Assembly (NCBI RefSeq): GCF_012767755.2
Contig: NZ_AP023189.1
Span: 5,892,001 to 5,956,000, forward strand
Reading direction: 5' to 3'
DNA from: Pseudomonas tohonis
GTDB lineage: Bacteria; Pseudomonadota; Gammaproteobacteria; Pseudomonadales; Pseudomonadaceae
Length of the DNA: 64,000 nucleotides
In this document: positions 1 through 64,000 of the stretch, in pieces
How positions within the stretch are numbered: the stretch's first letter is position 1
How the letters are laid out: every line of letters begins with the position of its first letter
Program-made: the position numbers and the translations under genes
Notes under the pieces: generated by a model
The model's database searches: none
What the model was told of the DNA's origin: nothing
What the model saw: the letters and a program-made list of their open reading frames with translations, nothing else

Positions 1-369
1 ACCAGCCTGTGGGTGCCCTCGCTGCGCACCCAGCTGGGCGGCGTACTGGTGAGCGGCAACATGCACGTGTGGACCGCCGACTCGCAGAGCGCCGAATCGC
101 GCCGCAACTGGATCGCCGCGCTGGACCGCATCGAAGCGCAGAAGCCCGAGCAGGTGATCCCCGGCCACTACCTGGGCGAACGCGCCGCCGGTCTCGACGA
201 CCTGCGCTTCACCCGCGACTACCTGAAGGCGCTGGAGCAGGAACTGCCCAAGGCCAAGGACGCCGCCGCGCTGATCGCCGCCATGAAGAAGCGCTACCCG
301 GGCCTGGCCGGCGAGGCCGACCTGGAGCTCAGCGCCAAGGTGCTCAAGGGCGAGATGCAGTGGCCCTGA
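1..369 (+). CDS. MBL-fold metallo-hydrolase, C-terminal part (5' truncated by window edge)
   Basis: The reading frame is open from base 1 and ends with TGA at 367-369, so only the last ~122 residues are present. The visible part carries 'VIPGHY', which resembles the late metal-ligand His motif of metallo-beta-lactamase-fold hydrolases, and ends in an alpha-helical tail typical of the quinoprotein-relay/SoxH-like MBL enzymes common in Pseudomonas. The HxHxDH metal-binding motif would lie upstream of the window, so substrate and metal content cannot be judged. A GTG at 13 is an internal valine, not a credible start. Family assignment is moderately sure; function is not known. Confidence 0.7.
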   Translation, partial: TSLWVPSLRTQLGGVLVSGNMHVWTADSQSAESRRNWIAALDRIEAQKPEQVIPGHYLGERAAGLDDLRFTRDYLKALEQELPKAKDAAALIAAMKKRYPGLAGEADLELSAKVLKGEMQWP

Positions 370-437
370 TGCGCTGACGGGCGACAGCCCGGGGGGCGGG
401 CGGCATACTGTGCGCCCCCCGAAAACAGGAGATACCC

Positions 438-884
438 ATGCCCAGTGCCTGGTGGCTGCTCGCCCTGCCCTTCATCGCCGGTGCCTTCCTGCCGTTGCAG
501 GCCGGCATCAACGGCCTGCTGTCGAAGCAGGTTTCCAGCGTCATGAGCGCCGCGCTGATTTCCTTCCTGGTGGGCACCCTGGCGCTCTTCGCCGTGGCCG
601 CCGTGCAGCGCGAGCTGCCCAGCTTCGCCGCGCTCAAGGGGCTCACCTGGTGGCACTGGAGCGGTGGCCTGCTGGGCGCCGTGTTCATCGCCACCGCCGC
701 CTTCGCCGGCCCCCGCATCGGCGCCATGCTGTTCATGGCCCTGGTCCTCGCCGGCCAGCTGAGCATGGCCCTGGTGCTCGACCACTACGGCTGGGTCGGC
801 TACCGCGAGGCGCCCATCAGCCTCGGCAAGATCGCCGGGATGGTGCTGATCATCGGCGGCGTGTGGATGATCCGCCGCGGCTGA
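438..884 (+). CDS. DMT-superfamily inner-membrane protein, DUF606/YdcZ type
   Basis: A 148-residue, strongly hydrophobic protein with about five membrane segments (roughly residues 5-22, 36-55, 72-90, 96-115 and 128-145). Length and pattern match the half-size DUF606 (YdcZ) branch of the drug/metabolite transporter superfamily, which is thought to work as dimers. An AGGAGA ribosome-binding site sits about 7 bases before the ATG. It stands alone downstream of the MBL gene, with a short gap to the diguanylate cyclase. The substrate cannot be inferred from sequence. Confidence 0.8.
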   Translation: MPSAWWLLALPFIAGAFLPLQAGINGLLSKQVSSVMSAALISFLVGTLALFAVAAVQRELPSFAALKGLTWWHWSGGLLGAVFIATAAFAGPRIGAMLFMALVLAGQLSMALVLDHYGWVGYREAPISLGKIAGMVLIIGGVWMIRRG

Positions 885-966
885 CGAACTGCGATAGCCA
901 TGTGCTGCTATCGGCCGAGGAACGCGATAAGCTCTGCCGATCCAGCCGTATTTGTGATCACAGCAC

Positions 967-2088
967 ATGACTGACGCAGAGCTGCCGCAACACCCCGAGG
1001 GTTTCGCCCTCTGGCGCGAGATCCAGGACACCCGCATCCGCACGCGCCTCGGCGGCCTCTACTACCTGCTGGCCTGGCTGCTCGCCTGGCTGTTCAGCGC
1101 CACGCCCCTGCACTACCTCGGCCTCGGCCTCGCCGGCACCCTGTTCTTCGGCCTGATGCTGGCCGCGCGCATCCTCCACGTGCCGCCGAAGAACGGCTCG
1201 GAGCTGGAGCTGCTGGGCTGGCTCAACCGCCACTGGACGCTGATCCTCGCCACGTGCCTGGCCTGGGGCCTGGCCCACGCCTGGGTGCTGCTGACCCCCG
1301 ACTTCGCCGACTCGCGGATCATCGCCACCCTCAGCACCATCGCCTTCAGCACCGCCATGGCCTTCAACTTCGCCATGCGCCGGCGCCGCGCCGTGGTCGC
1401 CATCCTGCTGCTCTACCTGCCGGGCCTGATCGCCCTGGGCATCCACCCCGAGCCGCAGCGGGCCGAGCTGGTGACCCTGGCCTTCTACCTCAGCTACCTG
1501 GTGCTGGCGCTGTCACGCAGCCACCGCGAATACCTGGGCACCGTGGAACTGGAGCTGCAACTGCTGGAACAGCGCCAGCGCCTGGACGCCCTGAGCCGCA
1601 CCGACGGCCTCACCCAGCTGGGCAACCGCTACCAGTTCAACAACCTGTTCCCGGCCATGGTCGCCACCGCCTCGCGCCAGGGCTCGCCGCTGTCGCTGGT
1701 GCTCCTGGACATCGACTTCTTCAAGCGCATCAACGACGAGCACGGCCACGCCATGGGCGACCAGTGCCTGCAGCAGTTCGCCGAGCGCATGCGCGAGGTG
1801 TTCCGCCGCGACAGCGATGCGCTGCTGCGCCTGGGGGGCGAGGAATTCGGTGTGTTGATGCCCGACACCGGGCTGAAGCAGGCGTCCAAGCTGGCCGAGG
1901 ATTTCCGCCGCGACCTGGCGGCCAAGGGCCTGGTGCTCAAGGGCGAGCGCTTGCCGCTCACCGCCAGCCTCGGCGTCGGCTGCTACGACGGGCAGCGCGA
2001 CGGCGATGCCGAAGCCTTCTTCAAGCGCGTCGACGACGCGCTGTACCAGGCCAAGGAAAAGGGCCGCGACCGCCTGGAAACGGCCTGA
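967..2088 (+). CDS. Membrane-anchored diguanylate cyclase (GGDEF)
   Basis: 373 residues. The N-terminal half (about 25-185) holds five or six hydrophobic segments with no recognisable extracellular domain. A short coiled linker rich in L/E/Q (about 190-210) leads into a complete GGDEF domain that begins near 'TDGLTQLGNR' and has its active loop GGEEF near residue 290. An RxxD product-inhibition site (RDSD) lies exactly five residues before the loop, so this is expected to be an active, feedback-inhibited cyclase making c-di-GMP from two GTP. The signal sensed by the membrane part is unknown. No clear Shine-Dalgarno precedes the ATG. The gene converges on the chemoreceptor gene with a 21-base gap. 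Confidence 0.9.
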   Translation: MTDAELPQHPEGFALWREIQDTRIRTRLGGLYYLLAWLLAWLFSATPLHYLGLGLAGTLFFGLMLAARILHVPPKNGSELELLGWLNRHWTLILATCLAWGLAHAWVLLTPDFADSRIIATLSTIAFSTAMAFNFAMRRRRAVVAILLLYLPGLIALGIHPEPQRAELVTLAFYLSYLVLALSRSHREYLGTVELELQLLEQRQRLDALSRTDGLTQLGNRYQFNNLFPAMVATASRQGSPLSLVLLDIDFFKRINDEHGHAMGDQCLQQFAERMREVFRRDSDALLRLGGEEFGVLMPDTGLKQASKLAEDFRRDLAAKGLVLKGERLPLTASLGVGCYDGQRDGDAEAFFKRVDDALYQAKEKGRDRLETA

Positions 2089-2109
2089 CCCTCCCCACCG
2101 GGCAGCCCG

Positions 2110-4041
2110 TCAGAGACGGAAGCTGCCCATCTGCCGGGCCAGGTCGTCGGCCAGCCGGCTGAGCACCTGGCAATCCTCGCGGCAGGCGCGTACTTCGCCG
2201 GCGGTGGCGCTGGCCAGGTCGGCGATGCCCTGGACGTTGCGGTTGATCTCCTCGGTGACCGAGGACTGCTCCTCGGTGGCGGCCGCCACCTGGTGGTTCA
2301 TGTCGCTGATCTTCTCCACCTGCTCGGTGATCGCCGCCAGGGACATGCCGGTGCGCTGGCTGGCCTCGACGCCGGTGCCGGTGGCCGACTGCCCGGCGTG
2401 CATGGAGGTCACCGCCGTCTCGGCACCCGACTTCAGGCGCTGGATCATCTGCTGGATCTCGTCGGTGGAGGACTGGGTGCGGCTGGCGAGCGTGCGCACC
2501 TCGTCCGCCACCACGGCGAAGCCACGGCCCATCTCGCCGGCACGGGCCGCCTCGATCGCCGCGTTCAGTGCCAGCAGGTTGGTCTGCTCGGAGATGCCGC
2601 GGATCACCGCCAGCACCTGGTCGATGGATGCCACCTGGTTGGCCAGCTCGGTGACGGCGCCCGCCGCGCCGCCGATCTCCCCGGACATCTTCTCGATGTG
2701 GCCGATGGACTCGCCCACCACCTTGCGCGCCTGCAGGGCCTCGTCGCGGGCCTGCTGCGAACTGAGGGCGGCGTTGCCGGCATTGCGGGCGATCTCCTGC
2801 ACCGTCAGGCCCATCTCGTGGACGGCGGTGGCGACCATGTCGGTCATTTCCTGCTGCTGCCCGGCGCGGCCGGCGGTGTTCTCCACCACCGTGGTCACCT
2901 GGCCGACGGCGGTGCGCAGGCTCTGGCTGGTGGCCAGCACCTCGCCGATCAGGCTGCGCTGGCCTTCGAGGAAGCGGTTGAAGCCACGGGCCAGGTCGCC
3001 CAGTTCGTCGGCGCGGTTGTCGTCCAGGCGGCGGGTCAGGTCGCCGCCGCCACCGCCGATCTCCACCAGCGCGGAGGTCACCTGGCGGATCGGCCGCACC
3101 AGCCCCCGGGCGAGGAAGACCACCAGCACCAGGAACAGCAGCGCCACGCCGATGCCCACCAGGCTGGTCATCACCAGGGCCTGGCGCGCGTCGCCGTAGA
3201 TTTCCGCCTCGGGCACCTCGCTCACCAGCACCCAGTCGATGGACTGCAGCGGCTGGGCCAGGGCCAGGAAGACCTCGCCGTCACGCTCGAAGGTCACCGC
3301 CTTGCCTTCGCCGGCCAGCAACTGGCGGGCCGCGTCGGCGCTGGTCAGCTCCTGCAGCGTGCGGGTGTCGTTGTAGTCGGATTGCGGGTGGATCTTCACC
3401 TTGCCGTCGGCGCTGGCCAGGTAGACGCGGCCGTTCTCGCCGAAGCGGAAGTTGCGGATCAGGTCGCTCATGCCGCTGAGGCTGTAGCCCAGCCCGGCGA
3501 CGCCCAGGGTCTTGCCACCGGCGGAGACGCGCTGGTTGATGAACAGGGTCGGCTGGTGGGTGCTGGCGTCGACGTCGATGTCCAGCGAGCGGTCCTTGCT
3601 GCCGTCGACGAAGCCATAGAACCAGTTGTTCTCCTGGGGCCCGCGGGTGAGCGTGCGGTTGAGGCCCTTGTCGGTGTAGTAGTTGCCCGATTGCAGCCCG
3701 ACCAGGAAGGTGGTCAGCGCCTTCTGCTGCGCTTGCACGCCGGACAGGTAGCGGACGAAGTCCTGTTGCCGGGCCGGGTCCTCGCCGGCGCCCAGCCAGT
3801 CGTGAACCAGGCTGTTCCGGGCGATGCCCTGGGCGGCGGTGAGCGGCTCGGCCAGTACCCGCTCGAGGTCATTGCGGATCGCCAGCGTGCTCTTGGGCAG
3901 CGCTTCCCCCACCAGGTAGCGGTCGGTGAGGCGGTTGACCACGGCGGAGTAGATCCCCACCACGATGAGGATGCTGGCCAGCAGGGCCGCGCCCATGCTG
4001 AGGATCAGCTGCCACTGAATACTGCGTTGCCAGAGGCGCAT
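2110..4041 (-). CDS. Methyl-accepting chemotaxis protein with periplasmic Cache-type domain
   Basis: 643 residues with the classic layout: TM1 (about 10-32), a ~250-residue periplasmic sensor that looks like a double Cache (it contains 'GVAGLGYSL' and '[13 protein letters not shown]'), TM2 (about 286-312), HAMP, and a long cytoplasmic coiled-coil ending in the conserved signalling hairpin around residues 484-510 ('[19 protein letters not shown]'). The hairpin binds CheA and CheW; glutamate/glutamine-rich helices on either side are the usual methylation regions. The ligand cannot be assigned, although Cache receptors in Pseudomonas often bind amino or organic acids. The gene is monocistronic and transcribed toward the diguanylate cyclase. 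The 135 bases upstream are relatively AT-rich and should hold its promoter. Confidence 0.92.
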
Positions 4042-4176
4042 GGAGTTGTCTCCTGGGAATTTTTATAGGGGCTCGGTGAAGGCGGCGGCAGATTGTATAC
4101 AGAGAAACGGACAATTCATCTTGTTGAAATGTACAAGCTCTTATCGCCCAAGGCCTATTCCTACTTGAGTCCAAAC

Positions 4177-6531
4177 TCATTCGATCACGCTGAACTCCAG
4201 ACGAGCGGTAGCGCCCGCCTCGTCCAGCAGGCTCAGCTGGTGCCGGCCGACCTCCTCAAGCACCTGGTCGAAAGCCGCGTCCGCCGCCGTCTCGCCCAGG
4301 GGCCGGCCATCCAGGAACCACCAGCGCCGGCCGCTGCCGCCCAGTGCCGAGAGGCGTACCCGAAGCGGCCCGGCACTGGCGGCGGGGCGGCGTAACTGGT
4401 CGCCTGCGCGCAGGCCGACGATGGACAGCGCGGCGGCCGCCGGCGGCAAGGGTGGCGGGCAGTCCGGCGCGACCGCCGGCAGCCGCGCCGACCGGCGCTC
4501 GCGACGGGGCAACCAGGGCTCCAGCGGCGCCGGCCACAACGCCAGCTCGTGCGCGCTGGCGCCCGGGCAGCCGGGGGCGGTGCGCAGGCCGCGCGCATCC
4601 AGCCAAACGCTCTGGCGCAGGCCGAGGCCCAGGGGCTGGTCGGCGGCCTGCAGGGTCGGCGGAACGGTGCCATCGAGGGTCCAGGCCAGGCGCTGGCGAC
4701 GGCAGTTGCCGTCATCGCGAGGCAGCGACTGGCCCAGGGGCCAGCAGATGGCGGCGATGCCCACCGAGTCGGGCTTGTCGTCGAGCGGCTGGGCACTGCC
4801 GCGCTGGGCGTCGCGGTTGACCAGCACGTCGTGCACCTGCACCAGCAGGGGCGCCGCCGAGGCCAGGCCGAACTGGCCAGGCACCGGCGTGCCGTCGGGG
4901 CGACCGATCCACACGCCGATCAGGTAGCGCGGCCCCACGCCTAGGGCCCAGGCGTCACGGAAGCCGTAGCTGGTGCCGGTCTTCACCGCCAGCGCCGGGC
5001 GCAGCGGCGGCAGCGCCTGCGGGTCAAGGTCCGGGCGAGACTGGCCGGAAAGGATGCGCCGCACGATCCAGGCCGCGCCGGGGGACAGCAGGCGCTTCTC
5101 ACGCAGGGCGTCGTCGGGTTGCAGGCGCGGCGCCGCAGCGCGGCCCTGGCGGGCGAAGGCGGCGTAGGCCCCCACCAGATCCTCCAGCCGCGCCCCGGCG
5201 CCGCCGAGGATCAGCGCCAGGCTGGGCTCGGCGCCGACCGGCAGCACCAGCGGCAGGCCGGCACTGCGCAGCTCGCCGGCGAAGCGCTTCGGTCCGTAGG
5301 CTTCCAGCAGTTGCACGGCAGGCAGGTTGAGGGAAGTGGCCAGCGCCTCGCTGGCCGCCACCGGGCCACTGAAGCCCGTGGAGAAGTTGCCGGGGCGGTA
5401 GTCGCCATAGCGACGCGGCACGTCCTGCAGCAGGGATTCGGAGTGGATCAGCCCGGCGTCCAGGGCCATGCCATAGAGGAAGGGCTTGAGGGTGGAGCCT
5501 GGCGATCGCAGGGAGCCGACCATGTCGACATGGCCGAAGCGGCGGGCGTCGTCCATCTCCACCGAGCCGAGGTAGGCACGCACCGCCATGCTCGAATGCT
5601 CGACCACCAGGATCGCCGCCGAGGTGCGCTCCGGCAGGCGCACGCGCCAGCCCAGCAGCAGGTCTTCCAGGCGCCGCTGCAGGTTGGCGTCGAGGGTGGT
5701 GCGGATCAGCTGCGGGCTGCCGGGGCGGTTGAGGCGGCGCGCCAGCAGGGGCGCGAGACGCGGCTCCTGGCGCGGCGCCAGCAGCACCGGCTCCTCCAGC
5801 GCCTCGTCCACCGCCGCCTGGGGCCATGCACCGTATTCGGCGAGTCGGCGCAGCACCTTGTCCCGGGCGGCGGTGGCGCGCTGCGGGTAGCGGTCCGGGC
5901 GCAGCCGGCTCGGTGCCTGGGGCAGTACCGCGAGAAGCGCCGCTTCGGCGCGGGTCAGCTTCGAGGGCGGCTTGCCCAGGTAGGTCCAGCTGGCCGCCGC
6001 CACGCCTTGCAGGGTGCCGCCGAAGGGCGCGCGGTCGAGATAGAGGGTGAGGATCTCGTCCTTGGACAGGTGCCACTCCAGCTGCAAGGTGCGCCACAGC
6101 TGGCGCAGCTTGCCGGCGAGGGTGCGCGGGTGCGGGTCGAGCAGGCGCGCCACCTGCATCGACAGGGTGCTGCCGCCGGACAGCACGCGCCCACCGGCGA
6201 GGTTCTGCCAGGCCGCACGCCCCAGGGCCAGCGGGTTGACCCCGGGGTGACGGTAGAACCAGCGATCCTCGTAGGTGAGCAGCGCTTCCAGGTAATAGGG
6301 CGAGACCTGCTGCGGCGTGACCGGGTAGCGCCACACGCCCTCGGCATCGGCGAAGCGCCACAGCGGCGTGCCGTCCTCGGCCAACACCACCCGCGCCCGG
6401 TCATCCGCCGGCAGGGGCAGCGGGAACAGCCGGTCGGCGCACCAGAGCAGCGCCAGGAGCAGCAGCGGCAACGCGACCCAGCGGCGCCTCAGGAGGCGGC
6501 GGGCACGGTGCAGGGTGGAGGGGAACGACAA
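4177..6531 (-). CDS. pbpC: Penicillin-binding protein 1C, bifunctional glycosyltransferase/transpeptidase
   Basis: 784 residues, the normal size for PBP1C. One N-terminal membrane anchor (about 19-34) is followed by a family 51 glycosyltransferase domain with 'EDRWFYRHPGV' and 'GGSTLSMQ', then a transpeptidase domain with the S-x-x-K nucleophile motif (STLK, near 345), the SLN motif and 'KTGTSYGFRDAW' near residue 515. The last ~100 residues form the beta-sandwich BiPBP_C domain. It polymerises and cross-links peptidoglycan in the periplasm. It lies 159 bases downstream of the alpha-2-macroglobulin gene in the same direction, the conserved yfhM-pbpC pairing that is taken to mean the protease trap guards the wall when PBP1C repairs it. 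Confidence 0.96.
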   Translation of the reverse strand: MSFPSTLHRARRLLRRRWVALPLLLLALLWCADRLFPLPLPADDRARVVLAEDGTPLWRFADAEGVWRYPVTPQQVSPYYLEALLTYEDRWFYRHPGVNPLALGRAAWQNLAGGRVLSGGSTLSMQVARLLDPHPRTLAGKLRQLWRTLQLEWHLSKDEILTLYLDRAPFGGTLQGVAAASWTYLGKPPSKLTRAEAALLAVLPQAPSRLRPDRYPQRATAARDKVLRRLAEYGAWPQAAVDEALEEPVLLAPRQEPRLAPLLARRLNRPGSPQLIRTTLDANLQRRLEDLLLGWRVRLPERTSAAILVVEHSSMAVRAYLGSVEMDDARRFGHVDMVGSLRSPGSTLKPFLYGMALDAGLIHSESLLQDVPRRYGDYRPGNFSTGFSGPVAASEALATSLNLPAVQLLEAYGPKRFAGELRSAGLPLVLPVGAEPSLALILGGAGARLEDLVGAYAAFARQGRAAAPRLQPDDALREKRLLSPGAAWIVRRILSGQSRPDLDPQALPPLRPALAVKTGTSYGFRDAWALGVGPRYLIGVWIGRPDGTPVPGQFGLASAAPLLVQVHDVLVNRDAQRGSAQPLDDKPDSVGIAAICWPLGQSLPRDDGNCRRQRLAWTLDGTVPPTLQAADQPLGLGLRQSVWLDARGLRTAPGCPGASAHELALWPAPLEPWLPRRERRSARLPAVAPDCPPPLPPAAAALSIVGLRAGDQLRRPAASAGPLRVRLSALGGSGRRWWFLDGRPLGETAADAAFDQVLEEVGRHQLSLLDEAGATARLEFSVIE

Positions 6532-6585
6532 GAATGAGGGCTCCGAAGTGGGACCGTGCGACAGGTCGCTGCGAGGCGGCCTGGT

Positions 6586-6645
6586 GATGGGTTTCGCTTC
6601 GCTCTACCCATCCTGTGAATAAGCGGCGCGTTCGCGGGAATGACG
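6586..6645. repeat. REP-like inverted repeats in the yfhM-pbpC spacer
   Basis: GATGGGT at 6586-6592 faces ACCCATC at 6606-6612 across a 13-base loop. Right beside it, 6627-6645 reads GCGTTCGCGGGAATGACGG, the near-exact reverse complement of 17822-17840. Both look like dispersed extragenic palindromes. They sit between two operon-like genes, so they may act as a partial terminator or an mRNA-processing site; that is inference. Confidence 0.6.
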
Positions 6646-6690
6646 GCACCTGACCGTCACCCTCGCGAACACGGGCCTGCTGGAAGCGTT

Positions 6691-9600
6691 TCAGCGGGCC
6701 TTGATCACCATCTCCTCCGGCGCAGCCCCCAGGGCCTGCCATTGCGGGCGGTACATGGACTCCACCTGGGGCGGCGGCACGTGGTAGCGGCCGGGGGTGA
6801 CGGCGCGGGCCAGGTAGAGCAGGTGGGTGCGGTCGTACTCGTTGATATCCACCGCGGCCACGTAGCGGTCGTCACGGAACTCCTGGTGCTTGATCGCGGC
6901 GTTCTGCATCGCTTCCTGCCATTGCCTGACCTCGCTGCTGGCGTCCTGCAGGCTGGCGGCGCTTTGGCCCAGGTTCTGGTTCTCCGGCTCAAGGCCCGCG
7001 GGCAGCAGGTCGATCACCAGGGCGTCGGGAGCACGTACCTTGGCCTCCACGCCCAGGTGCACCAGCACCAGCTGGCCGCTTTCCAGGTTGCGGATGTCCA
7101 GCGGCTTGCCGTCCATGCCCAGGTATTCGCGGTGGATGACGAAGTTCTCGCCACCCGCCTTCGGTGCCTCGGCCGGGTAGCCGGACAGGGTCAGGCGCTG
7201 GTACAGCGGCGCCTTGGTCTGGCTGGACAGGGTCAGGGGCTCGGCCACCTGGCTCTCGTCGAGCCTGACGCCGCCGTGGTCCTGGTCCAGTGCGCGCGTA
7301 TTCCCATCGACACTCAGGCTCGCCTGCCAGGCGGCTTCGGGCTTGCCCAGCAGGCCGCGCCCGGCGAGGAACAGCGCGTTGCGCTCCTGGGTCGACAGCC
7401 CGTTGTCCGAGCCCAGCAGATCGGCGAGGTCGAACAGGCGTGCTTCGCGGCGGTCGGCGGCGAGGTCGTTCTCCTCCAGCAGGGCGAGGATCATCGCCTG
7501 GTCACGCAGGCGGCTGCCGTAGTCGCCGAGCCAGAAGGTGTCGTCGCGCTGCACCGCCAGCCCGGCTTCCAGGGCCAGGTCGGCGCGGGGCTGGTCGCCC
7601 ATGGCCTTGAGGGCCACGGCCAGTTGCACCAGGGGCAGGCCGGAACGGGACTCGGCGCGGCGCTCGAACAGGCTGCGCAGGGCGCCCAGGGGCGCCTGCT
7701 GGCTGCGGGCGAGCACGTAGCCGGCGTAGGCCTGCACGGCGAAGCGGGTGTGGTCGCTGTACTGGCTGTAGCTCACTTCGATCAGGTCACGGTCCTGCAG
7801 GTAGCGCAGCAGCCGCTCGCTGGCCTTGGCCAGCGGCTCGGCCGGCACCGTGTAGCCCTGGTCACGGGCACGCAGGAGGAAGTCGGTGACGTAGGCGGTG
7901 AGCCAGAATTCTTCCTCGCTCTCCGCGCTCCACAAGCCGAAGCCGCCGTTGTAGCGCTGCATGCCCAGCAAGCGCTCGACGCCCACCTCGATGGCCTTGC
8001 GCCGCTGCTCGTCCGACTCGCCCGTGATGCCCAGCCGCGAGAGGGTCGCGGCGTCGGCGTAGAGCGAGGGGTAGAGGCCGCTGGTGGTCTGCTCGGCGCA
8101 CCCATAGGGATAGGCGCGCAGCGCGCGGATGTGTTCGCCGATGTTCAGCGGCGGCCGCGCGGACACTGCCAGCAGCGCTTCGCGGCCGGTCGGCTGGAAG
8201 GCGTCCAGGGTGCCGGCGGGCAGGCTCCAGCTGTCGCCCTTGAGCACCGCGCGGAAGTTCTTCACCAGCGCCGGCCAGGCCGGGCGGATGCCCAGGGTCC
8301 AGTCGCGGGCGAAGGGCGCCAGGGTTTCGCCGGGCAGCTCCAGGCCGTTCACCAGGACCTTGATCCGCCCCTGCCCGTAGCCGCCGAGCGCACGTACCGG
8401 GATGCGCAGGGTGGTGCGCTGGCCGTCGGCCAGTTGCAGCGGCGCGGTCTGGCTGCCGGGGCTGTCGGCGAGGCGCAGCTGGCCTTCGGCCTCCAGGCGC
8501 ACGTCCAGCGCCTGGGGCTTGCCGGAGAGGTTGGTCAGGTCCAGCGCGACGGTGCCTTCGTCACCTCCGGCGAGGAATCGCGGCGCGGAAAGTTCGGCCA
8601 CCAGGGGCGCGGCCACCACCGTCCTGGCTTCGGCCATGCCGTAGTGGTCGTCGCTCCAGGCCTGGGCCATGAGGCGCAGCTCGCCGTTGAAGTCGGGGAT
8701 GTCGAGGCTGATCTCGCCCTCGCCCTTGTCGTCCAGGGCCACCGGCACGCTCTGCAGCGCCACCAGGCGCACTTCGGTGTTGGGCCGCTTGCCGCCGGCC
8801 GCGAGACCGGCGTCACCACCGAAGGCCAGGGAGGCCAGGCGTCCCTGCCCCGCTTCGATGAGCTGGCCGTAGACGTCGAGCTGGTCGGCGCCATAGGCCT
8901 TGCGCCCGAACAGCGTGGCGAAGGGATCGGGGGTGGCGTAGTCGGTGATGCTGAGGATGCCGGCATCCACGGCGGCGACCAGCACGCGCACCTGGCGCGC
9001 CGGGCTGCCGTCGGCGTTCTTCGCCTGCACGTGCACCGCCAGGGGCTGGCTGGGGCGCATCTTCTCGGGGGCGCTCAGGGTCAGCGCCAGCTTGCGCTGG
9101 GCCCGCTCCAGGGGCAGGTGCAGCAGGCCCACGGCGCGCTTGGGTGTGACCCGTTCCTTGCGCTCGCCGGGGCGCACCACCAGCGCGCTGACGTAAAGGT
9201 CGTGGCGCGTCCACTCGCGCGCCACGGGGATGTCGAAGGTCTTGCCCTCGGCCGGCACCTCGATGCTCTGCCACCAGAGCGGGCCGTCGGCCGACTCCAC
9301 CAGCAGGTAGCCGCTGCCCGCGGCGGGCGGGGTGACGGTGACCCTGGCCACCTCGCCTTCGGCGTAGGCGGGCTTGTCCAGCGCGAGCTTGACCTGGTCC
9401 GGGCGCACGGCGCCGCCGGCGGCGTTGTCCTGCCAGCGGTAGCCGGCCCAGAAGCGCAGGCTGCTGGTGACGCCGCTCTCCGGGTCCTCGACTTCGACGC
9501 GGTAGGGGCCCCACTGCACGGGGAAGCTGACCCGGGCGGTGGCGTTGGCGGCGACGTCGACCCGTTGTTCGTCGACGTTCAGGTACTTCTCGTTGTAGTG

Positions 9601-11598
9601 GTAGCTCCAGCCCGAGCCGTCGGAGTAGCTCCAGTAGTAGTCACGGCGCTCGCGAACCAGGCGGACCTTGAGCCCCTTGGCTTCCAGCTTGTTGCCGGCG
9701 GGGTCGGCCACCAGCAGCTCCACTTCGGCGGTGCCGTTGCTGTCGATCTCGTCGCCGTCGAACAGGCCACGCAGGCCGGGCAGGCGCGGCGCCGGCCACA
9801 TCGGCTGCTCCAGGCGCCGGGTGACGGGCCGGCCACCGGATTCCTGCAGGCTGGCCTGCAGGGTCAGCTCCAGCGGCGAACGTGCGTTGGCCCAGCGGCT
9901 TTCGATCTCCAGGGCGCCCTTGCCCTCTTCGTCGAGCTTGGTTTCGTCCAGCTCGATGTCCTGGCTCAGTTCCTCCTCGGTCACCGAGCCGAACTGGTAG
10001 CCGGGCAGCGACTTCACCGCCTCGCGCAGCGGGCGCACGTAGAGCTGGCCGGTCAGGCGGTTGCCGGCGGCCGGCGCGCCATAGAGGTAGCGGCCTTCGA
10101 CCTGGAAGCGGGCGGCATCGCCGGGGGCCAGCGGCTCGTCGCTGCCCTTGAGCTCCAGGGCCATGCGCTCGGGGAGGAAGTCCTCGACCAAAAATTCATA
10201 GAGCTGCTTCTGGCCGTTGCCGAGGTCGATCAGCAGTTGCCAGTGGCCGGCGGGGGCATCGCCGGAAAGCGCCAGCTGGTACTGGTAGAGGCCGCCCTCG
10301 TCGGGGTTCCAGACGAAGCGGCGGCTGACCTGTTCGTCCGGGCGGCGCACCTCCACGTTCACCGGCTGGGCGGGAACGGCGCGGCCATCGGCATCGCGCA
10401 GCAGGGCGTTGACCAGCACGGTCTCGCCGGGGCGGTAGAGGTCGCGCGGGCCGAAGACGAAGAACTGCAGCGGCTCGGCGGTCGCGCCGGTGACCTCGAA
10501 CTCGGAGAGGTCCAGCGCCGGGGCGTCGAGGCGCAGCAGGCTGGTCTGTTGCCCCTGGCGCGCCACCAGCACGCGGGCCTTGTTGGTCAGCGGCAGCTGG
10601 GCATGGCCCTGGCCGTCGGTCTTGCCCTGGGCCAGGGACTGGCCGTTCTCGTCGAGCAGTTCCAGGCCGATCTCGCTCTGTGCCTTGCCGCCGTCCAGGG
10701 CCTGGGCGAAGACGTCGAGGCGATCGCGGAAGCGGTGGGCGGAAAGGCCGATGTCGCTGAGGCTGAACAGCGTCGCCGGGTTGGTGTAGTTGAAGCTGCC
10801 GGCGCGGCGCATCAACGCGATGTAGACGCCGGGCTGCTTCAGCGGCTCGATGCCGGCGATGGGCAGCAGCATGTTCTCGCGGGTGTTGCGCGCGGGCTTG
10901 AGGTCGAAGCGACCGCTGTAGGCGAGGTCGGCCATCTTCAGGATGGTGTCGGCCTCCCAGTAGTCCAGGTTGCTGCGACGGCCCCAGCGCGACAGCAGCT
11001 TCGGCAGGGCGTCGGGGCGCACGCGGAAGAAGTCCACATCCACCGCGTCGACGTTGAGGGTGATCACCGGCAGCCCCTCGGCAAGCCGGGTCGGAAGCAG
11101 CGAGCCCTGGCTGGCGAATCCGACGCTGGGCTGCTGGTCACGAGTCTCCAGGCGGGTGACGCTCTCCTGCTCCAGGCGCGAGTCGTTCACCGCGCGCAGG
11201 CCGGGGTCGATGGTCAGGACCAGCTGGCGATTGGGCTCCAGGTGGCGCAGGCGCAGTTCCATGAGGCTGTCGTCGAGCTCCCAGGCACCGTCGACCTTGC
11301 CCTTTTCCTTGTCCACCAGGTGCAGGCGCTCGGCGAACGGCTGCTCGGGGTCCAGGGGCACGGAGAGGCTCACCGACAGCGTGCTGGCGCCGTCGACCTG
11401 GGTTTCGGAAACATCCACCACCTTGAGTTCGCGGCCGGCATAGCGCTTGGCCAGCGCCGCGACGTCGGCGGGCGCGCGCCTGGCCTCGGCGACCGGGGGT
11501 GCGGCGGCGGGTTTCTCGGCGGCATGTTCGGGGGTGGAGGAATCGCAGGCGGCAAGCAGCCCCAGCGAGAGGGCCAGTAACAATCCTTTGTACGACAT
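6691..11598 (-). CDS. yfhM: Bacterial alpha-2-macroglobulin lipoprotein (protease trap)
   Basis: About 1635 residues. I place the start at the ATG at 11598, preceded by GGAG, because it gives a clean lipoprotein signal peptide with the lipobox LAAC near residue 20; an upstream in-frame start would add 28 implausible residues. Many beta-sandwich MG-type domains follow, then the thioester motif CAEQ at about residue 1166, which marks the class that covalently traps proteases entering the periplasm. After it comes the helical thioester-domain solenoid and a C-terminal receptor-like domain. Aspartate at +2 of the mature protein (C-D) is a possible inner-membrane retention signal, which would fit cooperation with PBP1C encoded just downstream. 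Confidence 0.95.
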   Translation of the reverse strand: MSYKGLLLALSLGLLAACDSSTPEHAAEKPAAAPPVAEARRAPADVAALAKRYAGRELKVVDVSETQVDGASTLSVSLSVPLDPEQPFAERLHLVDKEKGKVDGAWELDDSLMELRLRHLEPNRQLVLTIDPGLRAVNDSRLEQESVTRLETRDQQPSVGFASQGSLLPTRLAEGLPVITLNVDAVDVDFFRVRPDALPKLLSRWGRRSNLDYWEADTILKMADLAYSGRFDLKPARNTRENMLLPIAGIEPLKQPGVYIALMRRAGSFNYTNPATLFSLSDIGLSAHRFRDRLDVFAQALDGGKAQSEIGLELLDENGQSLAQGKTDGQGHAQLPLTNKARVLVARQGQQTSLLRLDAPALDLSEFEVTGATAEPLQFFVFGPRDLYRPGETVLVNALLRDADGRAVPAQPVNVEVRRPDEQVSRRFVWNPDEGGLYQYQLALSGDAPAGHWQLLIDLGNGQKQLYEFLVEDFLPERMALELKGSDEPLAPGDAARFQVEGRYLYGAPAAGNRLTGQLYVRPLREAVKSLPGYQFGSVTEEELSQDIELDETKLDEEGKGALEIESRWANARSPLELTLQASLQESGGRPVTRRLEQPMWPAPRLPGLRGLFDGDEIDSNGTAEVELLVADPAGNKLEAKGLKVRLVRERRDYYWSYSDGSGWSYHYNEKYLNVDEQRVDVAANATARVSFPVQWGPYRVEVEDPESGVTSSLRFWAGYRWQDNAAGGAVRPDQVKLALDKPAYAEGEVARVTVTPPAAGSGYLLVESADGPLWWQSIEVPAEGKTFDIPVAREWTRHDLYVSALVVRPGERKERVTPKRAVGLLHLPLERAQRKLALTLSAPEKMRPSQPLAVHVQAKNADGSPARQVRVLVAAVDAGILSITDYATPDPFATLFGRKAYGADQLDVYGQLIEAGQGRLASLAFGGDAGLAAGGKRPNTEVRLVALQSVPVALDDKGEGEISLDIPDFNGELRLMAQAWSDDHYGMAEARTVVAAPLVAELSAPRFLAGGDEGTVALDLTNLSGKPQALDVRLEAEGQLRLADSPGSQTAPLQLADGQRTTLRIPVRALGGYGQGRIKVLVNGLELPGETLAPFARDWTLGIRPAWPALVKNFRAVLKGDSWSLPAGTLDAFQPTGREALLAVSARPPLNIGEHIRALRAYPYGCAEQTTSGLYPSLYADAATLSRLGITGESDEQRRKAIEVGVERLLGMQRYNGGFGLWSAESEEEFWLTAYVTDFLLRARDQGYTVPAEPLAKASERLLRYLQDRDLIEVSYSQYSDHTRFAVQAYAGYVLARSQQAPLGALRSLFERRAESRSGLPLVQLAVALKAMGDQPRADLALEAGLAVQRDDTFWLGDYGSRLRDQAMILALLEENDLAADRREARLFDLADLLGSDNGLSTQERNALFLAGRGLLGKPEAAWQASLSVDGNTRALDQDHGGVRLDESQVAEPLTLSSQTKAPLYQRLTLSGYPAEAPKAGGENFVIHREYLGMDGKPLDIRNLESGQLVLVHLGVEAKVRAPDALVIDLLPAGLEPENQNLGQSAASLQDASSEVRQWQEAMQNAAIKHQEFRDDRYVAAVDINEYDRTHLLYLARAVTPGRYHVPPPQVESMYRPQWQALGAAPEEMVIKAR

Positions 11599-11724
11599 GG
11601 AGGAGCTCCGGGGAGGGGACGCGCAGGTGCGCGCGCGGCAACTATAGACGAGCCCTGGCGGCCGTAAAGCCCCCTGTTTCACGCTTTTGCACGGCTATAC
11701 TGCGCAGCCCCTCCGGAGCCCCGT

Positions 11725-13071
11725 ATGAGCGCACTACTCGACGCCTGGCGGCACGCCCCCACCCATCGCCGGGTCTGGGCGCTGGCCGCGCCGATGATCC
11801 TCTCCAACATCTCCGTGCCCCTGGTGGCGCTGGTGGACAGCACCGTGGTCGGCCACCTGCCCCATGCCCACCAGTTGGGCGCCGTGGCGGTAGGCAGCAC
11901 CCTGTACATGCTGCTGCTCGGGGTGCTGGGCTTCCTGCGCATGGGCACCACCGGTTTCGCCGCCCAGGCCGCCGGGCGTGCCGATGGCGGGGCCCTGCGC
12001 CAGGTGCTGCTGCAGGGGCTGGGCCTGGCATTCGGCCTGGCGCTGCTGCTGGGGCTGCTGGCGGTGCCCTTCAGCGGCCTGGCCCTGGGCTTGATGAACC
12101 CCTCGGCCGAACTGGACGCCATGACCCGCGAGTTCTTCCACCTGCGCCTGCTGGGGCTGCCTGCGGCGCTGGCCAACTACGCGCTGGTGGGCTGGTTCCT
12201 CGGCACCCAGAACGCGCGCGCGCCGCTGGCCATCCTCCTGGGCACCAACCTGACCAACATCGCCCTGGCGCTGTGGTTCGTCCTCGGGCTCGACCTGGGC
12301 GTGGCCGGTGCCGCGCAGGCGGCGGTGGTCGCCGAATGGAGCGGTGCGCTGATCGGCCTGGCGCTGACCCGTGGCGCCCTGCGCCGCCACCCGGGCCACA
12401 TCGACTGGCCGGCGCTGCGCCTGTGGCGTGCCTGGCGCCCGCTGCTGGCGGTGAACCGCGACATCTTCATCCGCTCGCTGGCGTTGCAGCTGGTGTTCTT
12501 CCTGTTGACGGTGCAGGGCGCGCGCATGGGCGACGCCACGGTGGCGGCCAACGCGCTGCTGCTCAACGGCCTGCTGGTCACCGCCTACGCGCTGGACGGC
12601 CTGGCCCACGCGGTGGAGGCCCTGTGCGGCCACGCCATCGGGGCGCGCAACCGCCTCGAGCTGCGCCGCTCGCTGCTGGTGGCCGGCGCCTGGTCGTTGC
12701 TGGCGAGCCTGGCCTTCGCGCTGTTCTTCGCCCTCGCCGGGGGGCTGTTCATCGACATGCAGAGCGACATCGGGGAGGTGCGCGCGGTCGCCCACGTCTA
12801 TCTTCCTTATCTAGCGGTTTTGCCATTGGTGGCGGTGTGGAGCTACCTGCTGGACGGCCTGTTCATCGGCGCGACCCGGGCCCGGGAAATGCGCGACGCC
12901 ATGCTCCTGGCGGTACTGCTCGGCCTGCCCGTCGGCCTGCTGCTGCAACCATTCGGAAACCATGGCCTGTGGTTGGCGTTCCTTTGTTTTATGCTGTTGC
13001 GCGGCCTGAGTCTCGGCGCCCTCGCCTGGCGCCTGTCCCGACGCGACGCCTGGTTCACGCATGCGAACTGA
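11725..13071 (+). CDS. MATE-family efflux transporter, DinF-like
   Basis: 448 residues with about 12 membrane helices in two similar halves, the normal MATE size and topology. The N-terminal segment ('NISVPLVALVDSTVVGHL') is characteristic of the DinF branch. These proteins export cationic or oxidised compounds in exchange for Na+ or H+. It is divergent from yfhM across a 126-base spacer that includes a -10-like TATACT at 11696-11701. A GAF-GGDEF gene begins 13 bases after its stop, so the two are probably cotranscribed. Substrate unknown; I see no LexA box that would justify the din name. Confidence 0.9.
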   Translation: MSALLDAWRHAPTHRRVWALAAPMILSNISVPLVALVDSTVVGHLPHAHQLGAVAVGSTLYMLLLGVLGFLRMGTTGFAAQAAGRADGGALRQVLLQGLGLAFGLALLLGLLAVPFSGLALGLMNPSAELDAMTREFFHLRLLGLPAALANYALVGWFLGTQNARAPLAILLGTNLTNIALALWFVLGLDLGVAGAAQAAVVAEWSGALIGLALTRGALRRHPGHIDWPALRLWRAWRPLLAVNRDIFIRSLALQLVFFLLTVQGARMGDATVAANALLLNGLLVTAYALDGLAHAVEALCGHAIGARNRLELRRSLLVAGAWSLLASLAFALFFALAGGLFIDMQSDIGEVRAVAHVYLPYLAVLPLVAVWSYLLDGLFIGATRAREMRDAMLLAVLLGLPVGLLLQPFGNHGLWLAFLCFMLLRGLSLGALAWRLSRRDAWFTHAN

Positions 13072-13084
13072 CTGGAGAAATCCC

Positions 13085-14113
13085 ATGCTCGCCGCCCCGT
13101 GCCACCCCGATGAAGACCGTCGCCAGAAGGCCCTGGACGAACAGGACATTCTCGACACCCCCGCCGAGCTCTACCTCGACACCCTGGTGCGCCTGACCCG
13201 GGAACTATTCCGGGTGGAAACCGTGCTGATCAGCCTGGTGGATCGCAATCGCCAGTGGTTCAAGGCGCGCATCGGCCTGGATGCCTCGGAGACCCCGCGC
13301 GACATCTCCTTCTGCGGCCACGCTATCCTCGGCAATGGCCCGCTGCTGATCCCCGACGCGCTCGCCGACGCCCGCTTCAGCGACAACCCGCTGGTGGTCG
13401 GCGCCCCCTTCATCCGCTTCTATGCCGGCCAGCCGCTGCTCTCCAGCAACGGCATGCCCCTCGGCACCCTGTGCATGCTCGACTCCAGGCCGCGCACCCT
13501 GGACCAGGAGGAGCTGTTCCGCCTGCGCGACCTGGCGACCCTGGCCGAGGGCTACCTGCAGCTGCGCGGCATGGCCCAGCAGACGCAGAACCTGCGCCGC
13601 GCGGTGGACCGCGAGCAGCGCAAGGCGCTGATCGACCCGCTGACCCAGCTGTGGAACCGGGGCGCCCTGGCGCAGTTCTTCCCAAAGGAGATGGCCCGCG
13701 TCACCAAGGCCGGCCTGCGCCTGGGGGTGATCTATGCCGACCTCGATCACTTCAAGCGCGTCAACGACCAGCATGGCCACGCGGCCGGCGACCAGGTGCT
13801 GTGGGAGAGCTCGCGGCGCATGACCGCGGCGCTGCGCCCGGAAGACCTGCTGGTGCGCATCGGCGGCGAGGAGTTCGTCGCCCTGGTGGCGGTGCATGAC
13901 GGCGAGGAGTTGCAGCACATCGCCGAGCGCCTGCGCCGCTGCATCGCCGAGAAGCCGGTGCGCGCCGCCGGCCAGGAGCTGGCCCAGACCCTCAGCGCCG
14001 GCACCCTGCTGGTGAGCCCCGAGCAATCGCAGAACGAAGCCCTGGACCTGGCCGACCGTGCCCTGGACCGGGCCAAGCAGAACGGCCGAAACCGCGTGGA
14101 GAGCGCCAACTGA
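13085..14113 (+). CDS. GAF-domain diguanylate cyclase
   Basis: 342 residues from the ATG at 13085, chosen because GGAGA lies 7 bases upstream; an earlier in-frame ATG at 13061 lies inside the transporter gene. Residues ~20-165 form a GAF sensor domain of the subgroup that starts with 'LDEQDILDTP' and contains 'DISFCGHAI', common in soluble Pseudomonas cyclases. The C-terminal GGDEF domain has the active loop GGEEF near residue 260 and an RxxD I-site (RPED) five residues before it. No membrane segment or signal peptide is visible, so it is cytoplasmic. The GAF ligand is unknown. Confidence 0.9.
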   Translation: MLAAPCHPDEDRRQKALDEQDILDTPAELYLDTLVRLTRELFRVETVLISLVDRNRQWFKARIGLDASETPRDISFCGHAILGNGPLLIPDALADARFSDNPLVVGAPFIRFYAGQPLLSSNGMPLGTLCMLDSRPRTLDQEELFRLRDLATLAEGYLQLRGMAQQTQNLRRAVDREQRKALIDPLTQLWNRGALAQFFPKEMARVTKAGLRLGVIYADLDHFKRVNDQHGHAAGDQVLWESSRRMTAALRPEDLLVRIGGEEFVALVAVHDGEELQHIAERLRRCIAEKPVRAAGQELAQTLSAGTLLVSPEQSQNEALDLADRALDRAKQNGRNRVESAN

Positions 14114-14164
14114 CGCGGCCGCCTTCCTATAAGAACAACCCCTGATGACCGCAAAGGAGTTCAC

Positions 14165-14620
14165 ATGGCTCAAGCCATCGCCGCGTACCTGCACTACCTG
14201 TCGATCTTCATCCTCTTCTCGCTGCTGGTCCTGGAGCACCGCCTGTTCAAGCTGCCCCTGGACCTGGAGCGCGCGCGCAGCCTGATCCGGGTGGACATCG
14301 CCTACGGCCTGAGCGCCGGCCTGGTGCTGGCCACCGGCCTGGCGCGGGTGCTGTGGTATGGCAAGGGCACCGAGTACTACCTGAAGAACAGCGTGTTCCA
14401 CGCCAAGATCGGGCTGTTCATCCTGGTGGCGCTGCTGTCCGCGTTGCCGACCTTCGTCTTCCTCAACTGGCGCAACGCGCTGAAGGCCGGCCAGGTGCCC
14501 GAGGTCGCCCCGAAGACCGCCAGGCTGGTGATCATGGCGATCCGCCTGGAGCTGCTGGCGGTGCTGGTCATCCCGCTGCTGGCCGCACTGATGGCGCGCG
14601 GCTTCGGCGTCATCTCCTGA
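14165..14620 (+). CDS. DUF2214 family integral membrane protein
   Basis: 151 residues with four hydrophobic helices (about 5-22, 42-62, 80-100, 122-145), an early 'YLHYLSIF' histidine-bearing helix and a 'LEHRLFKL' motif typical of the DUF2214 family. A strong AAAGGAG ribosome-binding site lies before the ATG. The two conserved membrane histidines recall small b-type haem proteins, but I cannot claim haem binding. It stands alone, converging on the azoreductase cluster with a 6-base gap. Function unknown. Confidence 0.8.
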   Translation: MAQAIAAYLHYLSIFILFSLLVLEHRLFKLPLDLERARSLIRVDIAYGLSAGLVLATGLARVLWYGKGTEYYLKNSVFHAKIGLFILVALLSALPTFVFLNWRNALKAGQVPEVAPKTARLVIMAIRLELLAVLVIPLLAALMARGFGVIS

Positions 14621-14626
14621 GGCCCG

Positions 14627-15058
14627 TCACTGGCGCATGCCCACCGCCAGGCGGTTGAAGGCGTTCATCAAGGCCACGGCGAAGCTCAGGTCGGCGATCT
14701 GGGCCTCGCTGAAAAGCGACCGCAGGGGCTCGAAGGCCGAGTCCGGCGCACCGCTCGCCTCCAGCCGGGTCAGCGACTCGGCCCACTCCAGCGCCGCCCT
14801 CTCCTTCTCGCTGTAGAGACCACTGACCCGCCAGCCGGCCAGGGCGTCGAGCCGCGCCTGCTCTTCGCCACGGGCACGCAGGGCTTTGCTGTGCATCTCC
14901 AGGCAGAAGGCGCAGCCGTTGATCTGCGAGATGCGCAGGTAGACCAGTTCGATCAGCCCCGCGCCGAGGCTGCTGGCTTCGAGGGCCTTCTTGGTGGCGG
15001 CCAGGCCCTGGTAGGCCTCGGGGGAAAGTTGGTAGTAGGGCAGGCGCAGGGTGCTCAT
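14627..15058 (-). CDS. Carboxymuconolactone decarboxylase / AhpD-like protein
   Basis: 143 residues, all-helical, with the redox motif C-A-F-C followed three residues later by His ('CAFCLEMH'), the signature of AhpD-type alkylhydroperoxidase members of the CMD family. The redox-active cysteine pair argues for peroxide or thiol chemistry rather than true carboxymuconolactone decarboxylation. Its ATG overlaps the stop of the azoreductase gene by ATGA, so the two are translationally coupled. Last gene of a three-gene unit with a GNAT acetyltransferase and azoR. Confidence 0.9.
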   Translation of the reverse strand: MSTLRLPYYQLSPEAYQGLAATKKALEASSLGAGLIELVYLRISQINGCAFCLEMHSKALRARGEEQARLDALAGWRVSGLYSEKERAALEWAESLTRLEASGAPDSAFEPLRSLFSEAQIADLSFAVALMNAFNRLAVGMRQ

Positions 15059-15678
15059 GCAGGGACTCCAGGGAAGGGGGCAGCGGCGAAATAGGGGTTG
15101 TTGGCCAGGCGCGTGCGCGCCTGCCGCAGGGTCTCGGCCACGACGTCCGGGCCCTGGGCCAGGCCCTGCAGGTGGACGAACTCGACGTGGTGCAGGCCGA
15201 TCACGCCGAGGATGTGGCGCAGGTAGGGCGAGAGGAAATCCGCCTGGCTGGCCCTGGCGCCCAGGTAGTTGCCACCCGAGCTGACCACCACGAAGGTCGG
15301 CCGGTCTTCCAGGAGGCCTTCCTTGTTGCCATCGACCATGGTGAAGCTGCGCTGGATGCGCACCACGTAGTCGAGCCAGAGCTTCAGCGCCGCCGGCACC
15401 ATGTAGTTGTGCATGGGCGTGGAGATCAGCAGGTAATGGGCCTGTTCCAGTTCGTCGATCAGGTGCTCGGACAGCGCCAGGGCCGGGTCGTCGCGATGGG
15501 CGCGGCCGGTGACGGCGCGGGCGTAGTCGCCGGACAGGGGCGGCAGGGGCTCGCGCACCAGGTTGCGCACGGTGACCTGTGCGTTGGCGTGGATGCGCTC
15601 GGCCATCTCCCGGGCCAGCTGGCCGCCGGGGGACGCCTCTTCATTGGGGCTGCATTCGATCAGCAGGACACGGGGCAT
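15055..15678 (-). CDS. azoR: FMN-dependent NADH-azoreductase
   Basis: 207 residues with a flavodoxin-like fold: an N-terminal phosphate-binding loop ('LLIECSPNEEASP'), a central 'PMHNYMVPAALKLWLDYV' segment diagnostic of AzoR/NQO-type enzymes, and 'VVVSSGGNY'. These cytoplasmic homodimers reduce quinones and azo bonds by two-electron transfer from NAD(P)H via FMN. It sits between the acetyltransferase (2-base gap) and the CMD gene (ATGA overlap). With the divergent MocR-type regulator it suggests an inducible quinone or electrophile detoxification unit. Confidence 0.93.
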   Translation of the reverse strand: MPRVLLIECSPNEEASPGGQLAREMAERIHANAQVTVRNLVREPLPPLSGDYARAVTGRAHRDDPALALSEHLIDELEQAHYLLISTPMHNYMVPAALKLWLDYVVRIQRSFTMVDGNKEGLLEDRPTFVVVSSGGNYLGARASQADFLSPYLRHILGVIGLHHVEFVHLQGLAQGPDVVAETLRQARTRLANNPYFAAAPFPGVPA

Positions 15679-15680
15679 GG

Positions 15681-16163
15681 TCAGTTCTCCTGGGAGGGAT
15701 GCGGGGCGGCGACGGGCAGCGGCCGGCTGAAGTGCAGGCCGGTGGACAGCAGGCCCTGGCGGAAATAAAAGCGCTGCGCCAGGGAATTGGCCAGTGCCGT
15801 ATCCAGCACCAGGCGCTGGCAGCCGAGCCCGCCGCCGATCTGCGCCAGTTCGTCCAGCAGGCGGGCGCCCAGGCCCCGGCTGCGACGCTGCGGGTCGGCC
15901 ACCAGGTCGTCGACGTAGATGAAGCGCCCGTGGATCAGGTTTTCCAGCTCGCGGTAGCCGGCCAGGGCCAGCACCTGGCCGTCGCAGCAGGCGCCGAGCA
16001 GGCGGTAGCCCTGGCGGGCCTGGCGGCGCACGCGGGCGATGAAGGTCGCGGCATCGGGCAACTGCGGGCGCAGCTCGCGCATGACCGGGAAGGCGGCACG
16101 CAACTGGGCGTCGTCGTCCAGGTGGAGCAGTTCGATGGGGGGCTGCGGGTCGGGCATGGCCAC
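15681..16163 (-). CDS. GNAT-family N-acetyltransferase
   Basis: 160 residues with a GNAT core: 'YVDDLVADPQRRSRGLGARLL' gives the beta4 strand and the R/Q-x-x-G-x-G/A acetyl-CoA loop (RSRGLGA), followed by a C-terminal strand with 'FYFRQGL'. Substrate unknown. It is the first gene of the GNAT-azoR-CMD unit and lies 81 bases from the divergent MocR-family gene, so its promoter and that regulator's operator should share the 16164-16244 spacer. Confidence 0.88.
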   Translation of the reverse strand: MAMPDPQPPIELLHLDDDAQLRAAFPVMRELRPQLPDAATFIARVRRQARQGYRLLGACCDGQVLALAGYRELENLIHGRFIYVDDLVADPQRRSRGLGARLLDELAQIGGGLGCQRLVLDTALANSLAQRFYFRQGLLSTGLHFSRPLPVAAPHPSQEN

Positions 16164-16244
16164 TTTCCTCTTCTGGCGGAGCCGCTACTCTAGGCAGGCC
16201 ATGGACCAGCCTACAGGTCCAAGAATCACCAAAACGACTGGGAC

Positions 16245-17699
16245 ATGAGCATGCCAGGCCACCCCCTGCCCCTGCACCTCGACCGCGGCCTCGACACGCC
16301 GGTCTACCTGCAGCTGTACCAACGCTTCCGCGAAGCCATCGACCAGGGCCGCTTGCCGCCCGGAGCCCGCGTGCCCTCGCTGCGCAGCCTGGCCAGCGAG
16401 CTGAACCTGGCGCGCGGCACGGTGGAGGCGGCGTACCAGATGCTCATCGGCGAAGGCTACCTGCTGGCACGGGGCCCCGCCGGCACCTGCGTGTCGCCCC
16501 GCCTCGCCACGGCGCCACGGCCGCCCTCGCGCAGCGCCAGGCCGGCGCGCCCCGAGCCCCGGCGCGAGACGCAAGCCGCGCCGCTGCCCTTCCAGCTCGG
16601 CCTGCCGGCGCTCGACGCCTTCCCGCGCAAGCTCTGGGCGCGCCTGGCGGCCCGGCGCCTGCGCGAGCTGGGCGGCAGCGCGCTGATGGTGCCGGACGCG
16701 GCCGGCCATGGCCCGCTGCGGGCAAGCCTGGCGGGGTACCTCGGCATCTCCCGGGGCATCCACTGCCGGCCGGAGCAGGTGTTCATCACCGCCGGCCACA
16801 GCGCCAGCCTGGCGCTGGTGCAGCGCGCACTGATGACGCCGGGCGACGCCATCTGGCTGGAGGACCCGGGCTACCTGCACGCCCGCCAGCTGCTGCAGGG
16901 CCTCGGAGTGCGCTGCGTGCCGGTCCCGGTGGACGGCGAGGGGCTGGTGGTGGAGGCGGGCCAGCGCCTGGCGCCCGACGCACGCTTCGCCCTGGTCACG
17001 CCGACGCACCAGAGCCCCACCGGGGTCGCCCTCTCGCTGCCCCGCCGCCTGGCGCTGCTGGAACGGGCGCAACGGGTGGGGGGATGGGTGCTGGAGGACG
17101 ACTACGACAGCGAGTACCGCTACCAGGGCCGCCCGCTGCCGGCGCTCAAGAGCCTGGACCGCGAGGGCCGGGTGCTCTATGCCGGCACCTTCAGCAAGGT
17201 GCTCTACCCCGGCCTGCGCCTGGCCTACCTGGTGGTGCCGGAACGGGAGGTGGAGCGCTTCCGCGAGGTCGCCGCGCAGTTCGGCGGCGGTTGCAGCGAG
17301 CTGTTGCAGGCCACGACGGCGGACTTCATCGACCAGGGCCATTTCGCCCGCCACCTGAAGAAGATGCGCAGCCTCTACGCCCGCCGCCGCGCCCATACCT
17401 GCGGGGCGCTGCTGGCGCAGTGCGGGGAGCACCTGGATATCGACCTGCAGGCCGGCGGCATGCACCTGCTGGCCCGCCTCGCTGCGGGGAGCGACGATCG
17501 CCACATCGCCGAGCGTGCCCAGGCGGCGGGGCTCGCCGTGATCGCGCTGTCGCCCTGGTACCTGGGCGACGGCGGCGCGCCGGGGCTCTTGCTGGGCTTC
17601 ACCAATGTCGCCACGGCGGAGGAGGCAAGGGGGTTGGCAGGAAGGTTGCGGGAGGTGTTGGCGGATTGCGGGCGGCCCTTTGGGCCGCTGGGCGAATGA
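16245..17699 (+). CDS. MocR/PdxR-type transcription regulator (GntR wHTH fused to aminotransferase fold)
   Basis: 484 residues. Residues ~15-80 are a GntR winged helix ('PVYLQLYQRFREAI', 'VPSLRSLASEL', 'ARGTVEAAY'). Residues ~115-480 are a fold-type I aminotransferase domain with the PLP lysine in 'GTFSKVLYPG', the Asp in 'EDDYDSEYRY' and 'TPTHQSPTG'. MocR proteins bind PLP or PLP adducts and usually control an adjacent divergent gene, here GNAT-azoR-CMD. Its TGA at 17697-17699 lies in the centre of a REP-like palindrome. ATG at 16251 is an alternative start two codons later. Target and effector are inferred only from layout. Confidence 0.9.
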   Translation: MSMPGHPLPLHLDRGLDTPVYLQLYQRFREAIDQGRLPPGARVPSLRSLASELNLARGTVEAAYQMLIGEGYLLARGPAGTCVSPRLATAPRPPSRSARPARPEPRRETQAAPLPFQLGLPALDAFPRKLWARLAARRLRELGGSALMVPDAAGHGPLRASLAGYLGISRGIHCRPEQVFITAGHSASLALVQRALMTPGDAIWLEDPGYLHARQLLQGLGVRCVPVPVDGEGLVVEAGQRLAPDARFALVTPTHQSPTGVALSLPRRLALLERAQRVGGWVLEDDYDSEYRYQGRPLPALKSLDREGRVLYAGTFSKVLYPGLRLAYLVVPEREVERFREVAAQFGGGCSELLQATTADFIDQGHFARHLKKMRSLYARRRAHTCGALLAQCGEHLDIDLQAGGMHLLARLAAGSDDRHIAERAQAAGLAVIALSPWYLGDGGAPGLLLGFTNVATAEEARGLAGRLREVLADCGRPFGPLGE

Positions 17700-17844
17700 A
17701 TTCGCCCCTACAGGGGATCGCGCGAGCTGTGGGTGAGGTGTCGAGCCTGAAGCTTCATCGCGAATGAATTCGCTCCTACACAAGAGGGTCGGACGTGGCT
17801 GCGCACGGTGGATCCTCCACTCCGTCATCCCCGCGAACGCGGGG
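17691..17844. repeat. Cluster of REP-like palindromes downstream of the MocR gene and speA
   Basis: Three palindromes: GGCGAAT-GA-ATTCGCC at 17691-17706 (overlapping the MocR stop codon), GCGAAT-GA-ATTCGC at 17760-17773, each followed by a CYCCTACA tail, and CCCCGCG-AA-CGCGGGG at 17829-17844. The first two belong to the same family as the repeats at 41449-41470 and 41657-41677. They lie between two convergent genes, a usual REP position. The whole gap 17700-17907 holds no gene. Confidence 0.8.
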
Positions 17845-17864
17845 TTCCACTGAACAGCCCCATG

Positions 17865-17889
17865 AAAAAGCCCGGCGCTGGGCCGGGCT
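17865..17889 (-). terminator. Rho-independent terminator of speA
   Basis: On the minus strand an 8-bp stem AGCCCGGC/GCCGGGCT with a 5-base loop is followed directly by TTTTT, 19 bases past the speA stop. A textbook intrinsic terminator. Confidence 0.9.
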
Positions 17890-17907
17890 CGTTCGTGGAG
17901 CGGTGGA

Positions 17908-19821
17908 TCAGGACGACAGGTAGGACGAGCGGGTCAGGCCGAGACGCAGGGCGTCGACGTACTGGGTGCGCTCGCGGGCGCTGAGCTTGGCGCCGGAGAC
18001 CTTGTCGCGGTAGAGCGCCATCAGCTCCTCCGGGGACAGGTGCACGTAGCGCAGCATGTCCTCGATGGTGTCGTGGGTCTCGATGCCGCCGTGGTACACG
18101 CTGCCATCCTCGCGCTGGTAGACGTTCACCGAGTCGGTGTCGCCGAACAGGTTGTGCATGTCGCCGAGGATCTCCTGGTAGGCACCGACCAGGAACACGC
18201 CCAGCAGGTAGTCCTCGCCGTCGCGCACTTCGTGCACCGGCAGGCTGGTCTCGATGCTCTGCTCGTCGACGTACTGCTTGATCTTGCCGTCGGAGTCGCA
18301 GGTCAGGTCCTGCAGCACCGCGCGGCGCACCGGCTCCTCGTCGAGGCGGTGCAGCGGCAGGATCGGCAGCACCTGGCCGATGGCCCAGGTATCCGGCAGG
18401 CTCTGGAACACGGAGAAGTTGCAGATGTACTTCTCGGCCAGCTTGTCGTTCAGCTCGTCCAGCACCTGGCGGTGGGAACGCTGGCGGGCCTTGAGCTGGT
18501 TGTGCAGGCGGCGGCAGATGGCGAAGTAGGTCTGCTCGGCCAGGGCCTTCTGCGCCAGGGTCAGCTTGCCTTCGGCGTACTGGGTGGCGGCGTCGCTGAT
18601 GTAGTGGGTCGCGCGCCAGTAGGTCTCGGTGACCATCTCGGCATCGGTCGGGCCGAGCATGTCGGCGAGCCAGCGGACGATCTCCGGCTGCTCCTCGAGG
18701 TTGGGGATCTTCGGCACTTCGTCGTTGTGGCGCTCGACGTCGGTCACCTGCATCACCAGCACCGCGTGGTGCGCGGTCATGGCGCGGCCGCTCTCGGAGA
18801 AGATGTGCGGGTGCGGCAGGCCCTGCGCGTCGCAGAACTCCTTGAGCATGCCCACCACCACGCCGGCGTAGTCGTCCATGTCGTAGTTGATGGAGCTGGC
18901 GTTGCGCGAGTGAGTGCCGTCGTAGTCGACGCCCAGGCCGCCGCCGACGTCGATGTGGTCGACCGGCAGGCCGAGGCTGCGCAGTTCGGCGTAGAAGCGG
19001 ATGGCTTCCTTGAAGCCGTGCTGGTAGTCGGCCAGGTTGGCGATCTGCGAGCCCATGTGGAAGTGCAGCAGGCGCACGCCCTGCTCCAGGCCGGCCTTGC
19101 GGAAACGCTCGACCACCGACAGCAGCTGGGCGGCGGAGAGGCCGAACTTGGATTTCTCGCCACCGGTGTCGGCCCACTTGGAGGAGGCCAGGGACGACAG
19201 GCGCACGCGCAGGCCGACCTGGGGCGCGACCTTGAGTTCGGCCGCCTCCTCGATCACGTACTGAACCTCGGATTCCTTCTCGATCACGATGAAGACGTTG
19301 TGGCCGAGCTTCTGGCCCATCAGCGCCAGCTTGATGAACTCGCGGTCCTTGTAGCCGTTGCAGACGATGGTGCCGCCCTTGGGCGCCAGGGCCAGCACGG
19401 CCAGCAGCTCGGGCTTGGAGCCGGCTTCCAGGCCGATGGAGACGTCCTGGGTGGCGATGATGTTCTCGACCACCGCTTCCTGCTGGTTGACCTTGATCGG
19501 GTACAGCGCGGTGTAGCGGTTCTGGTACTCCAGGCGCGCGATGTTGGCGTCGAAGGCGCCGGTCAGCTGGCGCACGCGGTCCTGCAGGATGCCGGGGAAG
19601 CGCACCAGCAACGGCAGGGAAAGGCCCGCCTCGCGCAGGTGGTCGACCTGCTCGAAAAGGTCGATCGGCTCGCTGGTGGCGCCGCCCGGACGCACTTCCA
19701 CGCGCCCGGCGTCATTGATCGCGAAATAGCCGGCGCCCCAATGGCGGATGCCATAGACGCTGCGGCTGTCCGCTACTGTCCAGCTGCTGCCATCGTCCTT
19801 GCGCGTACGTCGTGCAGACAT
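17908..19821 (-). CDS. speA: Biosynthetic arginine decarboxylase
   Basis: 637 residues from the ATG at 19821, which follows an AGGGGGA ribosome-binding site; the frame stays open upstream but without a better start. A fold-type III PLP enzyme: the PLP lysine is in 'YPIKVNQ' (about 109), '[13 protein letters not shown]' and '[12 protein letters not shown]' line the active site, and the catalytic cysteine is in 'LTCDSDGKI' (about 507). It converts arginine to agmatine, the first step of putrescine synthesis by the agmatine route. Length matches PAO1 SpeA. A SUI1-family gene lies 131 bases upstream in the same direction, the same order as in P. aeruginosa. Confidence 0.97.
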
Positions 19822-19952
19822 CGGAGTCCCCCTGTGGGATAGAAAAGTGCCAGGCCCGCCGGTCGTGCCGGGCGGGCCTGAGCAGGTTAATTCGGTCGTA
19901 TGACGTTGGGGTGTTGACCGCACCCGGTGCAGTCAGTTTAGAAAGCCGGCAC

Positions 19953-20324
19953 TCAGCCGCCGGATTTCTTGGCCTTGAAGCCGCGCTTGGCGAGCTCTTC
20001 GAGCAGCAGGTCCACGTGATCGCCCTGGATCTCGATCACACCGTCCTTCAGGGCGCCACCGGTGCCGCAGCGTCGCTTGAGCGCGCTGGCCAGCTCCTTG
20101 AGGGCGTCCTCGTCGAGCGGCACCCCGCTGACGCTGGTGACGGTCTTGCCACCCCGGCCCTTGGTTTCACGGCGCACGCGGGCAATGCCGTCGCCAGCGG
20201 GCACGGTGGCTCGCTTGCAGGTGCAGGCGTCGATGGGCTGGGCGCAGTCCGGGCAATGCCGGCCGCTGTCGGTGGAGTACACCAGGCCGCCCAGGGCGGC
20301 GAAGGACGAAGCTTTCTTGACCAC
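19953..20324 (-). CDS. yciH: SUI1/eIF1-like translation initiation factor, YciH type
   Basis: 123 residues. The C-terminal ~80 residues are an eIF1/SUI1 domain ('GRGGKTVTSVSGV', 'LKRRCGTGGALKDGVIEIQGDH'), and a short N-terminal cysteine cluster (CPDC...CTC) suggests a small zinc-binding or redox patch. YciH-like proteins can bind the 30S subunit and affect start-site fidelity in vitro; their role in bacteria is not settled. It is upstream of speA on the same strand. Confidence 0.93.
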   Translation of the reverse strand: MVKKASSFAALGGLVYSTDSGRHCPDCAQPIDACTCKRATVPAGDGIARVRRETKGRGGKTVTSVSGVPLDEDALKELASALKRRCGTGGALKDGVIEIQGDHVDLLLEELAKRGFKAKKSGG

Positions 20325-20665
20325 CGGCTTTCCTCGTAGGGGTCAGGATAGCGACTGGTCGGCGGGAGCCGACCGCGAAGCCCCACTCTGGCAGGGGCAG
20401 CGCAGACCCGGCGGGGAAGCCGGGCTTGAAAGGCGGCGAAATTTAGCAGCATTCGGCGCGAATGCTAAGTACGAAATTGCGCCATTGGTCGACAGAATCG
20501 CGACCTTCTCGCCCCGCTGTGCAGCATCCCGCACGAAAGGGTCCGGGATATTGCACAAACCCGCGCCTGGCGTGGGTTTGGCAGGGAAAAATGGGGTGCC
20601 GCAGGTTGGCATCGGGCGCGAGCGGTGGGCTGAAGCGGAGCGCTGCCCGCCCCCCCCTGCGAGGG
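20325..20665. other. 341-base gap between the Nudix and SUI1 genes, with a hairpin
   Basis: No coding frame here looks real. A 9-bp inverted repeat AAACCCGCG/CGTGGGTTT (20557-20579, loop CCTGG) is the clearest structure. With a short pyrimidine stretch on the minus-strand side it may terminate Nudix transcription before the SUI1-speA pair starts its own. The rest should hold the SUI1 promoter, but I cannot single one out. Confidence 0.5.
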
Positions 20666-21193
20666 TCAAGCCGCAGTACGGAGGTAGAGCTGCAGGGCGT
20701 GCTGGGAGTCGGGGCAGCAGGGTTGCAGCTGCGAGGCTCCGGCCAGGTCGACGAAGCGCGCTTCGAGCACCTCCTCCGGCTGCAGCCGCAGCGGCGCATC
20801 GGAGACGGCGGAGAACACCGCGCACCAGAGGCGGTTGCCCGGCTCGTCGAAGAAGAAGCGCCCGTGCTCGACCAGCGGCACGCCGGCGATGCCCAGCTCC
20901 TCCTCCAGCTCGCGCTCGGCCGACTCGGCGTAGCCCTCGCCGGCCGCGACCATGCCGCCGGCGGCGAGGTCCCAGTAACCGGGGTACACGGCCTTGCTCA
21001 GGGCGCGTCGGTGCACGCAGAGGCGCCCGGCGGAATCGAAGAGGAGGATGAAGGTACCCCGCCCGATCAGGCCACGTTCGCGCAGCTCGGCGCGGGGCAG
21101 TTCGCCGAGGAGGCGGTCCTGCTCGTCGACCCAGGCGATGCGCTCGGCATCGGAGGCGGCGCGGTGCGCCGCCTCGCGTTCGCTGATGGCCAT
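20666..21193 (-). CDS. Nudix hydrolase
   Basis: 175 residues from the ATG at 21193. The Nudix box is complete: 'GGMVAAGEGY' then seven residues to 'RELEEELGI', fitting G-x5-E-x7-REUxEExGU, so the metal-binding glutamates are present. Upstream helices and 'GTFILLFDSAGRLCVHRR' with 'YPGYWDL' resemble the IDI/YfcD branch, which acts on diphosphate metabolites. The start overlaps the DUF2333 stop by one base (TGATG), so translation is coupled. Substrate unknown. Confidence 0.92.
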   Translation of the reverse strand: MAISEREAAHRAASDAERIAWVDEQDRLLGELPRAELRERGLIGRGTFILLFDSAGRLCVHRRALSKAVYPGYWDLAAGGMVAAGEGYAESAERELEEELGIAGVPLVEHGRFFFDEPGNRLWCAVFSAVSDAPLRLQPEEVLEARFVDLAGASQLQPCCPDSQHALQLYLRTAA

Positions 21194-22260
21194 CAGCCCT
21201 GCTCGAGCAGTTGACGCAGGTCGATGATCGCGGCGTTGGCGCGGGAGATGTAGTTGGCCATCACCAGCGAGTGGTTGGCCAGCACGCCGAAGCCGCTGCC
21301 GTTGAGCACCATGGGGCTCCACAGCGGCTCCTGGGCGGCCTCCAGCTCGCGGATGATCTGGCGCACGCTGATGGTGGCGTTCTTCTTCGCCAGCACGTCG
21401 GCGAAATCCACCTCGATGGCACGCAGGATGTGCGAGAGCGCCCAGGCCTGGCCACGGGCTTCGTAGAAGACGTTGTCGATCTGCAGCCAGGGCGTCTCGA
21501 CGATCTCCTCGCTGACCTTCGGCACCACGCCTTCCTGGACTTCCTGGGCCTTCACGTCGGTGTTCAGGCGCACCCGGCCGACGCTGGCGGACAGGCGCTG
21601 GGACAGCGAGCCCAGGCGGGTGGCGACGTCACCCAGCCAGTTGTTGAGGTTGTCGGCGCGGGTATAGAACTGCGCGGAGGACTGGTTCGGGTCGGAGAGA
21701 CGGGCGAGGTAGCGGTCCAGGGCGCGGATGCCTTCCTGGTACTCGGTCTCGGAGGCCGGCAGGGCCCAGCTCTTGTTGTCGAAGTTGAAGCGCGGCTCGG
21801 CTCGGGCGAGGTCGGCGTCCTCGGTGGATTGCGACTGCGAGCGGGCGAAGTCCTTGCGCAGGGCGCGGGACAGGTCGCGGACCTGCACCAGCACGCCGTA
21901 TTCCCAGCTGGGCATGTTGTCCAGCCAGAGGCCGGGCGGGGCGAGGTCGTTGGAGAGGTAGCCACCGGGCTTGTCGAGCAGCGTCTGGCCGACCTGCTTG
22001 AGGGTTTCCACCGTGGTGTAGCCGGTCACCAGCTTGCGCTGGGCGCGCTCGGCGGCGGCCTGGGCATTCTGCTGCACCGGGAACAGGCCGGGCTCCTGGC
22101 TCCAGTACCACCCCACCAGCAAGGCTGCCAGCAGGTAGACCACCAGCAGCGAGCCGAGGGCGCGGCTCAGCCAGATGCCGCCCAGGTAGCTGCGGACATC
22201 GTCCACCGAATCATCGACGCGATCTCGTGCCTGGCCCGCACGCTTCTTCCAGTCCAGCAT
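21193..22260 (-). CDS. DUF2333 family membrane-anchored protein
   Basis: 355 residues from the ATG at 22260, preceded by AAGGAC at a good distance. One membrane helix near residues 30-52 is followed by a long, mainly helical domain predicted to be periplasmic ('WYWSQEPGLF', 'LDKPGGYLSNDLAPPGLWLDNMPSWEYG' region). The family is conserved in Pseudomonas and relatives without an assigned function. It overlaps the Nudix gene by one base and is divergent from gcbA, as PA4842 is in PAO1. The protein sequence suggests envelope association, nothing more. Confidence 0.88.
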   Translation of the reverse strand: MLDWKKRAGQARDRVDDSVDDVRSYLGGIWLSRALGSLLVVYLLAALLVGWYWSQEPGLFPVQQNAQAAAERAQRKLVTGYTTVETLKQVGQTLLDKPGGYLSNDLAPPGLWLDNMPSWEYGVLVQVRDLSRALRKDFARSQSQSTEDADLARAEPRFNFDNKSWALPASETEYQEGIRALDRYLARLSDPNQSSAQFYTRADNLNNWLGDVATRLGSLSQRLSASVGRVRLNTDVKAQEVQEGVVPKVSEEIVETPWLQIDNVFYEARGQAWALSHILRAIEVDFADVLAKKNATISVRQIIRELEAAQEPLWSPMVLNGSGFGVLANHSLVMANYISRANAAIIDLRQLLEQG

Positions 22261-22560
22261 GGCAATGTCCTTAAACTCATCAACTCGGCGAATTCGACAG
22301 CAACCTGCGGCGAGGGTGCCATCCGGGTCATGCACTATAAGTGAAGCGCCGGACCTTGCCAGCGGCAAATGGCCAAACCAAGAGTGGGCGGCAAGCTGAG
22401 ACGGGGCGCACAGGGCAACTGTGACCCAATGGTTCCCGTTGAAAAAATACTGGCGCCAGTAGATCGGCGGTACTAGCGTACGCATTATCAGGTGCTAGCA
22501 TAGCGCCACCATTCTGACCGCTTTCTCAACGCACTGCGGTCGAGCATTAGAAGCAGCGCC
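22261..22560. other. 300-base divergent promoter region, DUF2333 / gcbA
   Basis: No gene. The stretch is less GC-rich than its flanks and separates two outward-facing genes, so it should hold both promoters. TAGCAT at 22495-22500 could be a -10 for gcbA, but no convincing -35 accompanies it. I see no long inverted repeat. Confidence 0.4.
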
Positions 22561-24174
22561 ATGACCGAGCAAGAAGATCCCAGTCGCGATCGCCTCAAGA
22601 ATCACTTCGCACAGCGGGTGATCCACCAGGCACGACATCTTCTGGAAGTCTGGCAGCGCCTGCAGCGCGCCGAGTGGACCAGCGCCGACCTCACCGAGCT
22701 GACCGAGGCCAACGCCTACCTGCTGCGCTACGCGGAACGCTTCGAACAGACCGAACACACCCAGCTGGCCCTCGGCATCGCGGGCTGCCTGCGCGCCATC
22801 CAGGCCAACCGTGGCCGCCTCTCCAGCGACCTGATCACCGAACTCAGCCAGTTGATGCAGCGCCTTTCGCGCACCGGCCTACGCCATGGCGACCAACTGG
22901 AACAGACCTTCCTGCCGCCCCTGCGCAAGCCGGTCTACCTGGCCCTGCAGGACCAGGAGCGGGCTCAGCGCCTGGCCCAGCAGATGGACTTCTTCGGCCT
23001 CTTCGTGCAGACCTGCGACAGCGCCAACGCCTTCCGCGCCGCCATGGCCGAGCGCCATCCGGCCGCCATCGTCATGGAAGTGGATTTCGCCGGGCGCGGC
23101 CTCGGCCTGGAGCTCGCCCTGGAGGCGCAGAAAGGCCTGGAGCACAAGCTGCCGGTGCTGTTCTTCAGCCATGAGGAAACCGATACACCGACCCGCCTGG
23201 CCGCCGTGCGCGCCGGTGGCCAGGAGTTCTTCACCGGCGCCCTGGACGCCTCCAGCCTGCTGGAGAAGATCGAGACCCTGACCCGCACCGCCCACTACGA
23301 GCCCTACCGGGTGCTCATCGTCGACGACTCCAAGGCCCAGGCGATGCACACCGAGATGGTGCTCAACAGCGCCGGCATCGTCACCCAGGCCATCACCGAG
23401 CCGGCCCTGGCCATGGGCGCGCTGGCCGAGTTCCAGCCGGACCTGATCATCCTCGACATGTACATGCCCGAGTGCCTGGGCACCGAACTGGCCAAGGTGA
23501 TCCGCCAGCACGAGCGCTACGTCAGCGTGCCGATCATCTACCTCTCGGCCGAGGACGACCTGGACAAGCAGCTGGATGCGATGAGCGAAGGCGGCGACGA
23601 CTTCCTCACCAAGCCGATCAAGCCGCGCCACCTGATCGCCACGGTGCGCACCCGCGCCAAGCGCGCCCGCAGCCTCAAGGCGCGGATGGTGCGCGACAGC
23701 CTCACCGGCCTGTTCAACCACACCCACACCCTGCAGCTGCTGGAGGACGCCCGCTCGCGCGCGCGCCGCGACGGCACCCCGCTGACCTTCGCGATGATCG
23801 ACATCGACCACTTCAAGAAGGTCAACGACACCTACGGCCACCCCATGGGCGACCGGGTGATCAAGAGCCTGGCGCTGTTCCTCAAGCAGCGCCTGCGCAA
23901 GACTGACCACATCGGTCGCTATGGCGGCGAGGAGTTCGCCATCGTCCTGCCCGACACCGACCTGCAGGCGGCGCAACGCGTGCTCGACGAGATCCGCCGG
24001 CGCTTCGCCGAGATCCACTACCCGGAGCAGCCCCACGACCTGTCCTGCACCTTCAGCTGCGGCATCGCCGAACTGCGCGACGGCGCCGACGGCAACCTCC
24101 TGTCCAAGCAGGCCGACGAAGCGCTCTATCGCGCCAAGCACGGCGGCCGCAACCGCGTCGAACTGTTCAACTGA
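22561..24174 (+). CDS. gcbA: Response-regulator diguanylate cyclase, GcbA-like
   Basis: 537 residues. Residues ~1-120 are helical; ~130-245 look like a degenerate receiver; ~255-375 are an intact receiver with 'VLIVDDSKAQ', phosphoacceptor Asp in 'LIILDMYMPE', 'YLSAEDD' and Lys in 'LTKPIKPRH'. The GGDEF domain follows, with GGEEF near 456 and an I-site RKTD five residues before it. Domain order and neighbourhood (DUF2333 on one side, ctpL on the other) match PA4843, reported as GcbA, which makes c-di-GMP for surface attachment and affects dispersion. No cognate kinase is adjacent. Confidence 0.92.
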   Translation: MTEQEDPSRDRLKNHFAQRVIHQARHLLEVWQRLQRAEWTSADLTELTEANAYLLRYAERFEQTEHTQLALGIAGCLRAIQANRGRLSSDLITELSQLMQRLSRTGLRHGDQLEQTFLPPLRKPVYLALQDQERAQRLAQQMDFFGLFVQTCDSANAFRAAMAERHPAAIVMEVDFAGRGLGLELALEAQKGLEHKLPVLFFSHEETDTPTRLAAVRAGGQEFFTGALDASSLLEKIETLTRTAHYEPYRVLIVDDSKAQAMHTEMVLNSAGIVTQAITEPALAMGALAEFQPDLIILDMYMPECLGTELAKVIRQHERYVSVPIIYLSAEDDLDKQLDAMSEGGDDFLTKPIKPRHLIATVRTRAKRARSLKARMVRDSLTGLFNHTHTLQLLEDARSRARRDGTPLTFAMIDIDHFKKVNDTYGHPMGDRVIKSLALFLKQRLRKTDHIGRYGGEEFAIVLPDTDLQAAQRVLDEIRRRFAEIHYPEQPHDLSCTFSCGIAELRDGADGNLLSKQADEALYRAKHGGRNRVELFN

Positions 24175-24185
24175 CAGCGGCCGGG

Positions 24186-24207
24186 CAGCGTGACGCAGTT
24201 CACGCTG
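24186..24207 (+). terminator. Hairpin after gcbA, possible weak terminator
   Basis: Perfect 8-bp stem CAGCGTGA/TCACGCTG with a 6-base loop, starting 12 bases past the gcbA stop. No T-tract follows, and the right arm merges into the Pho-box-like repeat of the next promoter. Confidence 0.5.
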
Positions 24208-24236
24208 TCATCAGGCTGAAACCGGACCGCAATATC
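24205..24236 (+). promoter_or_regulatory. Pho-box-like site and -10 upstream of ctpL
   Basis: CTGTCAT (24205-24211), CAGG, CTGAAAC (24216-24222): the first heptamer is a perfect PhoB half-site, the second keeps CTG and one further base, and the 4-base spacer is correct. AATATC (24231-24236) lies 8 bases further on, where PhoB-dependent promoters place the -10. The gene start is at 24276. PhoB control is inference from this geometry and from the known phosphate role of CtpL. Confidence 0.6.
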
Positions 24237-24275
24237 TTTCAGGGCCTGTCCGTTATGTAGTCGGTCGAAGCCCCG

Positions 24276-26240
24276 ATGCGCCTGAAACAGCTCACCAATC
24301 TCAACACCCTGCTCCTGGTCACCGTCTGCCTGGCGCTCGGCGTCACCCTCTGGTGGTCGCAGCGTGCCCTGGAACGCCCCTACCAGGTGATGGAGCAGTA
24401 CATGGACCTGGCCCAGCGCTTCCAGCGCGATGTCAGCGCCAACATCGAGGCCTACCTCGCCAGCGGTGACGCCCTGCGCCACAGCGCCGCGACCCGGAGC
24501 CTGGACGAACTCGACCAGCGCATGGCCCAGTTGCCGCCGCAGCTGGCGACCACCCTGCGCGCCAGCATCGACGACCTGCGCGCCTTCAGCAGCGACCAGC
24601 TGCTGGCCGCCGGCAAGCTGGCCGGCGACCCGCAGGGCCTGCTGCTGCAGGCCGAACGGGAGATCGATGGCGCCCTGGAACAGTTGGCCCGCTACGCCGA
24701 CGAAGGCGACGCCGCCCAGGCCGCCGACTACCGCAAGCCCCTGCTCGCCGCCGCGCAGCACCTGACCCGCCTGGCCCACGCCCGGGCCAAGCTGGTGGAA
24801 AGCGGCCGTGACGAGCTGGCCGCCGATGTCGAGCGCGAGCTGGCCGCCCTGGCCCAGGAATCCGCACGGCTCGACGCCCTGCCGCTGCTGGGCCTGGCCG
24901 ATGCCTCCAGCTCCGCGTCGGACGACTTCGCCGCGATGATGGGCCTGGCCGCCGATACCCAGGAAAAACAGGCCGAGGACAGGGGCATCGCCCTCAAGCG
25001 CGACCTGGGCAGCCTGCTCAAGCGCTACCCGGCCGAGCTGCAGCGCACCCGCCAGTTGATCAGCAGCCGCGCCGAACTCGCCGGCACCACCCGCGCCCGC
25101 CTCGACGCCCTGCGCCAGGCCCTGGCCGCGCTGGAGCCGCTGGTGCGCTCCGAACACGGCCGCATCCAGGGCGAGGTGCGCCTGATCCAGGGGCTGATGA
25201 TCGGCCTGATCCTGCTCATCGCCCTGGCCGTGGACCGCATCCAGCGCAACCTCACCCGCGTGCTCGGGCGCCTGGTGCAATACCTCTCCGCCTGGGCCGC
25301 CGGTGATTTCAGCCAGGCCATCGCCCTGGATTCGAAGATCGACGACCTGCGCGGCATCGAACAATCCCTGGGCCGCCTGCGCGCCTACCTGGGCGAGCTG
25401 GTGGGCACCATCCGCCACCACGCCGAACAGGTGGCCGGCAGCAGCCATACCCTGGCCGAGCTCAACGGCGGCCTGCACGCCGGCGCCGAGCGCCAGGCCG
25501 GCGGCACCGCGCAGATCCGCGACGCCCTGGGCGAACTCGAAGCGACCATCCAGCAGGTGGCCGGCGATGCACGCCAGGCCGCCGCCGCCAGCCACGACGC
25601 CGGACGCGCCGTGGAGCAGGGCCAGCGCATCATCGGCCAGAGCCTGGAGGGCATGCACAGCCTGGTCGGCGAGGTGCAGGGCAACGCCGTGGCCATCGAG
25701 CGCCTGGCCCAGGAGTCCGCCACCATCGAGAGCGTGCTGGTGGTGATCCGCGGCATCGCCGAGCAGACCAACCTGCTGGCGCTCAACGCCGCCATCGAAG
25801 CGGCCCGCGCCGGCGAGCAGGGCCGTGGCTTCGCCGTGGTCGCCGACGAGGTGCGCACCCTGGCGCAACGCACCGCCGGCGCCACCGGGGAAATCCAGGA
25901 ACTCATCGGCCGCCTGCAGACCGCCGCCCACCAGTCGGTGCAGGGGATGCGCGCCCAGGTCGAGCACGCCGAGGCCACCGCTGCCCGCGCCGCGGCCGCC
26001 GACGGCGCGCTGGACGAGATAGTCGCCGCCATCCGCACCATAGCCGACACCGCCGGGCAGATCGCCGAGGCCACCGCCAACCAGAGCGGCGCGGTCACCG
26101 AGATCCGTGGCTACAGCGAGGAGATCCACCAGCTCGGCGACGACAACCTGCAACGCATCGGCCGCAGCCGCGACCAGGCCGAGCAGCTGCTGCAGCTCGG
26201 CGGCGACCTGACCCGCGCGGTGCAGGCCTTCCGCGTCTGA
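24276..26240 (+). CDS. ctpL: Methyl-accepting chemotaxis protein, CtpL-like (phosphate taxis)
   Basis: 654 residues. TM1 (about 8-27), a ~275-residue, strongly helical periplasmic domain without Cache signatures, TM2 (about 303-322), HAMP, then a cytoplasmic signalling domain with the conserved tip '[20 protein letters not shown]'. The order gcbA-ctpL-dsbD-aroQ matches PAO1, where PA4844 is CtpL, a receptor for inorganic phosphate taxis under phosphate limitation. The Pho-box-like sequence just upstream supports the assignment. The helical sensor probably recognises phosphate directly or through a binding protein; I cannot tell which from the sequence. Confidence 0.88.
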
Positions 26241-26414
26241 CCCCTGCGGCGACGTGTCGCGGGCGGCGGCGGTGAACCCCGCTGCCGCCGGCCCGCCCGG
26301 CGCCACCGTGCCACGACCACCGGGACGGTCGAGAAAACCGCTTACAGGATCGGCGCTGCATGGCGGCGGCCGGCTCCGCTATCATGCCCGGCACCTTCGC
26401 CTGCCGAGACTTCC

Positions 26415-28178
26415 ATGCGCCGTCTGCTGACCCTGATCCTGCTGCTGGTCGCCCTGCCCGCCAGCGCCGGGCTGCTGGATAACCGCCCCAGCTCCACCCT
26501 CGGAGCCGCGCTGAACAACAGCAAGGACTTCCTCCCCGTGCGCGAGGCCTTCCGCCTCAGCCTGGTGGACAGCTCGCCGACCTCGATCAAGCTGCGCTTC
26601 ACCAACGCCGAGGGCTACTACCTCTACAAGCACCGCTTCCAGTTCCGCACCGAACCGGCGGACATCGCCCTGGGCGATGCGCAACTGCCGGCCGGCAAGC
26701 ACAAGACCGACGAATACTTCGGCGACGTGGAGGTGTACTACGAAGTCCTCGACGTCGACCTGCCGCTGAACAACCCGTCCAAACGCCCCTTCAAGCTGCT
26801 GGTGACCTACCAGGGCTGCGCCGACAAGGGCCTGTGCTACCCGCCGGAAACCGAGACCCTGCAGATCGGCGACGCCCCGGCGGCGCTGGAGGGTGCGATC
26901 CCGTCCGAGGGCAAGGGCTGGAGCTGGCACGAGCTGGCGCTGTTCTTCCTCGCCGGCCTCGGCCTGACCTTCACCCCCTGCGTGCTGCCGATGCTGCCGA
27001 TCCTCTCCGGCGTGGTGCTGCGCGGCCAGGTGGGTGGCAGCCGCGGCCTGGTGCTGTCGCTGGCCTACGTACTGCCGATGGCGGCCTGCTTCGCGGTGCT
27101 CGGCGCGCTGATGGGCGTGTTCGGTGCCGAACTGAACCTGCAGGCGCGCCTGCAATCGGCCTGGGTGCTGGTGCCCTTCGCCGCCTTCTTCGCGGTATTC
27201 GCCCTGGCCATGTTCGGCCTCTACGAGCTGCGCCTGCCGCAATTCATCAGCGGCCCGCTGGATCGCCTGGCGGGCAACACCCGGGGCGGCTCGATCTGGG
27301 GCGCGGCGGCACTGGGGGTGTTCTCCAGCCTGCTGGTCTCGCCCTGCGTGTCGGCCCCGCTGGCCGGTGCCCTCCTCTATATAAGCGCCAGCGGCGATGC
27401 CCTAGGCGGCGGCCTCAAGCTGTTCGTGCTCGGCCTCGGCATGGGTGCGCCCCTGGTGCTGTTCGCCGTGGGCGGCGGCACGCTGCTGCCGAAGTCCGGC
27501 AACTGGATGGTCGCGGTGCGCAACGCCTTCGGCGTGCTGCTGCTGGCCGTCTCGGTGTGGCTGCTCGAGCGCGTGCTGCCCGGTCCGCTGTCCCTGGCCC
27601 TGTGGGGCCTGCTGGCCGGCGGCGTGGCACTGTTCCTCGGCGCCCTGGAATTCACCCCGAAAACCGCCCGCCAGCGCCTGGCACAACTGGCCGGGCTGGT
27701 GCTGCTGGTGTATGCGGTGGCCGCCTGGACCGGCGCCCTCAAGGGCGAGTCGGACCCGCTGCGCCCCCTGGGCCGCCCGGGCGCGGCGACCGTCAGCGCC
27801 AGCGCCGCCGGTGCCTGGCAGACCGTCACCACCCCGGCCGAACTGGCTGCCGCCCAGGCCGAGGCCAAGGCCGCCGGCAAGCCGCTGCTGCTGGACTGGT
27901 ACGCCGACTGGTGCATCAGCTGCAAGGTGATCGAGCGCGAGGTGCTGACCGCCCCCGAGGTGACCGCCCAGTTGGGCGCCTATCGCCTGGTGCGCTTCGA
28001 CATGACCGCCAGCACACCCGAGCAGCGCGCCCTGCTGGACCGCTACAAGCTGTTCGGCCCGCCCGCCATCCTGTTCTTCGCCCCCGATGGTGACGAATGG
28101 TCGGAATCGCGTGTCGTAGGTGAGATCAACGCGGCGGACTTCGCCGCCAGGCTGCAGGGCGCTGCCCAGCGGCTCTGA
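26415..28178 (+). CDS. dsbD: Thiol:disulfide interchange protein DsbD
   Basis: 587 residues with all three modules. A signal peptide (1-20) precedes the periplasmic N-domain (~25-150), whose Cys pair is in 'CADKGLCYPP'. Eight membrane helices follow (~170-450) with one membrane cysteine in 'TFTPCVLPM' and the partner in 'SPCVSAPLAG'. The C-terminal thioredoxin-like domain carries W-C-I-S-C ('ADWCISCK', near residue 500). It carries electrons from cytoplasmic thioredoxin to periplasmic DsbC/CcmG. Also called dipZ in P. aeruginosa. It sits between ctpL and aroQ, with its own 174-base upstream gap. Confidence 0.97.
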   Translation: MRRLLTLILLLVALPASAGLLDNRPSSTLGAALNNSKDFLPVREAFRLSLVDSSPTSIKLRFTNAEGYYLYKHRFQFRTEPADIALGDAQLPAGKHKTDEYFGDVEVYYEVLDVDLPLNNPSKRPFKLLVTYQGCADKGLCYPPETETLQIGDAPAALEGAIPSEGKGWSWHELALFFLAGLGLTFTPCVLPMLPILSGVVLRGQVGGSRGLVLSLAYVLPMAACFAVLGALMGVFGAELNLQARLQSAWVLVPFAAFFAVFALAMFGLYELRLPQFISGPLDRLAGNTRGGSIWGAAALGVFSSLLVSPCVSAPLAGALLYISASGDALGGGLKLFVLGLGMGAPLVLFAVGGGTLLPKSGNWMVAVRNAFGVLLLAVSVWLLERVLPGPLSLALWGLLAGGVALFLGALEFTPKTARQRLAQLAGLVLLVYAVAAWTGALKGESDPLRPLGRPGAATVSASAAGAWQTVTTPAELAAAQAEAKAAGKPLLLDWYADWCISCKVIEREVLTAPEVTAQLGAYRLVRFDMTASTPEQRALLDRYKLFGPPAILFFAPDGDEWSESRVVGEINAADFAARLQGAAQRL

Positions 28179-28298
28179 GCCGGATTTTCACAAATCTGCC
28201 GCAAACTACGGGCATCGTGTCGGCTACTACCGGCATATGGACAGCCTCTCGGGCTTTCCTGCATAGTCCCGCCTGGCCCCCAATAAGGAAGACATCGC

Positions 28299-28742
28299 AT
28301 GGCCACCCTGCTCGTTCTGCACGGCCCCAACCTCAATCTGCTGGGCACCCGCGAACCCGACAAGTACGGCGCCACCACCCTGGCCGAGATCAACCAGGAC
28401 CTGGAGCGCAGGGCCCGCGAAGCGGGCCACCACCTGCTCTACCTGCAGAGCAACGCCGAGTACGAACTGATCGATCGCATCCATGCCGCACGCAACGAGG
28501 GCGTGGACTTCATCCTGATCAATCCCGCCGCTTTCACGCATACAAGTGTCGCCCTACGTGACGCGTTGCTCGCGGTGAGCATCCCATTCATCGAAGTGCA
28601 CCTCTCCAACGTGCACAAGCGAGAACCTTTCCGCCATCACTCCTACTTCTCAGACGTTGCAGTGGGAGTGATTTGCGGTCTTGGCGCCACCGGCTACCGC
28701 CTGGCCCTGGACGCGGCGCTTGAACAACTTGAACGCCCCTGA
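28299..28742 (+). CDS. aroQ: Type II 3-dehydroquinate dehydratase
   Basis: 147 residues, the standard size of the dodecameric type II enzyme. Visible active-site elements: '[14 protein letters not shown]', the catalytic Tyr in 'KYGATT', '[12 protein letters not shown]', '[17 protein letters not shown]' and the His in '[11 protein letters not shown]'. It dehydrates 3-dehydroquinate to 3-dehydroshikimate in the shikimate pathway. A GGAAG-type ribosome-binding site precedes the ATG. accB follows after 25 bases and accC after that, the aroQ-accB-accC order widespread in gammaproteobacteria, so one transcript is likely. Confidence 0.97.
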
Positions 28743-28767
28743 CCTCACCCTTGGGAGTTGATAATTA

Positions 28768-29232
28768 ATGGATATCCGTAAAGTCAAAAAACTGATCGAG
28801 CTGCTGGAAGAGTCCGGTATCGACGAGCTGGAGATCCGCGAGGGCGAAGAGTCCGTGCGCATCAGCCGCCACAGCAAGCAGGCCGCCATGGCCCAGCCGA
28901 TCTACGCCGCCGCCCCGATGGCCGCCCCGGCACCGGCCCCGGTCGCTGCCCCCGCCGCCCCGGCGGTCGAAGCCGCTCCGGCCGCCAAGAAGCTCAACGG
29001 CACCGTGGTGCGCTCGCCGATGGTCGGCACCTTCTACCGCGCCGCCTCGCCCACCTCGGCGAACTTCGCCGAAGTCGGCCAGACCGTTAAGAAGGGCGAC
29101 ATCCTGTGCATCGTCGAAGCGATGAAGATGATGAACCACATCGAGGCCGAAGCCAGCGGCGTGATCGAATCCATCCTCGTGGAGAACGGCCAGCCGGTTG
29201 AGTACGACCAACCGCTGTTCACCATCGTCTGA
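28768..29232 (+). CDS. accB: Biotin carboxyl carrier protein of acetyl-CoA carboxylase
   Basis: 154 residues: an N-terminal helical region (1-40), an Ala/Pro-rich flexible linker (about 42-75) and the biotinyl domain (78-154). The biotin-accepting lysine is K120 in E-A-M-K-M, 35 positions from the C-terminus as in E. coli BCCP. It carries CO2 from biotin carboxylase to the carboxyltransferase AccAD in the committed step of fatty-acid synthesis. GGGAG lies ahead of the ATG; accC starts 16 bases after the stop. Confidence 0.98.
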
Positions 29233-29248
29233 ACCGCGGAGAGCTGAG

Positions 29249-30592
29249 ATGCTGGAAAAAGTCCTGATCGCCAACCGTGGCGAGATCGCCCTGCGCATCC
29301 TGCGCGCCTGCAAGGAGCTGGGCATCAAGACGGTGGCGGTGCACTCCACGGCCGACCGCGAACTGATGCACCTGTCCCTGGCCGATGAGACCGTATGCAT
29401 CGGCCCGGCCCCGGCTGCGCAGTCCTACCTGAACATCCCGGCGATCATCAGCGCCGCCGAAGTGACCGGCGCCACGGCGATCCACCCGGGCTACGGCTTC
29501 CTCGCCGAGAACGCCGACTTCGCCGAGCAGGTGGAGAACTCCGGCTTCGCCTTCATCGGCCCGAAAGCCGATACCATCCGCCTGATGGGCGACAAGGTGT
29601 CGGCCAAGGACGCCATGAAGAAGGCCGGCGTGCCGACCGTACCGGGCTCCGACGGCCCGCTGCCGGAAGACGAAGCGACCGCCCTGGCCATCGCCGAGGA
29701 AGTCGGCTACCCGGTGATCATCAAGGCCGCCGGTGGCGGTGGTGGTCGCGGCATGCGCGTGGTGCACAGCGCCGACGAGCTGATCAAGTCGGCCAAGCTG
29801 ACCCGCACCGAAGCCGGCGCGGCGTTCGGCAACTCCATGGTCTACCTGGAGAAGTTCCTCACCAACCCGCGCCACGTCGAAGTGCAGGTCCTCTCCGACG
29901 GCCAGGGCAACGCCATCCACCTGGGTGACCGCGACTGCTCCCTGCAGCGCCGCCACCAGAAGGTGCTGGAAGAAGCCCCTGCTCCCGGCATCGACGAGAA
30001 GGCCCGCGCCGAAGTGCTGGCCCGCTGCGTCCAGGCCTGCGTCGAGATCGGCTATCGCGGTGCCGGTACCTTCGAGTTCCTCTACGAGAACGGCAGCTTC
30101 TACTTCATCGAGATGAACACCCGCGTCCAGGTGGAGCACCCGGTCACCGAGATGGTCACCGGAATCGACATCGTCAAGGAGATGCTCAGCATCGCCGCGG
30201 GCAACAAGCTGTCGATCAAGCAGGAGGACGTGGTCATCCGTGGTCACGCCCTGGAATGCCGGATCAACGCCGAGGACCCGGACAACTTCATGCCCAGCCC
30301 CGGCAAGGTGCAGTACTTCCATGCACCCGGCGGCAACGGCGTGCGTGTCGACTCGCACCTGTACAGCGGCTATGCGGTTCCGCCGAACTACGACTCGCTG
30401 ATCGGCAAGCTGATCACCTACGGCAAGGACCGCGACGAGGCCATGGCGCGCATGCGCAACGCCCTCGACGAGCTGGTGGTGGACGGCATCAAGACCAACA
30501 TCCCGCTGCACCGCGACCTGACTCGCGACAAGGGTTTCCGCAAGGGGGGCGTGAACATTCACTACCTCGAGCACAAACTGGGCAAGAAGTAA
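29249..30592 (+). CDS. accC: Biotin carboxylase subunit of acetyl-CoA carboxylase
   Basis: 447 residues from the ATG at 29249 ('[17 protein letters not shown]'); an upstream in-frame ATG lies inside accB and is rejected. ATP-grasp enzyme with the glycine-rich loop '[13 protein letters not shown]', '[10 protein letters not shown]', the catalytic '[15 protein letters not shown]' stretch and '[11 protein letters not shown]'. It carboxylates biotin on AccB using bicarbonate and ATP in the cytoplasm. Last gene of the aroQ-accBC unit and followed by a strong terminator. Confidence 0.98.
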
Positions 30593-30606
30593 GCCCGGCA
30601 ACCCTG

Positions 30607-30638
30607 GAAGGGCCGCATAATGCGGCCCTTCTTCATTT
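30607..30638 (+). terminator. Rho-independent terminator after accC
   Basis: Perfect 12-bp stem GAAGGGCCGCAT/ATGCGGCCCTTC around a one-base centre (effectively a 4-5 base loop), followed by TTCATTT. It begins 15 bases past the accC stop and ends the aroQ-accBC transcript. Confidence 0.9.
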
Positions 30639-30654
30639 CACGCGACGGATCGCC

Positions 30655-31512
30655 ATGTCCCTGAAGTCACGCATCCTGGCCATCGGCCCGGCCTTCGGCG
30701 AAGCCTTCATCTGCCTCGCCCTCGCCCTGCGCAGCAGCCTGCGCCCCGGCATCCTGCTGCGCTCCTCCGGCCTCTGCCTGCTGACACTGGTGTTCTGGAG
30801 CTGGGTCTTCTACGCCCACATCGAAATCATTCTCAAGGTCGCCGGGCTGCTCTCGTTCTTCGTCGTCTCCGGTGCCGCCATGCTCGGCCTCATCCCCAGC
30901 CTCACCGGCGGCCCGGCCACCATCAGCGGCATGGCCGGCATCGCCCCGGCGGTGGCCCTGATGCTGGTGTATTCCGCTTTCCTGGCACTGGCCATGGTCG
31001 GCGTGCTGTTCGTCGCAGCCACCGTCATCAGCATCCGCCTGGCCCTGCGCTGGGTGTTGATGGGCAGCCTGCGCGAGCGCGCCCTCAAGCCCTACCCGGG
31101 CCTGGCCGCGCGCAGCCCGGCGGCCAGCGACCTGTTGCGCGCCGGTCGCTACCACCTGGGCCCCTGGCTGGGCATCGGCCTGGGCCCGCTGCTGTGCCTG
31201 GCGATACCGGTGATAAACGGCGTGCTGCTGATCATCCTGCTGGGCTACCTCAACGTGCGCTTTCTGGTGCCCGCCGCGCTGTCGGGCCTCGCCAGCGGCG
31301 CCGAGCAGATGCAGGCGGTGCGCCGCCAGCGCGGGGCGATGATCGCCTTCGGCCTGCTCATCCTGCTGCTGGCGATGGTGCCGGTGCTCAACCTGCTGCT
31401 GCCCGCCCTGCTCGGCGGCGGCGCCTGCCACCTCGCCTATCGCGGCCTCGACCGCCCGGAGCGCCCGGCTGGCGCGGCATCAGAGCCTCAAGTAAGCTTG
31501 CCCGCCCCATGA
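30655..31512 (+). CDS. Polytopic inner-membrane protein, possibly EI24/CysZ-like
   Basis: 285 residues from the ATG at 30655. About six hydrophobic segments (roughly 35-55, 58-85, 95-130, 165-195, 198-220, 230-255) separated by a short Arg-rich loop ('RWVLMGSLRERALKPYP'). The spacing and the 'FGEAFICLALALRSSLRPGILL' opening recall EI24-domain membrane proteins, but I do not see a decisive motif. It lies between accC and prmA as PA4849 does. Function unknown; family guess weak, existence of the gene strong. Confidence 0.8.
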   Translation: MSLKSRILAIGPAFGEAFICLALALRSSLRPGILLRSSGLCLLTLVFWSWVFYAHIEIILKVAGLLSFFVVSGAAMLGLIPSLTGGPATISGMAGIAPAVALMLVYSAFLALAMVGVLFVAATVISIRLALRWVLMGSLRERALKPYPGLAARSPAASDLLRAGRYHLGPWLGIGLGPLLCLAIPVINGVLLIILLGYLNVRFLVPAALSGLASGAEQMQAVRRQRGAMIAFGLLILLLAMVPVLNLLLPALLGGGACHLAYRGLDRPERPAGAASEPQVSLPAP

Positions 31513-31545
31513 AGCATCACTTTCACGCCGCATCGAGGTTCCGCC

Positions 31546-32424
31546 ATGCCCTGGTTACAAGTCCGTCTCGCCATCACCCCGGATCAGGCGGAAACCTATG
31601 AAGACGCACTGCTGGAAGTCGGCGCCGTCTCCGTGACCTTCATGGATGCCGAAGACCAGCCGATCTTCGAGCCCGACCTCGGCACCACCCCGCTCTGGTC
31701 CAACACCCACCTGCTGGCCCTGTTCGAGGCCGATACCGACGAGACCAACCTGGTCGCCCACCTCGAACTGCTCACCGGCGGCGCGCTGCCCGAGCACCAG
31801 ATCGAGCGCATCGAGGACCAGGACTGGGAACGCAGCTGGATGGACAACTTCCAGCCCATGCGCTTCGGCCGCCGCCTGTGGATCGTGCCCAGCTGGCACG
31901 AAGCCCCGGAGCCGGACGCGGTGAACCTGCTGCTGGACCCGGGCCTGGCCTTCGGCACCGGCACCCACCCGACCACCGCGCTGTGCCTGGAATGGCTGGA
32001 CGGCCAGGAACTGGACGGCTGCGACCTGATCGACTTCGGCTGCGGCTCCGGCATCCTCGCCATCGCCGGCCTGCTGCTCGGCGCGCGCCAGGCGGTGGGC
32101 ACCGATATCGACCCGCAAGCCCTGGAGGCCTCCCGCGACAACGCCTCGCGCAACGGCATCGACCCGGCCCTGTTCCCCGTCTACCTGCCCGCCGACATGC
32201 CGCAACAGCAGGCAGACGTGGTGGTGGCCAACATCCTCGCCGGCCCCCTGGTGTCCCTGGCGCCGCAGATCACCGCGCTGGTCAAGGCCGGCGGCCGCCT
32301 GGCGCTGTCGGGCATCCTCGCCGAGCAGGCCGAGGAAGTCCGCGCCGCCTACGCCGACGCCTTCGTCCTCGACCCCACCGCCGACAAGGACGGCTGGGTG
32401 CGCATCAGCGGCGTACGTCGCTGA
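31546..32424 (+). CDS. prmA: Ribosomal protein L11 methyltransferase
   Basis: 292 residues. The N-terminal substrate domain ('[15 protein letters not shown]', '[15 protein letters not shown]') is followed by a class I SAM methyltransferase domain with '[12 protein letters not shown]', motif I '[13 protein letters not shown]', acidic '[10 protein letters not shown]' and the N-I-L-A post-I motif ('[10 protein letters not shown]'). It trimethylates several residues of ribosomal protein L11. GAGG precedes the ATG. The order accC-(EI24-like)-prmA-DUF3426-dusB matches P. aeruginosa. Confidence 0.97.
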
Positions 32425-32499
32425 ACAGAGCATGAGCAGACCCGCGCCAGCGCGTTGCCGAGTTGGTAGACTGGCGCCTTGTTTCGCACGGACCGCCGC

Positions 32500-33897
32500 A
32501 TGACCGAAAGCTTCGTCACCCAGTGCCCCCATTGCCAGACCAGCTTCCGTGTGAGCCGCGCCCAGCTGGGCGCAGCCCAGGGCGCCGTGCGCTGCGGGGC
32601 CTGCCTGCACGTGTTCAACGCCGCCAAGCAGCTGCTCGGCGCGATGCCGCCCAGCGAGCCGAAGCCCACCACGCCCGCCCCACAGGCGCCACGCCCTGCC
32701 GCGCCGGCTCCCGCGAAACCCGCAACCCCCGCGGCCCCGGCAGCACCTGCGCCCACGGCGCAGCCGGCCAGCCCGGTGCCCAGCGTCGCCGCCCTGCTCA
32801 AGACGCCGCCGCCCCCCACCGCCGCACCGCCGGGCAAGACCGCCGACAAGAACACCCTGTGGATTCACGACGACCTGGACCTGGACAGCCTCGACCTGGA
32901 CGAGGAGCTTGCCAAGCTGGAGCAGGAAGAGCTCAAGCTGTCCCAGGAATTCCTCGCCCTGCAGGCCGCCCCCAAGCCGGGCGAGCAGCTGTACGGCCAG
33001 CGCGACGAGGTGACCGACCGGCATGACGAGCGCTGGGCCGAAGCGCTGCTGCGCGAGGATGCGCCCCGCGCGCCCTCCCCCGCACCGCGCCCCGTGCAAC
33101 CGCCCGTCAGTGAAAGCCAGCGCCCCAGCGAGCCCGCGGTTCCGCCACGCAAGGAGCCCGCCCTGTCGCTCGACGACGAAGCGGACGATGAACCGGTGCC
33201 GAGCTTCGGCCTCGCCGCCGACCGGGAAGACCCCGAGGAAACCCCGCCGCCGCGCGCGGCCCTGTCCGCTGCGGACGATGAAGACGAGGACCTCGATGCC
33301 CCAATCGCCCCGCCGACCCGCAACGCTCCGCGCAACGAGCCCGGCCTGCGCGGCAGCAACCTGCTGGACATCGACGACGAGCCGCTGCAACTCGACTGGC
33401 AGCAGCCGAAGAAGCCCTGGGGCCGCTGGATCGGCTGGGGCCTGCTGAACCTGCTGGGCGCCGTCGCCCTGGCCGGGCAGTACGTCTGGTACCACTTCGA
33501 CGAACTGGCGCGCTCCGACCAGTACCGCCCCTGGTTCGAACAGCTGTGCCCGGAATTCGGCTGCCAGCTGCCGTCCAAGGTCGACATCGCGCTGATCAAG
33601 AGCAGCAACCTGGTGGTACGCAGCCACCCGGACTTCACCGGCGCGCTGGTGGTGGACGCCATCCTCTACAACCGCGCGCCGTTCTCCCAGCCCTTCCCGC
33701 TCCTGGAATTGCGCTTCGCCGATATCAGCGGCCAACTGCTCGCCAGTCGTCGCTTCAAGCCGAGCGAGTACCTCGCCGGCGAGCTCGCCGGGCAGTCCGA
33801 AATGCCTCCGCAGACGCCCATCCACATCTCCCTGGACATTCTCGATCCGGGCACCAAGGCCGTGAACTACAGTCTCAGCTTCCACTCTCCCGAGTGA
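32500..33897 (+). CDS. DUF3426 zinc-ribbon, single-pass membrane protein
   Basis: 465 residues from the ATG at 32500 (an in-frame ATG at 32479 adds seven residues). It opens with an MJ0042-type zinc ribbon: CPHC at ~8-11 and CGAC near 34-37. A long low-complexity Ala/Pro and Asp/Glu-rich region (about 55-300) leads to one membrane helix ('WGLLNLLGAVALAGQYVW', ~310-330) and a DUF3426 C-terminal domain predicted outside the inner membrane. The two ends are joined by a disordered linker of unusual length. Conserved in Pseudomonas next to prmA; function not known. Confidence 0.88.
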   Translation: MTESFVTQCPHCQTSFRVSRAQLGAAQGAVRCGACLHVFNAAKQLLGAMPPSEPKPTTPAPQAPRPAAPAPAKPATPAAPAAPAPTAQPASPVPSVAALLKTPPPPTAAPPGKTADKNTLWIHDDLDLDSLDLDEELAKLEQEELKLSQEFLALQAAPKPGEQLYGQRDEVTDRHDERWAEALLREDAPRAPSPAPRPVQPPVSESQRPSEPAVPPRKEPALSLDDEADDEPVPSFGLAADREDPEETPPPRAALSAADDEDEDLDAPIAPPTRNAPRNEPGLRGSNLLDIDDEPLQLDWQQPKKPWGRWIGWGLLNLLGAVALAGQYVWYHFDELARSDQYRPWFEQLCPEFGCQLPSKVDIALIKSSNLVVRSHPDFTGALVVDAILYNRAPFSQPFPLLELRFADISGQLLASRRFKPSEYLAGELAGQSEMPPQTPIHISLDILDPGTKAVNYSLSFHSPE

Positions 33898-33900
33898 CCC

Positions 33901-33926
33901 GCCGGCGACGCCTCGACGTCGCCGGC
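33901..33926 (+). terminator. Strong GC hairpin after the DUF3426 gene
   Basis: Perfect 10-bp stem GCCGGCGACG/CGTCGCCGGC with a 6-base loop, starting 4 bases after the stop. No T-run follows, so termination would be partial or Rho-assisted. It separates the prmA side from dusB-fis, whose promoter is probably near the TATCAT at 34010-34015. Confidence 0.55.
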
Positions 33927-34066
33927 GCCGCCGCCAGAACCGCCGGCGATAAGCTCCTCACTGTTCAGAATTTGTTCAAAACGACCTTTATCCGGTCATC
34001 GAGAGCGGGTATCATGCCCACCCTTTTTCGAAGACCAAGATCCGGCCCCACAGGCAGGGAAGACCC

Positions 34067-35062
34067 ATGTCGGCGGTACGCATCGGCCCATACGCACTAC
34101 CCAATCAGGTGATACTCGCTCCCATGGCGGGCGTGACCGATCGTCCGTTTCGTCTGCTTTGCCGCCGCCTCGGCGCCGGCTTGGTAGTCTCCGAAATGGT
34201 CACCAGCGATGTGCGCCTGTGGAACAGCCGCAAGTCGAAACTGCGCCTGCTGCACGAAGGCGACCCGGAGCCGCGCTCCGTGCAGATCGCCGGTGGCGAC
34301 CCGCAGATGCTGGCCGAGGCCGCCGTCGCCAATGTGGCGCTCGGTGCGCAGATCATCGACATCAACATGGGGTGCCCGGCGAAGAAGGTCTGCAACAAGG
34401 CCGCCGGCTCCGCGCTGATGAAGGACGAGGCCCTGGTGGCCGCGATCCTCGAAGCGGTGGTCGGCGCCGTGGACGTGCCGGTGACCCTGAAGATCCGCAC
34501 CGGCTGGGACCGGGACAACAAGAACGGCATCGCCGTGGCAAGGATCGCCGAACAGTCGGGAATACAGGCGCTGGCCGTGCATGGCCGCACCCGTGCCGAC
34601 CTGTACACCGGCGAGGCCGAGTACGACACCATCGCCGCGATCAAGCAGGCGGTGTCGATCCCGGTCTTCGCCAACGGCGACATCACTTCGCCACAGAAGG
34701 CCAGAGAGGTCCTCGACGCCACCGGCGCCGATGCCCTACTGATCGGTCGAGCGGCCCAGGGGCGACCCTGGATATTCCGCGAGATCGCGCATTACCTGGA
34801 GACCGGCGAACTGCTGCCGGCGCCGGGCTTGAAGGAAATTGAACAGATCCTGCTGGAGCACCTGGCCGCACTGCACGCCTTCTATGGCGACCTGATGGGC
34901 GTACGCATCGCCCGCAAGCATGTCGGCTGGTATCTCGCAACCCTGCCGGGCGCCAGGGAGTTTCGCGCCCAGTTCAATCGTTTGGAGTCCACGGACGCGC
35001 AGTGCGCCAACGTTCGAGAGTTTTTCATCGAACGTCACAACGACGGAGAACAGGCCGCATGA
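34067..35062 (+). CDS. dusB: tRNA-dihydrouridine synthase B
   Basis: 331 residues, TIM-barrel flavoprotein. Visible motifs: '[13 protein letters not shown]' (FMN binding), '[10 protein letters not shown]' with the cysteine at 103, 'TLKIRTGWD', '[13 protein letters not shown]' and 'VFANGDI', then the C-terminal helical tRNA-binding domain. It reduces uridine to dihydrouridine in tRNA. GGGAAG lies ahead of the ATG. Its last codon overlaps the fis start (ATGA), reproducing the dusB-fis operon known from E. coli and Pseudomonas. Confidence 0.97.
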
Positions 35063-35379
35063 CGACGATGACCGAGAATTTTTTTGATGGGGCAACACCC
35101 GTGAGCGACAACGCCAACCTTAAACAGCACCTGACGACACCGACCGCCGAAGGCCAGACCTTGCGCGGCAGCGTCGAGAAGGCCCTGCACAACTATTTCG
35201 CCCATCTCGAGGGCGCCGCGGTCACGGATGTCTACAACCTGGTGCTCTCCGAAGTGGAAGCCCCGCTGCTGGAGTCCGTGATGAACTACGTCAAGGGCAA
35301 CCAGACCAAGGCGTCCGAGATGCTCGGCCTGAACCGCGGCACCTTGCGCAAGAAGCTCAAGCAGTACGACCTCCTTTAA
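35059..35379 (+). CDS. fis: DNA-binding protein Fis
   Basis: 106 residues from the ATG at 35059, which overlaps the dusB stop (ATGA); a longer frame upstream lies inside dusB. The N-terminal arm is followed by the dimerisation helices ('[14 protein letters not shown]') and the C-terminal helix-turn-helix ('[17 protein letters not shown]'). Fis bends DNA and helps regulate rRNA promoters, growth-phase genes and recombination. Translation should be coupled to dusB. Directly after the stop lies one of the heptad hairpin elements. Confidence 0.98.
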
Positions 35380-35381
35380 AT

Positions 35382-35467
35382 GCAGCTGGAAGCTGAAAGC
35401 CTGAAGCTGGAATGCACGTGGCTTCGGGCGTCTGACTTCGAGCTCCCAGCTCCAGGCTTCCGGCTCC
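35382..35467. repeat. Heptad-arm hairpin element 1 (fis/purH junction)
   Basis: Left arm of degenerate 7-nt units (AGCTGGA, AGCTGAA, AGCCTGA, AGCTGGA) at 35384-35412; right arm of complementary units (CTTCGAG, CTCCCAG, CTCCAGG, CTTCCGG) at 35437-35467. It could fold into an imperfect stem of about 30 bp. Same architecture as elements at 37113, 43955, 47576 and 50511. Confidence 0.75.
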
Positions 35468-35500
35468 ACCCCTGACATCCCCCTGCACGATGGCCTCCAG

Positions 35501-37108
35501 ATGACCGACCAGACCACCCGCCTCCCCGTTCGCCGCGCGCTGATCAGCGTCTCCGACAAGACCGGCATCCTCGACTTCGCCCGCGAACTCGTCGCCCTCA
35601 ACGTTGAGATCCTCTCCACCGGCGGCACCTACAAGCTGCTGCGGGACAACGGCATCGCCGCCGTGGAAGTCGCCGACTACACCGGCTTCCCGGAAATGAT
35701 GGACGGCCGCGTGAAGACCCTGCACCCGAAGATCCATGGCGGCATCCTCGGTCGCCGCGCGCTGGACGGTGCGGTCATGGAACAGCACGGCATCAAGCCG
35801 ATCGACCTGGTGGCGGTCAACCTCTACCCCTTCGAAGCCACCGTCGCCAAGCCTGACTGCGACCTGGCCGACGCCATCGAGAACATCGACATCGGCGGCC
35901 CGACCATGGTCCGCAGCGCCGCCAAGAACCACAAGGACGTCGCCATCGTGGTCAACGCCAGCGACTACGCCGGCATCGTCGAATCCCTCAAGGCCGGCGG
36001 CCTGACCTACGCCCAGCGCTTCGACCTGGCCCTCAAGGCCTTCGAGCACACCTCGGCCTACGACGGCATGATCGCCAACTACCTGGGCACCATCGACCAG
36101 GCCCGCGACACCCTGTCCACCGAGGCACGCGGCGCCTTCCCGCGCACCTTCAACAGCCAGTTCGTCAAGGCCCAGGAAATGCGCTACGGCGAGAACCCGC
36201 ACCAGAGCGCGGCGTTCTACGTCGAGGCGAAGAAGGGCGAGGCCAGCGTCTCCACCGCCATCCAGCTGCAGGGCAAGGAACTGTCCTTCAACAACGTGGC
36301 CGACACCGACGCCGCCCTGGAATGCGTGAAGAGCTTCGTCAAGCCGGCCTGCGTCATCGTCAAGCACGCCAACCCCTGCGGCGTCGCCGTGGTACCGGAA
36401 GACGAAGGCGGCATCCGCAAGGCCTACGACCTGGCCTACGCCACCGACACCGAATCCGCCTTCGGCGGCATCATCGCCTTCAACCGCGAGCTGGACGGCG
36501 AAACCGCCAAGGCTATCGTCGAGCGCCAGTTCGTCGAAGTGATCATCGCCCCGAAAATCTCCGCTGCCGCCCGTGAAGTGGTGGCCGCCAAGGCCAACGT
36601 GCGCCTGCTGGAATGCGGCGAGTGGCCTGCCGAGCGCGCCCCGGGCTGGGACTTCAAGCGCGTCAACGGCGGCCTGCTGGTACAGAGCCGCGACATCGGC
36701 ATGATCGCCGCGAGCGACCTGAAGATCGTCACCCAGCGCGCCCCGAGCGAGCAGGAGATCCACGACCTGATCTTCGCCTGGAAAGTGGCCAAGTTCGTCA
36801 AATCCAACGCCATCGTCTACGCCAGGAACCGCCAGACCGTCGGCGTCGGCGCCGGCCAGATGAGCCGCGTCAACTCCGCCCGCATCGCCGCCATCAAGGC
36901 CGAGCATGCCGGTCTCGAGGTCAAGGGCGCGGTCATGGCCTCCGACGCCTTCTTCCCCTTCCGCGACGGTATCGACAACGCCGCCAAGGCCGGCATCACC
37001 GCCGTGATCCAGCCGGGCGGCTCCATGCGTGACAACGAAGTCATCGCCGCGGCCGACGAAGCCGGCATTGCGATGGTGTTCACCGGCATGCGCCATTTCA
37101 GACACTAA
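35501..37108 (+). CDS. purH: Bifunctional AICAR formyltransferase / IMP cyclohydrolase
   Basis: 535 residues, the usual size. The N-terminal MGS-like cyclohydrolase domain (~1-145: '[16 protein letters not shown]', 'STGGTYKLL', '[13 protein letters not shown]') is followed by the AICAR transformylase domain with '[14 protein letters not shown]', '[10 protein letters not shown]', '[11 protein letters not shown]' and '[11 protein letters not shown]'. It carries out the last two steps of IMP synthesis. It follows fis after a heptad hairpin, with no strong ribosome-binding site visible ahead of the ATG. purD follows in the same direction. Confidence 0.98.
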
Positions 37109-37112
37109 CAGC

Positions 37113-37199
37113 GAGCTGCAAGCACCAAGCTGCAAGCTGCAAGAGAAGCAGGATCCTGCCCGCTTTGACTTGTAGCTTGTAGCTTGAAGCGTGCAGCTC
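37113..37199. repeat. Heptad-arm hairpin element 2 (purH/purD junction)
   Basis: The arms 37113-37143 and 37169-37199 are 31 bases each and pair at 26 of 31 positions, with two further G-U pairs possible. Units are of the CAAGCTG type. The loop contains a second palindrome, GCAGGATCCTGC (37148-37159). This is the best-paired member of the family. Confidence 0.85.
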
Positions 37200-37217
37200 T
37201 CTCCGCAGGAGAGCTCC

Positions 37218-38507
37218 ATGAACGTACTGATCATCGGCAGCGGCGGTCGTGAACACGCCCTGGCCTGGAAAGTGGCCCAGGACCCGCGCGTCGCCAAGGT
37301 CTTCGTCGCCCCGGGCAACGCCGGCACCGCCACCGAAGCCAAGTGCGAGAACGTCGCCATCGACGTGCTGGCCATCGAGCAACTGGCCGACTTCGCCGCC
37401 GCCAACGTGCAGCTGACCATCGTCGGCCCCGAGGCCCCGCTGGTCAAAGGCGTGGTCGACCTGTTCCGCGCGCGTGGCCTGGCCATCTTCGGCCCCACCG
37501 CCGGCGCCGCCCAGCTGGAAGGCTCCAAGGCCTTCACCAAGGATTTCCTCGCTCGCCACAAGATCCCCACCGCCGACTACCAGAACTTCACCGAAGTCGA
37601 GCCGGCCCTGGCCTACCTGCGCGAGAAGGGTGCCCCCATCGTGGTCAAGGCCGACGGCCTGGCCGCTGGCAAGGGCGTGATCGTCGCCATGACCCTGAGC
37701 GATGCCGAGGACGCCGTGCGTGACATGCTCTCCGGCAACGCCTTCGGCGACGCCGGTGCCCGCGTGGTGATCGAGGAGTTCCTCGACGGCGAGGAAGCCA
37801 GCTTCATCGTCATGGTCGACGGCCAGAACGTGCTGCCCATGGCCACCAGCCAGGACCACAAGCGCGTCGGCGACGCCGACACCGGCCCCAACACCGGCGG
37901 CATGGGCGCCTACTCCCCCGCCCCGGTGGTCACCCCCGCCGTGCACCAGCGCGTGATGGACGAGGTGATCTACCCCACCGTTCGCGGCATGGCCGAGGAA
38001 GGCAACGTCTACACCGGTTTCCTCTACGCCGGCCTGATGATCGACAAGAGCGGCGCGCCCAAGGTCATCGAGTTCAACTGCCGCTTCGGCGACCCGGAGA
38101 CCCAGCCCATCATGGTGCGCCTGGAAAGCTCCCTGGTCCTGCTGGTCGAGGCCGCCCTGGCCAAGGCCCTGGACAAGGTCGAAGCCACCTGGGACCCGCG
38201 TCCCACCGTCGGCGTGGTCATCGCCGCCGGCGGCTACCCGGGCGACTACGCCAAGGGTGACGTCATCGAAGGCCTGGCAGACGCCGCCGCGCTGGACGGC
38301 AAGGTGTTCCACGCCGGCACCGCCCTCAAGGACGGCCAGGTGGTCACCGCCGGTGGCCGCGTGCTCTGCGCCACGGCGATCGGCCCGACCGTCTCCGAAG
38401 CCCAGCAGCAGGCCTACCGCCTGGCCGAGAAGATCCGCTGGAATGGCAGTTTCCATCGCACGGACATCGGCTACCGCGCCATCGCCCGCGAACGCGGCGA
38501 GGACTGA
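37218..38507 (+). CDS. purD: Phosphoribosylamine-glycine ligase (GAR synthetase)
   Basis: 429 residues from the ATG at 37218 with AGGAGAG ahead of it. ATP-grasp enzyme: N-domain 'VLIIGSGGREHALAWK', 'GPEAPLVKGVVD'; ATP-grasp core 'VVKADGLAAGKGVIV', 'SQDHKRVGDADTGPNTGGMG'; 'EFNCRFGDPETQ' for metal binding. It joins phosphoribosylamine and glycine in purine synthesis. It lies downstream of purH, separated by heptad element 2, and is closed by a terminator palindrome before retS. Confidence 0.98.
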   Translation: MNVLIIGSGGREHALAWKVAQDPRVAKVFVAPGNAGTATEAKCENVAIDVLAIEQLADFAAANVQLTIVGPEAPLVKGVVDLFRARGLAIFGPTAGAAQLEGSKAFTKDFLARHKIPTADYQNFTEVEPALAYLREKGAPIVVKADGLAAGKGVIVAMTLSDAEDAVRDMLSGNAFGDAGARVVIEEFLDGEEASFIVMVDGQNVLPMATSQDHKRVGDADTGPNTGGMGAYSPAPVVTPAVHQRVMDEVIYPTVRGMAEEGNVYTGFLYAGLMIDKSGAPKVIEFNCRFGDPETQPIMVRLESSLVLLVEAALAKALDKVEATWDPRPTVGVVIAAGGYPGDYAKGDVIEGLADAAALDGKVFHAGTALKDGQVVTAGGRVLCATAIGPTVSEAQQQAYRLAEKIRWNGSFHRTDIGYRAIARERGED

Positions 38508-38535
38508 AGGTAAATAACCGGTAAACCTGCGGAAG

Positions 38536-38562
38536 AGGCGGCCATATGGCCGCCTTTGTCAT
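38536..38562 (+). terminator. Terminator after purD
   Basis: A perfect 20-base palindrome AGGCGGCCATATGGCCGCCT at 38536-38555 followed by TTGTCAT. It lies 28 bases past the purD stop and separates the purine genes from retS. Confidence 0.8.
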
Positions 38563-38621
38563 ATTCCGCAGGCCGGTGCTTGGCTATAATCCCGCCACTC
38601 ACCCACGAAGGGACTTCGCCC

Positions 38622-41411
38622 GTGCGCCGGCTCAGGATTGCCATCGGTCTTAGCGTCAGCCTGCTGCTGACCCTGCTCTGCCTGCCCTCGGTGCAAGCCG
38701 GGGAGCGCGCGCACTGGAGCATGCTGCTCGACCCCACGGCCAGCCTGCAGCTCGAAGACATCCGCGCCCAGCAATCCGCCTCGCAGTTCACCCCCGTCGA
38801 CCTCAAGCGCCTCTACACACCTGGCGGCACCAGCGCCCTCTGGCTGCACCACCGCCTGCTGCCGGGCGATCACGAGCAACTGCTGCGGGTCTTCGCGCCC
38901 TACCTGTCCCTGCTCGACCTGTACGTCGTCCGTGGCAACGAGATCATCGACCACACCCGCACCGGCAGCCGCCTGCCCTACAGCGACCGCCCGCTACCCA
39001 GCCGTGACTTCCTCCTGCCGCTGCCCATGCGCAGCGAGCCCCTGGACCTGTACCTGCGGCTCTCCTCCGAACACGCCCTGCGCCCGACCATCGCCCTGCA
39101 ATCGGCCGTGGAGATGGCCGCCGACGACAGCCGCCCGCTGCTCTTCGGCCTGCTCATCGGCAGCCTGCTGATGCTCGTGGTGCACAACCTCCTGCGCTTC
39201 GGCTATGCCCGGGCCACCAGCGGCCTGTGGCTGGCCGCCACCCAGCTGTGCCTGGTGGGCACGGCAATCAGCCTGCTGGGCATCAGTGCCCCCTGGCTGC
39301 GCGGCTGGCAGAGCGCACAGCCGCAGATCGCCAACCTGTCGATGCTGCTGGCGATGCTGTGCGCCCTCGCCTTCACCGGCAGCTTCTTCCGCAAGGTGCG
39401 CCCCAGCACCCCGCTGAACGGCATCCTCATCGGCGAGATGGTGCTCATCGGGGTCATCGGCATGCTGCTGATGATCGCCACCGACCTGATGTTCAACCAG
39501 CTGGTCTACGCCATGGCGGCGCTCACCGGCCTGAGCATCCTCGTCGTCTCCACGCACCACTGGCGTCGCGGCTACCGCCCGGCACGCATGTTCACCGTGG
39601 CGCTGCTGGTCTATTGCATCGCCTTCATCGGCGCCCTGCCGGCCCTGTTCGGCTACTGGTCGGTGCAGTCCGACTGGCTGGCCTTCGCCTTGCTGGGCAT
39701 GACCGCCATCAGCGGCGTGCTGATGAGCATCGCCATGAGCGAGCGCCAGCGGCGCATCCTCCTCGACGACTTCAGCGTCAGCCGCGAAGCCGCCGCCAGC
39801 TCCGCCGAGCTCAAGGCCAAGGGCGAGTTCCTGGCCAAGATCAGCCACGAGATCCGCACCCCCATGAACGGCGTGCTGGGCATGACCGAGCTGCTGCTCG
39901 GCACCCCGCTGTCGGCCAAGCAGCGCGACTACGTGCAGACCATCCACAGCTCCGGTAACGAACTGCTCACCCTGATCAACGAGATCCTCGACATCTCCAA
40001 GCTCGAATCCGGGCAGATCGAGCTGGACGACGTGCAATTCGACCTCAACGCCCTGATCGACGACTGCCTGGACATCTTCCGCGCCAAGGCCGAGCAACAG
40101 AAGGTCGAACTGATCAGCTTCATGCAGCCCCAGGTGCCGCGCGTCATCAGCGGCGACCCGACGCGGCTGCGCCAGGCCCTGCTGAGCCTGCTGGACAACG
40201 CCTTCAAGCAGACCGACGAGGGCGAGATCCTCCTCGTGGTGGCCCTGGACACCAGTGGCAACGAACCGCGCCTGCGCATCGCCGTGCAGGACAGCGGCCG
40301 CCCGCTCGAAGCCAGCGAGCGCGACGCCCTGCTCAACGCCGAGCTGCACAGCAAGGACTTCCTCTCCGCCACCAAGCTCGGCGGCCGCCTGGGCCTGATC
40401 ATCGCCCGGCAGCTGGTGCGCCTGATGGACGGCGAGTTCGGCGTGCAGACCGGTGGCAACCAGGGCAGCACCCTGTGGCTGACCCTGCCGCTGGACAGCG
40501 AGCGCCTGGAACAACCCGCCTCCGACTTCGACGGCCCGCTGCAGGGCGCACGGCTGCTGGTGGTGGACGACAACGACACCTGCCGCAAGGTGCTGATGCA
40601 GCAGTGCAGCGCCTGGGGCCTGCACGTCAGCGCCGTACCCTCCGGCAAGGAGGCCCTGGCCCTGCTGCGCACCAAGGCCCACCTGCGCGAGTACTTCGAC
40701 GTGGTGCTGCTGGACCAGGACATGCCCGGCATGACCGGCATGCAGCTGGCCGCCAAGATCAAGGAAGACCCGAGCCTCAACCACGACATCCTGATCATCA
40801 TGCTCACCGGCATCAGCAACGCGCCGAGCAAGATCATCGCGCGCAATGCCGGCATCAAGCGCATCCTCGCCAAGCCGGTGGCCGGCTACACGCTCAAGAC
40901 CACCCTCGCCGACGAACTCAACCAGCGCGCCGCCGGTGGCGCGGCGGCCCTGCCCGGCTCCCAGGTCAGCACCCCGCTCAACGTGCCCAATGACTTCCGC
41001 ATCCTGGTGGCCGAGGACAACAGCATCTCCACCAAGGTCATCCGCGGCATGCTCAGCAAGCTCAACCTGCAGCCGGACACCGCCAGCAATGGCGAGGAAG
41101 CCCTCAGCGCGATGAAGAACCAGCAGTACGACCTGGTGCTGATGGACTGCGAGATGCCGGTGCTGGACGGCTTCTCCGCCACCGAGATGCTGCGCAACTG
41201 GGAAAGCGAGGAACAGCGCCCGCGCACCCCGGTGGTCGCCCTCACCGCGCACATCCTCACCGAACACAAGGAACGCGCCCGCCAGGCCGGCATGGACGGC
41301 CACATGGCCAAGCCGGTCGAACTCTCGCAACTGCGCGAGCTGATCGAGCACTGGGTCGCCGAAAAGGAAATGCGCCGCCAGCACGAGCCCGACAGCGCGC
41401 TGCATTCCTGA
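38622..41411 (+). CDS. retS: Hybrid sensor kinase RetS
   Basis: 929 residues from the GTG at 38622, preceded by AAGGGA at 8 bases and giving a clean signal peptide ending near 'SVQAGE'; an ATG at 38556 lies in the purD terminator and is rejected. Layout: periplasmic 7TMR-DISMED2 domain (~30-160), seven membrane helices (~175-370), HisKA with '[12 protein letters not shown]', HATPase, then two receivers ('[12 protein letters not shown]...LLDQDMPG' and '[12 protein letters not shown]...LMDCEMPV'). In P. aeruginosa RetS binds GacS and lowers RsmY/RsmZ transcription, favouring acute virulence over biofilm. Position after purD matches PA4856. Confidence 0.96.
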
Positions 41412-41414
41412 TCC

Positions 41415-41730
41415 CCCGTAGCCCGGGCTTCAGCCCGGGGCTCCGCTCGCGAATGAATTCGCTCCTGCGAGAACGGCGGCGCTGCGCACCGCTTGGCGAC
41501 TGAAGTCGCCCCTGCAACACCCCTCACGCCACGCACAGGCACGGCTGCCATGTAGGGTGGATGACGCTCTTTTCATCCACCAACGGGGTGTTGACCGGCC
41601 CCACCACCAGGCGCTTCGCGCGCCCGTAGCCCGGGCTTCGGTCCGGAAATCCGATCGCGAATGAATTCGCTCCTACAAGAACGGCGGCGCTGCGCACCGC
41701 TGGGCGACTGAAGTCGCCCCTACAAAGGCC
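41415..41730. repeat. Duplicated composite REP unit in the retS/marC spacer
   Basis: The 443-base gap 41412-41854 holds no gene but two direct copies, about 205 bases apart, of one composite: GTAGCCCGGGCTTC (41418; 41625), GCGAATGAATTCGCTCCT (41449; 41657), an AGAACGGCGGCGCTGCGC stretch, and the palindrome GGCGACT-GA-AGTCGCC (41495-41510; 41703-41718). Between them lies a GTAGGGTGGATGACGCTC-type repeat with facing GGATGA/TCATCC. These are dispersed extragenic palindromes; the marC promoter must be in the last ~120 bases. Confidence 0.85.
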
Positions 41731-41854
41731 TTCCGGCACACGCACGGGCATCACCGCCGCGTATGATGACGCGCCGCCAGGGCGACCCGGATCAACGGGC
41801 GCAACCCCCGGCACCTCCTACAATCACAGCACTCTCCCCCAACGAGCCCGCCCG

Positions 41855-42451
41855 ATGCTCTCCATGATGTTCAGCCTGTACCTGAAGATGCTGGTGCTCT
41901 ACAGCCCCTTCTTCGTCCTTTCCTGCTTCATCGGCCTGACCCGTGGCTACACGGTCAAGGAGCGCAAGAAGCTCGCCTGGAAGGTCGCCCTCGGCACCCT
42001 GGTGGCCAGCGCCCTGCTCTACCTGTTCGGCCAGGCCATCTTCAACGTCTTCGGCATCACCATCGACGCCTTCCGCATCGGTGCCGGCGCCGTGCTGTTC
42101 ATCTCCGCCCTCGGCATGGCCCAGGGCAAGCCGGCGGTGCAGGCCGACAACGTCCAGCAGGACGTCACCATCGTGCCGCTGACCATCCCCCTCACCGTCG
42201 GCCCCGGCACCATCGGCGCCATGCTGGTGATGGGCGCCGGCCATGTGCACTGGAACGACAAGTTCACCGCCCTCGCCGCCATCGCCTTCGCCAGCGCCAC
42301 CGTCGGCGTGGTGCTCTACCTCTCCAACCGCATCGAACGCATCCTCGGCGAGCAGGGCCTGCAGATCGTCAGCCGCCTGATGGGCCTGTTCGTCTGCGCC
42401 CTCGCCGCGCAGATCATCTTCACCGGGGTGAAGAACTACCTGGCGCCCTGA
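41855..42451 (+). CDS. MarC family integral membrane protein
   Basis: 198 residues, six membrane helices, with the family pattern 'LYSPFFVLSCFIGLT' near the start, 'FRIGAGAVLFISAL' in helix 3 and 'VPLTIPLTVGPGTIG' in the loop before helix 4. MarC proteins (UPF0056) have no established transport role despite the multiple-antibiotic-resistance name. ATG at 41864 is an alternative start. It lies between retS and the urea transporter genes, as in P. aeruginosa; no functional link to either is evident. Confidence 0.93.
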   Translation: MLSMMFSLYLKMLVLYSPFFVLSCFIGLTRGYTVKERKKLAWKVALGTLVASALLYLFGQAIFNVFGITIDAFRIGAGAVLFISALGMAQGKPAVQADNVQQDVTIVPLTIPLTVGPGTIGAMLVMGAGHVHWNDKFTALAAIAFASATVGVVLYLSNRIERILGEQGLQIVSRLMGLFVCALAAQIIFTGVKNYLAP

Positions 42452-42495
42452 AAGCGTGCACCCCGCTACCTGACCGACCGTTCAGCTTGCCGCCG

Positions 42496-42512
42496 CGCAC
42501 CGCAATGGAGCG
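42496..42512 (+). promoter_or_regulatory. NtrC-like binding site upstream of urtA
   Basis: CGCACCGCAATGGAGCG has the 6-5-6 layout of NtrC sites (TGCACC-N5-GGTGCA), with the GCACC half intact and GG-GC kept in the other. It is centred about 75 bases before the -24 element, a normal enhancer distance. A second half-site TGCACC is at 42457-42462. Weak by sequence alone. Confidence 0.45.
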
Positions 42513-42578
42513 CGGCGAATTCCGGCGAATTCGCCAAAAAAACCCACGAAGCCCTCTGAGTCAAGCCTTTAGCGGCCT

Positions 42579-42594
42579 TGGCACGGATGCTGCC
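42579..42594 (+). promoter_or_regulatory. Sigma-54 (RpoN) promoter of urtA
   Basis: TGGCACGGATGCTGCC: the -24 TGGCAC is perfect, the 5-base spacer is right, and the -12 reads CTGCC against TTGCA, keeping the essential GC. Transcription should start near 42605, about 80 bases before the urtA ATG. Consistent with nitrogen control of urea uptake. Confidence 0.7.
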
Positions 42595-42685
42595 AATGCA
42601 CTGACAGCAGTACAGATGACCGTACTGATGACCCCATTTCGGTCCCATCCCACTGTCATTGCATGGACAGCCAAGGAGGCTCTAC

Positions 42686-43951
42686 ATGAAACGCCGTCCC
42701 TTCCTGAAATCGACCCTCGCCGCCAGCGCCCTGGTGCTGACCGGCCTGTTCCCCTTCTCCCTGCAGGCCGCCGAGACCATCAAGGTCGGCATCCTGCATT
42801 CGCTGTCCGGCACCATGGCCATCTCCGAGACCTCGCTCAAGGACATGGCGCTGATGACCATCGACGAGATCAACGCCAAGGGCGGCATCAACGGCAAGAA
42901 GCTGGAACCGGTGGTGGTCGACCCCGCGTCCAACTGGCCGCTGTTCGCCGAGAAGGCCCGCCAGCTGCTGACCAAGGACAAGGTCGACGTGGTCTTCGGC
43001 TGCTGGACCTCGGTGTCGCGCAAATCCGTGCTGCCGGTGTTCGAGGAGCTCAACGGCCTGCTGTTCTACCCGGTGCAGTACGAGGGTGAGGAGCTCTCGC
43101 CCAACGTCTTCTACACCGGCGCCGCGCCGAACCAGCAGGCCATCCCGGCGGTGGAATACCTGATGAGCGAAGACGGAGGCGGCGCCAAGCGCTACTTCCT
43201 GCTGGGCACCGACTACGTCTACCCGCGCACCACCAACAAGATCCTGCGCAGCTTCCTGCACAGCAAGGGCGTGGCGGACAAGGACATCGAAGAGGTCTAC
43301 ACCCCCTTCGGCCACAGCGACTACCAGACCATCGTCGCCAACATCAAGAAGTTCTCCGCCGGCGGCAAGACCGCGGTGATCTCTACCGTCAACGGCGACT
43401 CCAACGTGCCCTTCTACAAGGAGCTGGCCAACCAGGGCATCGAGGCGACCGACATCCCGGTGGTGGCCTTCTCCGTGGGCGAGGAAGAACTGCGCGGCAT
43501 CGACACCAAGCCGCTGGTGGGCCAGCTGGCCGCCTGGAACTACTTCGAATCCGTGGATAACCCGGTGAACAGCAAGTTCGTCACCGACTGGAAGGCCTAC
43601 GCCAAGGCCAAGAACCTGCCCAACTACCAGACCGCCGTCACCAACGACCCCATGGAAGCCACCTACGTCGGCATCCACATGTGGGCCCAGGCGGTCGAGA
43701 AGGCCGGCACCACCGACGTCGACAAGGTCCGCGAAGCCATGGCCGGCCAGACCTTCGCCGCACCGTCCGGCTACACCCTGACCATGGACAAGACCAACCA
43801 CCACCTGCACAAGCCGGTGATGATCGGCGAGGTCCAGGAAGACGGTCAGTTCTCCGTGGTCTGGCAGACCGAAGGCCCGCTGCGCGCCCAGCCGTGGAGC
43901 CCCTTCATCCCCGGCAACGACAAGAAGCCGGACTACGCGGTGAAGAACTAA
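42686..43951 (+). CDS. urtA: Urea ABC transporter substrate-binding protein
   Basis: 421 residues from the ATG at 42686 with AAGGAGG 6 bases ahead. The signal peptide has a twin-arginine-like motif (KRRPFLKS) followed by a moderately hydrophobic stretch and an A-x-A site near residue 28, so Tat export is possible. The mature part is a type I periplasmic-binding fold of the FmdD/UrtA group ('KVGILHSLSGTMAISE', 'GCWTSVSRKSVLPVFEE', 'YTGAAPNQQ'). It captures urea for UrtBCDE. First gene of the urt operon behind a sigma-54-like promoter. Confidence 0.96.
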   Translation: MKRRPFLKSTLAASALVLTGLFPFSLQAAETIKVGILHSLSGTMAISETSLKDMALMTIDEINAKGGINGKKLEPVVVDPASNWPLFAEKARQLLTKDKVDVVFGCWTSVSRKSVLPVFEELNGLLFYPVQYEGEELSPNVFYTGAAPNQQAIPAVEYLMSEDGGGAKRYFLLGTDYVYPRTTNKILRSFLHSKGVADKDIEEVYTPFGHSDYQTIVANIKKFSAGGKTAVISTVNGDSNVPFYKELANQGIEATDIPVVAFSVGEEELRGIDTKPLVGQLAAWNYFESVDNPVNSKFVTDWKAYAKAKNLPNYQTAVTNDPMEATYVGIHMWAQAVEKAGTTDVDKVREAMAGQTFAAPSGYTLTMDKTNHHLHKPVMIGEVQEDGQFSVVWQTEGPLRAQPWSPFIPGNDKKPDYAVKN

Positions 43952-43954
43952 TAC

Positions 43955-44039
43955 GGAAGCTGGAAGCGGGAAGCTTGAAGCCGGAAGCCGGACGTCCACG
44001 CACGCCGCTTCCAGCTTCGGGCTTCCGGCTTTCGGCCTG
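43955..44039. repeat. Heptad-arm hairpin element 3 (urtA/urtB junction)
   Basis: Left arm of GAAGC-type heptads (GAAGCTG, GAAGCGG, GAAGCTT, GAAGCCG, GAAGCCG) at 43956-43991; right arm with complementary CTTCCAG/CTTCCGG units at 44008-44039. It may protect the abundant urtA message or lower downstream expression, a common arrangement in ABC operons; that role is inference. Confidence 0.75.
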
Positions 44040-44065
44040 CCCGCCGATACGGAGCCTACTTCTCC

Positions 44066-45634
44066 ATGCCCACCTGCCTTTTCCGAATCCTCCTGTCCCT
44101 GGCCCTGTTGCTGCCCCTGGCGGCCCGGGCCGGTGACGCCAACGACTTCGCTGCCGCCAATCCGAGCCAGCAGGCGAAGCTGCTGGAACGCTGGGCTGCC
44201 GAGCCCGACGCCGCGCGCCAACCGCTGCTCGATGCGCTGCAACAGAACCGCTTCGCCATCGACGCCAGGCTGGCCTACTTCGAACAGGGCGACACCTGGC
44301 GGGCCGCCGAGGGCGACGCCGCCCCCGCCGCCACGCCGAAGAAGCTGCGCCTGAACAACCGCCTGCGCGGCCTGCTGATCACCACCCAGGCCAGCCACCA
44401 GCTGCTCGCCGCCGAACCCGCCGCACGCCTGGAGGCCGCCCGCCAGTTGCAGAAGAGCGCCAAGCCCGCGCAACTGCCGCTGCTCAACCAGCGCATGGTC
44501 GCCGAGGACGATGGCGCCGTGCGCGATGCCCTCAGCCTGGCCCTGGCCAACCTGCAACTGGTCGACCCCGACCCGGCCATCCGCCTCAACGCCGTGCGCC
44601 TGCTGGGCGAGACCGGCGACCCGCTGGCCCGTACCCGCCTCGAAGCGCTGCTCGACCCGGCGGTGGAAACCGATGCCGCCGTGCGCACCGCCGCCGAAAC
44701 CAGCCTGGCCCAGGTCAAGCGTCGCCTGGCGCTGGGCGAGGTGCTCGGCCAGGCCTTCAGCGGCCTGTCCCTGGGCTCCATCCTGCTGCTGGCCGCCTTG
44801 GGCCTGGCCATCACCTTCGGCCTGCTCGGGGTGATCAACATGGCCCACGGCGAGATGCTCATGCTCGGCGCCTACTCCACCTACATCGTGCAGCTGATGT
44901 TCCAGCGCCTGGCGCCGGACCTGCTGGCCCTATACCCGCTGGTGGCGCTGCCGGTGGCCTTCTGCGTCACCGCCGCCATCGGCATGGCCCTGGAGCGCAC
45001 GGTGATCCGCCACCTCTACGGCCGCCCGCTGGAAACCCTGCTCGCCACCTGGGGCATCAGCCTGATGCTGATCCAGCTGGTGCGCGTGGTGTTCGGCGCG
45101 CAGAACGTCGAAGTGGCCAACCCGGCCTGGCTCTCCGGCGGCATCCAGGTGCTGCCCAACCTGGTGCTGCCGTACAACCGCATCGTCATCATCGGCTTCG
45201 CCCTGTTCGTGGTGGCGCTGACCTGGCTGCTGCTGAACAAGACGCGCCTGGGCCTGAACGTCCGCGCCGTCACCCAGAACCGCAACATGGCCGCCTGCTG
45301 CGGCGTGCCCACCGGCCGCGTCGACATGCTCGCCTTCGGCCTCGGCTCCGGCATCGCCGGGCTCGGTGGCGTAGCCCTGTCGCAGATCGGCAACGTCGGC
45401 CCCGACCTGGGCCAGAGCTACATCATCGACTCCTTCCTGGTGGTGGTGCTCGGCGGCGTCGGCCAACTGGCCGGCAGCGTGCTGGCGGCCTTCGGCCTCG
45501 GCGTGGCGAACAAGATCCTGGAGCCTTCGATCGGCGCCGTGCTGGGCAAGATCCTGATCCTCGCGCTGATCATTCTCTTCATCCAGAAACGCCCGCAGGG
45601 CCTCTTCGCACTGAAAGGACGGGTGATCGACTGA
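44066..45634 (+). CDS. urtB: Urea ABC transporter permease UrtB
   Basis: 522 residues. A signal-peptide-like start is followed by a ~210-residue helical periplasmic extension with HEAT-like character ('AIRLNAVRLLGETGDPLARTRL' region), which is normal for proteobacterial UrtB and explains the length. The permease core (~225-520) is LivH-like with about eight helices, 'GVINMAHGEMLMLGAYSTY' and 'QRPQGLF'-like C-terminus. It forms the membrane channel with UrtC. Its stop overlaps the urtC ATG by one base. Confidence 0.95.
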   Translation: MPTCLFRILLSLALLLPLAARAGDANDFAAANPSQQAKLLERWAAEPDAARQPLLDALQQNRFAIDARLAYFEQGDTWRAAEGDAAPAATPKKLRLNNRLRGLLITTQASHQLLAAEPAARLEAARQLQKSAKPAQLPLLNQRMVAEDDGAVRDALSLALANLQLVDPDPAIRLNAVRLLGETGDPLARTRLEALLDPAVETDAAVRTAAETSLAQVKRRLALGEVLGQAFSGLSLGSILLLAALGLAITFGLLGVINMAHGEMLMLGAYSTYIVQLMFQRLAPDLLALYPLVALPVAFCVTAAIGMALERTVIRHLYGRPLETLLATWGISLMLIQLVRVVFGAQNVEVANPAWLSGGIQVLPNLVLPYNRIVIIGFALFVVALTWLLLNKTRLGLNVRAVTQNRNMAACCGVPTGRVDMLAFGLGSGIAGLGGVALSQIGNVGPDLGQSYIIDSFLVVVLGGVGQLAGSVLAAFGLGVANKILEPSIGAVLGKILILALIILFIQKRPQGLFALKGRVID

Positions 45635-46713
45635 TGAACCAGCCACTGACCCTCACCGCCGCGCAGAAGGCCGGCCCGAAACTCACCCTGGGCGTCGGCG
45701 CCCTGGTGCTCGCCGTGCTGATCGCCCTGCCGCTGCTGCACCTGCTGCCGGCCGACAGCCCGCTGCAGGTCTCCGCCTACACCCTGACCCTGGTGGGCAA
45801 GATCCTCTGCTACGCCATCGTCGCCCTGGCTCTGGACCTGGTCTGGGGCTACGCCGGGCTACTGTCCCTGGGCCACGGGCTGTTCTTCGCCCTCGGCGGC
45901 TACGCCATGGGCATGTACCTGATGCGCCAGAGCGCCGGGGATGGCCTGCCGGCCTTCATGAGCTTCCTCGCCTGGAGCGAATTGCCCTGGTACTGGGCCG
46001 GCACCTCCAGCTTCCTCTGGGCCCTGTGCCTGGTGGTGCTCGCCCCCGGCCTGCTGGCCCTGGTGTTCGGCTTCTTCGCCTTCCGCTCGCGGATCAAGGG
46101 CGTGTACTTCTCGATCATGACCCAGGCCCTGACCTTCGCCGGCATGCTGCTGTTCTTCCGCAACGAGACCGGCTTCGGCGGCAACAACGGCTTCACCGAC
46201 TTCAAGCGCATCCTCGGCTTCGACATCACCGCGCCGGGCACCCGGGCCGTGCTGTTCCTGGCCACGGTCGCGCTGCTGGCGAGCGCCCTGCTGCTCGGCT
46301 GGCGCCTGTCCAGGAGCAAGTTCGGCCGCGTGCTCACCGCCCTGCGCGATGCCGAGAACCGCCTGATGTTCTGCGGCTACGACCCGCGCGGCTACAAGCT
46401 GTTCATCTGGGTGCTGTCGGCCGTGCTCTGCGGCCTGGCCGGCGCGCTGTACGTGCCCCAGGTGGGCATCATCAACCCCAGCGAGATGTCGCCGACCAAC
46501 TCCATCGAGGCCGCCGTCTGGGTGGCCCTGGGCGGGCGCGGCTCGCTCATCGGCCCGCTGCTGGGCGCCGGCCTGGTCAACGGCATGAAGAGCTGGTTCA
46601 CCGTGGCCTTCCCGGAATACTGGCTGTTCTTCCTCGGCGCCCTGTTCATCGTCGTCACCCTGTTCCTGCCCAAGGGCCTGTTCGGCCTGCTGCGCAAGGA
46701 GAAGGACCAATGA
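45634..46713 (+). CDS. urtC: Urea ABC transporter permease UrtC
   Basis: 359 residues, LivM-like, with about nine membrane helices and the characteristic 'GYAGLLSLGHGLFFALGGYAMG' early, a cytoplasmic coupling region ('GRVLTALRDAENRLMFCGYDP') and 'AVWVALGGRGSLIGPLLGA'. It pairs with UrtB. Both ends are coupled: its ATG overlaps the urtB stop (TGATG) and its stop overlaps the urtD ATG (ATGA). Confidence 0.95.
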   Translation: MNQPLTLTAAQKAGPKLTLGVGALVLAVLIALPLLHLLPADSPLQVSAYTLTLVGKILCYAIVALALDLVWGYAGLLSLGHGLFFALGGYAMGMYLMRQSAGDGLPAFMSFLAWSELPWYWAGTSSFLWALCLVVLAPGLLALVFGFFAFRSRIKGVYFSIMTQALTFAGMLLFFRNETGFGGNNGFTDFKRILGFDITAPGTRAVLFLATVALLASALLLGWRLSRSKFGRVLTALRDAENRLMFCGYDPRGYKLFIWVLSAVLCGLAGALYVPQVGIINPSEMSPTNSIEAAVWVALGGRGSLIGPLLGAGLVNGMKSWFTVAFPEYWLFFLGALFIVVTLFLPKGLFGLLRKEKDQ

Positions 46714-47570
46714 GAGCGACCCCGGTACCCGAACTCATGCTCGAACCCGCCTACGACCCCAACAGCGACGCCGGCACCGGCCGTGACGCCCTCGGCCTCG
46801 GCCAGAGCGCCGGCAAGGGCCTGAACACCCGCCACGGCACCATCCTCACGCTGGAGGACATCAGCGTCAGCTTCGACGGCTTCAAGGCGCTCAACGACCT
46901 GAACCTGTACATCGGCGTCGGCGAGCTGCGCTGCATCATCGGCCCCAACGGCGCGGGCAAGACCACGCTGATGGACGTGATCACCGGCAAGACCCGCCCC
47001 ACCACCGGCAGCGCCTGGTTCGGCGAGACCCTGGACCTGACGCGCATGAGCGAGGTCGAGATCGCCCAGGCCGGCATCGGCCGCAAGTTCCAGAAGCCCA
47101 CGGTGTTCGAGGCGCTCAGCGTGTTCGAGAACCTGGAACTGGCGCAGAAGACCGACAAGTCCGTGTGGGCCAGCCTGCGCGCCAGGCTCACCGGCGAGCA
47201 GAAGGACCGCATCGACGAAGTGCTCGCCACCATCCGCCTGCAGGACTCGCGGCGCCGCCCGGCGGGGCTGCTGTCCCATGGCCAGAAGCAGTTCCTGGAG
47301 ATCGGCATGCTGCTGATGCAGGACCCGCAACTGCTGCTGCTCGACGAACCGGTGGCGGGCATGACCGACGCCGAGACCGAATTCACCGCCGAACTGTTCA
47401 AGGGCCTGGCCGGCAAACACTCGCTGATGGTGGTGGAGCACGACATGGGCTTCGTCGGCAGCATCGCCGACCACGTCACCGTGCTGCACCAGGGGCATGT
47501 GTTGGCCGAGGGCTCGTTGGCGGACGTGCAGGCGAATGAACAGGTGATCGAGGTTTATCTGGGGCGCTGA
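46710..47570 (+). CDS. urtD: Urea ABC transporter ATP-binding protein UrtD
   Basis: 286 residues from the ATG at 46710 (ATGA overlap with urtC). A ~40-residue N-terminal extension precedes a LivG-like ATPase: Walker A 'GPNGAGKTT', Q-loop 'GRKFQKPTVFE', signature 'LSHGQKQFLEIG' (SHGQ in place of SGGQ, usual for UrtD), Walker B 'LLLLDEPVAGM' and the switch His in 'VVEHDM'. It hydrolyses ATP with UrtE to drive urea import. The only wide gap in the operon, with heptad element 4, follows it. Confidence 0.96.
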   Translation: MRATPVPELMLEPAYDPNSDAGTGRDALGLGQSAGKGLNTRHGTILTLEDISVSFDGFKALNDLNLYIGVGELRCIIGPNGAGKTTLMDVITGKTRPTTGSAWFGETLDLTRMSEVEIAQAGIGRKFQKPTVFEALSVFENLELAQKTDKSVWASLRARLTGEQKDRIDEVLATIRLQDSRRRPAGLLSHGQKQFLEIGMLLMQDPQLLLLDEPVAGMTDAETEFTAELFKGLAGKHSLMVVEHDMGFVGSIADHVTVLHQGHVLAEGSLADVQANEQVIEVYLGR

Positions 47571-47575
47571 GCGCC

Positions 47576-47690
47576 CAGCTGCAAGCTGCAAGCTGCAAGC
47601 TGCAAGCTGCAAGCTGCAAGCTGCAAGCTGCAAAACGATGCTGACCCGCTCTTTCTTGCGGCTTGAAGCTTGGTGCTTGAGGCTGCAGCC
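47576..47690. repeat. Heptad-arm hairpin element 4 with seven perfect CAAGCTG units (urtD/urtE junction)
   Basis: CAGCTG at 47576-47581 is followed by seven exact copies of CAAGCTG (47582-47630) and a partial eighth. The facing arm (47655-47690) has diverged units (CTTGCGG, CTTGAAG, CTTGGTG, CTTGAGG, CTGCAGC). The perfect tract implies recent copy-number change. The element ends just before the urtE ribosome-binding site. Confidence 0.9.
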
Positions 47691-47706
47691 ACCGAGGAAT
47701 TCAACC

Positions 47707-48405
47707 GTGCTCCAAGTCCATCAGCTGCATCAATACTACGGCGGCAGCCACATCCTCCGCGGCCTGTCGTTCGAGGTGAAGGTCGGCGAGGTCACCTGCC
47801 TGCTCGGGCGCAACGGCGTGGGCAAGACCACGCTGCTGAAGTGCCTGATGGGCCTGATCCCGTCGAAGGAGGGCGCGGTGAACTGGGAGGGCAAGCCGAT
47901 CACCGGTTCCAAGCCGCACCAGCGCGTGCACGCCGGCATCGCCTACGTGCCCCAGGGCCGCGAGATCTTCCCGCGCCTGACGGTGGAGGAGAACCTGCTG
48001 ATGGGCCTCTCCCGCTTCAGCGCCAAGGAAGCCAAGGCCGTGCCCGAGTTCATCTACGAGCTGTTCCCGGTGCTGCGCGAGATGAAGCACCGCCGGGGCG
48101 GTGATCTTTCCGGCGGCCAGCAGCAGCAACTGGCCATCGGCCGCGCCCTGGCCAGCCGGCCCCGGTTGCTGATCCTCGACGAGCCCACCGAAGGCATCCA
48201 GCCCTCGGTGATAAAGGAGATCGGCGCGGTGATCCGCAAGCTGGCCGAGCGCGGCGACATGGCCATCCTGCTGGTGGAGCAGTTCTACGACTTCGCCGCC
48301 GAGCTGGCCGACCAGTACCTGGTGATGAGCCGTGGCGAGATCATCCAGCAGGGGCGTGGAGAGAACATGGAGGCCGAGGGCGTGCGCGGCCTGGTGACGA
48401 TCTGA
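47707..48405 (+). CDS. urtE: Urea ABC transporter ATP-binding protein UrtE
   Basis: 232 residues from the GTG at 47707, with GAGGAA 8 bases ahead; the frame stays open upstream into the repeat element, which is not coding. LivF-like ATPase: Walker A 'GRNGVGKTT', Q-loop '[13 protein letters not shown]', signature '[12 protein letters not shown]', Walker B '[11 protein letters not shown]' and the switch region 'LLVEQFYDF', where Gln replaces the usual His, as in LivF/UrtE. It partners UrtD. Last urt gene; ureD follows behind its own promoter-like site. Confidence 0.96.
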
Positions 48406-48416
48406 CCGCGGGCACG

Positions 48417-48449
48417 TGCACCGGATGGGTTCAGGGCACGCCTCTTGCT
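48417..48449 (+). promoter_or_regulatory. NtrC-like site abutting a sigma-54 promoter, upstream of ureD
   Basis: GGGCACGCCTCTTGCT (48434-48449) matches the sigma-54 consensus TGGCAC-N5-TTGCW at all but the first base. TGCACCGGATGGGTTCA (48417-48433) immediately before it matches TGCACC-N5-GGTGCA at 11 of 12 half-site positions. Transcription would start near 48460, about 30 bases before the ureD ATG. Confidence 0.7.
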
Positions 48450-48490
48450 TTGCCCGGTCGGTCAACTATTTCGCGGATGCCCCCACAGCC

Positions 48491-49324
48491 ATGAACCTGC
48501 CCGCAGCCCTGTTCACGCCGAGCTGGCACGCCGAGCTGGAGCTGGCCTACGCCCGCCGTGACGAGCGCACCATTCCGGTGCTTCGCCGCCACCTCGGCCC
48601 CCTGAGGGTGCAGAAGCACCTCCACGCCGAAGGGCCGGGTGTCTGCCAGCACATCATCGTCCACCCGCCTGGCGGCATCGCCGGGGGCGACCGCCTGGAC
48701 ATCTCCGCCCAGGTGGGCGAAGGCGCCTGGGCCCAGCTCACCAGCCCGGGCGCGGCCAAGTGGTACCGCGCCCGCAGCCCGGCCTTCCAGACGCTCACCC
48801 TGCGCGTCGAGGCCGGCGCCACCCTGGAATGGCTGCCCCAGGAAACCATCGTCTTCTCCGGCGCCCAGGCCGAGCTGTCCACTCGCATCGACCTGGCCGC
48901 CGACGCCCGCCTGTTCTACTGGGACGTGGTCGCCCTCGGCCGCCCCGCCGCCGCTGAACGCTTCGCCAGCGGCCACTTCCAGGCGCACCTGGACATCCGC
49001 CGCGAAGGCCGCGCCCTGTGGCACGAACGCCAGCGCATCAGCGGCGACGACGGCCTGCTCGACTCGATCATCGGCCTCGCCGGGCAACCGGTGTTCGCCA
49101 CCCTGATCGCCACCGGCCAGCTCGACCCGGAGCTGCTGGAACGCTGCCGCGAACTGCCCTCGGCCGTGCGCGGCGACCTCACCCAACTGCCCGGCCTGCT
49201 GGTGGCCCGCTGCCTGGCCGGCGAAGCCCTGCATGCGCGCGCCTGGCTGATCGATCTCTGGCGCCTGTTGCGCCCTGCCCTGCTCGGCCGCGAGGCCGTG
49301 CCACCGCGAATCTGGAGTACCTGA
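48491..49324 (+). CDS. ureD: Urease accessory protein UreD
   Basis: 277 residues from the ATG at 48491; an upstream in-frame ATG at 48416 would start inside the promoter. Typical UreD sequence: '[18 protein letters not shown]', '[11 protein letters not shown]', '[14 protein letters not shown]', '[12 protein letters not shown]'. UreD binds apo-urease and, with UreF and UreG, opens the active site for nickel and lysine carbamylation. Its stop shares one base with the ureA ATG. The other maturation genes (ureE, ureF, ureG) are not in this window. Confidence 0.96.
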
Positions 49325-49626
49325 TGGACCTCACCCCGAGAGAGAAAGACAAGCTGCTGATCTTCACCGCCGGCCTCGTCGCCGAGCGGCGCCTGGCCCG
49401 TGGCGTGAAGCTCAACTACCCGGAAGCGATGGCGTTCATCTCCGCAGCGCTGCTCGAAGGCGCGCGCGACGGTCGCACCGTGGCCGAGCTCATGCACTTC
49501 GGCACCACGCTGCTGAGCCGCGACCAGGTGATGGAAGGCGTGCCGGAGATGATCCCGGAGATCCAGATCGAAGCCACCTTCCCCGACGGCACCAAGCTGG
49601 TAACCGTCCACCAACCCATCGCCTGA
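49324..49626 (+). CDS. ureA: Urease gamma subunit
   Basis: 100 residues, exactly the usual length: '[20 protein letters not shown]', '[15 protein letters not shown]', '[13 protein letters not shown]', '[21 protein letters not shown]'. The smallest structural subunit of the nickel enzyme that splits urea to ammonia and carbamate. The start overlaps the ureD stop (TGATG). An acetyltransferase gene lies between it and ureB. Confidence 0.98.
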
Positions 49627-49701
49627 GGAAGTCGACCCATGCCTGCTGCGCTTGCCATGCTGAGCTCGCGACGGCCTGGAACGAGTTCCTGGAGACCCGA
49701 A

Positions 49702-50196
49702 ATGATCATCCGTGACGCCAGCGAAGCCGACCTGCCCGGCATCCTGGCCATCTACAACGACGCCGTGGAGCACACCACGGCGATCTGGAACGAGACCCTG
49801 GTGGACCTGGCCAACCGCCGCGCCTGGCTGGCCGAGCGCACGGCAGCCGGGTTCCCGGTGCTGACGGCGCGTGACGCTGCCGGCGAGGTGGTCGGCTACG
49901 CCAGCTATGGCGCCTGGCGGCCCCATGACGGCTACAGGCACACCGTCGAACACTCGGTCTACGTGCGTGCCGACCAGCGCGGCAAGGGCCTCGGCCCGCA
50001 GTTGATGCAGGCACTGATCGAACGGGCCCGGTCGGCCGGACTGCATGTGATGGTGGGGGCCATCGAGTCCGAGAACGCCGCCTCCATCCGCCTGCACCAG
50101 CGCCTCGGCTTCACCACCACCGGCCAGATGCCCCAGGTCGGCCGCAAGTTCGGCCGCTGGCTGGACCTCACCTTCATGCAACTCATCCTGGAGTGA
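49702..50196 (+). CDS. GNAT acetyltransferase of the phosphinothricin/methionine sulfoximine type
   Basis: 164 residues from the ATG at 49702 with GGAGA ahead; an upstream in-frame start at 49639 has no matching conserved sequence. Strong similarity to the Pat/PA4866 group: '[15 protein letters not shown]', '[10 protein letters not shown]', '[15 protein letters not shown]' with the acetyl-CoA loop Q-R-G-K-G-L-G, '[17 protein letters not shown]'. Relatives acetylate methionine sulfoximine and sulfone, inhibitors of glutamine synthetase, which may explain its place in a nitrogen operon. It is inserted between ureA and ureB; the ureB ATG comes 5 bases after its stop. Confidence 0.93.
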
Positions 50197-50201
50197 CTTC
50201 C

Positions 50202-50507
50202 ATGATTCCCGGCGAATACCAGATCCAGGACGGCGAGATCGAACTCAACGCCGGCCGCCGCACCCTGAGACTCTCCGTGGCCAACACCGGCGACCGGCCG
50301 ATCCAGGTGGGCTCGCACTACCACTTCTTCGAAACCAACGACGCCCTGGCCTTCGACCGCGCCGCCGCGCGCGGCATGCGCCTGAACATCCCCGCCGGCA
50401 CCGCCGTGCGCTTCGAACCGGGCCAGAGCCGCGAGGTGGAACTGGTGGACCTGGCCGGCGCGCGCCGGGTGTTCGGCTTCGCCGGGCGCGTCATGGGTGA
50501 TCTCTGA
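50202..50507 (+). CDS. ureB: Urease beta subunit
   Basis: 101 residues, the usual length: '[16 protein letters not shown]', '[21 protein letters not shown]' (short form of the family hallmark), '[13 protein letters not shown]', '[17 protein letters not shown]'. The ATG at 50202 is favoured over a GTG nine bases earlier that overlaps the preceding stop. It packs with UreA and UreC in the (ABC)3 complex. Heptad hairpin element 5 follows before ureC. Confidence 0.98.
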
Positions 50508-50510
50508 TCG

Positions 50511-50601
50511 CAGCGACAAGTCGCAAGCCACAAGCCGCAAGCAAGTGCCGCGCGGCTTCCGCTTTTTCACTTGAGGCTTGCAGCTTTGAGCTTGCAGCCT
50601 G
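50511..50601. repeat. Heptad-arm hairpin element 5 (ureB/ureC junction)
   Basis: Left arm of CAAG-type heptads (CAAGTCG, CAAGCCA, CAAGCCG, CAAGCAAG) at 50517-50545; right arm with CTTGAGG, CTTGCAG, CTTTGAG, CTTGCAG at 50570-50599. It starts 3 bases after the ureB stop and ends 18 bases before the ureC ATG. Confidence 0.8.
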
Positions 50602-50619
50602 AATTCCGAGGAACGAGGA

Positions 50620-52320
<1,701 letters not shown>

Positions 52321-52410
52321 GTGCTTGCGCCCATCCCCCCTTGCCGCCACGGCGGGGGGATGAACACCCTGTGCTAGGATTTCGCCATTTCCCCGCACCG
52401 GGAGCCCGTC

Positions 52411-52647
52411 ATGCCCCAGCCCCGCCCCGCTCTCCCCGACGCCTTGCTCAAGCTCTCGCCCGCTGAACGCATCCAGTTGGCCGAAGACCTCTGGGACAGC
52501 GTCGCCGCCCACCCGGAAAGCCTCCCGCCGCTGACCGATGAGGAACGCCGCGAAATCGACCAGCGCCTGGCCGCCCACGACGCTGCCCCTGAATCCGCCA
52601 TCGACTGGGAAGACGTCCGCAAACGGCTCTGGTCCGGCCAGGCGTGA
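52411..52647 (+). CDS. Antitoxin of a type II addiction module (PF09720-like)
   Basis: 78 residues: 'LLKLSPAERIQLAEDLWDSV' followed by an acidic middle and 'LTDEERREIDQRLAAHD', ending in 'WEDVRKRLW'. This is the pattern of the short 'putative addiction module component' antitoxins that accompany RelE/ParE toxins. Its last codon overlaps the toxin start (GTGA). It starts 90 bases after ureC, and TGCTAGGAT at 52372-52380 could be a -10 region. Part of a small accessory patch. Confidence 0.9.
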   Translation: MPQPRPALPDALLKLSPAERIQLAEDLWDSVAAHPESLPPLTDEERREIDQRLAAHDAAPESAIDWEDVRKRLWSGQA

Positions 52648-52925
52648 AGGTCAGGTTCCGCCCGGAGGCCGAACTCGAGCTGACAGAGGCCCGCGATTGG
52701 TATGCCGCCTGCGCCCCCGGCCTGGGCCGCGAATTCCTCAGGGCGCTCGATACCTGCCTTGAAGGAGTTCTGCTTTATCCACAGGCCCACCCTCTCGTAC
52801 ACGGCGAGGTCCGCCGCGCCCTGTTCCGACAATTCCCCTACAGCCTGACCTTTCGCATCGAAACGGACGGCATCCTGGTGATTTCTTGCCGGCATTACCG
52901 GCAAAAGCCCATTTCACGGGCCTGA
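52644..52925 (+). CDS. RelE/ParE-family toxin
   Basis: 93 residues from a GTG at 52644 that overlaps the antitoxin stop (GTGA). ParE/RelE fold features: 'VRFRPEAELELTEARDWY' opening helix pair, 'LGREFLRALD', then the core strands 'VRRALFRQFPYSLTFRI' and 'ILVISCRHYRQKP', with the conserved Arg and His-Tyr positions kept. Such toxins act on gyrase or ribosome-bound mRNA; the sequence does not say which. Intact, so likely functional. Confidence 0.92.
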   Translation: MKVRFRPEAELELTEARDWYAACAPGLGREFLRALDTCLEGVLLYPQAHPLVHGEVRRALFRQFPYSLTFRIETDGILVISCRHYRQKPISRA

Positions 52926-53015
52926 GCGCCACTCCAGAATTGACCCGATGTCAATTTGCCGTGCCGTGAACTCTCCCACGCAATGCCTTGTTACGAAACG
53001 CTATAGTCAGGCAAC

Positions 53016-53031
53016 TACACCGGCCGGTGTA
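53016..53031. promoter_or_regulatory. Perfect 16-base palindrome in the leader of the DUF805 gene
   Basis: TACACCGGCCGGTGTA lies 64 bases before the DUF805 ATG and 9 bases after a -10-like TATAGT (53002-53007). Length and symmetry suit a dimeric repressor operator or an mRNA hairpin. Another inverted repeat, TTGAC-N5-GTCAA, is at 52937-52951. Confidence 0.5.
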
Positions 53032-53095
53032 GGCCGAGGCCTTGCCAGGTACACGAAAAATGCCGCCATGCGCGGCCTAAAAAAGGGAGTTTTCT

Positions 53096-53446
53096 ATGGA
53101 ATGGTATTTGAAGTGCATCAAGCAGCATTACTTCGACTTTAACGGCCGTGCGCGCCGCAAGGAGTACTGGATGTTCACCCTGGTGAACGTCGTGATCTCC
53201 ATCGCGCTTTCCGTGATCCTGGGCCTGATCAGCGAAAACCTGGCCCTGCTGGCCAACCTGTACAGCCTCGCCGTGCTGCTGCCGGCCCTGGGCGTGACCG
53301 CGCGTCGCCTGCACGACATCGGCAAGAGCGGCTGGTGGATCCTGATCGCCCTGGTGCCGATCCTCGGCGGCCTGTACCTGCTGTTCCTGCTGGTCCAGGA
53401 CAGCGTGCCGGAGACCAACGCCTACGGTCCCAACCCCAAGGCCTGA
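53096..53446 (+). CDS. DUF805 family small membrane protein
   Basis: 116 residues with the family opening 'YFDFNGRARRKEYWMF', three membrane helices (about 25-45, 50-68, 78-100), 'TARRLHDIGKSGWW' in the middle and a short polar tail 'TNAYGPNPKA'. All DUF805 hallmarks are present. Function unknown. A GGAGTT ribosome-binding site precedes the ATG. It stands in the accessory patch between ureC and the zinc-finger gene. Confidence 0.93.
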   Translation: MEWYLKCIKQHYFDFNGRARRKEYWMFTLVNVVISIALSVILGLISENLALLANLYSLAVLLPALGVTARRLHDIGKSGWWILIALVPILGGLYLLFLLVQDSVPETNAYGPNPKA

Positions 53447-53556
53447 TGGCCAGGTTCCCGTCGCCCTGGCGGGAACCTACGGGACAGACGCCTGTCCCAG
53501 CGCAGTGGCCGGGAGTTCCCCCGGCCATGCCCATGGATGACCAGGAACGCCACAGG

Positions 53557-53970
53557 ATGTCCGATACCCCCCTCCCCCGTTTCAAGGGCGGCCTCTTTGC
53601 CCTGATCGGCCTCGCGCTGCTCGCCGCGATGGCCATCCAGACCTCTTCCCGCGTGGGATTCCTGCAATCGGCCCTGGAGGCAGATGGCAGCGTCGTCGCG
53701 CTCAACGCAGGCGGCTCCCACCCCGAAATCGCCTTCACCGATGGCACCGGTACGCGCATCTCCTACCCCCAGGGGGGCTGGATCTACGGCTACCAGGTCG
53801 GCATGCGGGTGAAGGTTCACTACCAGGCCGACGCGCCGGCCACCTCGGCCGTGGTCGACGACTTCGGCGCACTCTGGGGCACCCCGGCCTTCCTCGGCCT
53901 GCTGGGCTCCGCCTTCACGGTCACCGGACTGATGACCCTCTTCAGGCGCCCCCGTCACGACATCTCCTGA
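53557..53970 (+). CDS. DUF3592-like membrane protein
   Basis: 137 residues from the ATG at 53557, preferred because AGGAA lies 9 bases ahead; in-frame ATGs at 53527 and 53533 are possible. A membrane helix at ~12-32, a ~75-residue extracytoplasmic domain with 'PEIAFTDGTGTRISYPQGG' and 'GMRVKVHYQADAP', and a second helix at ~105-128. This two-helix plan with a 'V.Y.p..P' strand is that of DUF3592 proteins. No function known. The next gene starts 24 bases downstream, so a pair is likely. Confidence 0.75.
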   Translation: MSDTPLPRFKGGLFALIGLALLAAMAIQTSSRVGFLQSALEADGSVVALNAGGSHPEIAFTDGTGTRISYPQGGWIYGYQVGMRVKVHYQADAPATSAVVDDFGALWGTPAFLGLLGSAFTVTGLMTLFRRPRHDIS

Positions 53971-53994
53971 ACCGCACCGCCCAAGGAAGCAGCC

Positions 53995-54585
53995 ATGCCG
54001 AAGATGCCCATTCCCCTGCCCGTCAATCCGAGCCGCTGGGGCTATGTCACCGCCAGTGGCGGCGGCCTGACCATCGCCTTCGTCGCCGGTGGCGGCGGTT
54101 CCATCACCCTGCGCTCGCCCGCCGGCGAGAACGTCAACCTGCGCTACGGCGGCCTCGGTGCCGGCGTGGGCATCGGTGCCAAGCTGCCGCGCTTCGGCAA
54201 GGTGGACATCAAGATCAAGGGCAAGAGCATCGGCGGTGCCGGCGCGGCGGAAGCCTTCCCCAGCGACGGCGCGGTCTTCGTCGCGGACGACCTGGTGGAA
54301 CGCGACCTGACCCGTGACGACATCACCGGCCCCTGCATGTACGTGGAAGTCGGCGCGGGCGTCGCCGTCGGCGTGTCGGGCACGGCGATGCTGTTCGGCC
54401 TGGACCCCAAGCTCCTGGCCGCGGTGATGCTGATGAACGCGAGCCCGGTGACCAGCCTCACCGTCTCGCCGATGCTGACCCGCCAGTTGATGCAGTCGGC
54501 GCGCGGCGCCCTGCTGATGGGAGGTGCCAACGTCGGCATCCAGGCCGGCGCCGGCGGCGCCGTCTATCTCGGCGCGCTGTTCTGA
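53995..54585 (+). CDS. Glycine-rich protein of unknown function
   Basis: 196 residues with AAGGAAG ahead of the ATG. I do not recognise a family. The sequence is a run of short Gly/Ala/Val-rich strands ('GGGLTIAFVAGGGGSITL', 'YGGLGAGVGIGAKL', 'EVGAGVAVGVSGTAML', 'GANVGIQAGAGGAVYLG') with little charge and no clear signal peptide. That pattern suggests a beta-rich pore- or lipid-associated protein. Downstream of the DUF3592-like gene on the same strand and probably cotranscribed. Restricted to the accessory patch. Confidence 0.7.
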   Translation: MPKMPIPLPVNPSRWGYVTASGGGLTIAFVAGGGGSITLRSPAGENVNLRYGGLGAGVGIGAKLPRFGKVDIKIKGKSIGGAGAAEAFPSDGAVFVADDLVERDLTRDDITGPCMYVEVGAGVAVGVSGTAMLFGLDPKLLAAVMLMNASPVTSLTVSPMLTRQLMQSARGALLMGGANVGIQAGAGGAVYLGALF

Positions 54586-54589
54586 GCCT

Positions 54590-54856
54590 TCAACGCAACT
54601 GGCTGTCCTTGCTGCCGCGCCGGTTGTAGCCGGCGTAGGCGGCGTTCTCGCGGTCGTGCTCGGCCTGGCATTTCACGCACAGCCGCACGCCCGGCACCGC
54701 CTCGCGGCGCGCCTGGGGAATGGGGGCATCGCATTCTTCGCAATGCGTCAGGCTCTCGCCCTTCGGTAACTGGCTGCGTGCCCGCTGCACGGCGTCTTCG
54801 ATGGTGCTGTCGATCTGTTCCTGGACTGCGCCATCTCCCGCCCAACCACTGGCCAT
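54590..54856 (-). CDS. DksA/TraR-type C4 zinc-finger protein (YbiI-like)
   Basis: 88 residues: a helical N-terminal half ('VQEQIDSTIEDAVQRAR') and a C4 zinc finger with C-E-E-C and C-V-K-C ('THCEECDAPIPQARREAVPG', 'RLCVKCQAEHD'). Too short for the long coiled coil of DksA, so it resembles YbiI/TraR-type small homologues; the acidic tip residues of DksA cannot be placed. It converges on the glycine-rich gene with a 4-base gap. Effect on RNA polymerase is a family-based guess. Confidence 0.9.
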   Translation of the reverse strand: MASGWAGDGAVQEQIDSTIEDAVQRARSQLPKGESLTHCEECDAPIPQARREAVPGVRLCVKCQAEHDRENAAYAGYNRRGSKDSQLR

Positions 54857-54962
54857 GCCGGCCTCCCATGCTGTCGAGGATTGACCCGATCAGTTATGGG
54901 GGCGGCACTCGGCCTTTTGCAACACCCGGGGCCGGTGGGCGACAAGCGGAGGTCGTTCCGGG

Positions 54963-55832
54963 CTATTCCTTCACATCCATGTATTCCCGCGCCCAGATGA
55001 TGTAGTCCTCGGGCAGGGTGTACTTGTGGGTCAGCTCGGTGGCGCTCAGTTCGGAGGCGGCGGTGTCGATCTGGCGCTGCTCGCGCAGGCAGTCGTAGGT
55101 GGCCTTGATGGCGGCGAAGTAGGCGGCGTGGCCGTTGACCACGATGCGCACGCCAAGGTCGGCCAGGCGCTGGTTGTCACGCAGTTGCGGGTTGCCGTAG
55201 GTGACCAGCATCAGCGGCACGCTGAGGTGCGCGGCGATGGCTTCCAGGTGCTCGAAGTCGGCGACGCCGACCATGCAGATGCCGTCGGCGCCGGCAGCCT
55301 GGTAGGCCTTGGTGCGGGCGATCACCTCCTCGGTGGAGAGCACGCCGGCATGGGTGCGGGCGATGATCGACAGGTCCGGGTCGACACGCGCCTCCAGGGC
55401 CGCACGGATCTTGCCGACGCCTTCCTCGACGCTGATCAGGTCGGTGGACTTGCGCCCGAACTGGGCCGGCAGCAGCGTGTCCTCGATGGTGAGCGCGGCG
55501 ATGCCGGCACGCTCCAGCTCCACCACCGTGCGCATGACGTTGAGGGCGTTGCCGTAGCCGTGGTCGGCATCGGCGATCACCGGCAGGCGGCTGACGCGGC
55601 CGATGCGCACGGCCTGCTCGACGAACTCGCTGAGGGTGATCAGCGCGAAATCCGGGGCGGCCAGGACCTGCAACGAGGCGACCGAGCCGCCGAGGATGCC
55701 GACTTCGAAGCCGAGATCGGCAGCGATGCGGGCGGACATGGGGTCGAAGACGGACGCGGTGTGATAGCAGGTCTTCGAGTTCAACAGCGCACGAAAGGCC
55801 GTGCGCAACTCGTGGTGAGAGGCTCTTCGCAT
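54963..55832 (-). CDS. Oxaloacetate decarboxylase, PEP mutase/isocitrate lyase superfamily (PA4872-like)
   Basis: 289 residues from the ATG at 55832 ('[10 protein letters not shown]'), which matches my memory of the PA4872 start; upstream in-frame sequence is not conserved. TIM-barrel motifs: '[16 protein letters not shown]', '[19 protein letters not shown]', '[16 protein letters not shown]' (metal-binding Asp pair), '[12 protein letters not shown]', '[14 protein letters not shown]'. PA4872 was shown to decarboxylate oxaloacetate to pyruvate despite its similarity to PEP mutases. Cytoplasmic, Mg2+-dependent. Monocistronic. Confidence 0.94.
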
Positions 55833-56105
55833 AGAGGTTCCAGAACGACAGGTGCGGATAGTTGAAACGGGGATGCAAGTATCGCACCCCCGGTCACATT
55901 GTCCGACAACGATGGCAGCGGGATTACGGATTCTAGCCCCCGGGGCTTTCACCTGCCTTTAGCCGAGCGGGCCTTGCATCGGTCGTAGGCACCCTCCCTT
56001 GCACAAGTGACGCGTTGCCACACCGGGTTCAACTTTTCCCGCGCCCCGACTACATTGCGCGCCCCGGCGAACGAATCGCGGGATGGAATCACCCAGGAGA
56101 ACGAT

Positions 56106-56441
56106 GTGAAACACAGCATCAAGATGATCGCAGGCCTGCTGGCCGTACTCGCCATCGCCGGCTGCACCGGCACCCCGATGAAGACCCGGAACCTCGACAG
56201 CAGCCAGTACACCGTGATCGGTCACAGCGAGGCCAGCGCCACCGGGCTGCTGGTCGCCGGCTTCATTCCGGTCCGCCAGAACAGCCGCTTCGTGCGCGCC
56301 CAGAACGCCGCGATCAAGGCCAAGGGCGGCGATGCGATGATCAACACCCAGGTCCAGGAAGACTGGTTCTGGGCCTGGGTCCTGACCGGCTACACCACCA
56401 CCGTTTCCGGTGACGTGGTCAAGCTGAACGACAGCCACTGA
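56106..56441 (+). CDS. Small lipoprotein of unknown function
   Basis: 111 residues from a GTG at 56106 with AGGAG 5 bases ahead; a near-by ATG at 56104 is out of frame. Lipobox A-I-A-G-C at ~18-22 predicts a lipoprotein. The mature part is mixed alpha/beta with 'GLLVAGFIPVRQNSRF', 'IKAKGGDAMINTQVQEDWFW' and a final 'GYTTTVSGDVVKL', similar in pattern to small Pseudomonas lipoproteins whose role is not known. Asp is absent at +2, so outer-membrane sorting is expected. Confidence 0.8.
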   Translation: MKHSIKMIAGLLAVLAIAGCTGTPMKTRNLDSSQYTVIGHSEASATGLLVAGFIPVRQNSRFVRAQNAAIKAKGGDAMINTQVQEDWFWAWVLTGYTTTVSGDVVKLNDSH

Positions 56442-56494
56442 ACCCTCTGCGAGGGCCGCCAGGCCCTCGCCCCAACCGTTCCGGAAGCCGCCCG

Positions 56495-56932
56495 ATGCCG
56501 GACCTGATCCCCTACCTGAGCCTCTTCCTCGTCGCCTTCGGCGCCGCCACCCTGCTGCCGCTGCAGTCGGAAGCGGTGCTGGCCGGCCTGCTGCTGGCCG
56601 GTGGACAGCCGGCCTGGGCATTGCTGCTGGTGGCGACCCTCGGCAACGTGCTGGGCTCGCTGGTGAACTGGGTGCTGGGGCGGTTCCTGGCGGACTTCCG
56701 CCACAGGAAGTGGTTTCCCGTGTCGGAATCCGCCATCGAACGGGCGCAGGCGACCTACCGCCGCTACGGGCGCTGGACCCTGCTGCTGTCATGGCTGCCG
56801 GTGATCGGCGACCCGCTGACCCTGGTGGCCGGCCTGATGCGCGAGTCGCCCTGGGTGTTCCTGCTGCTGGTCACCCTGGCCAAGGCCGGCCGCTACCTCG
56901 CGGTCGCGGGGCTGACCCTGGGCCTGGCCTGA
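56495..56932 (+). CDS. YqaA-type DedA-superfamily membrane protein
   Basis: 145 residues with four or five helices and family motifs 'FGAATLLPLQSEAVLAGLL', 'TLGNVLGSLVNWVLGRFL', 'RYGRWTLLLSWLPVIGDPLTLVAG'. The G-x-x-N and 'PVIGDP' elements are typical of the short YqaA branch of the DedA/SNARE-associated superfamily. DedA relatives flip or move lipids and support membrane energetics; for YqaA this is not established. It lies 53 bases after the lipoprotein gene and converges on psiF with a 2-base gap. Confidence 0.9.
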   Translation: MPDLIPYLSLFLVAFGAATLLPLQSEAVLAGLLLAGGQPAWALLLVATLGNVLGSLVNWVLGRFLADFRHRKWFPVSESAIERAQATYRRYGRWTLLLSWLPVIGDPLTLVAGLMRESPWVFLLLVTLAKAGRYLAVAGLTLGLA

Positions 56933-56934
56933 GG

Positions 56935-57204
56935 CTATTTCTTCTTCAGGCACTCGCTGAGGAAGGCCTTGCGTTCGTCGCCCTTGAGCGCCTTCTCGCT
57001 GGCGGTCTTGTTGCAGCTGATCATCTTCTCCTGCTGGGTCGCCTTGAGGCAGTTGCTCATGAAGGTCTTGCGCGCATCGCCCTTGAGTTCCTGGGCGGTG
57101 GCCTCGGCGTTGCAGCTCTTCATCTTTTCCTGCTGGGTGGCGGCGAAACCCTGGCTGGCGGCCAGCATCGCGAGCAGGAGCAAGGGCAGGCGGATCGACT
57201 TCAT
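56935..57204 (-). CDS. psiF: PsiF repeat protein
   Basis: 89 residues from the ATG at 57204. A signal peptide (1-21, A-x-A cleavage after 'GFA') precedes two copies of the PsiF repeat: 'QQEKMKSCNAEATAQELKGD' and 'QQEKMISCNKTASEKALKGD', each followed by R-K-x-F-x-x-C-L. Two cysteines per repeat could form disulfides in the periplasm. The name comes from phosphate-starvation-inducible psiF of E. coli; I see no Pho box here, so regulation may differ. Confidence 0.93.
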   Translation of the reverse strand: MKSIRLPLLLLAMLAASQGFAATQQEKMKSCNAEATAQELKGDARKTFMSNCLKATQQEKMISCNKTASEKALKGDERKAFLSECLKKK

Positions 57205-57353
57205 GGGGCGGTCTCCCGGGGTGTCCGTATGGGGGTGACGGGGGCGTCGCCTGGAGTCTAGCCACTGCGACGAACTGCGCCTCGCCGCCTGAGCAAAGCG
57301 CGCCCGGCTCGCGTACACTGCGCGGCCGTTTTTTCCACCGGACCTCTCGCGCC

Positions 57354-58619
57354 ATGAGCAACCTCACCGCAGCCCGTGCCCTGGGCATCGACTTCGGCAC
57401 CTCCAACTCCACCGTCGGCTGGTGGCGCCCGGACGTGGAGCCGCTGATCGCGCTGGAGGACGGCAAGATCACCCTGCCCTCGGTGATCTTCTTCAACATC
57501 GAGGAGCGTCGCCCCGTCTACGGCCGCCTGGCCCTGCACGAGTACCTGGAAGGCTACGAAGGCCGCCTGATGCGCTCGCTCAAGAGCCTGCTGGGCTCGA
57601 CCCTGCTCAAGAGCGAGACCACGGTGCTGGGCAGTGCGCTGCCGTTCAAGGACCTGCTGGGCCTGTTCATCGGCGAGCTGAAGAAGCGCGCCGAAGCCAC
57701 CGCCGGCCATGACTTCGAGCAGGTGGTGCTGGGCCGCCCGGTGTTCTTCGTCGACGACGACCCGGCCGCCGACCAGGAAGCCCAGGCGACCCTGGTGGCG
57801 GTCGCCAACAAGCTCGGCTTCAAGGACGTCTCCTTCCAGTACGAACCCATCGCCGCCGCCTTCGACTACGAACGCGGCATCGAGCGCGAGGAGCTGGTGC
57901 TGATCGTCGACATCGGCGGCGGCACCTCCGACTTCTCCCTCGTGCGCCTGTCCCCCGAGCGCCGCGACCTGGCCGACCGCCAGGCCGACATCCTCGCCAC
58001 CGGCGGCGTGCACGTGGGCGGTACCGACTTCGACAAGCAGCTCTCGCTGGCCGGCGTCATGCCCGAGTTCGGCTACGGCAGCCGTATGAAGAGCGACGCC
58101 TTCATGCCCACCAGCTACCACCTCAACCTGGCCACCTGGCACACCATCAACGCCGTCTACGCGCAGAAATCGCAGCTGTCGCTGAAGAACATGCGCTACG
58201 ACATCGTCGACACGCGCGGCATCGACCGCCTGTTCCGCCTGATCGAACAGCGCGCCGGGCACTGGCTGGCGATGCAGGTGGAAGACAGCAAGATCGAGCT
58301 GACCGAGGCGCGCCACCGGGTGATCGACCTCGAGCGCATCGAGCCGGGCCTGCGCGTGGAACTGACCCGCCACCTGTTCGAGGAGGCCATCGAGCCGTTG
58401 CTGCAACGCATCCGCGACAGCGTCACCCAGCTGCTGGCCGACGCCGGGGTCGGTGTCGAGCAGGTCGACACCGTGTTCTTCACCGGCGGTTCCAGCGGCA
58501 TCCCCGCCCTGCGTGGCAGCGTCGCCGCGCTGCTGCCCAACGCCCGCCATGTCGAAGGCAACACCTTCGGCAGCATCGGCAGCGGCCTGGCCATCGAGGC
58601 CAAGAAGCGCTACGGCTGA
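57354..58619 (+). CDS. yegD: Hsp70-family protein of the YegD type
   Basis: 421 residues comprising an actin-like ATPase domain only: phosphate 1 loop 'GIDFGTSNSTVGWW', phosphate 2 'VLIVDIGGGTSDFSLVRL', adenosine motif 'VFFTGGSSGIPAL'. There is no substrate-binding domain or lid, which is normal for YegD, so it is not a classical DnaK chaperone. It shows large insertions in the second half ('MPTSYHLNLATWH'). Substrate unknown. Diverges from psiF across 149 bases. Confidence 0.94.
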   Translation: MSNLTAARALGIDFGTSNSTVGWWRPDVEPLIALEDGKITLPSVIFFNIEERRPVYGRLALHEYLEGYEGRLMRSLKSLLGSTLLKSETTVLGSALPFKDLLGLFIGELKKRAEATAGHDFEQVVLGRPVFFVDDDPAADQEAQATLVAVANKLGFKDVSFQYEPIAAAFDYERGIEREELVLIVDIGGGTSDFSLVRLSPERRDLADRQADILATGGVHVGGTDFDKQLSLAGVMPEFGYGSRMKSDAFMPTSYHLNLATWHTINAVYAQKSQLSLKNMRYDIVDTRGIDRLFRLIEQRAGHWLAMQVEDSKIELTEARHRVIDLERIEPGLRVELTRHLFEEAIEPLLQRIRDSVTQLLADAGVGVEQVDTVFFTGGSSGIPALRGSVAALLPNARHVEGNTFGSIGSGLAIEAKKRYG

Positions 58620-58718
58620 ACCGGGCGTCGGGCGCCCCGCGACGTTCGTGCGGCGCCCCTGGCGGCGACCCCGGCGCTGGATTACCTTCGCCGGCATCGC
58701 CTACCCGAGGAGCCCGCC

Positions 58719-58928
58719 ATGAAATGCCTGCTGCCCTGCCTTGCCATCCTCCTGCTCGCCGGCTGCGGCCTCGGCGAGACCGCCGCCACCGGAGCGGCCC
58801 AGGCCAAGCTGCAGGCCGAACAGGCGCAGCAGGCCCAGCAGCAGATGGACCAGCTCAAGCAGCAGATCGACCAGGCCAACGCCGTCAACCAGCAGCGCCT
58901 GCAGGACGCCGAGAAGGCGGGCCAGTAG
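58719..58928 (+). CDS. Small Gln-rich lipoprotein with coiled coil
   Basis: 69 residues. Lipobox L-A-G-C at 13-16 ('ILLLAGCGLGE'), then a charged, Gln-rich helix of about 45 residues ('QAEQAQQAQQQMDQLKQQID') with heptad spacing that predicts a coiled coil. Size and shape recall Lpp-like or small DUF4398-type lipoproteins, but no C-terminal Lys for peptidoglycan linkage is present. GAGGAG-like ribosome-binding sequence precedes the ATG. Function unknown. Confidence 0.8.
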   Translation: MKCLLPCLAILLLAGCGLGETAATGAAQAKLQAEQAQQAQQQMDQLKQQIDQANAVNQQRLQDAEKAGQ

Positions 58929-59026
58929 CGCGACGGCAAATTCTTCGAACTCGCCCGCTCCATCGCCACTCGAAACTCGTGAAGCCAATCAGGCCGTTGA
59001 AGATCAGCTCACACGAGGAACCCACC

Positions 59027-59371
59027 ATGTACAAGGAAACGCTCGCGGCAGTGTTCGTGCTGGCATCGGTAGCAGGGTGCAGCACCAAGTTCGAGAACCC
59101 CACCGACTACGTCACCTACCGCCACGAACCCCTGGTCGAGAAGGTGCAGGACGGCATGAGCAAGGACGAGGTGCTGACCATCGGCGGCCCGCCGTCCACC
59201 GAGATCCAGCGCACCGTGCACCCCGGTACCTGCAACAACTACGTGCTGAACAAGGAAGGCCACCAGCAGGCCTACTACGTCAGCTTCAACGACGCGGGCC
59301 GCGTCGACAGCAAGGGCTTCATGACCTGCGAGCAATGGCAGAAACACGAAGCCGAGGCAGCGAAGATCTGA
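59027..59371 (+). CDS. osmE: Osmotically inducible lipoprotein OsmE
   Basis: 114 residues from the ATG at 59027 with GAGGAA ahead. Lipobox V-A-G-C (15-18) followed by a SmpA/OmlA-like domain: 'NPTDYVTYRHEPLVEKVQDG', 'IGGPPSTEIQRTVHPGTCNNY', 'FNDAGRVDSKGFMTC'. OsmE is an outer-membrane lipoprotein induced by osmotic stress; the domain is shared with the Bam component BamE. A diverged second copy lies 153 bases downstream. Confidence 0.95.
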   Translation: MYKETLAAVFVLASVAGCSTKFENPTDYVTYRHEPLVEKVQDGMSKDEVLTIGGPPSTEIQRTVHPGTCNNYVLNKEGHQQAYYVSFNDAGRVDSKGFMTCEQWQKHEAEAAKI

Positions 59372-59377
59372 TGCCTC

Positions 59378-59403
59378 GCGGCGCCCGGGCCGCCGGGCGC
59401 CGC
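59378..59403 (+). terminator. GC hairpin after osmE
   Basis: Perfect 11-bp stem GCGGCGCCCGG/CCGGGCGCCGC with loop GCCG, 6 bases past the osmE stop. No T-run follows, so it may be a pause or mRNA-stabilising hairpin rather than a full terminator. Confidence 0.5.
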
Positions 59404-59524
59404 AGTGGCCAAATGCCAGAAGTACCAACGAGCGCACAGCCCCGAAGCGAATAAATAGCGAACCGGCGCGCCTCGCTGATGTCCAAGCGCTGTTATTTAC
59501 AGCGGATCATCAAGGACCTTCAGC

Positions 59525-59866
59525 ATGTTCATGCGCGCGCTCCTGCTCGCGGCCGCTCTGGGCTCGATGTCCGGCTGCGCCACCAAGATCGAGAACCCGA
59601 CCGACTACATCACCTACCGCAACGAACCCCTGGTGCGGCAGGTGGAAGAGGGCATGACCAAGGAGCAGGTCCAGGCCATCGGCGGTCGTCCGTCCTCCAT
59701 CGTCCAGCGCAGCGTCCACCCCGGTTCCTGCAACAATTACATCCTCAACCACGAGGGGCAACAGCAGGCGTATCACGTCAGCTTCGGCACCGCTGGCCGT
59801 GTCCAGCACAGCGGCTTCATGACCTGCCGCCAGCGCGAGGAGGTCGAGCGCCAGCGCCTCGACTGA
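59525..59866 (+). CDS. Second OsmE paralogue
   Basis: 113 residues from the ATG at 59525 with AAGGA 8 bases ahead. Lipobox M-S-G-C, then the same domain as the upstream gene: 'NPTDYITYRNEPLVRQVEEG', 'IGGRPSSIVQRSVHPGSCNNY', 'GFMTC'. About two thirds of aligned residues agree, including both conserved cysteines, while signal peptides and tails differ. It arose by tandem duplication and is under its own upstream region (59404-59524), so the two may answer different stresses. Confidence 0.93.
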   Translation: MFMRALLLAAALGSMSGCATKIENPTDYITYRNEPLVRQVEEGMTKEQVQAIGGRPSSIVQRSVHPGSCNNYILNHEGQQQAYHVSFGTAGRVQHSGFMTCRQREEVERQRLD

Positions 59867-59989
59867 ACGGCCCCCGCCACAGATTTCCTAAACTTTTCCC
59901 GCTTCGTATCACTCACATTCCAGGTAGGGCCGCGACGCCAATGGCCGCCAGAGCCAGGCACCAGGCCCGATTAGCCAAGGAGAAACGTG

Positions 59990-60523
59990 ATGAGTGACGT
60001 GCAACTTACCGATGTGAACACCCTGCGCCAGCGCGCCCGGCAAAACGTGCTGGACGGCGCCGTGACCGAGGGCTACCACGCAGACCGCCCCACCGTGCTG
60101 CGCCTGCTCAACGAAGCGCTGGCCACCGAGCTGGTCTGCTACCTGCGCTACAAGCGCCACTACTACATGGCCAATGGCCTGAAGGCGAGCATCGCCGCCA
60201 GCGAGTTCCTCGAGCACGCCCAGCAGGAACAGCAGCACGCCGACCGCCTGGCCGAGCGCATCGTGCAACTGGGCGGCGAGCCGGACTTCAACCCGGCCGG
60301 CCTGGAGGCCCGCTCCCACGCCCAGTACGTGGCCGGCAAGGACCTGCGCGAGATGGTCACCGAGGACCTGATCGCCGAGCGCATCGCCATCGACAGCTAC
60401 CGCGAGATCATCCAGTTCCTCGGCGACAAGGACCCGACCGCGCGCCGCCTGTTCGAGGAAATCCTCGAGCAGGAGGAAGAGCACGCCGACGACATGGCCG
60501 ACATCCTCGCCGACCTGAAGTAA
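59990..60523 (+). CDS. Bacterioferritin-like / ferritin-like domain protein
   Basis: 177 residues from the ATG at 59990 with AAGGAG ahead. Four-helix ferritin fold with diiron ligands E-x-x-H in both halves: 'NEALATELVCYLRYKRH' with 'FLEHAQQEQQHAD', and 'EDLIAERIAIDSYRE' with 'EILEQEEEHADDM'. It resembles the PA4880 'probable bacterioferritin' rather than BfrA/BfrB: no haem-ligand Met at the usual place is evident. Roles could be iron storage or DNA protection. Preceded by the OsmE pair, followed by a REP palindrome. Confidence 0.92.
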   Translation: MSDVQLTDVNTLRQRARQNVLDGAVTEGYHADRPTVLRLLNEALATELVCYLRYKRHYYMANGLKASIAASEFLEHAQQEQQHADRLAERIVQLGGEPDFNPAGLEARSHAQYVAGKDLREMVTEDLIAERIAIDSYREIIQFLGDKDPTARRLFEEILEQEEEHADDMADILADLK

Positions 60524-60537
60524 CCCCTACCCACCTC

Positions 60538-60560
60538 GTAGCCCGGGCTCCGGCCCGGGT
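60538..60560. repeat. REP-like palindrome after the ferritin-like gene
   Basis: GTAGCCCGGGCTCCGGCCCG runs from 60538; the same GTAGCCCGGGCTYC start occurs at 41418 and 41625. Facing CCCGGG blocks give a short hairpin. It lies 15 bases past the stop, between convergent genes. Confidence 0.7.
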
Positions 60561-60687
60561 CACGGGCATGCCGCAAGCCCCCGCGAAGAAACCACCCTAC
60601 GCAACCCGACACCACGGCGCCGAACATCATCCCGTTGGGCCTCGCTGTGCTCGGCGCCGACCTACGCAAACCGGAAGGTCCTGGGCC

Positions 60688-62751
60688 TCAGTTGGCCTTG
60701 CGCATCTTCTCCAGCAGCGGCGCGCAGGTGTTGGTGACGTCCCCACCACCGCTGGGGGCGACCAGTGCCAGCAGCCCGGCGGCGGGTGCCACCACGGCGC
60801 CGAGCACCACCATGCCGGCACCCCGGGCGATCAATGGCACCGCCTTGACCCCGGCGTCCGGCTTCTTGAAGGTGCCGCGCACGTAGAGCGGCGAACGCAG
60901 GGAGAAGATGCGCACGCCCTTGGACTCCGGGGTGACGGTCAGGTCCAGGCGCTCGCTGGCCAGGTTGGCCGAACCGTCGACCTGGATCAGCGCGTTCTCG
61001 GTATCGAAGATGAACACCCGTGGCGTCACCAGGCCCTTGGCCAGCTTGAGGTCGGCAGCGGCGCAGTTGATCTTCACCTCGTCGTCGCCGAACAGCTTGC
61101 CGACCAGGTAGTTGCCGACGTTGAGTCCGGCGATCTCCATCAATCCGCGGCTCACCGCGCCGTCGTTGACCAGCAGCTTGAGGTCGCCGTTGGCCGTCCC
61201 CAGCAGAGCCGCCACCGAGTTGCCGGTGCCGGCCAGGTCGGCGTCGCCGTTCAGCTCGCCGAAACTGGTGCGCATCGGCTCGAAGGTAGGAAACAGCTGC
61301 TTGAGCTTGAAGTGCCGCGCGCTGAGGCGGGCGCGGCCCTGCAGGGGCACGCTGCCGCCGTCCAGGTGGATGGTGGAGTCCAGGGTGCCGCCGGCCATGC
61401 CGAAGCGCAGGGGCTCCAGGCTCAGCTTGCCGTCGTCGAGTACCACGTGGGTGTCGAGGTCGTTGAAGGGCAGCTTGTCACTGTGGACGATGCGCTTGCC
61501 GGTGAAGCGCACGTCGGCATCCATCTGCCGCCAGCGCTCGGTGCGAAACGCCTCCACCGGCAGCACCTTGTCCGCCGGCTGCTTGCCGGCCACGCCGCGC
61601 TCCTTTTTCTCGGCGTTCGAGTCGGCGCCGATCAACGGCGCGAGGTCGGCGAAACGCAGCTGGTTGGAGGTCAGCGCGCCGGACAGCTTGGGCCGGGGCG
61701 GGTGGGCGACGTAGTGCAGGTCGCCATGGATGTCGCTGTCGCCAATGGCACCGTTGAAGCCCTGGTAATGGAACTGCGGGCCCGCCGGGTCCTGCAGCTG
61801 CGCCACCAGGCGGCCGTCGGTGGAATAGGCCGGCGTGTCGGGCAGGGTCACACCGGTCAAGGGGTAGAGGTTGCCCAGGCTGTCGCCGGCCAGCTTCAGC
61901 CGCAGGTCCAGGGCGCCCAGGTGGGTCGGGTCGGTGAGGGTGCCGGCCAGGGCGATGCGCGTGGCGCCGATGCGCAGGTCGGCCTGCAGGGGAAACGGCT
62001 TGCGCGCATCCTTCAGGGCCAGCAGCCCGCCGATCTTGCCGCTGCCGTCCAGCGCCTGGCCCTTGTAGCTGCCCTTGGCCGTCCAGCCGAAGGCGTAATC
62101 CTGGGGCGCATCGCCCTGCTCCGCCACCTTGCCGGCGGCCTTCTCGCCAACGATGTCACTGAACGGGATCGGCTTGCCCAGCGGGTCCACCAGCAGTTCC
62201 AGGCGCGTCTGCGAGGGCTGGTCGTCGACCTTCACCTGGCCCTTGTCGAAGCCGATGGCGCCGATGTCCAGGGTCCAGGCGGAAGGCTCCTCGTCAGCCT
62301 GCTCCGGGGAGCTGGCGAGCGTGTCGAAAGTCCAGTTGTCGCGGCCGTCGGCGCGGCGCCTGAGATCGGCGCGGGGCTCGGTGAGATCGATGCGCGGAAT
62401 GGCCACGGTCTTCCACAGCAGCGGCAGCGGCGACAGGCTCGCCTCCACGCGCCTGAGGGTGACGAACGGCTGCTTCCCGGCCCACTCGGGATTGCCCAGG
62501 GTCAGGTCCTCGGCCGTCACATGGGGCCAGGGCACCCAGGCACGCAGGCCGGGTTCCGAGGGCTCGCGCTGCCAGCGCACACTGAGGTCGCCGTTGATGG
62601 CGAAGGGGCGACCCAGGGTTTCCGAGACCCGGGCATTGAGGGTCGGCTTGATGCGGTTCCAGTCGAACGTGGCGACGAACACCACCAGGGCGGCCAACAG
62701 CAGCACCAGGCTGGCGGTGGTCCAGGCGAGGATTCTGCGTCCGCGCGTCAT
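60688..62751 (-). CDS. AsmA-family protein
   Basis: 687 residues. One N-terminal membrane anchor (~8-30) followed by the AsmA signature start 'FDWNRIKPTLNARVSETLGRPFAI', a long beta-rich periplasmic body, and a C-terminal conserved domain with 'GGTLDSTIHLDGGSVPL', 'NGDADLAGTGNSVAALLG' and 'LIQVDGSANLASERLDLTV'. AsmA-like proteins form bridge-like lipid channels from the inner membrane toward the outer membrane and affect lipid balance. Single gene, convergent with the ferritin-like gene and divergent from the repeat-protein gene. Confidence 0.94.
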   Translation of the reverse strand: MTRGRRILAWTTASLVLLLAALVVFVATFDWNRIKPTLNARVSETLGRPFAINGDLSVRWQREPSEPGLRAWVPWPHVTAEDLTLGNPEWAGKQPFVTLRRVEASLSPLPLLWKTVAIPRIDLTEPRADLRRRADGRDNWTFDTLASSPEQADEEPSAWTLDIGAIGFDKGQVKVDDQPSQTRLELLVDPLGKPIPFSDIVGEKAAGKVAEQGDAPQDYAFGWTAKGSYKGQALDGSGKIGGLLALKDARKPFPLQADLRIGATRIALAGTLTDPTHLGALDLRLKLAGDSLGNLYPLTGVTLPDTPAYSTDGRLVAQLQDPAGPQFHYQGFNGAIGDSDIHGDLHYVAHPPRPKLSGALTSNQLRFADLAPLIGADSNAEKKERGVAGKQPADKVLPVEAFRTERWRQMDADVRFTGKRIVHSDKLPFNDLDTHVVLDDGKLSLEPLRFGMAGGTLDSTIHLDGGSVPLQGRARLSARHFKLKQLFPTFEPMRTSFGELNGDADLAGTGNSVAALLGTANGDLKLLVNDGAVSRGLMEIAGLNVGNYLVGKLFGDDEVKINCAAADLKLAKGLVTPRVFIFDTENALIQVDGSANLASERLDLTVTPESKGVRIFSLRSPLYVRGTFKKPDAGVKAVPLIARGAGMVVLGAVVAPAAGLLALVAPSGGGDVTNTCAPLLEKMRKAN

Positions 62752-63018
62752 GCACTTCTCCTAACTCTAGCGGTGCCTTGCCCCAAGACCACCAGGGGCT
62801 GCACACGAGGCGTCTTGTTCTATCGACTGGCAAACGGGACGGATGACTCCGGCAAATGCAGCGCAAAAATCATCACCGCGCGCAGCCTATACCGCCCGCG
62901 ACACCGGCAGAAAGGCCTGGATGGGTAGGTAAGCACCTGATCCAAAACAGGTTTTCCAATCATCATCGGCATCGATGCCGACTATCGCGAGTGATCACTT
63001 TTTAATCGCCTGGCCGTC
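62752..63018. other. Divergent spacer between AsmA and repeat-protein genes
   Basis: With the leader block at 63019-63073 this makes a 322-base gap. It has no coding frame of its own and is less GC-rich toward 62940-63005 ('TTTTTAATCG' at 63001-63010), where a promoter for the repeat protein could lie. ATCGATGCCGACTAT at 62971-62985 resembles ATCGATGCTTACTAT at 63832-63846, upstream of the paralogue, at nearly the same distance. Confidence 0.5.
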
Positions 63019-63045
63019 CGTAACATGGGCCCCGTAGCCACTTGC
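63019..63045 (+). promoter_or_regulatory. Conserved leader block, copy 1
   Basis: Core CCGTAACATNGGCYCCGTAG plus YCACTT. It begins 55 bases before the ATG of the repeat protein. Copy 2 at 63878-63904 begins 55 bases before the next ATG. Only three bases differ between copies over the 27, while the sequences around them have diverged more. Confidence 0.75.
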
Positions 63046-63073
63046 TACCCCCCACACCCCAGGAGATACCGAC

Positions 63074-63595
63074 ATGAAAACCCAAGCCATCGCCACCCTG
63101 TTCCTCACCGGCCTGTTCGCCATCCCGGTCGTCCAATCCGCCGTTTCCTATCCGCTGGTCGCCGAGGGCGAAGGTGCCTACATGGTCATCGACCGTGTCG
63201 CCGAAGGCGGAGCCGAGCGCACCCTGAACCGCGTTGCCGAAGGCGGTGCCGATCGCACCCCGGGCTTCCGCGTTGCCGAAGGCGGTGCCGACCGCACTCC
63301 GGGCTTCCGTGTCGCCGAAGGCGGTGCCGATCGCACCCCGGGCTTCCGTGTCGCCGAAGGCGGTGCCGACCGCACCCCGGGCTTCCGTGTCGCCGAAGGC
63401 GGTGCCGACCGCACCCCCGGTTTCCGTGTTGCCGAAGGCGGTGCCGACCGTACTCCCGGTTTCCGTGTCGCCGAAGGCGGTGCCGATCGCACCCTGGGCT
63501 TCCGCGTCGCCGAAGGCGGTGCCGATCGCACCCCGGGCTTCCGTGTCGCCGAAGGTGGTTCCGACCGTTTGCTGCAAGCCCACGGTGTGGTCTGA
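63074..63595 (+). CDS. Secreted 13-residue tandem-repeat protein (RVAEGGADRTPGF)
   Basis: 173 residues with AGGAGA ahead of the ATG. A Sec signal peptide (1-22, 'PVVQSA') is followed by 18 linker residues and ten consecutive units of consensus RVAEGGADRTPGF: the first is 12 long (AERTLN), the next eight are 13 long (one has TLGF), and the last degenerates to RVAEGGSDRLL before a short 'QAHGVV' end. No cysteine, no lipobox, no sortase or outer-membrane anchor. Repeats differ mainly at synonymous sites, which points to selection on the protein. I recall similar 'VAEGGxDR' proteins in other Pseudomonas, some labelled phage infection protein, without proof of function. A terminator follows. Confidence 0.88.
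   Translation: MKTQAIATLFLTGLFAIPVVQSAVSYPLVAEGEGAYMVIDRVAEGGAERTLNRVAEGGADRTPGFRVAEGGADRTPGFRVAEGGADRTPGFRVAEGGADRTPGFRVAEGGADRTPGFRVAEGGADRTPGFRVAEGGADRTLGFRVAEGGADRTPGFRVAEGGSDRLLQAHGVV
63194..63592 (+). repeat. 39-nt coding tandem repeat array
   Basis: Ten units: 36 bases, then eight of 39 bases (63230-63541), then a diverged last one. Units differ at third positions (GTT/GTC, GAC/GAT, ACC/ACT). Because 39 is a multiple of three, other frames and the opposite strand are also open across the array; those frames are by-products. Confidence 0.95.
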
Positions 63596-63621
63596 ATCCA
63601 CACCGGCTTCACCCAGTAGTC

Positions 63622-63647
63622 AAAGCCCGGCACCGGCCGGGCTTTTT
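63622..63647 (+). terminator. Rho-independent terminator of the repeat-protein gene
   Basis: 10-bp stem AAAGCCCGGC/GCCGGGCTTT with a 4-base loop followed by TT, A, TT; 26 bases past the stop. The rest of the gap to 63877 holds no gene I can support. Confidence 0.9.
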
Positions 63648-63877
63648 ATTGCCCGCCACGCCATGCCGCCCAGGCAGCACGCCACGCCCTGGCGCCTGCG
63701 AGATCACTCCGGCAACCGCTCATCACGCCCATCGATGCAGAGCAGGAAAGGCCCTCTGCAGCCCGGCGAGCAAGGCCTGAAATGTCCACCAAACCATTGA
63801 TTCACAAGGCTAAAGGCAACCATTAAAGAGATCGATGCTTACTATTGGCCGCCTTCACTTCTGGCCTTTCCGGGTGC

Positions 63878-63904
63878 TCCGTAACATTGGCTCCGTAGTC
63901 ACTT
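63878..63904 (+). promoter_or_regulatory. Conserved leader block, copy 2
   Basis: Same block as at 63019-63045, again beginning exactly 55 bases before a start codon. It shows that the gene beginning at 63933 is controlled like its neighbour. Confidence 0.75.
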
Positions 63905-63932
63905 ACCAGCCCCCCACGAGGAGCCACAGATC

Positions 63933-64000
63933 ATGAAAGCCCATGCCATTGCCGCCCTGTTCCTGACCAGCCTTTCCGCCACCGCCTTTGCCCTGCCCTC
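63933..64000 (+). CDS. Start of a probable paralogue of the repeat protein (truncated by window end)
   Basis: The ATG at 63933 has GAGGAG about 10 bases ahead. Only 22 codons are visible: M-K-A-H-A-I-A-A-L-F-L-T-S-L then an A-rich stretch ending in 'AFALP', a Sec signal peptide. The first 14 residues match the neighbour at most positions (MKTQAIATLFLTGL), and the upstream block is shared. Whether the rest also carries VAEGGADR repeats cannot be seen. Confidence 0.75.
   Translation, partial: MKAHAIAALFLTSLSATAFALP

Follow-up and report, generated by a model that had tools for sequence, protein, structure and literature searches.

An exported 13-residue repeat protein family of Pseudomonas tohonis, probably under MexT control and possibly made as a stress shield

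What an exported protein built from short tandem repeats does, and when it is made, is the question raised by this locus. The stretch analyzed here (the window, 64,000 nucleotides of the Pseudomonas tohonis genome) carries one such gene in full and the start of another, and a third lies elsewhere in the same genome; these are referred to as genes 1, 2, and 3. We lean towards the explanation that all three are members of a family of exported repeat proteins that is controlled by MexT and made as a stress shield. The part concerning family membership and regulation by MexT is highly probable, as judged from the sequences, and the envelope-shielding mechanism, taken alone, is tentative and lies on the doubtful side. 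The two genes of the window are laid out as follows:

63074..63595, + strand: gene 1, exported repeat protein of 173 aa, from the ORF translation
63193..63567, + strand: 39-bp tandem array encoding the 13-residue units (Tandem Repeats Finder, 9.7 copies, score 554)
63623..63649, + strand: G+C-rich hairpin and then a T run, 3′ of gene 1, resembling an intrinsic terminator as read from the sequence
63933..64000 in the window, continuing to G000:C1:5956340, + strand: gene 2, 135 aa with seven motif copies, translated past the window edge

The product of gene 1 has a signal-peptide-like start (about residues 1–22 by eye, signal peptides having been judged by eye and with a hydropathy rule), a short lead, and then ten copies of AEGG(A/S)(D/E)R, which bears out the sequence-only reading of an exported repeat protein. 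The ten units counted in that reading hold for the motif, but only eight are full 13-residue units, the others being one 12-aa variant and a divergent last copy. Seven of the full units are identical (RVAEGGADRTPGF), and one has L for P. The array, with a period of 39, is the strongest detected in the window by Tandem Repeats Finder, the runner-up scoring 114. The eight full units give a pS of 0.288, a pN of 0.009, and a dN/dS of 0.025, and dN/dS is 0.016–0.098 in seven further arrays, which come from this genome and from two named relatives; pairs of units from one array lack independence, yet the ratio points clearly one way. From this comparison of units it seems clear that the protein unit is conserved while its coding DNA drifts, in line with the protein-level constraint previously read from synonymous variation around fixed residues, and a ratio near 1 did not occur. 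The counterpart of gene 1 in the nearest named genome (labeled Pseudomonas alcaligenes MRY13-0052) is 92% identical and has E in all seven full units at the place where the units of the window have D; this uniform D versus E is a sign that units may be homogenized within each genome. The pattern seen between L016 4001–4519 (seven full units, all E) and window 63074–63595 (eight, all D) is one of concerted evolution.

Gene 2 starts 337 bases past the gene 1 stop and has its own signal-peptide-like start. Following the sequence beyond position 64000, as had been suggested, completed gene 2, and the search for further copies gave gene 3, which encodes 174 aa with ten motif copies at ∼3.6975 Mb of the same genome, 2.3 Mb away. 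The second gene had already been taken for a tandem paralogue, and past the window edge it does read into seven repeat copies and not just a signal peptide.

A profile search, with a query (A1) built from ten segments, each two to three units long, found the 13-mer in all 18 genomes searched from the window's genus and in 37 of the 119 genomes of the family, the genome of the window being included in both counts. Matches in a class-wide draw of 370 genomes were confined to the window's own genome. In a large protein set, 315 relatives were found at E ≤ 0.001 among 8000 candidates scored, and in the 120 of these that were listed, those with names are mostly labeled Pseudomonas or its split-off genera. 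The earlier statement that similar proteins exist in Pseudomonas proved sound, as the profile finds relatives with the same unit across the genus. Copy number differs, with at least six repeat loci among the matches listed for genome G003 compared with three genes in the genome of the window. On these comparisons, the gene family is real, constrained, and lineage-specific, and the presence of so strongly constrained and multiplied a family in all 18 genomes searched from the genus, together with the box and neighborhood described below, suggests that its product matters well beyond P. aeruginosa. A text search of the literature for VAEGGADR and AEGGSDR did not find either string in any paper.

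Evidence as to when these genes are expressed comes from their upstream regions, which share one block, the first part of which fits the MexT nod box. A putative MexT-type box lies 87–90 bp before the ATG of all three repeat genes in this genome, and the promoter elements within the window are:

62962..62985, + strand: MexT-type LysR box (ATCA-N5-RTCGAT-N4-ACYAT) with 0 mismatches, 88 bp before the gene 1 ATG
63021..63026, + strand: TAACAT, likely −10 element of gene 1, in a conserved CCGTAACATNGGCNCCGTA block (31-promoter consensus)
63822..63845, + strand: MexT-type box of gene 2 with 1 mismatch, 87 bp before the gene 2 ATG
63882..63887, + strand: TAACAT, likely −10 element of gene 2 (sequence and 31-promoter consensus)

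The consensus of the −10 block was drawn from 31 promoters in loci read on the + strand only. The strict form of the MexT box is taken as ATCAN5GTCGATN4ACYAT. A text search of the literature pairing MexT with ATCAN5 found nothing; a shorter MexT consensus, ATYA(N7)YGAT, is given in PMC11432991. With up to one mismatch, the strict pattern occurs at four sites in the 6.83-Mb genome, three of them before the repeat genes, against none for the reversed control, and the fourth (4188867) is, by our reading, not upstream of any gene on its own strand. A looser pattern gave 11 genome sites (control 2), of which three precede the repeat genes, one lies between mexS and mexT, one precedes another zinc alcohol dehydrogenase gene, and the remaining six, including 4188867, have no assignable target. 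Within the window, three sites with up to two mismatches were seen against 0.06 expected from shuffles, the one at 63722 having no evident target.

The box is retained well outside this genome. Promoters were counted for 47 distinct repeat genes (loci L001–L080, both strands, scoring the best match up to 200 bp from the start), and the best match has 0 mismatches in 26, 1 in 15, 2 in 4, 4 in 1, and 6 in 1. A box with up to two mismatches is therefore found in 45 of the 47 genes, as against 5 of 1410 shuffled regions and 1 of 780 same-strand stretches elsewhere in the same loci, statistics that are too optimistic, as a single genus supplies most of the 47 genes and the genomes are related. Good sites lie 80–90 bp from the start (in L064, matches at 54 and 86 are equally good), all six repeat loci listed for G003 have one, and repeat genes from other genera of the family also keep the box (L058–L072). 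Such box-bearing genes offer a clean gene set and promoter for testing.

The two genes of the 47 that lack the box are those of L020 and L023, and at five further loci without it (L021, L022, L024, L025, and L026) the upstream region resembles that of L020. A different conserved upstream block is shared by the box-less repeat genes of L020–L022 and L024–L026, and a second regulator for these genes is possible on the basis of that block. OxyR was weighed as another possible regulator acting at the box and set aside, as the motif agrees with the MexT consensus and turns up again at mexS-mexT and before mexE. A MexT-type box also lies between an acpH-like gene and an ArsR-MFS pair in relatives within the window's genus (L085 and L094) and in the g9 genomes described below, a locus that we assume to resemble that of PA4354. 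PA4354 is among the MexT-dependent genes in PMC12607905.

The genome also encodes MexT. At ∼3.7147 Mb, a zinc alcohol dehydrogenase gene (MexS-like by sequence reading and position) is divergent from a LysR gene whose product hits 6l33, the MexT regulatory domain of known structure, at E 7.9e-119, and a MexT-type site lies between the two. The MexE next to this MexT is 75% identical to the MexE beside MexT in genome G090, a MexF-like gene follows, and an exact ATYA-N7-YGAT box begins 101 bp before the mexE ATG. Gene 3 is ∼17 kb from this mexS-mexT-mexEF locus. Across the family, MexT (E ≤ 1e-90) is present in 81 of 119 genomes, being found in 37 of 37 with 13-mer repeats against 44 of 82 without (Fisher 2e-8), or by genus in 8 of 8 against 5 of 11 (P 0.017), although these P values overstate the strength of the co-occurrence, the genomes being related. 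The statement in the sequence-only reading that no enzyme, anchor, or partner can be seen therefore needs revision in one respect, as a regulatory partner is visible in the box before each of the three copies and the encoded MexT.

Two further features of this genome touch on the regulator. A second LysR gene (G000:C1:3983363-3984259) encodes a protein 69% identical to the genome's own MexT, and similar second copies occur in many relatives. A MexT-type site with 1 mismatch (G000:C1:3709312, − strand; L117) lies ∼100 bp upstream of another zinc-dependent alcohol dehydrogenase gene, the second of its kind and ∼5 kb from mexS, which from this site is a possible further MexT target.

A link to a gene with published expression data is provided by the eight genomes of a genus designated g9, which were taken as P. 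aeruginosa-like and several of which carry the 63-residue PtrA. In seven of the eight, the box precedes the gene of an exported protein whose repeat units have 18 residues (VAENGSSQ(S/T)(V/I)DRLH...), lying 86 bp before the ATG, and in the remaining genome (G053) no such site is in the list of pattern matches. Synteny was compared between one g9 genome (G025) and both the window and L009, with two neighbors of gene 1 serving as markers:

59987..60523, + strand: bacterioferritin-like neighbor (Pfam Ferritin), 81% identical to the G025 gene beside the 18-mer repeat gene
60688..62751, − strand: large neighbor, 66% identical in G025, the product of which is presumably AsmA-like

The order of these two neighbors is swapped in G025 relative to the window. 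G025 otherwise has bacterioferritin, the repeat gene, a second repeat gene, desaturase, oxidoreductase, TetR, ureE, ureF, and ureG, as in the genome of the window, the names from desaturase onwards being provisional; identities are 78% for the desaturase, 62% for the oxidoreductase, 79% for TetR, 81% for ureE, and 92% for ureG. The second g9 copy is 32% identical to gene 1 (E 7e-12). Proteins labeled P. aeruginosa (P0149 and P0150) have three units of ∼23 residues with the same core.

The g9 18-mer repeat gene is probably PA4881, an equation that rests on synteny, the box, and the description of PA4881 as a tandem repeat protein, and not on a locus tag. PA4881 is described as an uncharacterized tandem-repeat protein under MexT control (PMC3557286), for which that paper states, with data not shown there, no raised peroxide sensitivity in a disk test. 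It occupies the first row of the MexT-dependent table in PMC12607905, with a log2 value of −6.5, or ∼90-fold lower expression upon loss of mexT, which places it among the genes that respond most strongly to MexT. In a list of ParS/ParR-activated genes that also holds mexEF-oprN, its values are −10.68 and −9.13 (PMC3848899), and it is reported as up together with other MexT-linked genes in PMC10848761. In the repeat genes described here, as in the PA4881 type, the signal peptide leads into tandem units that have an AExG(S/A)..DR core, the MexT-type box is similarly spaced (86 bp in the g9 loci), and the neighborhood is the same, including the tandem second copy seen in G025. They differ in having units of 13 residues rather than 18 (g9 loci) or ∼23 (labeled P. 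aeruginosa), in that the three proteins of this genome lack Lys and Cys and have hardly any His or Met, and in number, with three genes in this genome and at least six loci in G003, and the sequence identity is low. As far as sequence goes, the window genes form an offshoot of the MexT-controlled PA4881 kind that has diverged and multiplied. What looked like an orphan repeat gene can in this way be tested as a component of a known stress response.

MexT has been tied in the literature to disulfide and nitrosative stress and to hypochlorous-type oxidants. The laboratory strain P. putida KT2440 also carries mexT (PMC7697342). In the explanation that we favor, electrophile, disulfide, or nitrosative stress would activate MexT, which would bind the box 87–90 bp before the start and turn on the repeat genes, and the proteins would then be exported to the periplasm. 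These products are rich in Gly, Arg, and acidic residues and nearly Cys-free, and those of this lineage contain little Lys, Trp, His, Met, or Tyr. Being disordered, they could act as a filler among envelope proteins or as a shield for them, while being spared the stress chemistry themselves. A bolder claim, that unfolded, near-Cys-free periplasmic repeat proteins are a main and much-multiplied output of MexT beside the efflux pump in Pseudomonadaceae, acting as an unreactive envelope cushion under electrophile stress, is unlikely. Were it true, such a cushion would be a class of stress protectant new to our knowledge, in which unit length drifts (13, 18, or ∼23 residues) while the AExG(S/A)..DR core is held.

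Composition agrees with this mechanism in part. The array fold that had been suggested as a check was modeled with AlphaFold and gave no usable model, with no predicted fold, a mean pLDDT of 43.9, and a pTM of 0.12 from 29 sequences, although the low score may merely reflect poor alignment of repeats. On a charge-hydropathy plot, the products of genes 2 and 3 fall on the disordered side together with two g9-type proteins, and that of gene 1 on the folded side, as does the bacterioferritin control; mean Kyte-Doolittle values are −0.43 for gene 1, which has 21% Gly, and −1.04 for gene 3. Beyond residue 25, Cys occurs in 1 of the 47 repeat proteins and Trp in none, and among 107 relatives Cys occurs in 6 and Trp in 1. 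Lys, Met, His, and Tyr each make up 0.3–0.6% of residues and are present in 21, 26, 16, and 13 of the 47, respectively, and the g9-type proteins are also without Cys and Trp, yet have His, Met, and Lys in all seven. The argument from inert residues is therefore weakened, as P. aeruginosa-type and many other members contain Lys, Met, His, or Tyr. Hydrophilins are defined by a Gly content over 6% and a hydrophilicity index over 1. The repeat proteins resemble these and LEA-like protectants in being Gly-rich and charged, with no predicted fold and a stress-type promoter, but gene 1 is less hydrophilic than this limit, so that the two composition limits are not reached together, and no sequence relation to hydrophilins or LEA-like protectants was seen.

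A comparison with PtrA (PA2808) bears on several other readings. Against NCBIfam NF041599 (PtrA, cut-off 31 bits), gene 1 scores 45.8, gene 3 32.6, and gene 2 21.1, scores that are summed over the repeats, with no single stretch of genes 1–3 passing the cut-off alone. Filing gene 1 under PtrA on this score was rejected for that reason. The proteins are alike in being exported and in a common 9–11 residue AEGG(S/A)DR motif, but the PtrA-like proteins of this genome, encoded by three single-motif genes at 2.296–2.326 Mb, carry one copy, immediately behind the signal peptide, whereas the repeat proteins have many copies further in; a single motif directly after the signal peptide is not found in genes 1–3. 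The common core is a lead to a shared envelope partner, as suggested by the motif, and not to membership of PtrA. PtrA itself belongs to a CopR/CzcR-regulated operon with czcE and queF (PMC11195947).

Whether MexT is the regulator can be questioned, as the box might be read, instead of or besides MexT, by another LysR protein, either PA2206-like or the second MexT-like LysR at 3983363, and the triggering stress would then differ. PA2206 binds the PA4881 promoter in a gel shift, with 7.7-fold regulation (PMC3557286), and this genome has its second LysR at 69% identity to MexT. The box, however, recurs between mexS and mexT, with the shorter form at a similar place before mexE, and loss of mexT cuts PA4881 ∼90-fold (log2 −6.5; PMC12607905), which leaves another LysR as the reader improbable. 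What the product does can also be read differently. Either the whole protein or peptides released from it by cleavage at every VA/EGG junction could be a small periplasmic signal with a regulatory role, as proposed for PtrA and for PtrC, which we take to be PA2486. The strong constraint on the unit and the AEGG(S/A)DR core found after the signal peptide of PtrA-like proteins would fit such a role, and PA2486 is also MexT-dependent (PMC12607905). Genes 1 and 2 nevertheless have neither a protease nor a receptor gene immediately next to them, the match to PtrA is a sum of weak pieces, none of which passes alone, and the T3SS-repressor role of PtrA is disputed (PMC7744410), so that signaling has in our estimate a small chance of being correct.

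A periplasmic metal-binding or storage protein, as PtrA has been described for copper, would account for the motif in common with PtrA, which is induced by copper and zinc according to the literature, as well as for the acidic residues in every unit and the bacterioferritin gene nearby; but the 13-mer lacks Cys, His, and Met, the box is of the MexT type, and none of the three single-motif PtrA-like genes (2.30–2.33 Mb) is near a MexT-type site of the strict or looser genome scans, and the chance of this being the function is slim. The extracellular filament, adhesin, or phage receptor decoy raised in the sequence-only reading would suit a signal peptide and length-variable repeats, and some relatives are labeled “phage infection protein” by their sources. 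It drew no support from PADLOC, in which four proteins matched 0 families at E up to 1, or from AlphaFold, and genes 1–3 have no anchor or barrel region outside the repeats and no predicted structure. Matches in PHROGs are to repeat pieces only (best 2.7e-5 for the three proteins of this genome; 2.4e-9 for the g9 protein, with 5.8e-8 for a tail-fiber piece), and we regard this reading as very improbable. No evidence was found behind the “phage infection protein” label carried by several relatives, which is a poor guide to function. A P. fluorescens gene of that name, which may or may not belong to the repeat family, is 32-fold up in fungal co-culture (PMC5557065). Pfam matches (Spt5 CTD and others) were set aside as they look like low-complexity matches on the repeats, though gene 3 passes one cut-off (35.2 against 25.4 bits).

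Two other features of the window were seen. At 47577–47633, a perfect AGCTGCA heptanucleotide array of 8.1 copies lies in the short intergenic region that separates two ABC-transporter ATPase genes, presumably urtD- and urtE-like; the array, which is not a multiple of three, could be varying in length. At 56935–57318, a small exported ORF, which we take to be PsiF-like, has two copies of a unit around CNxxA..K.LKGDxRK.F.S.CLK.
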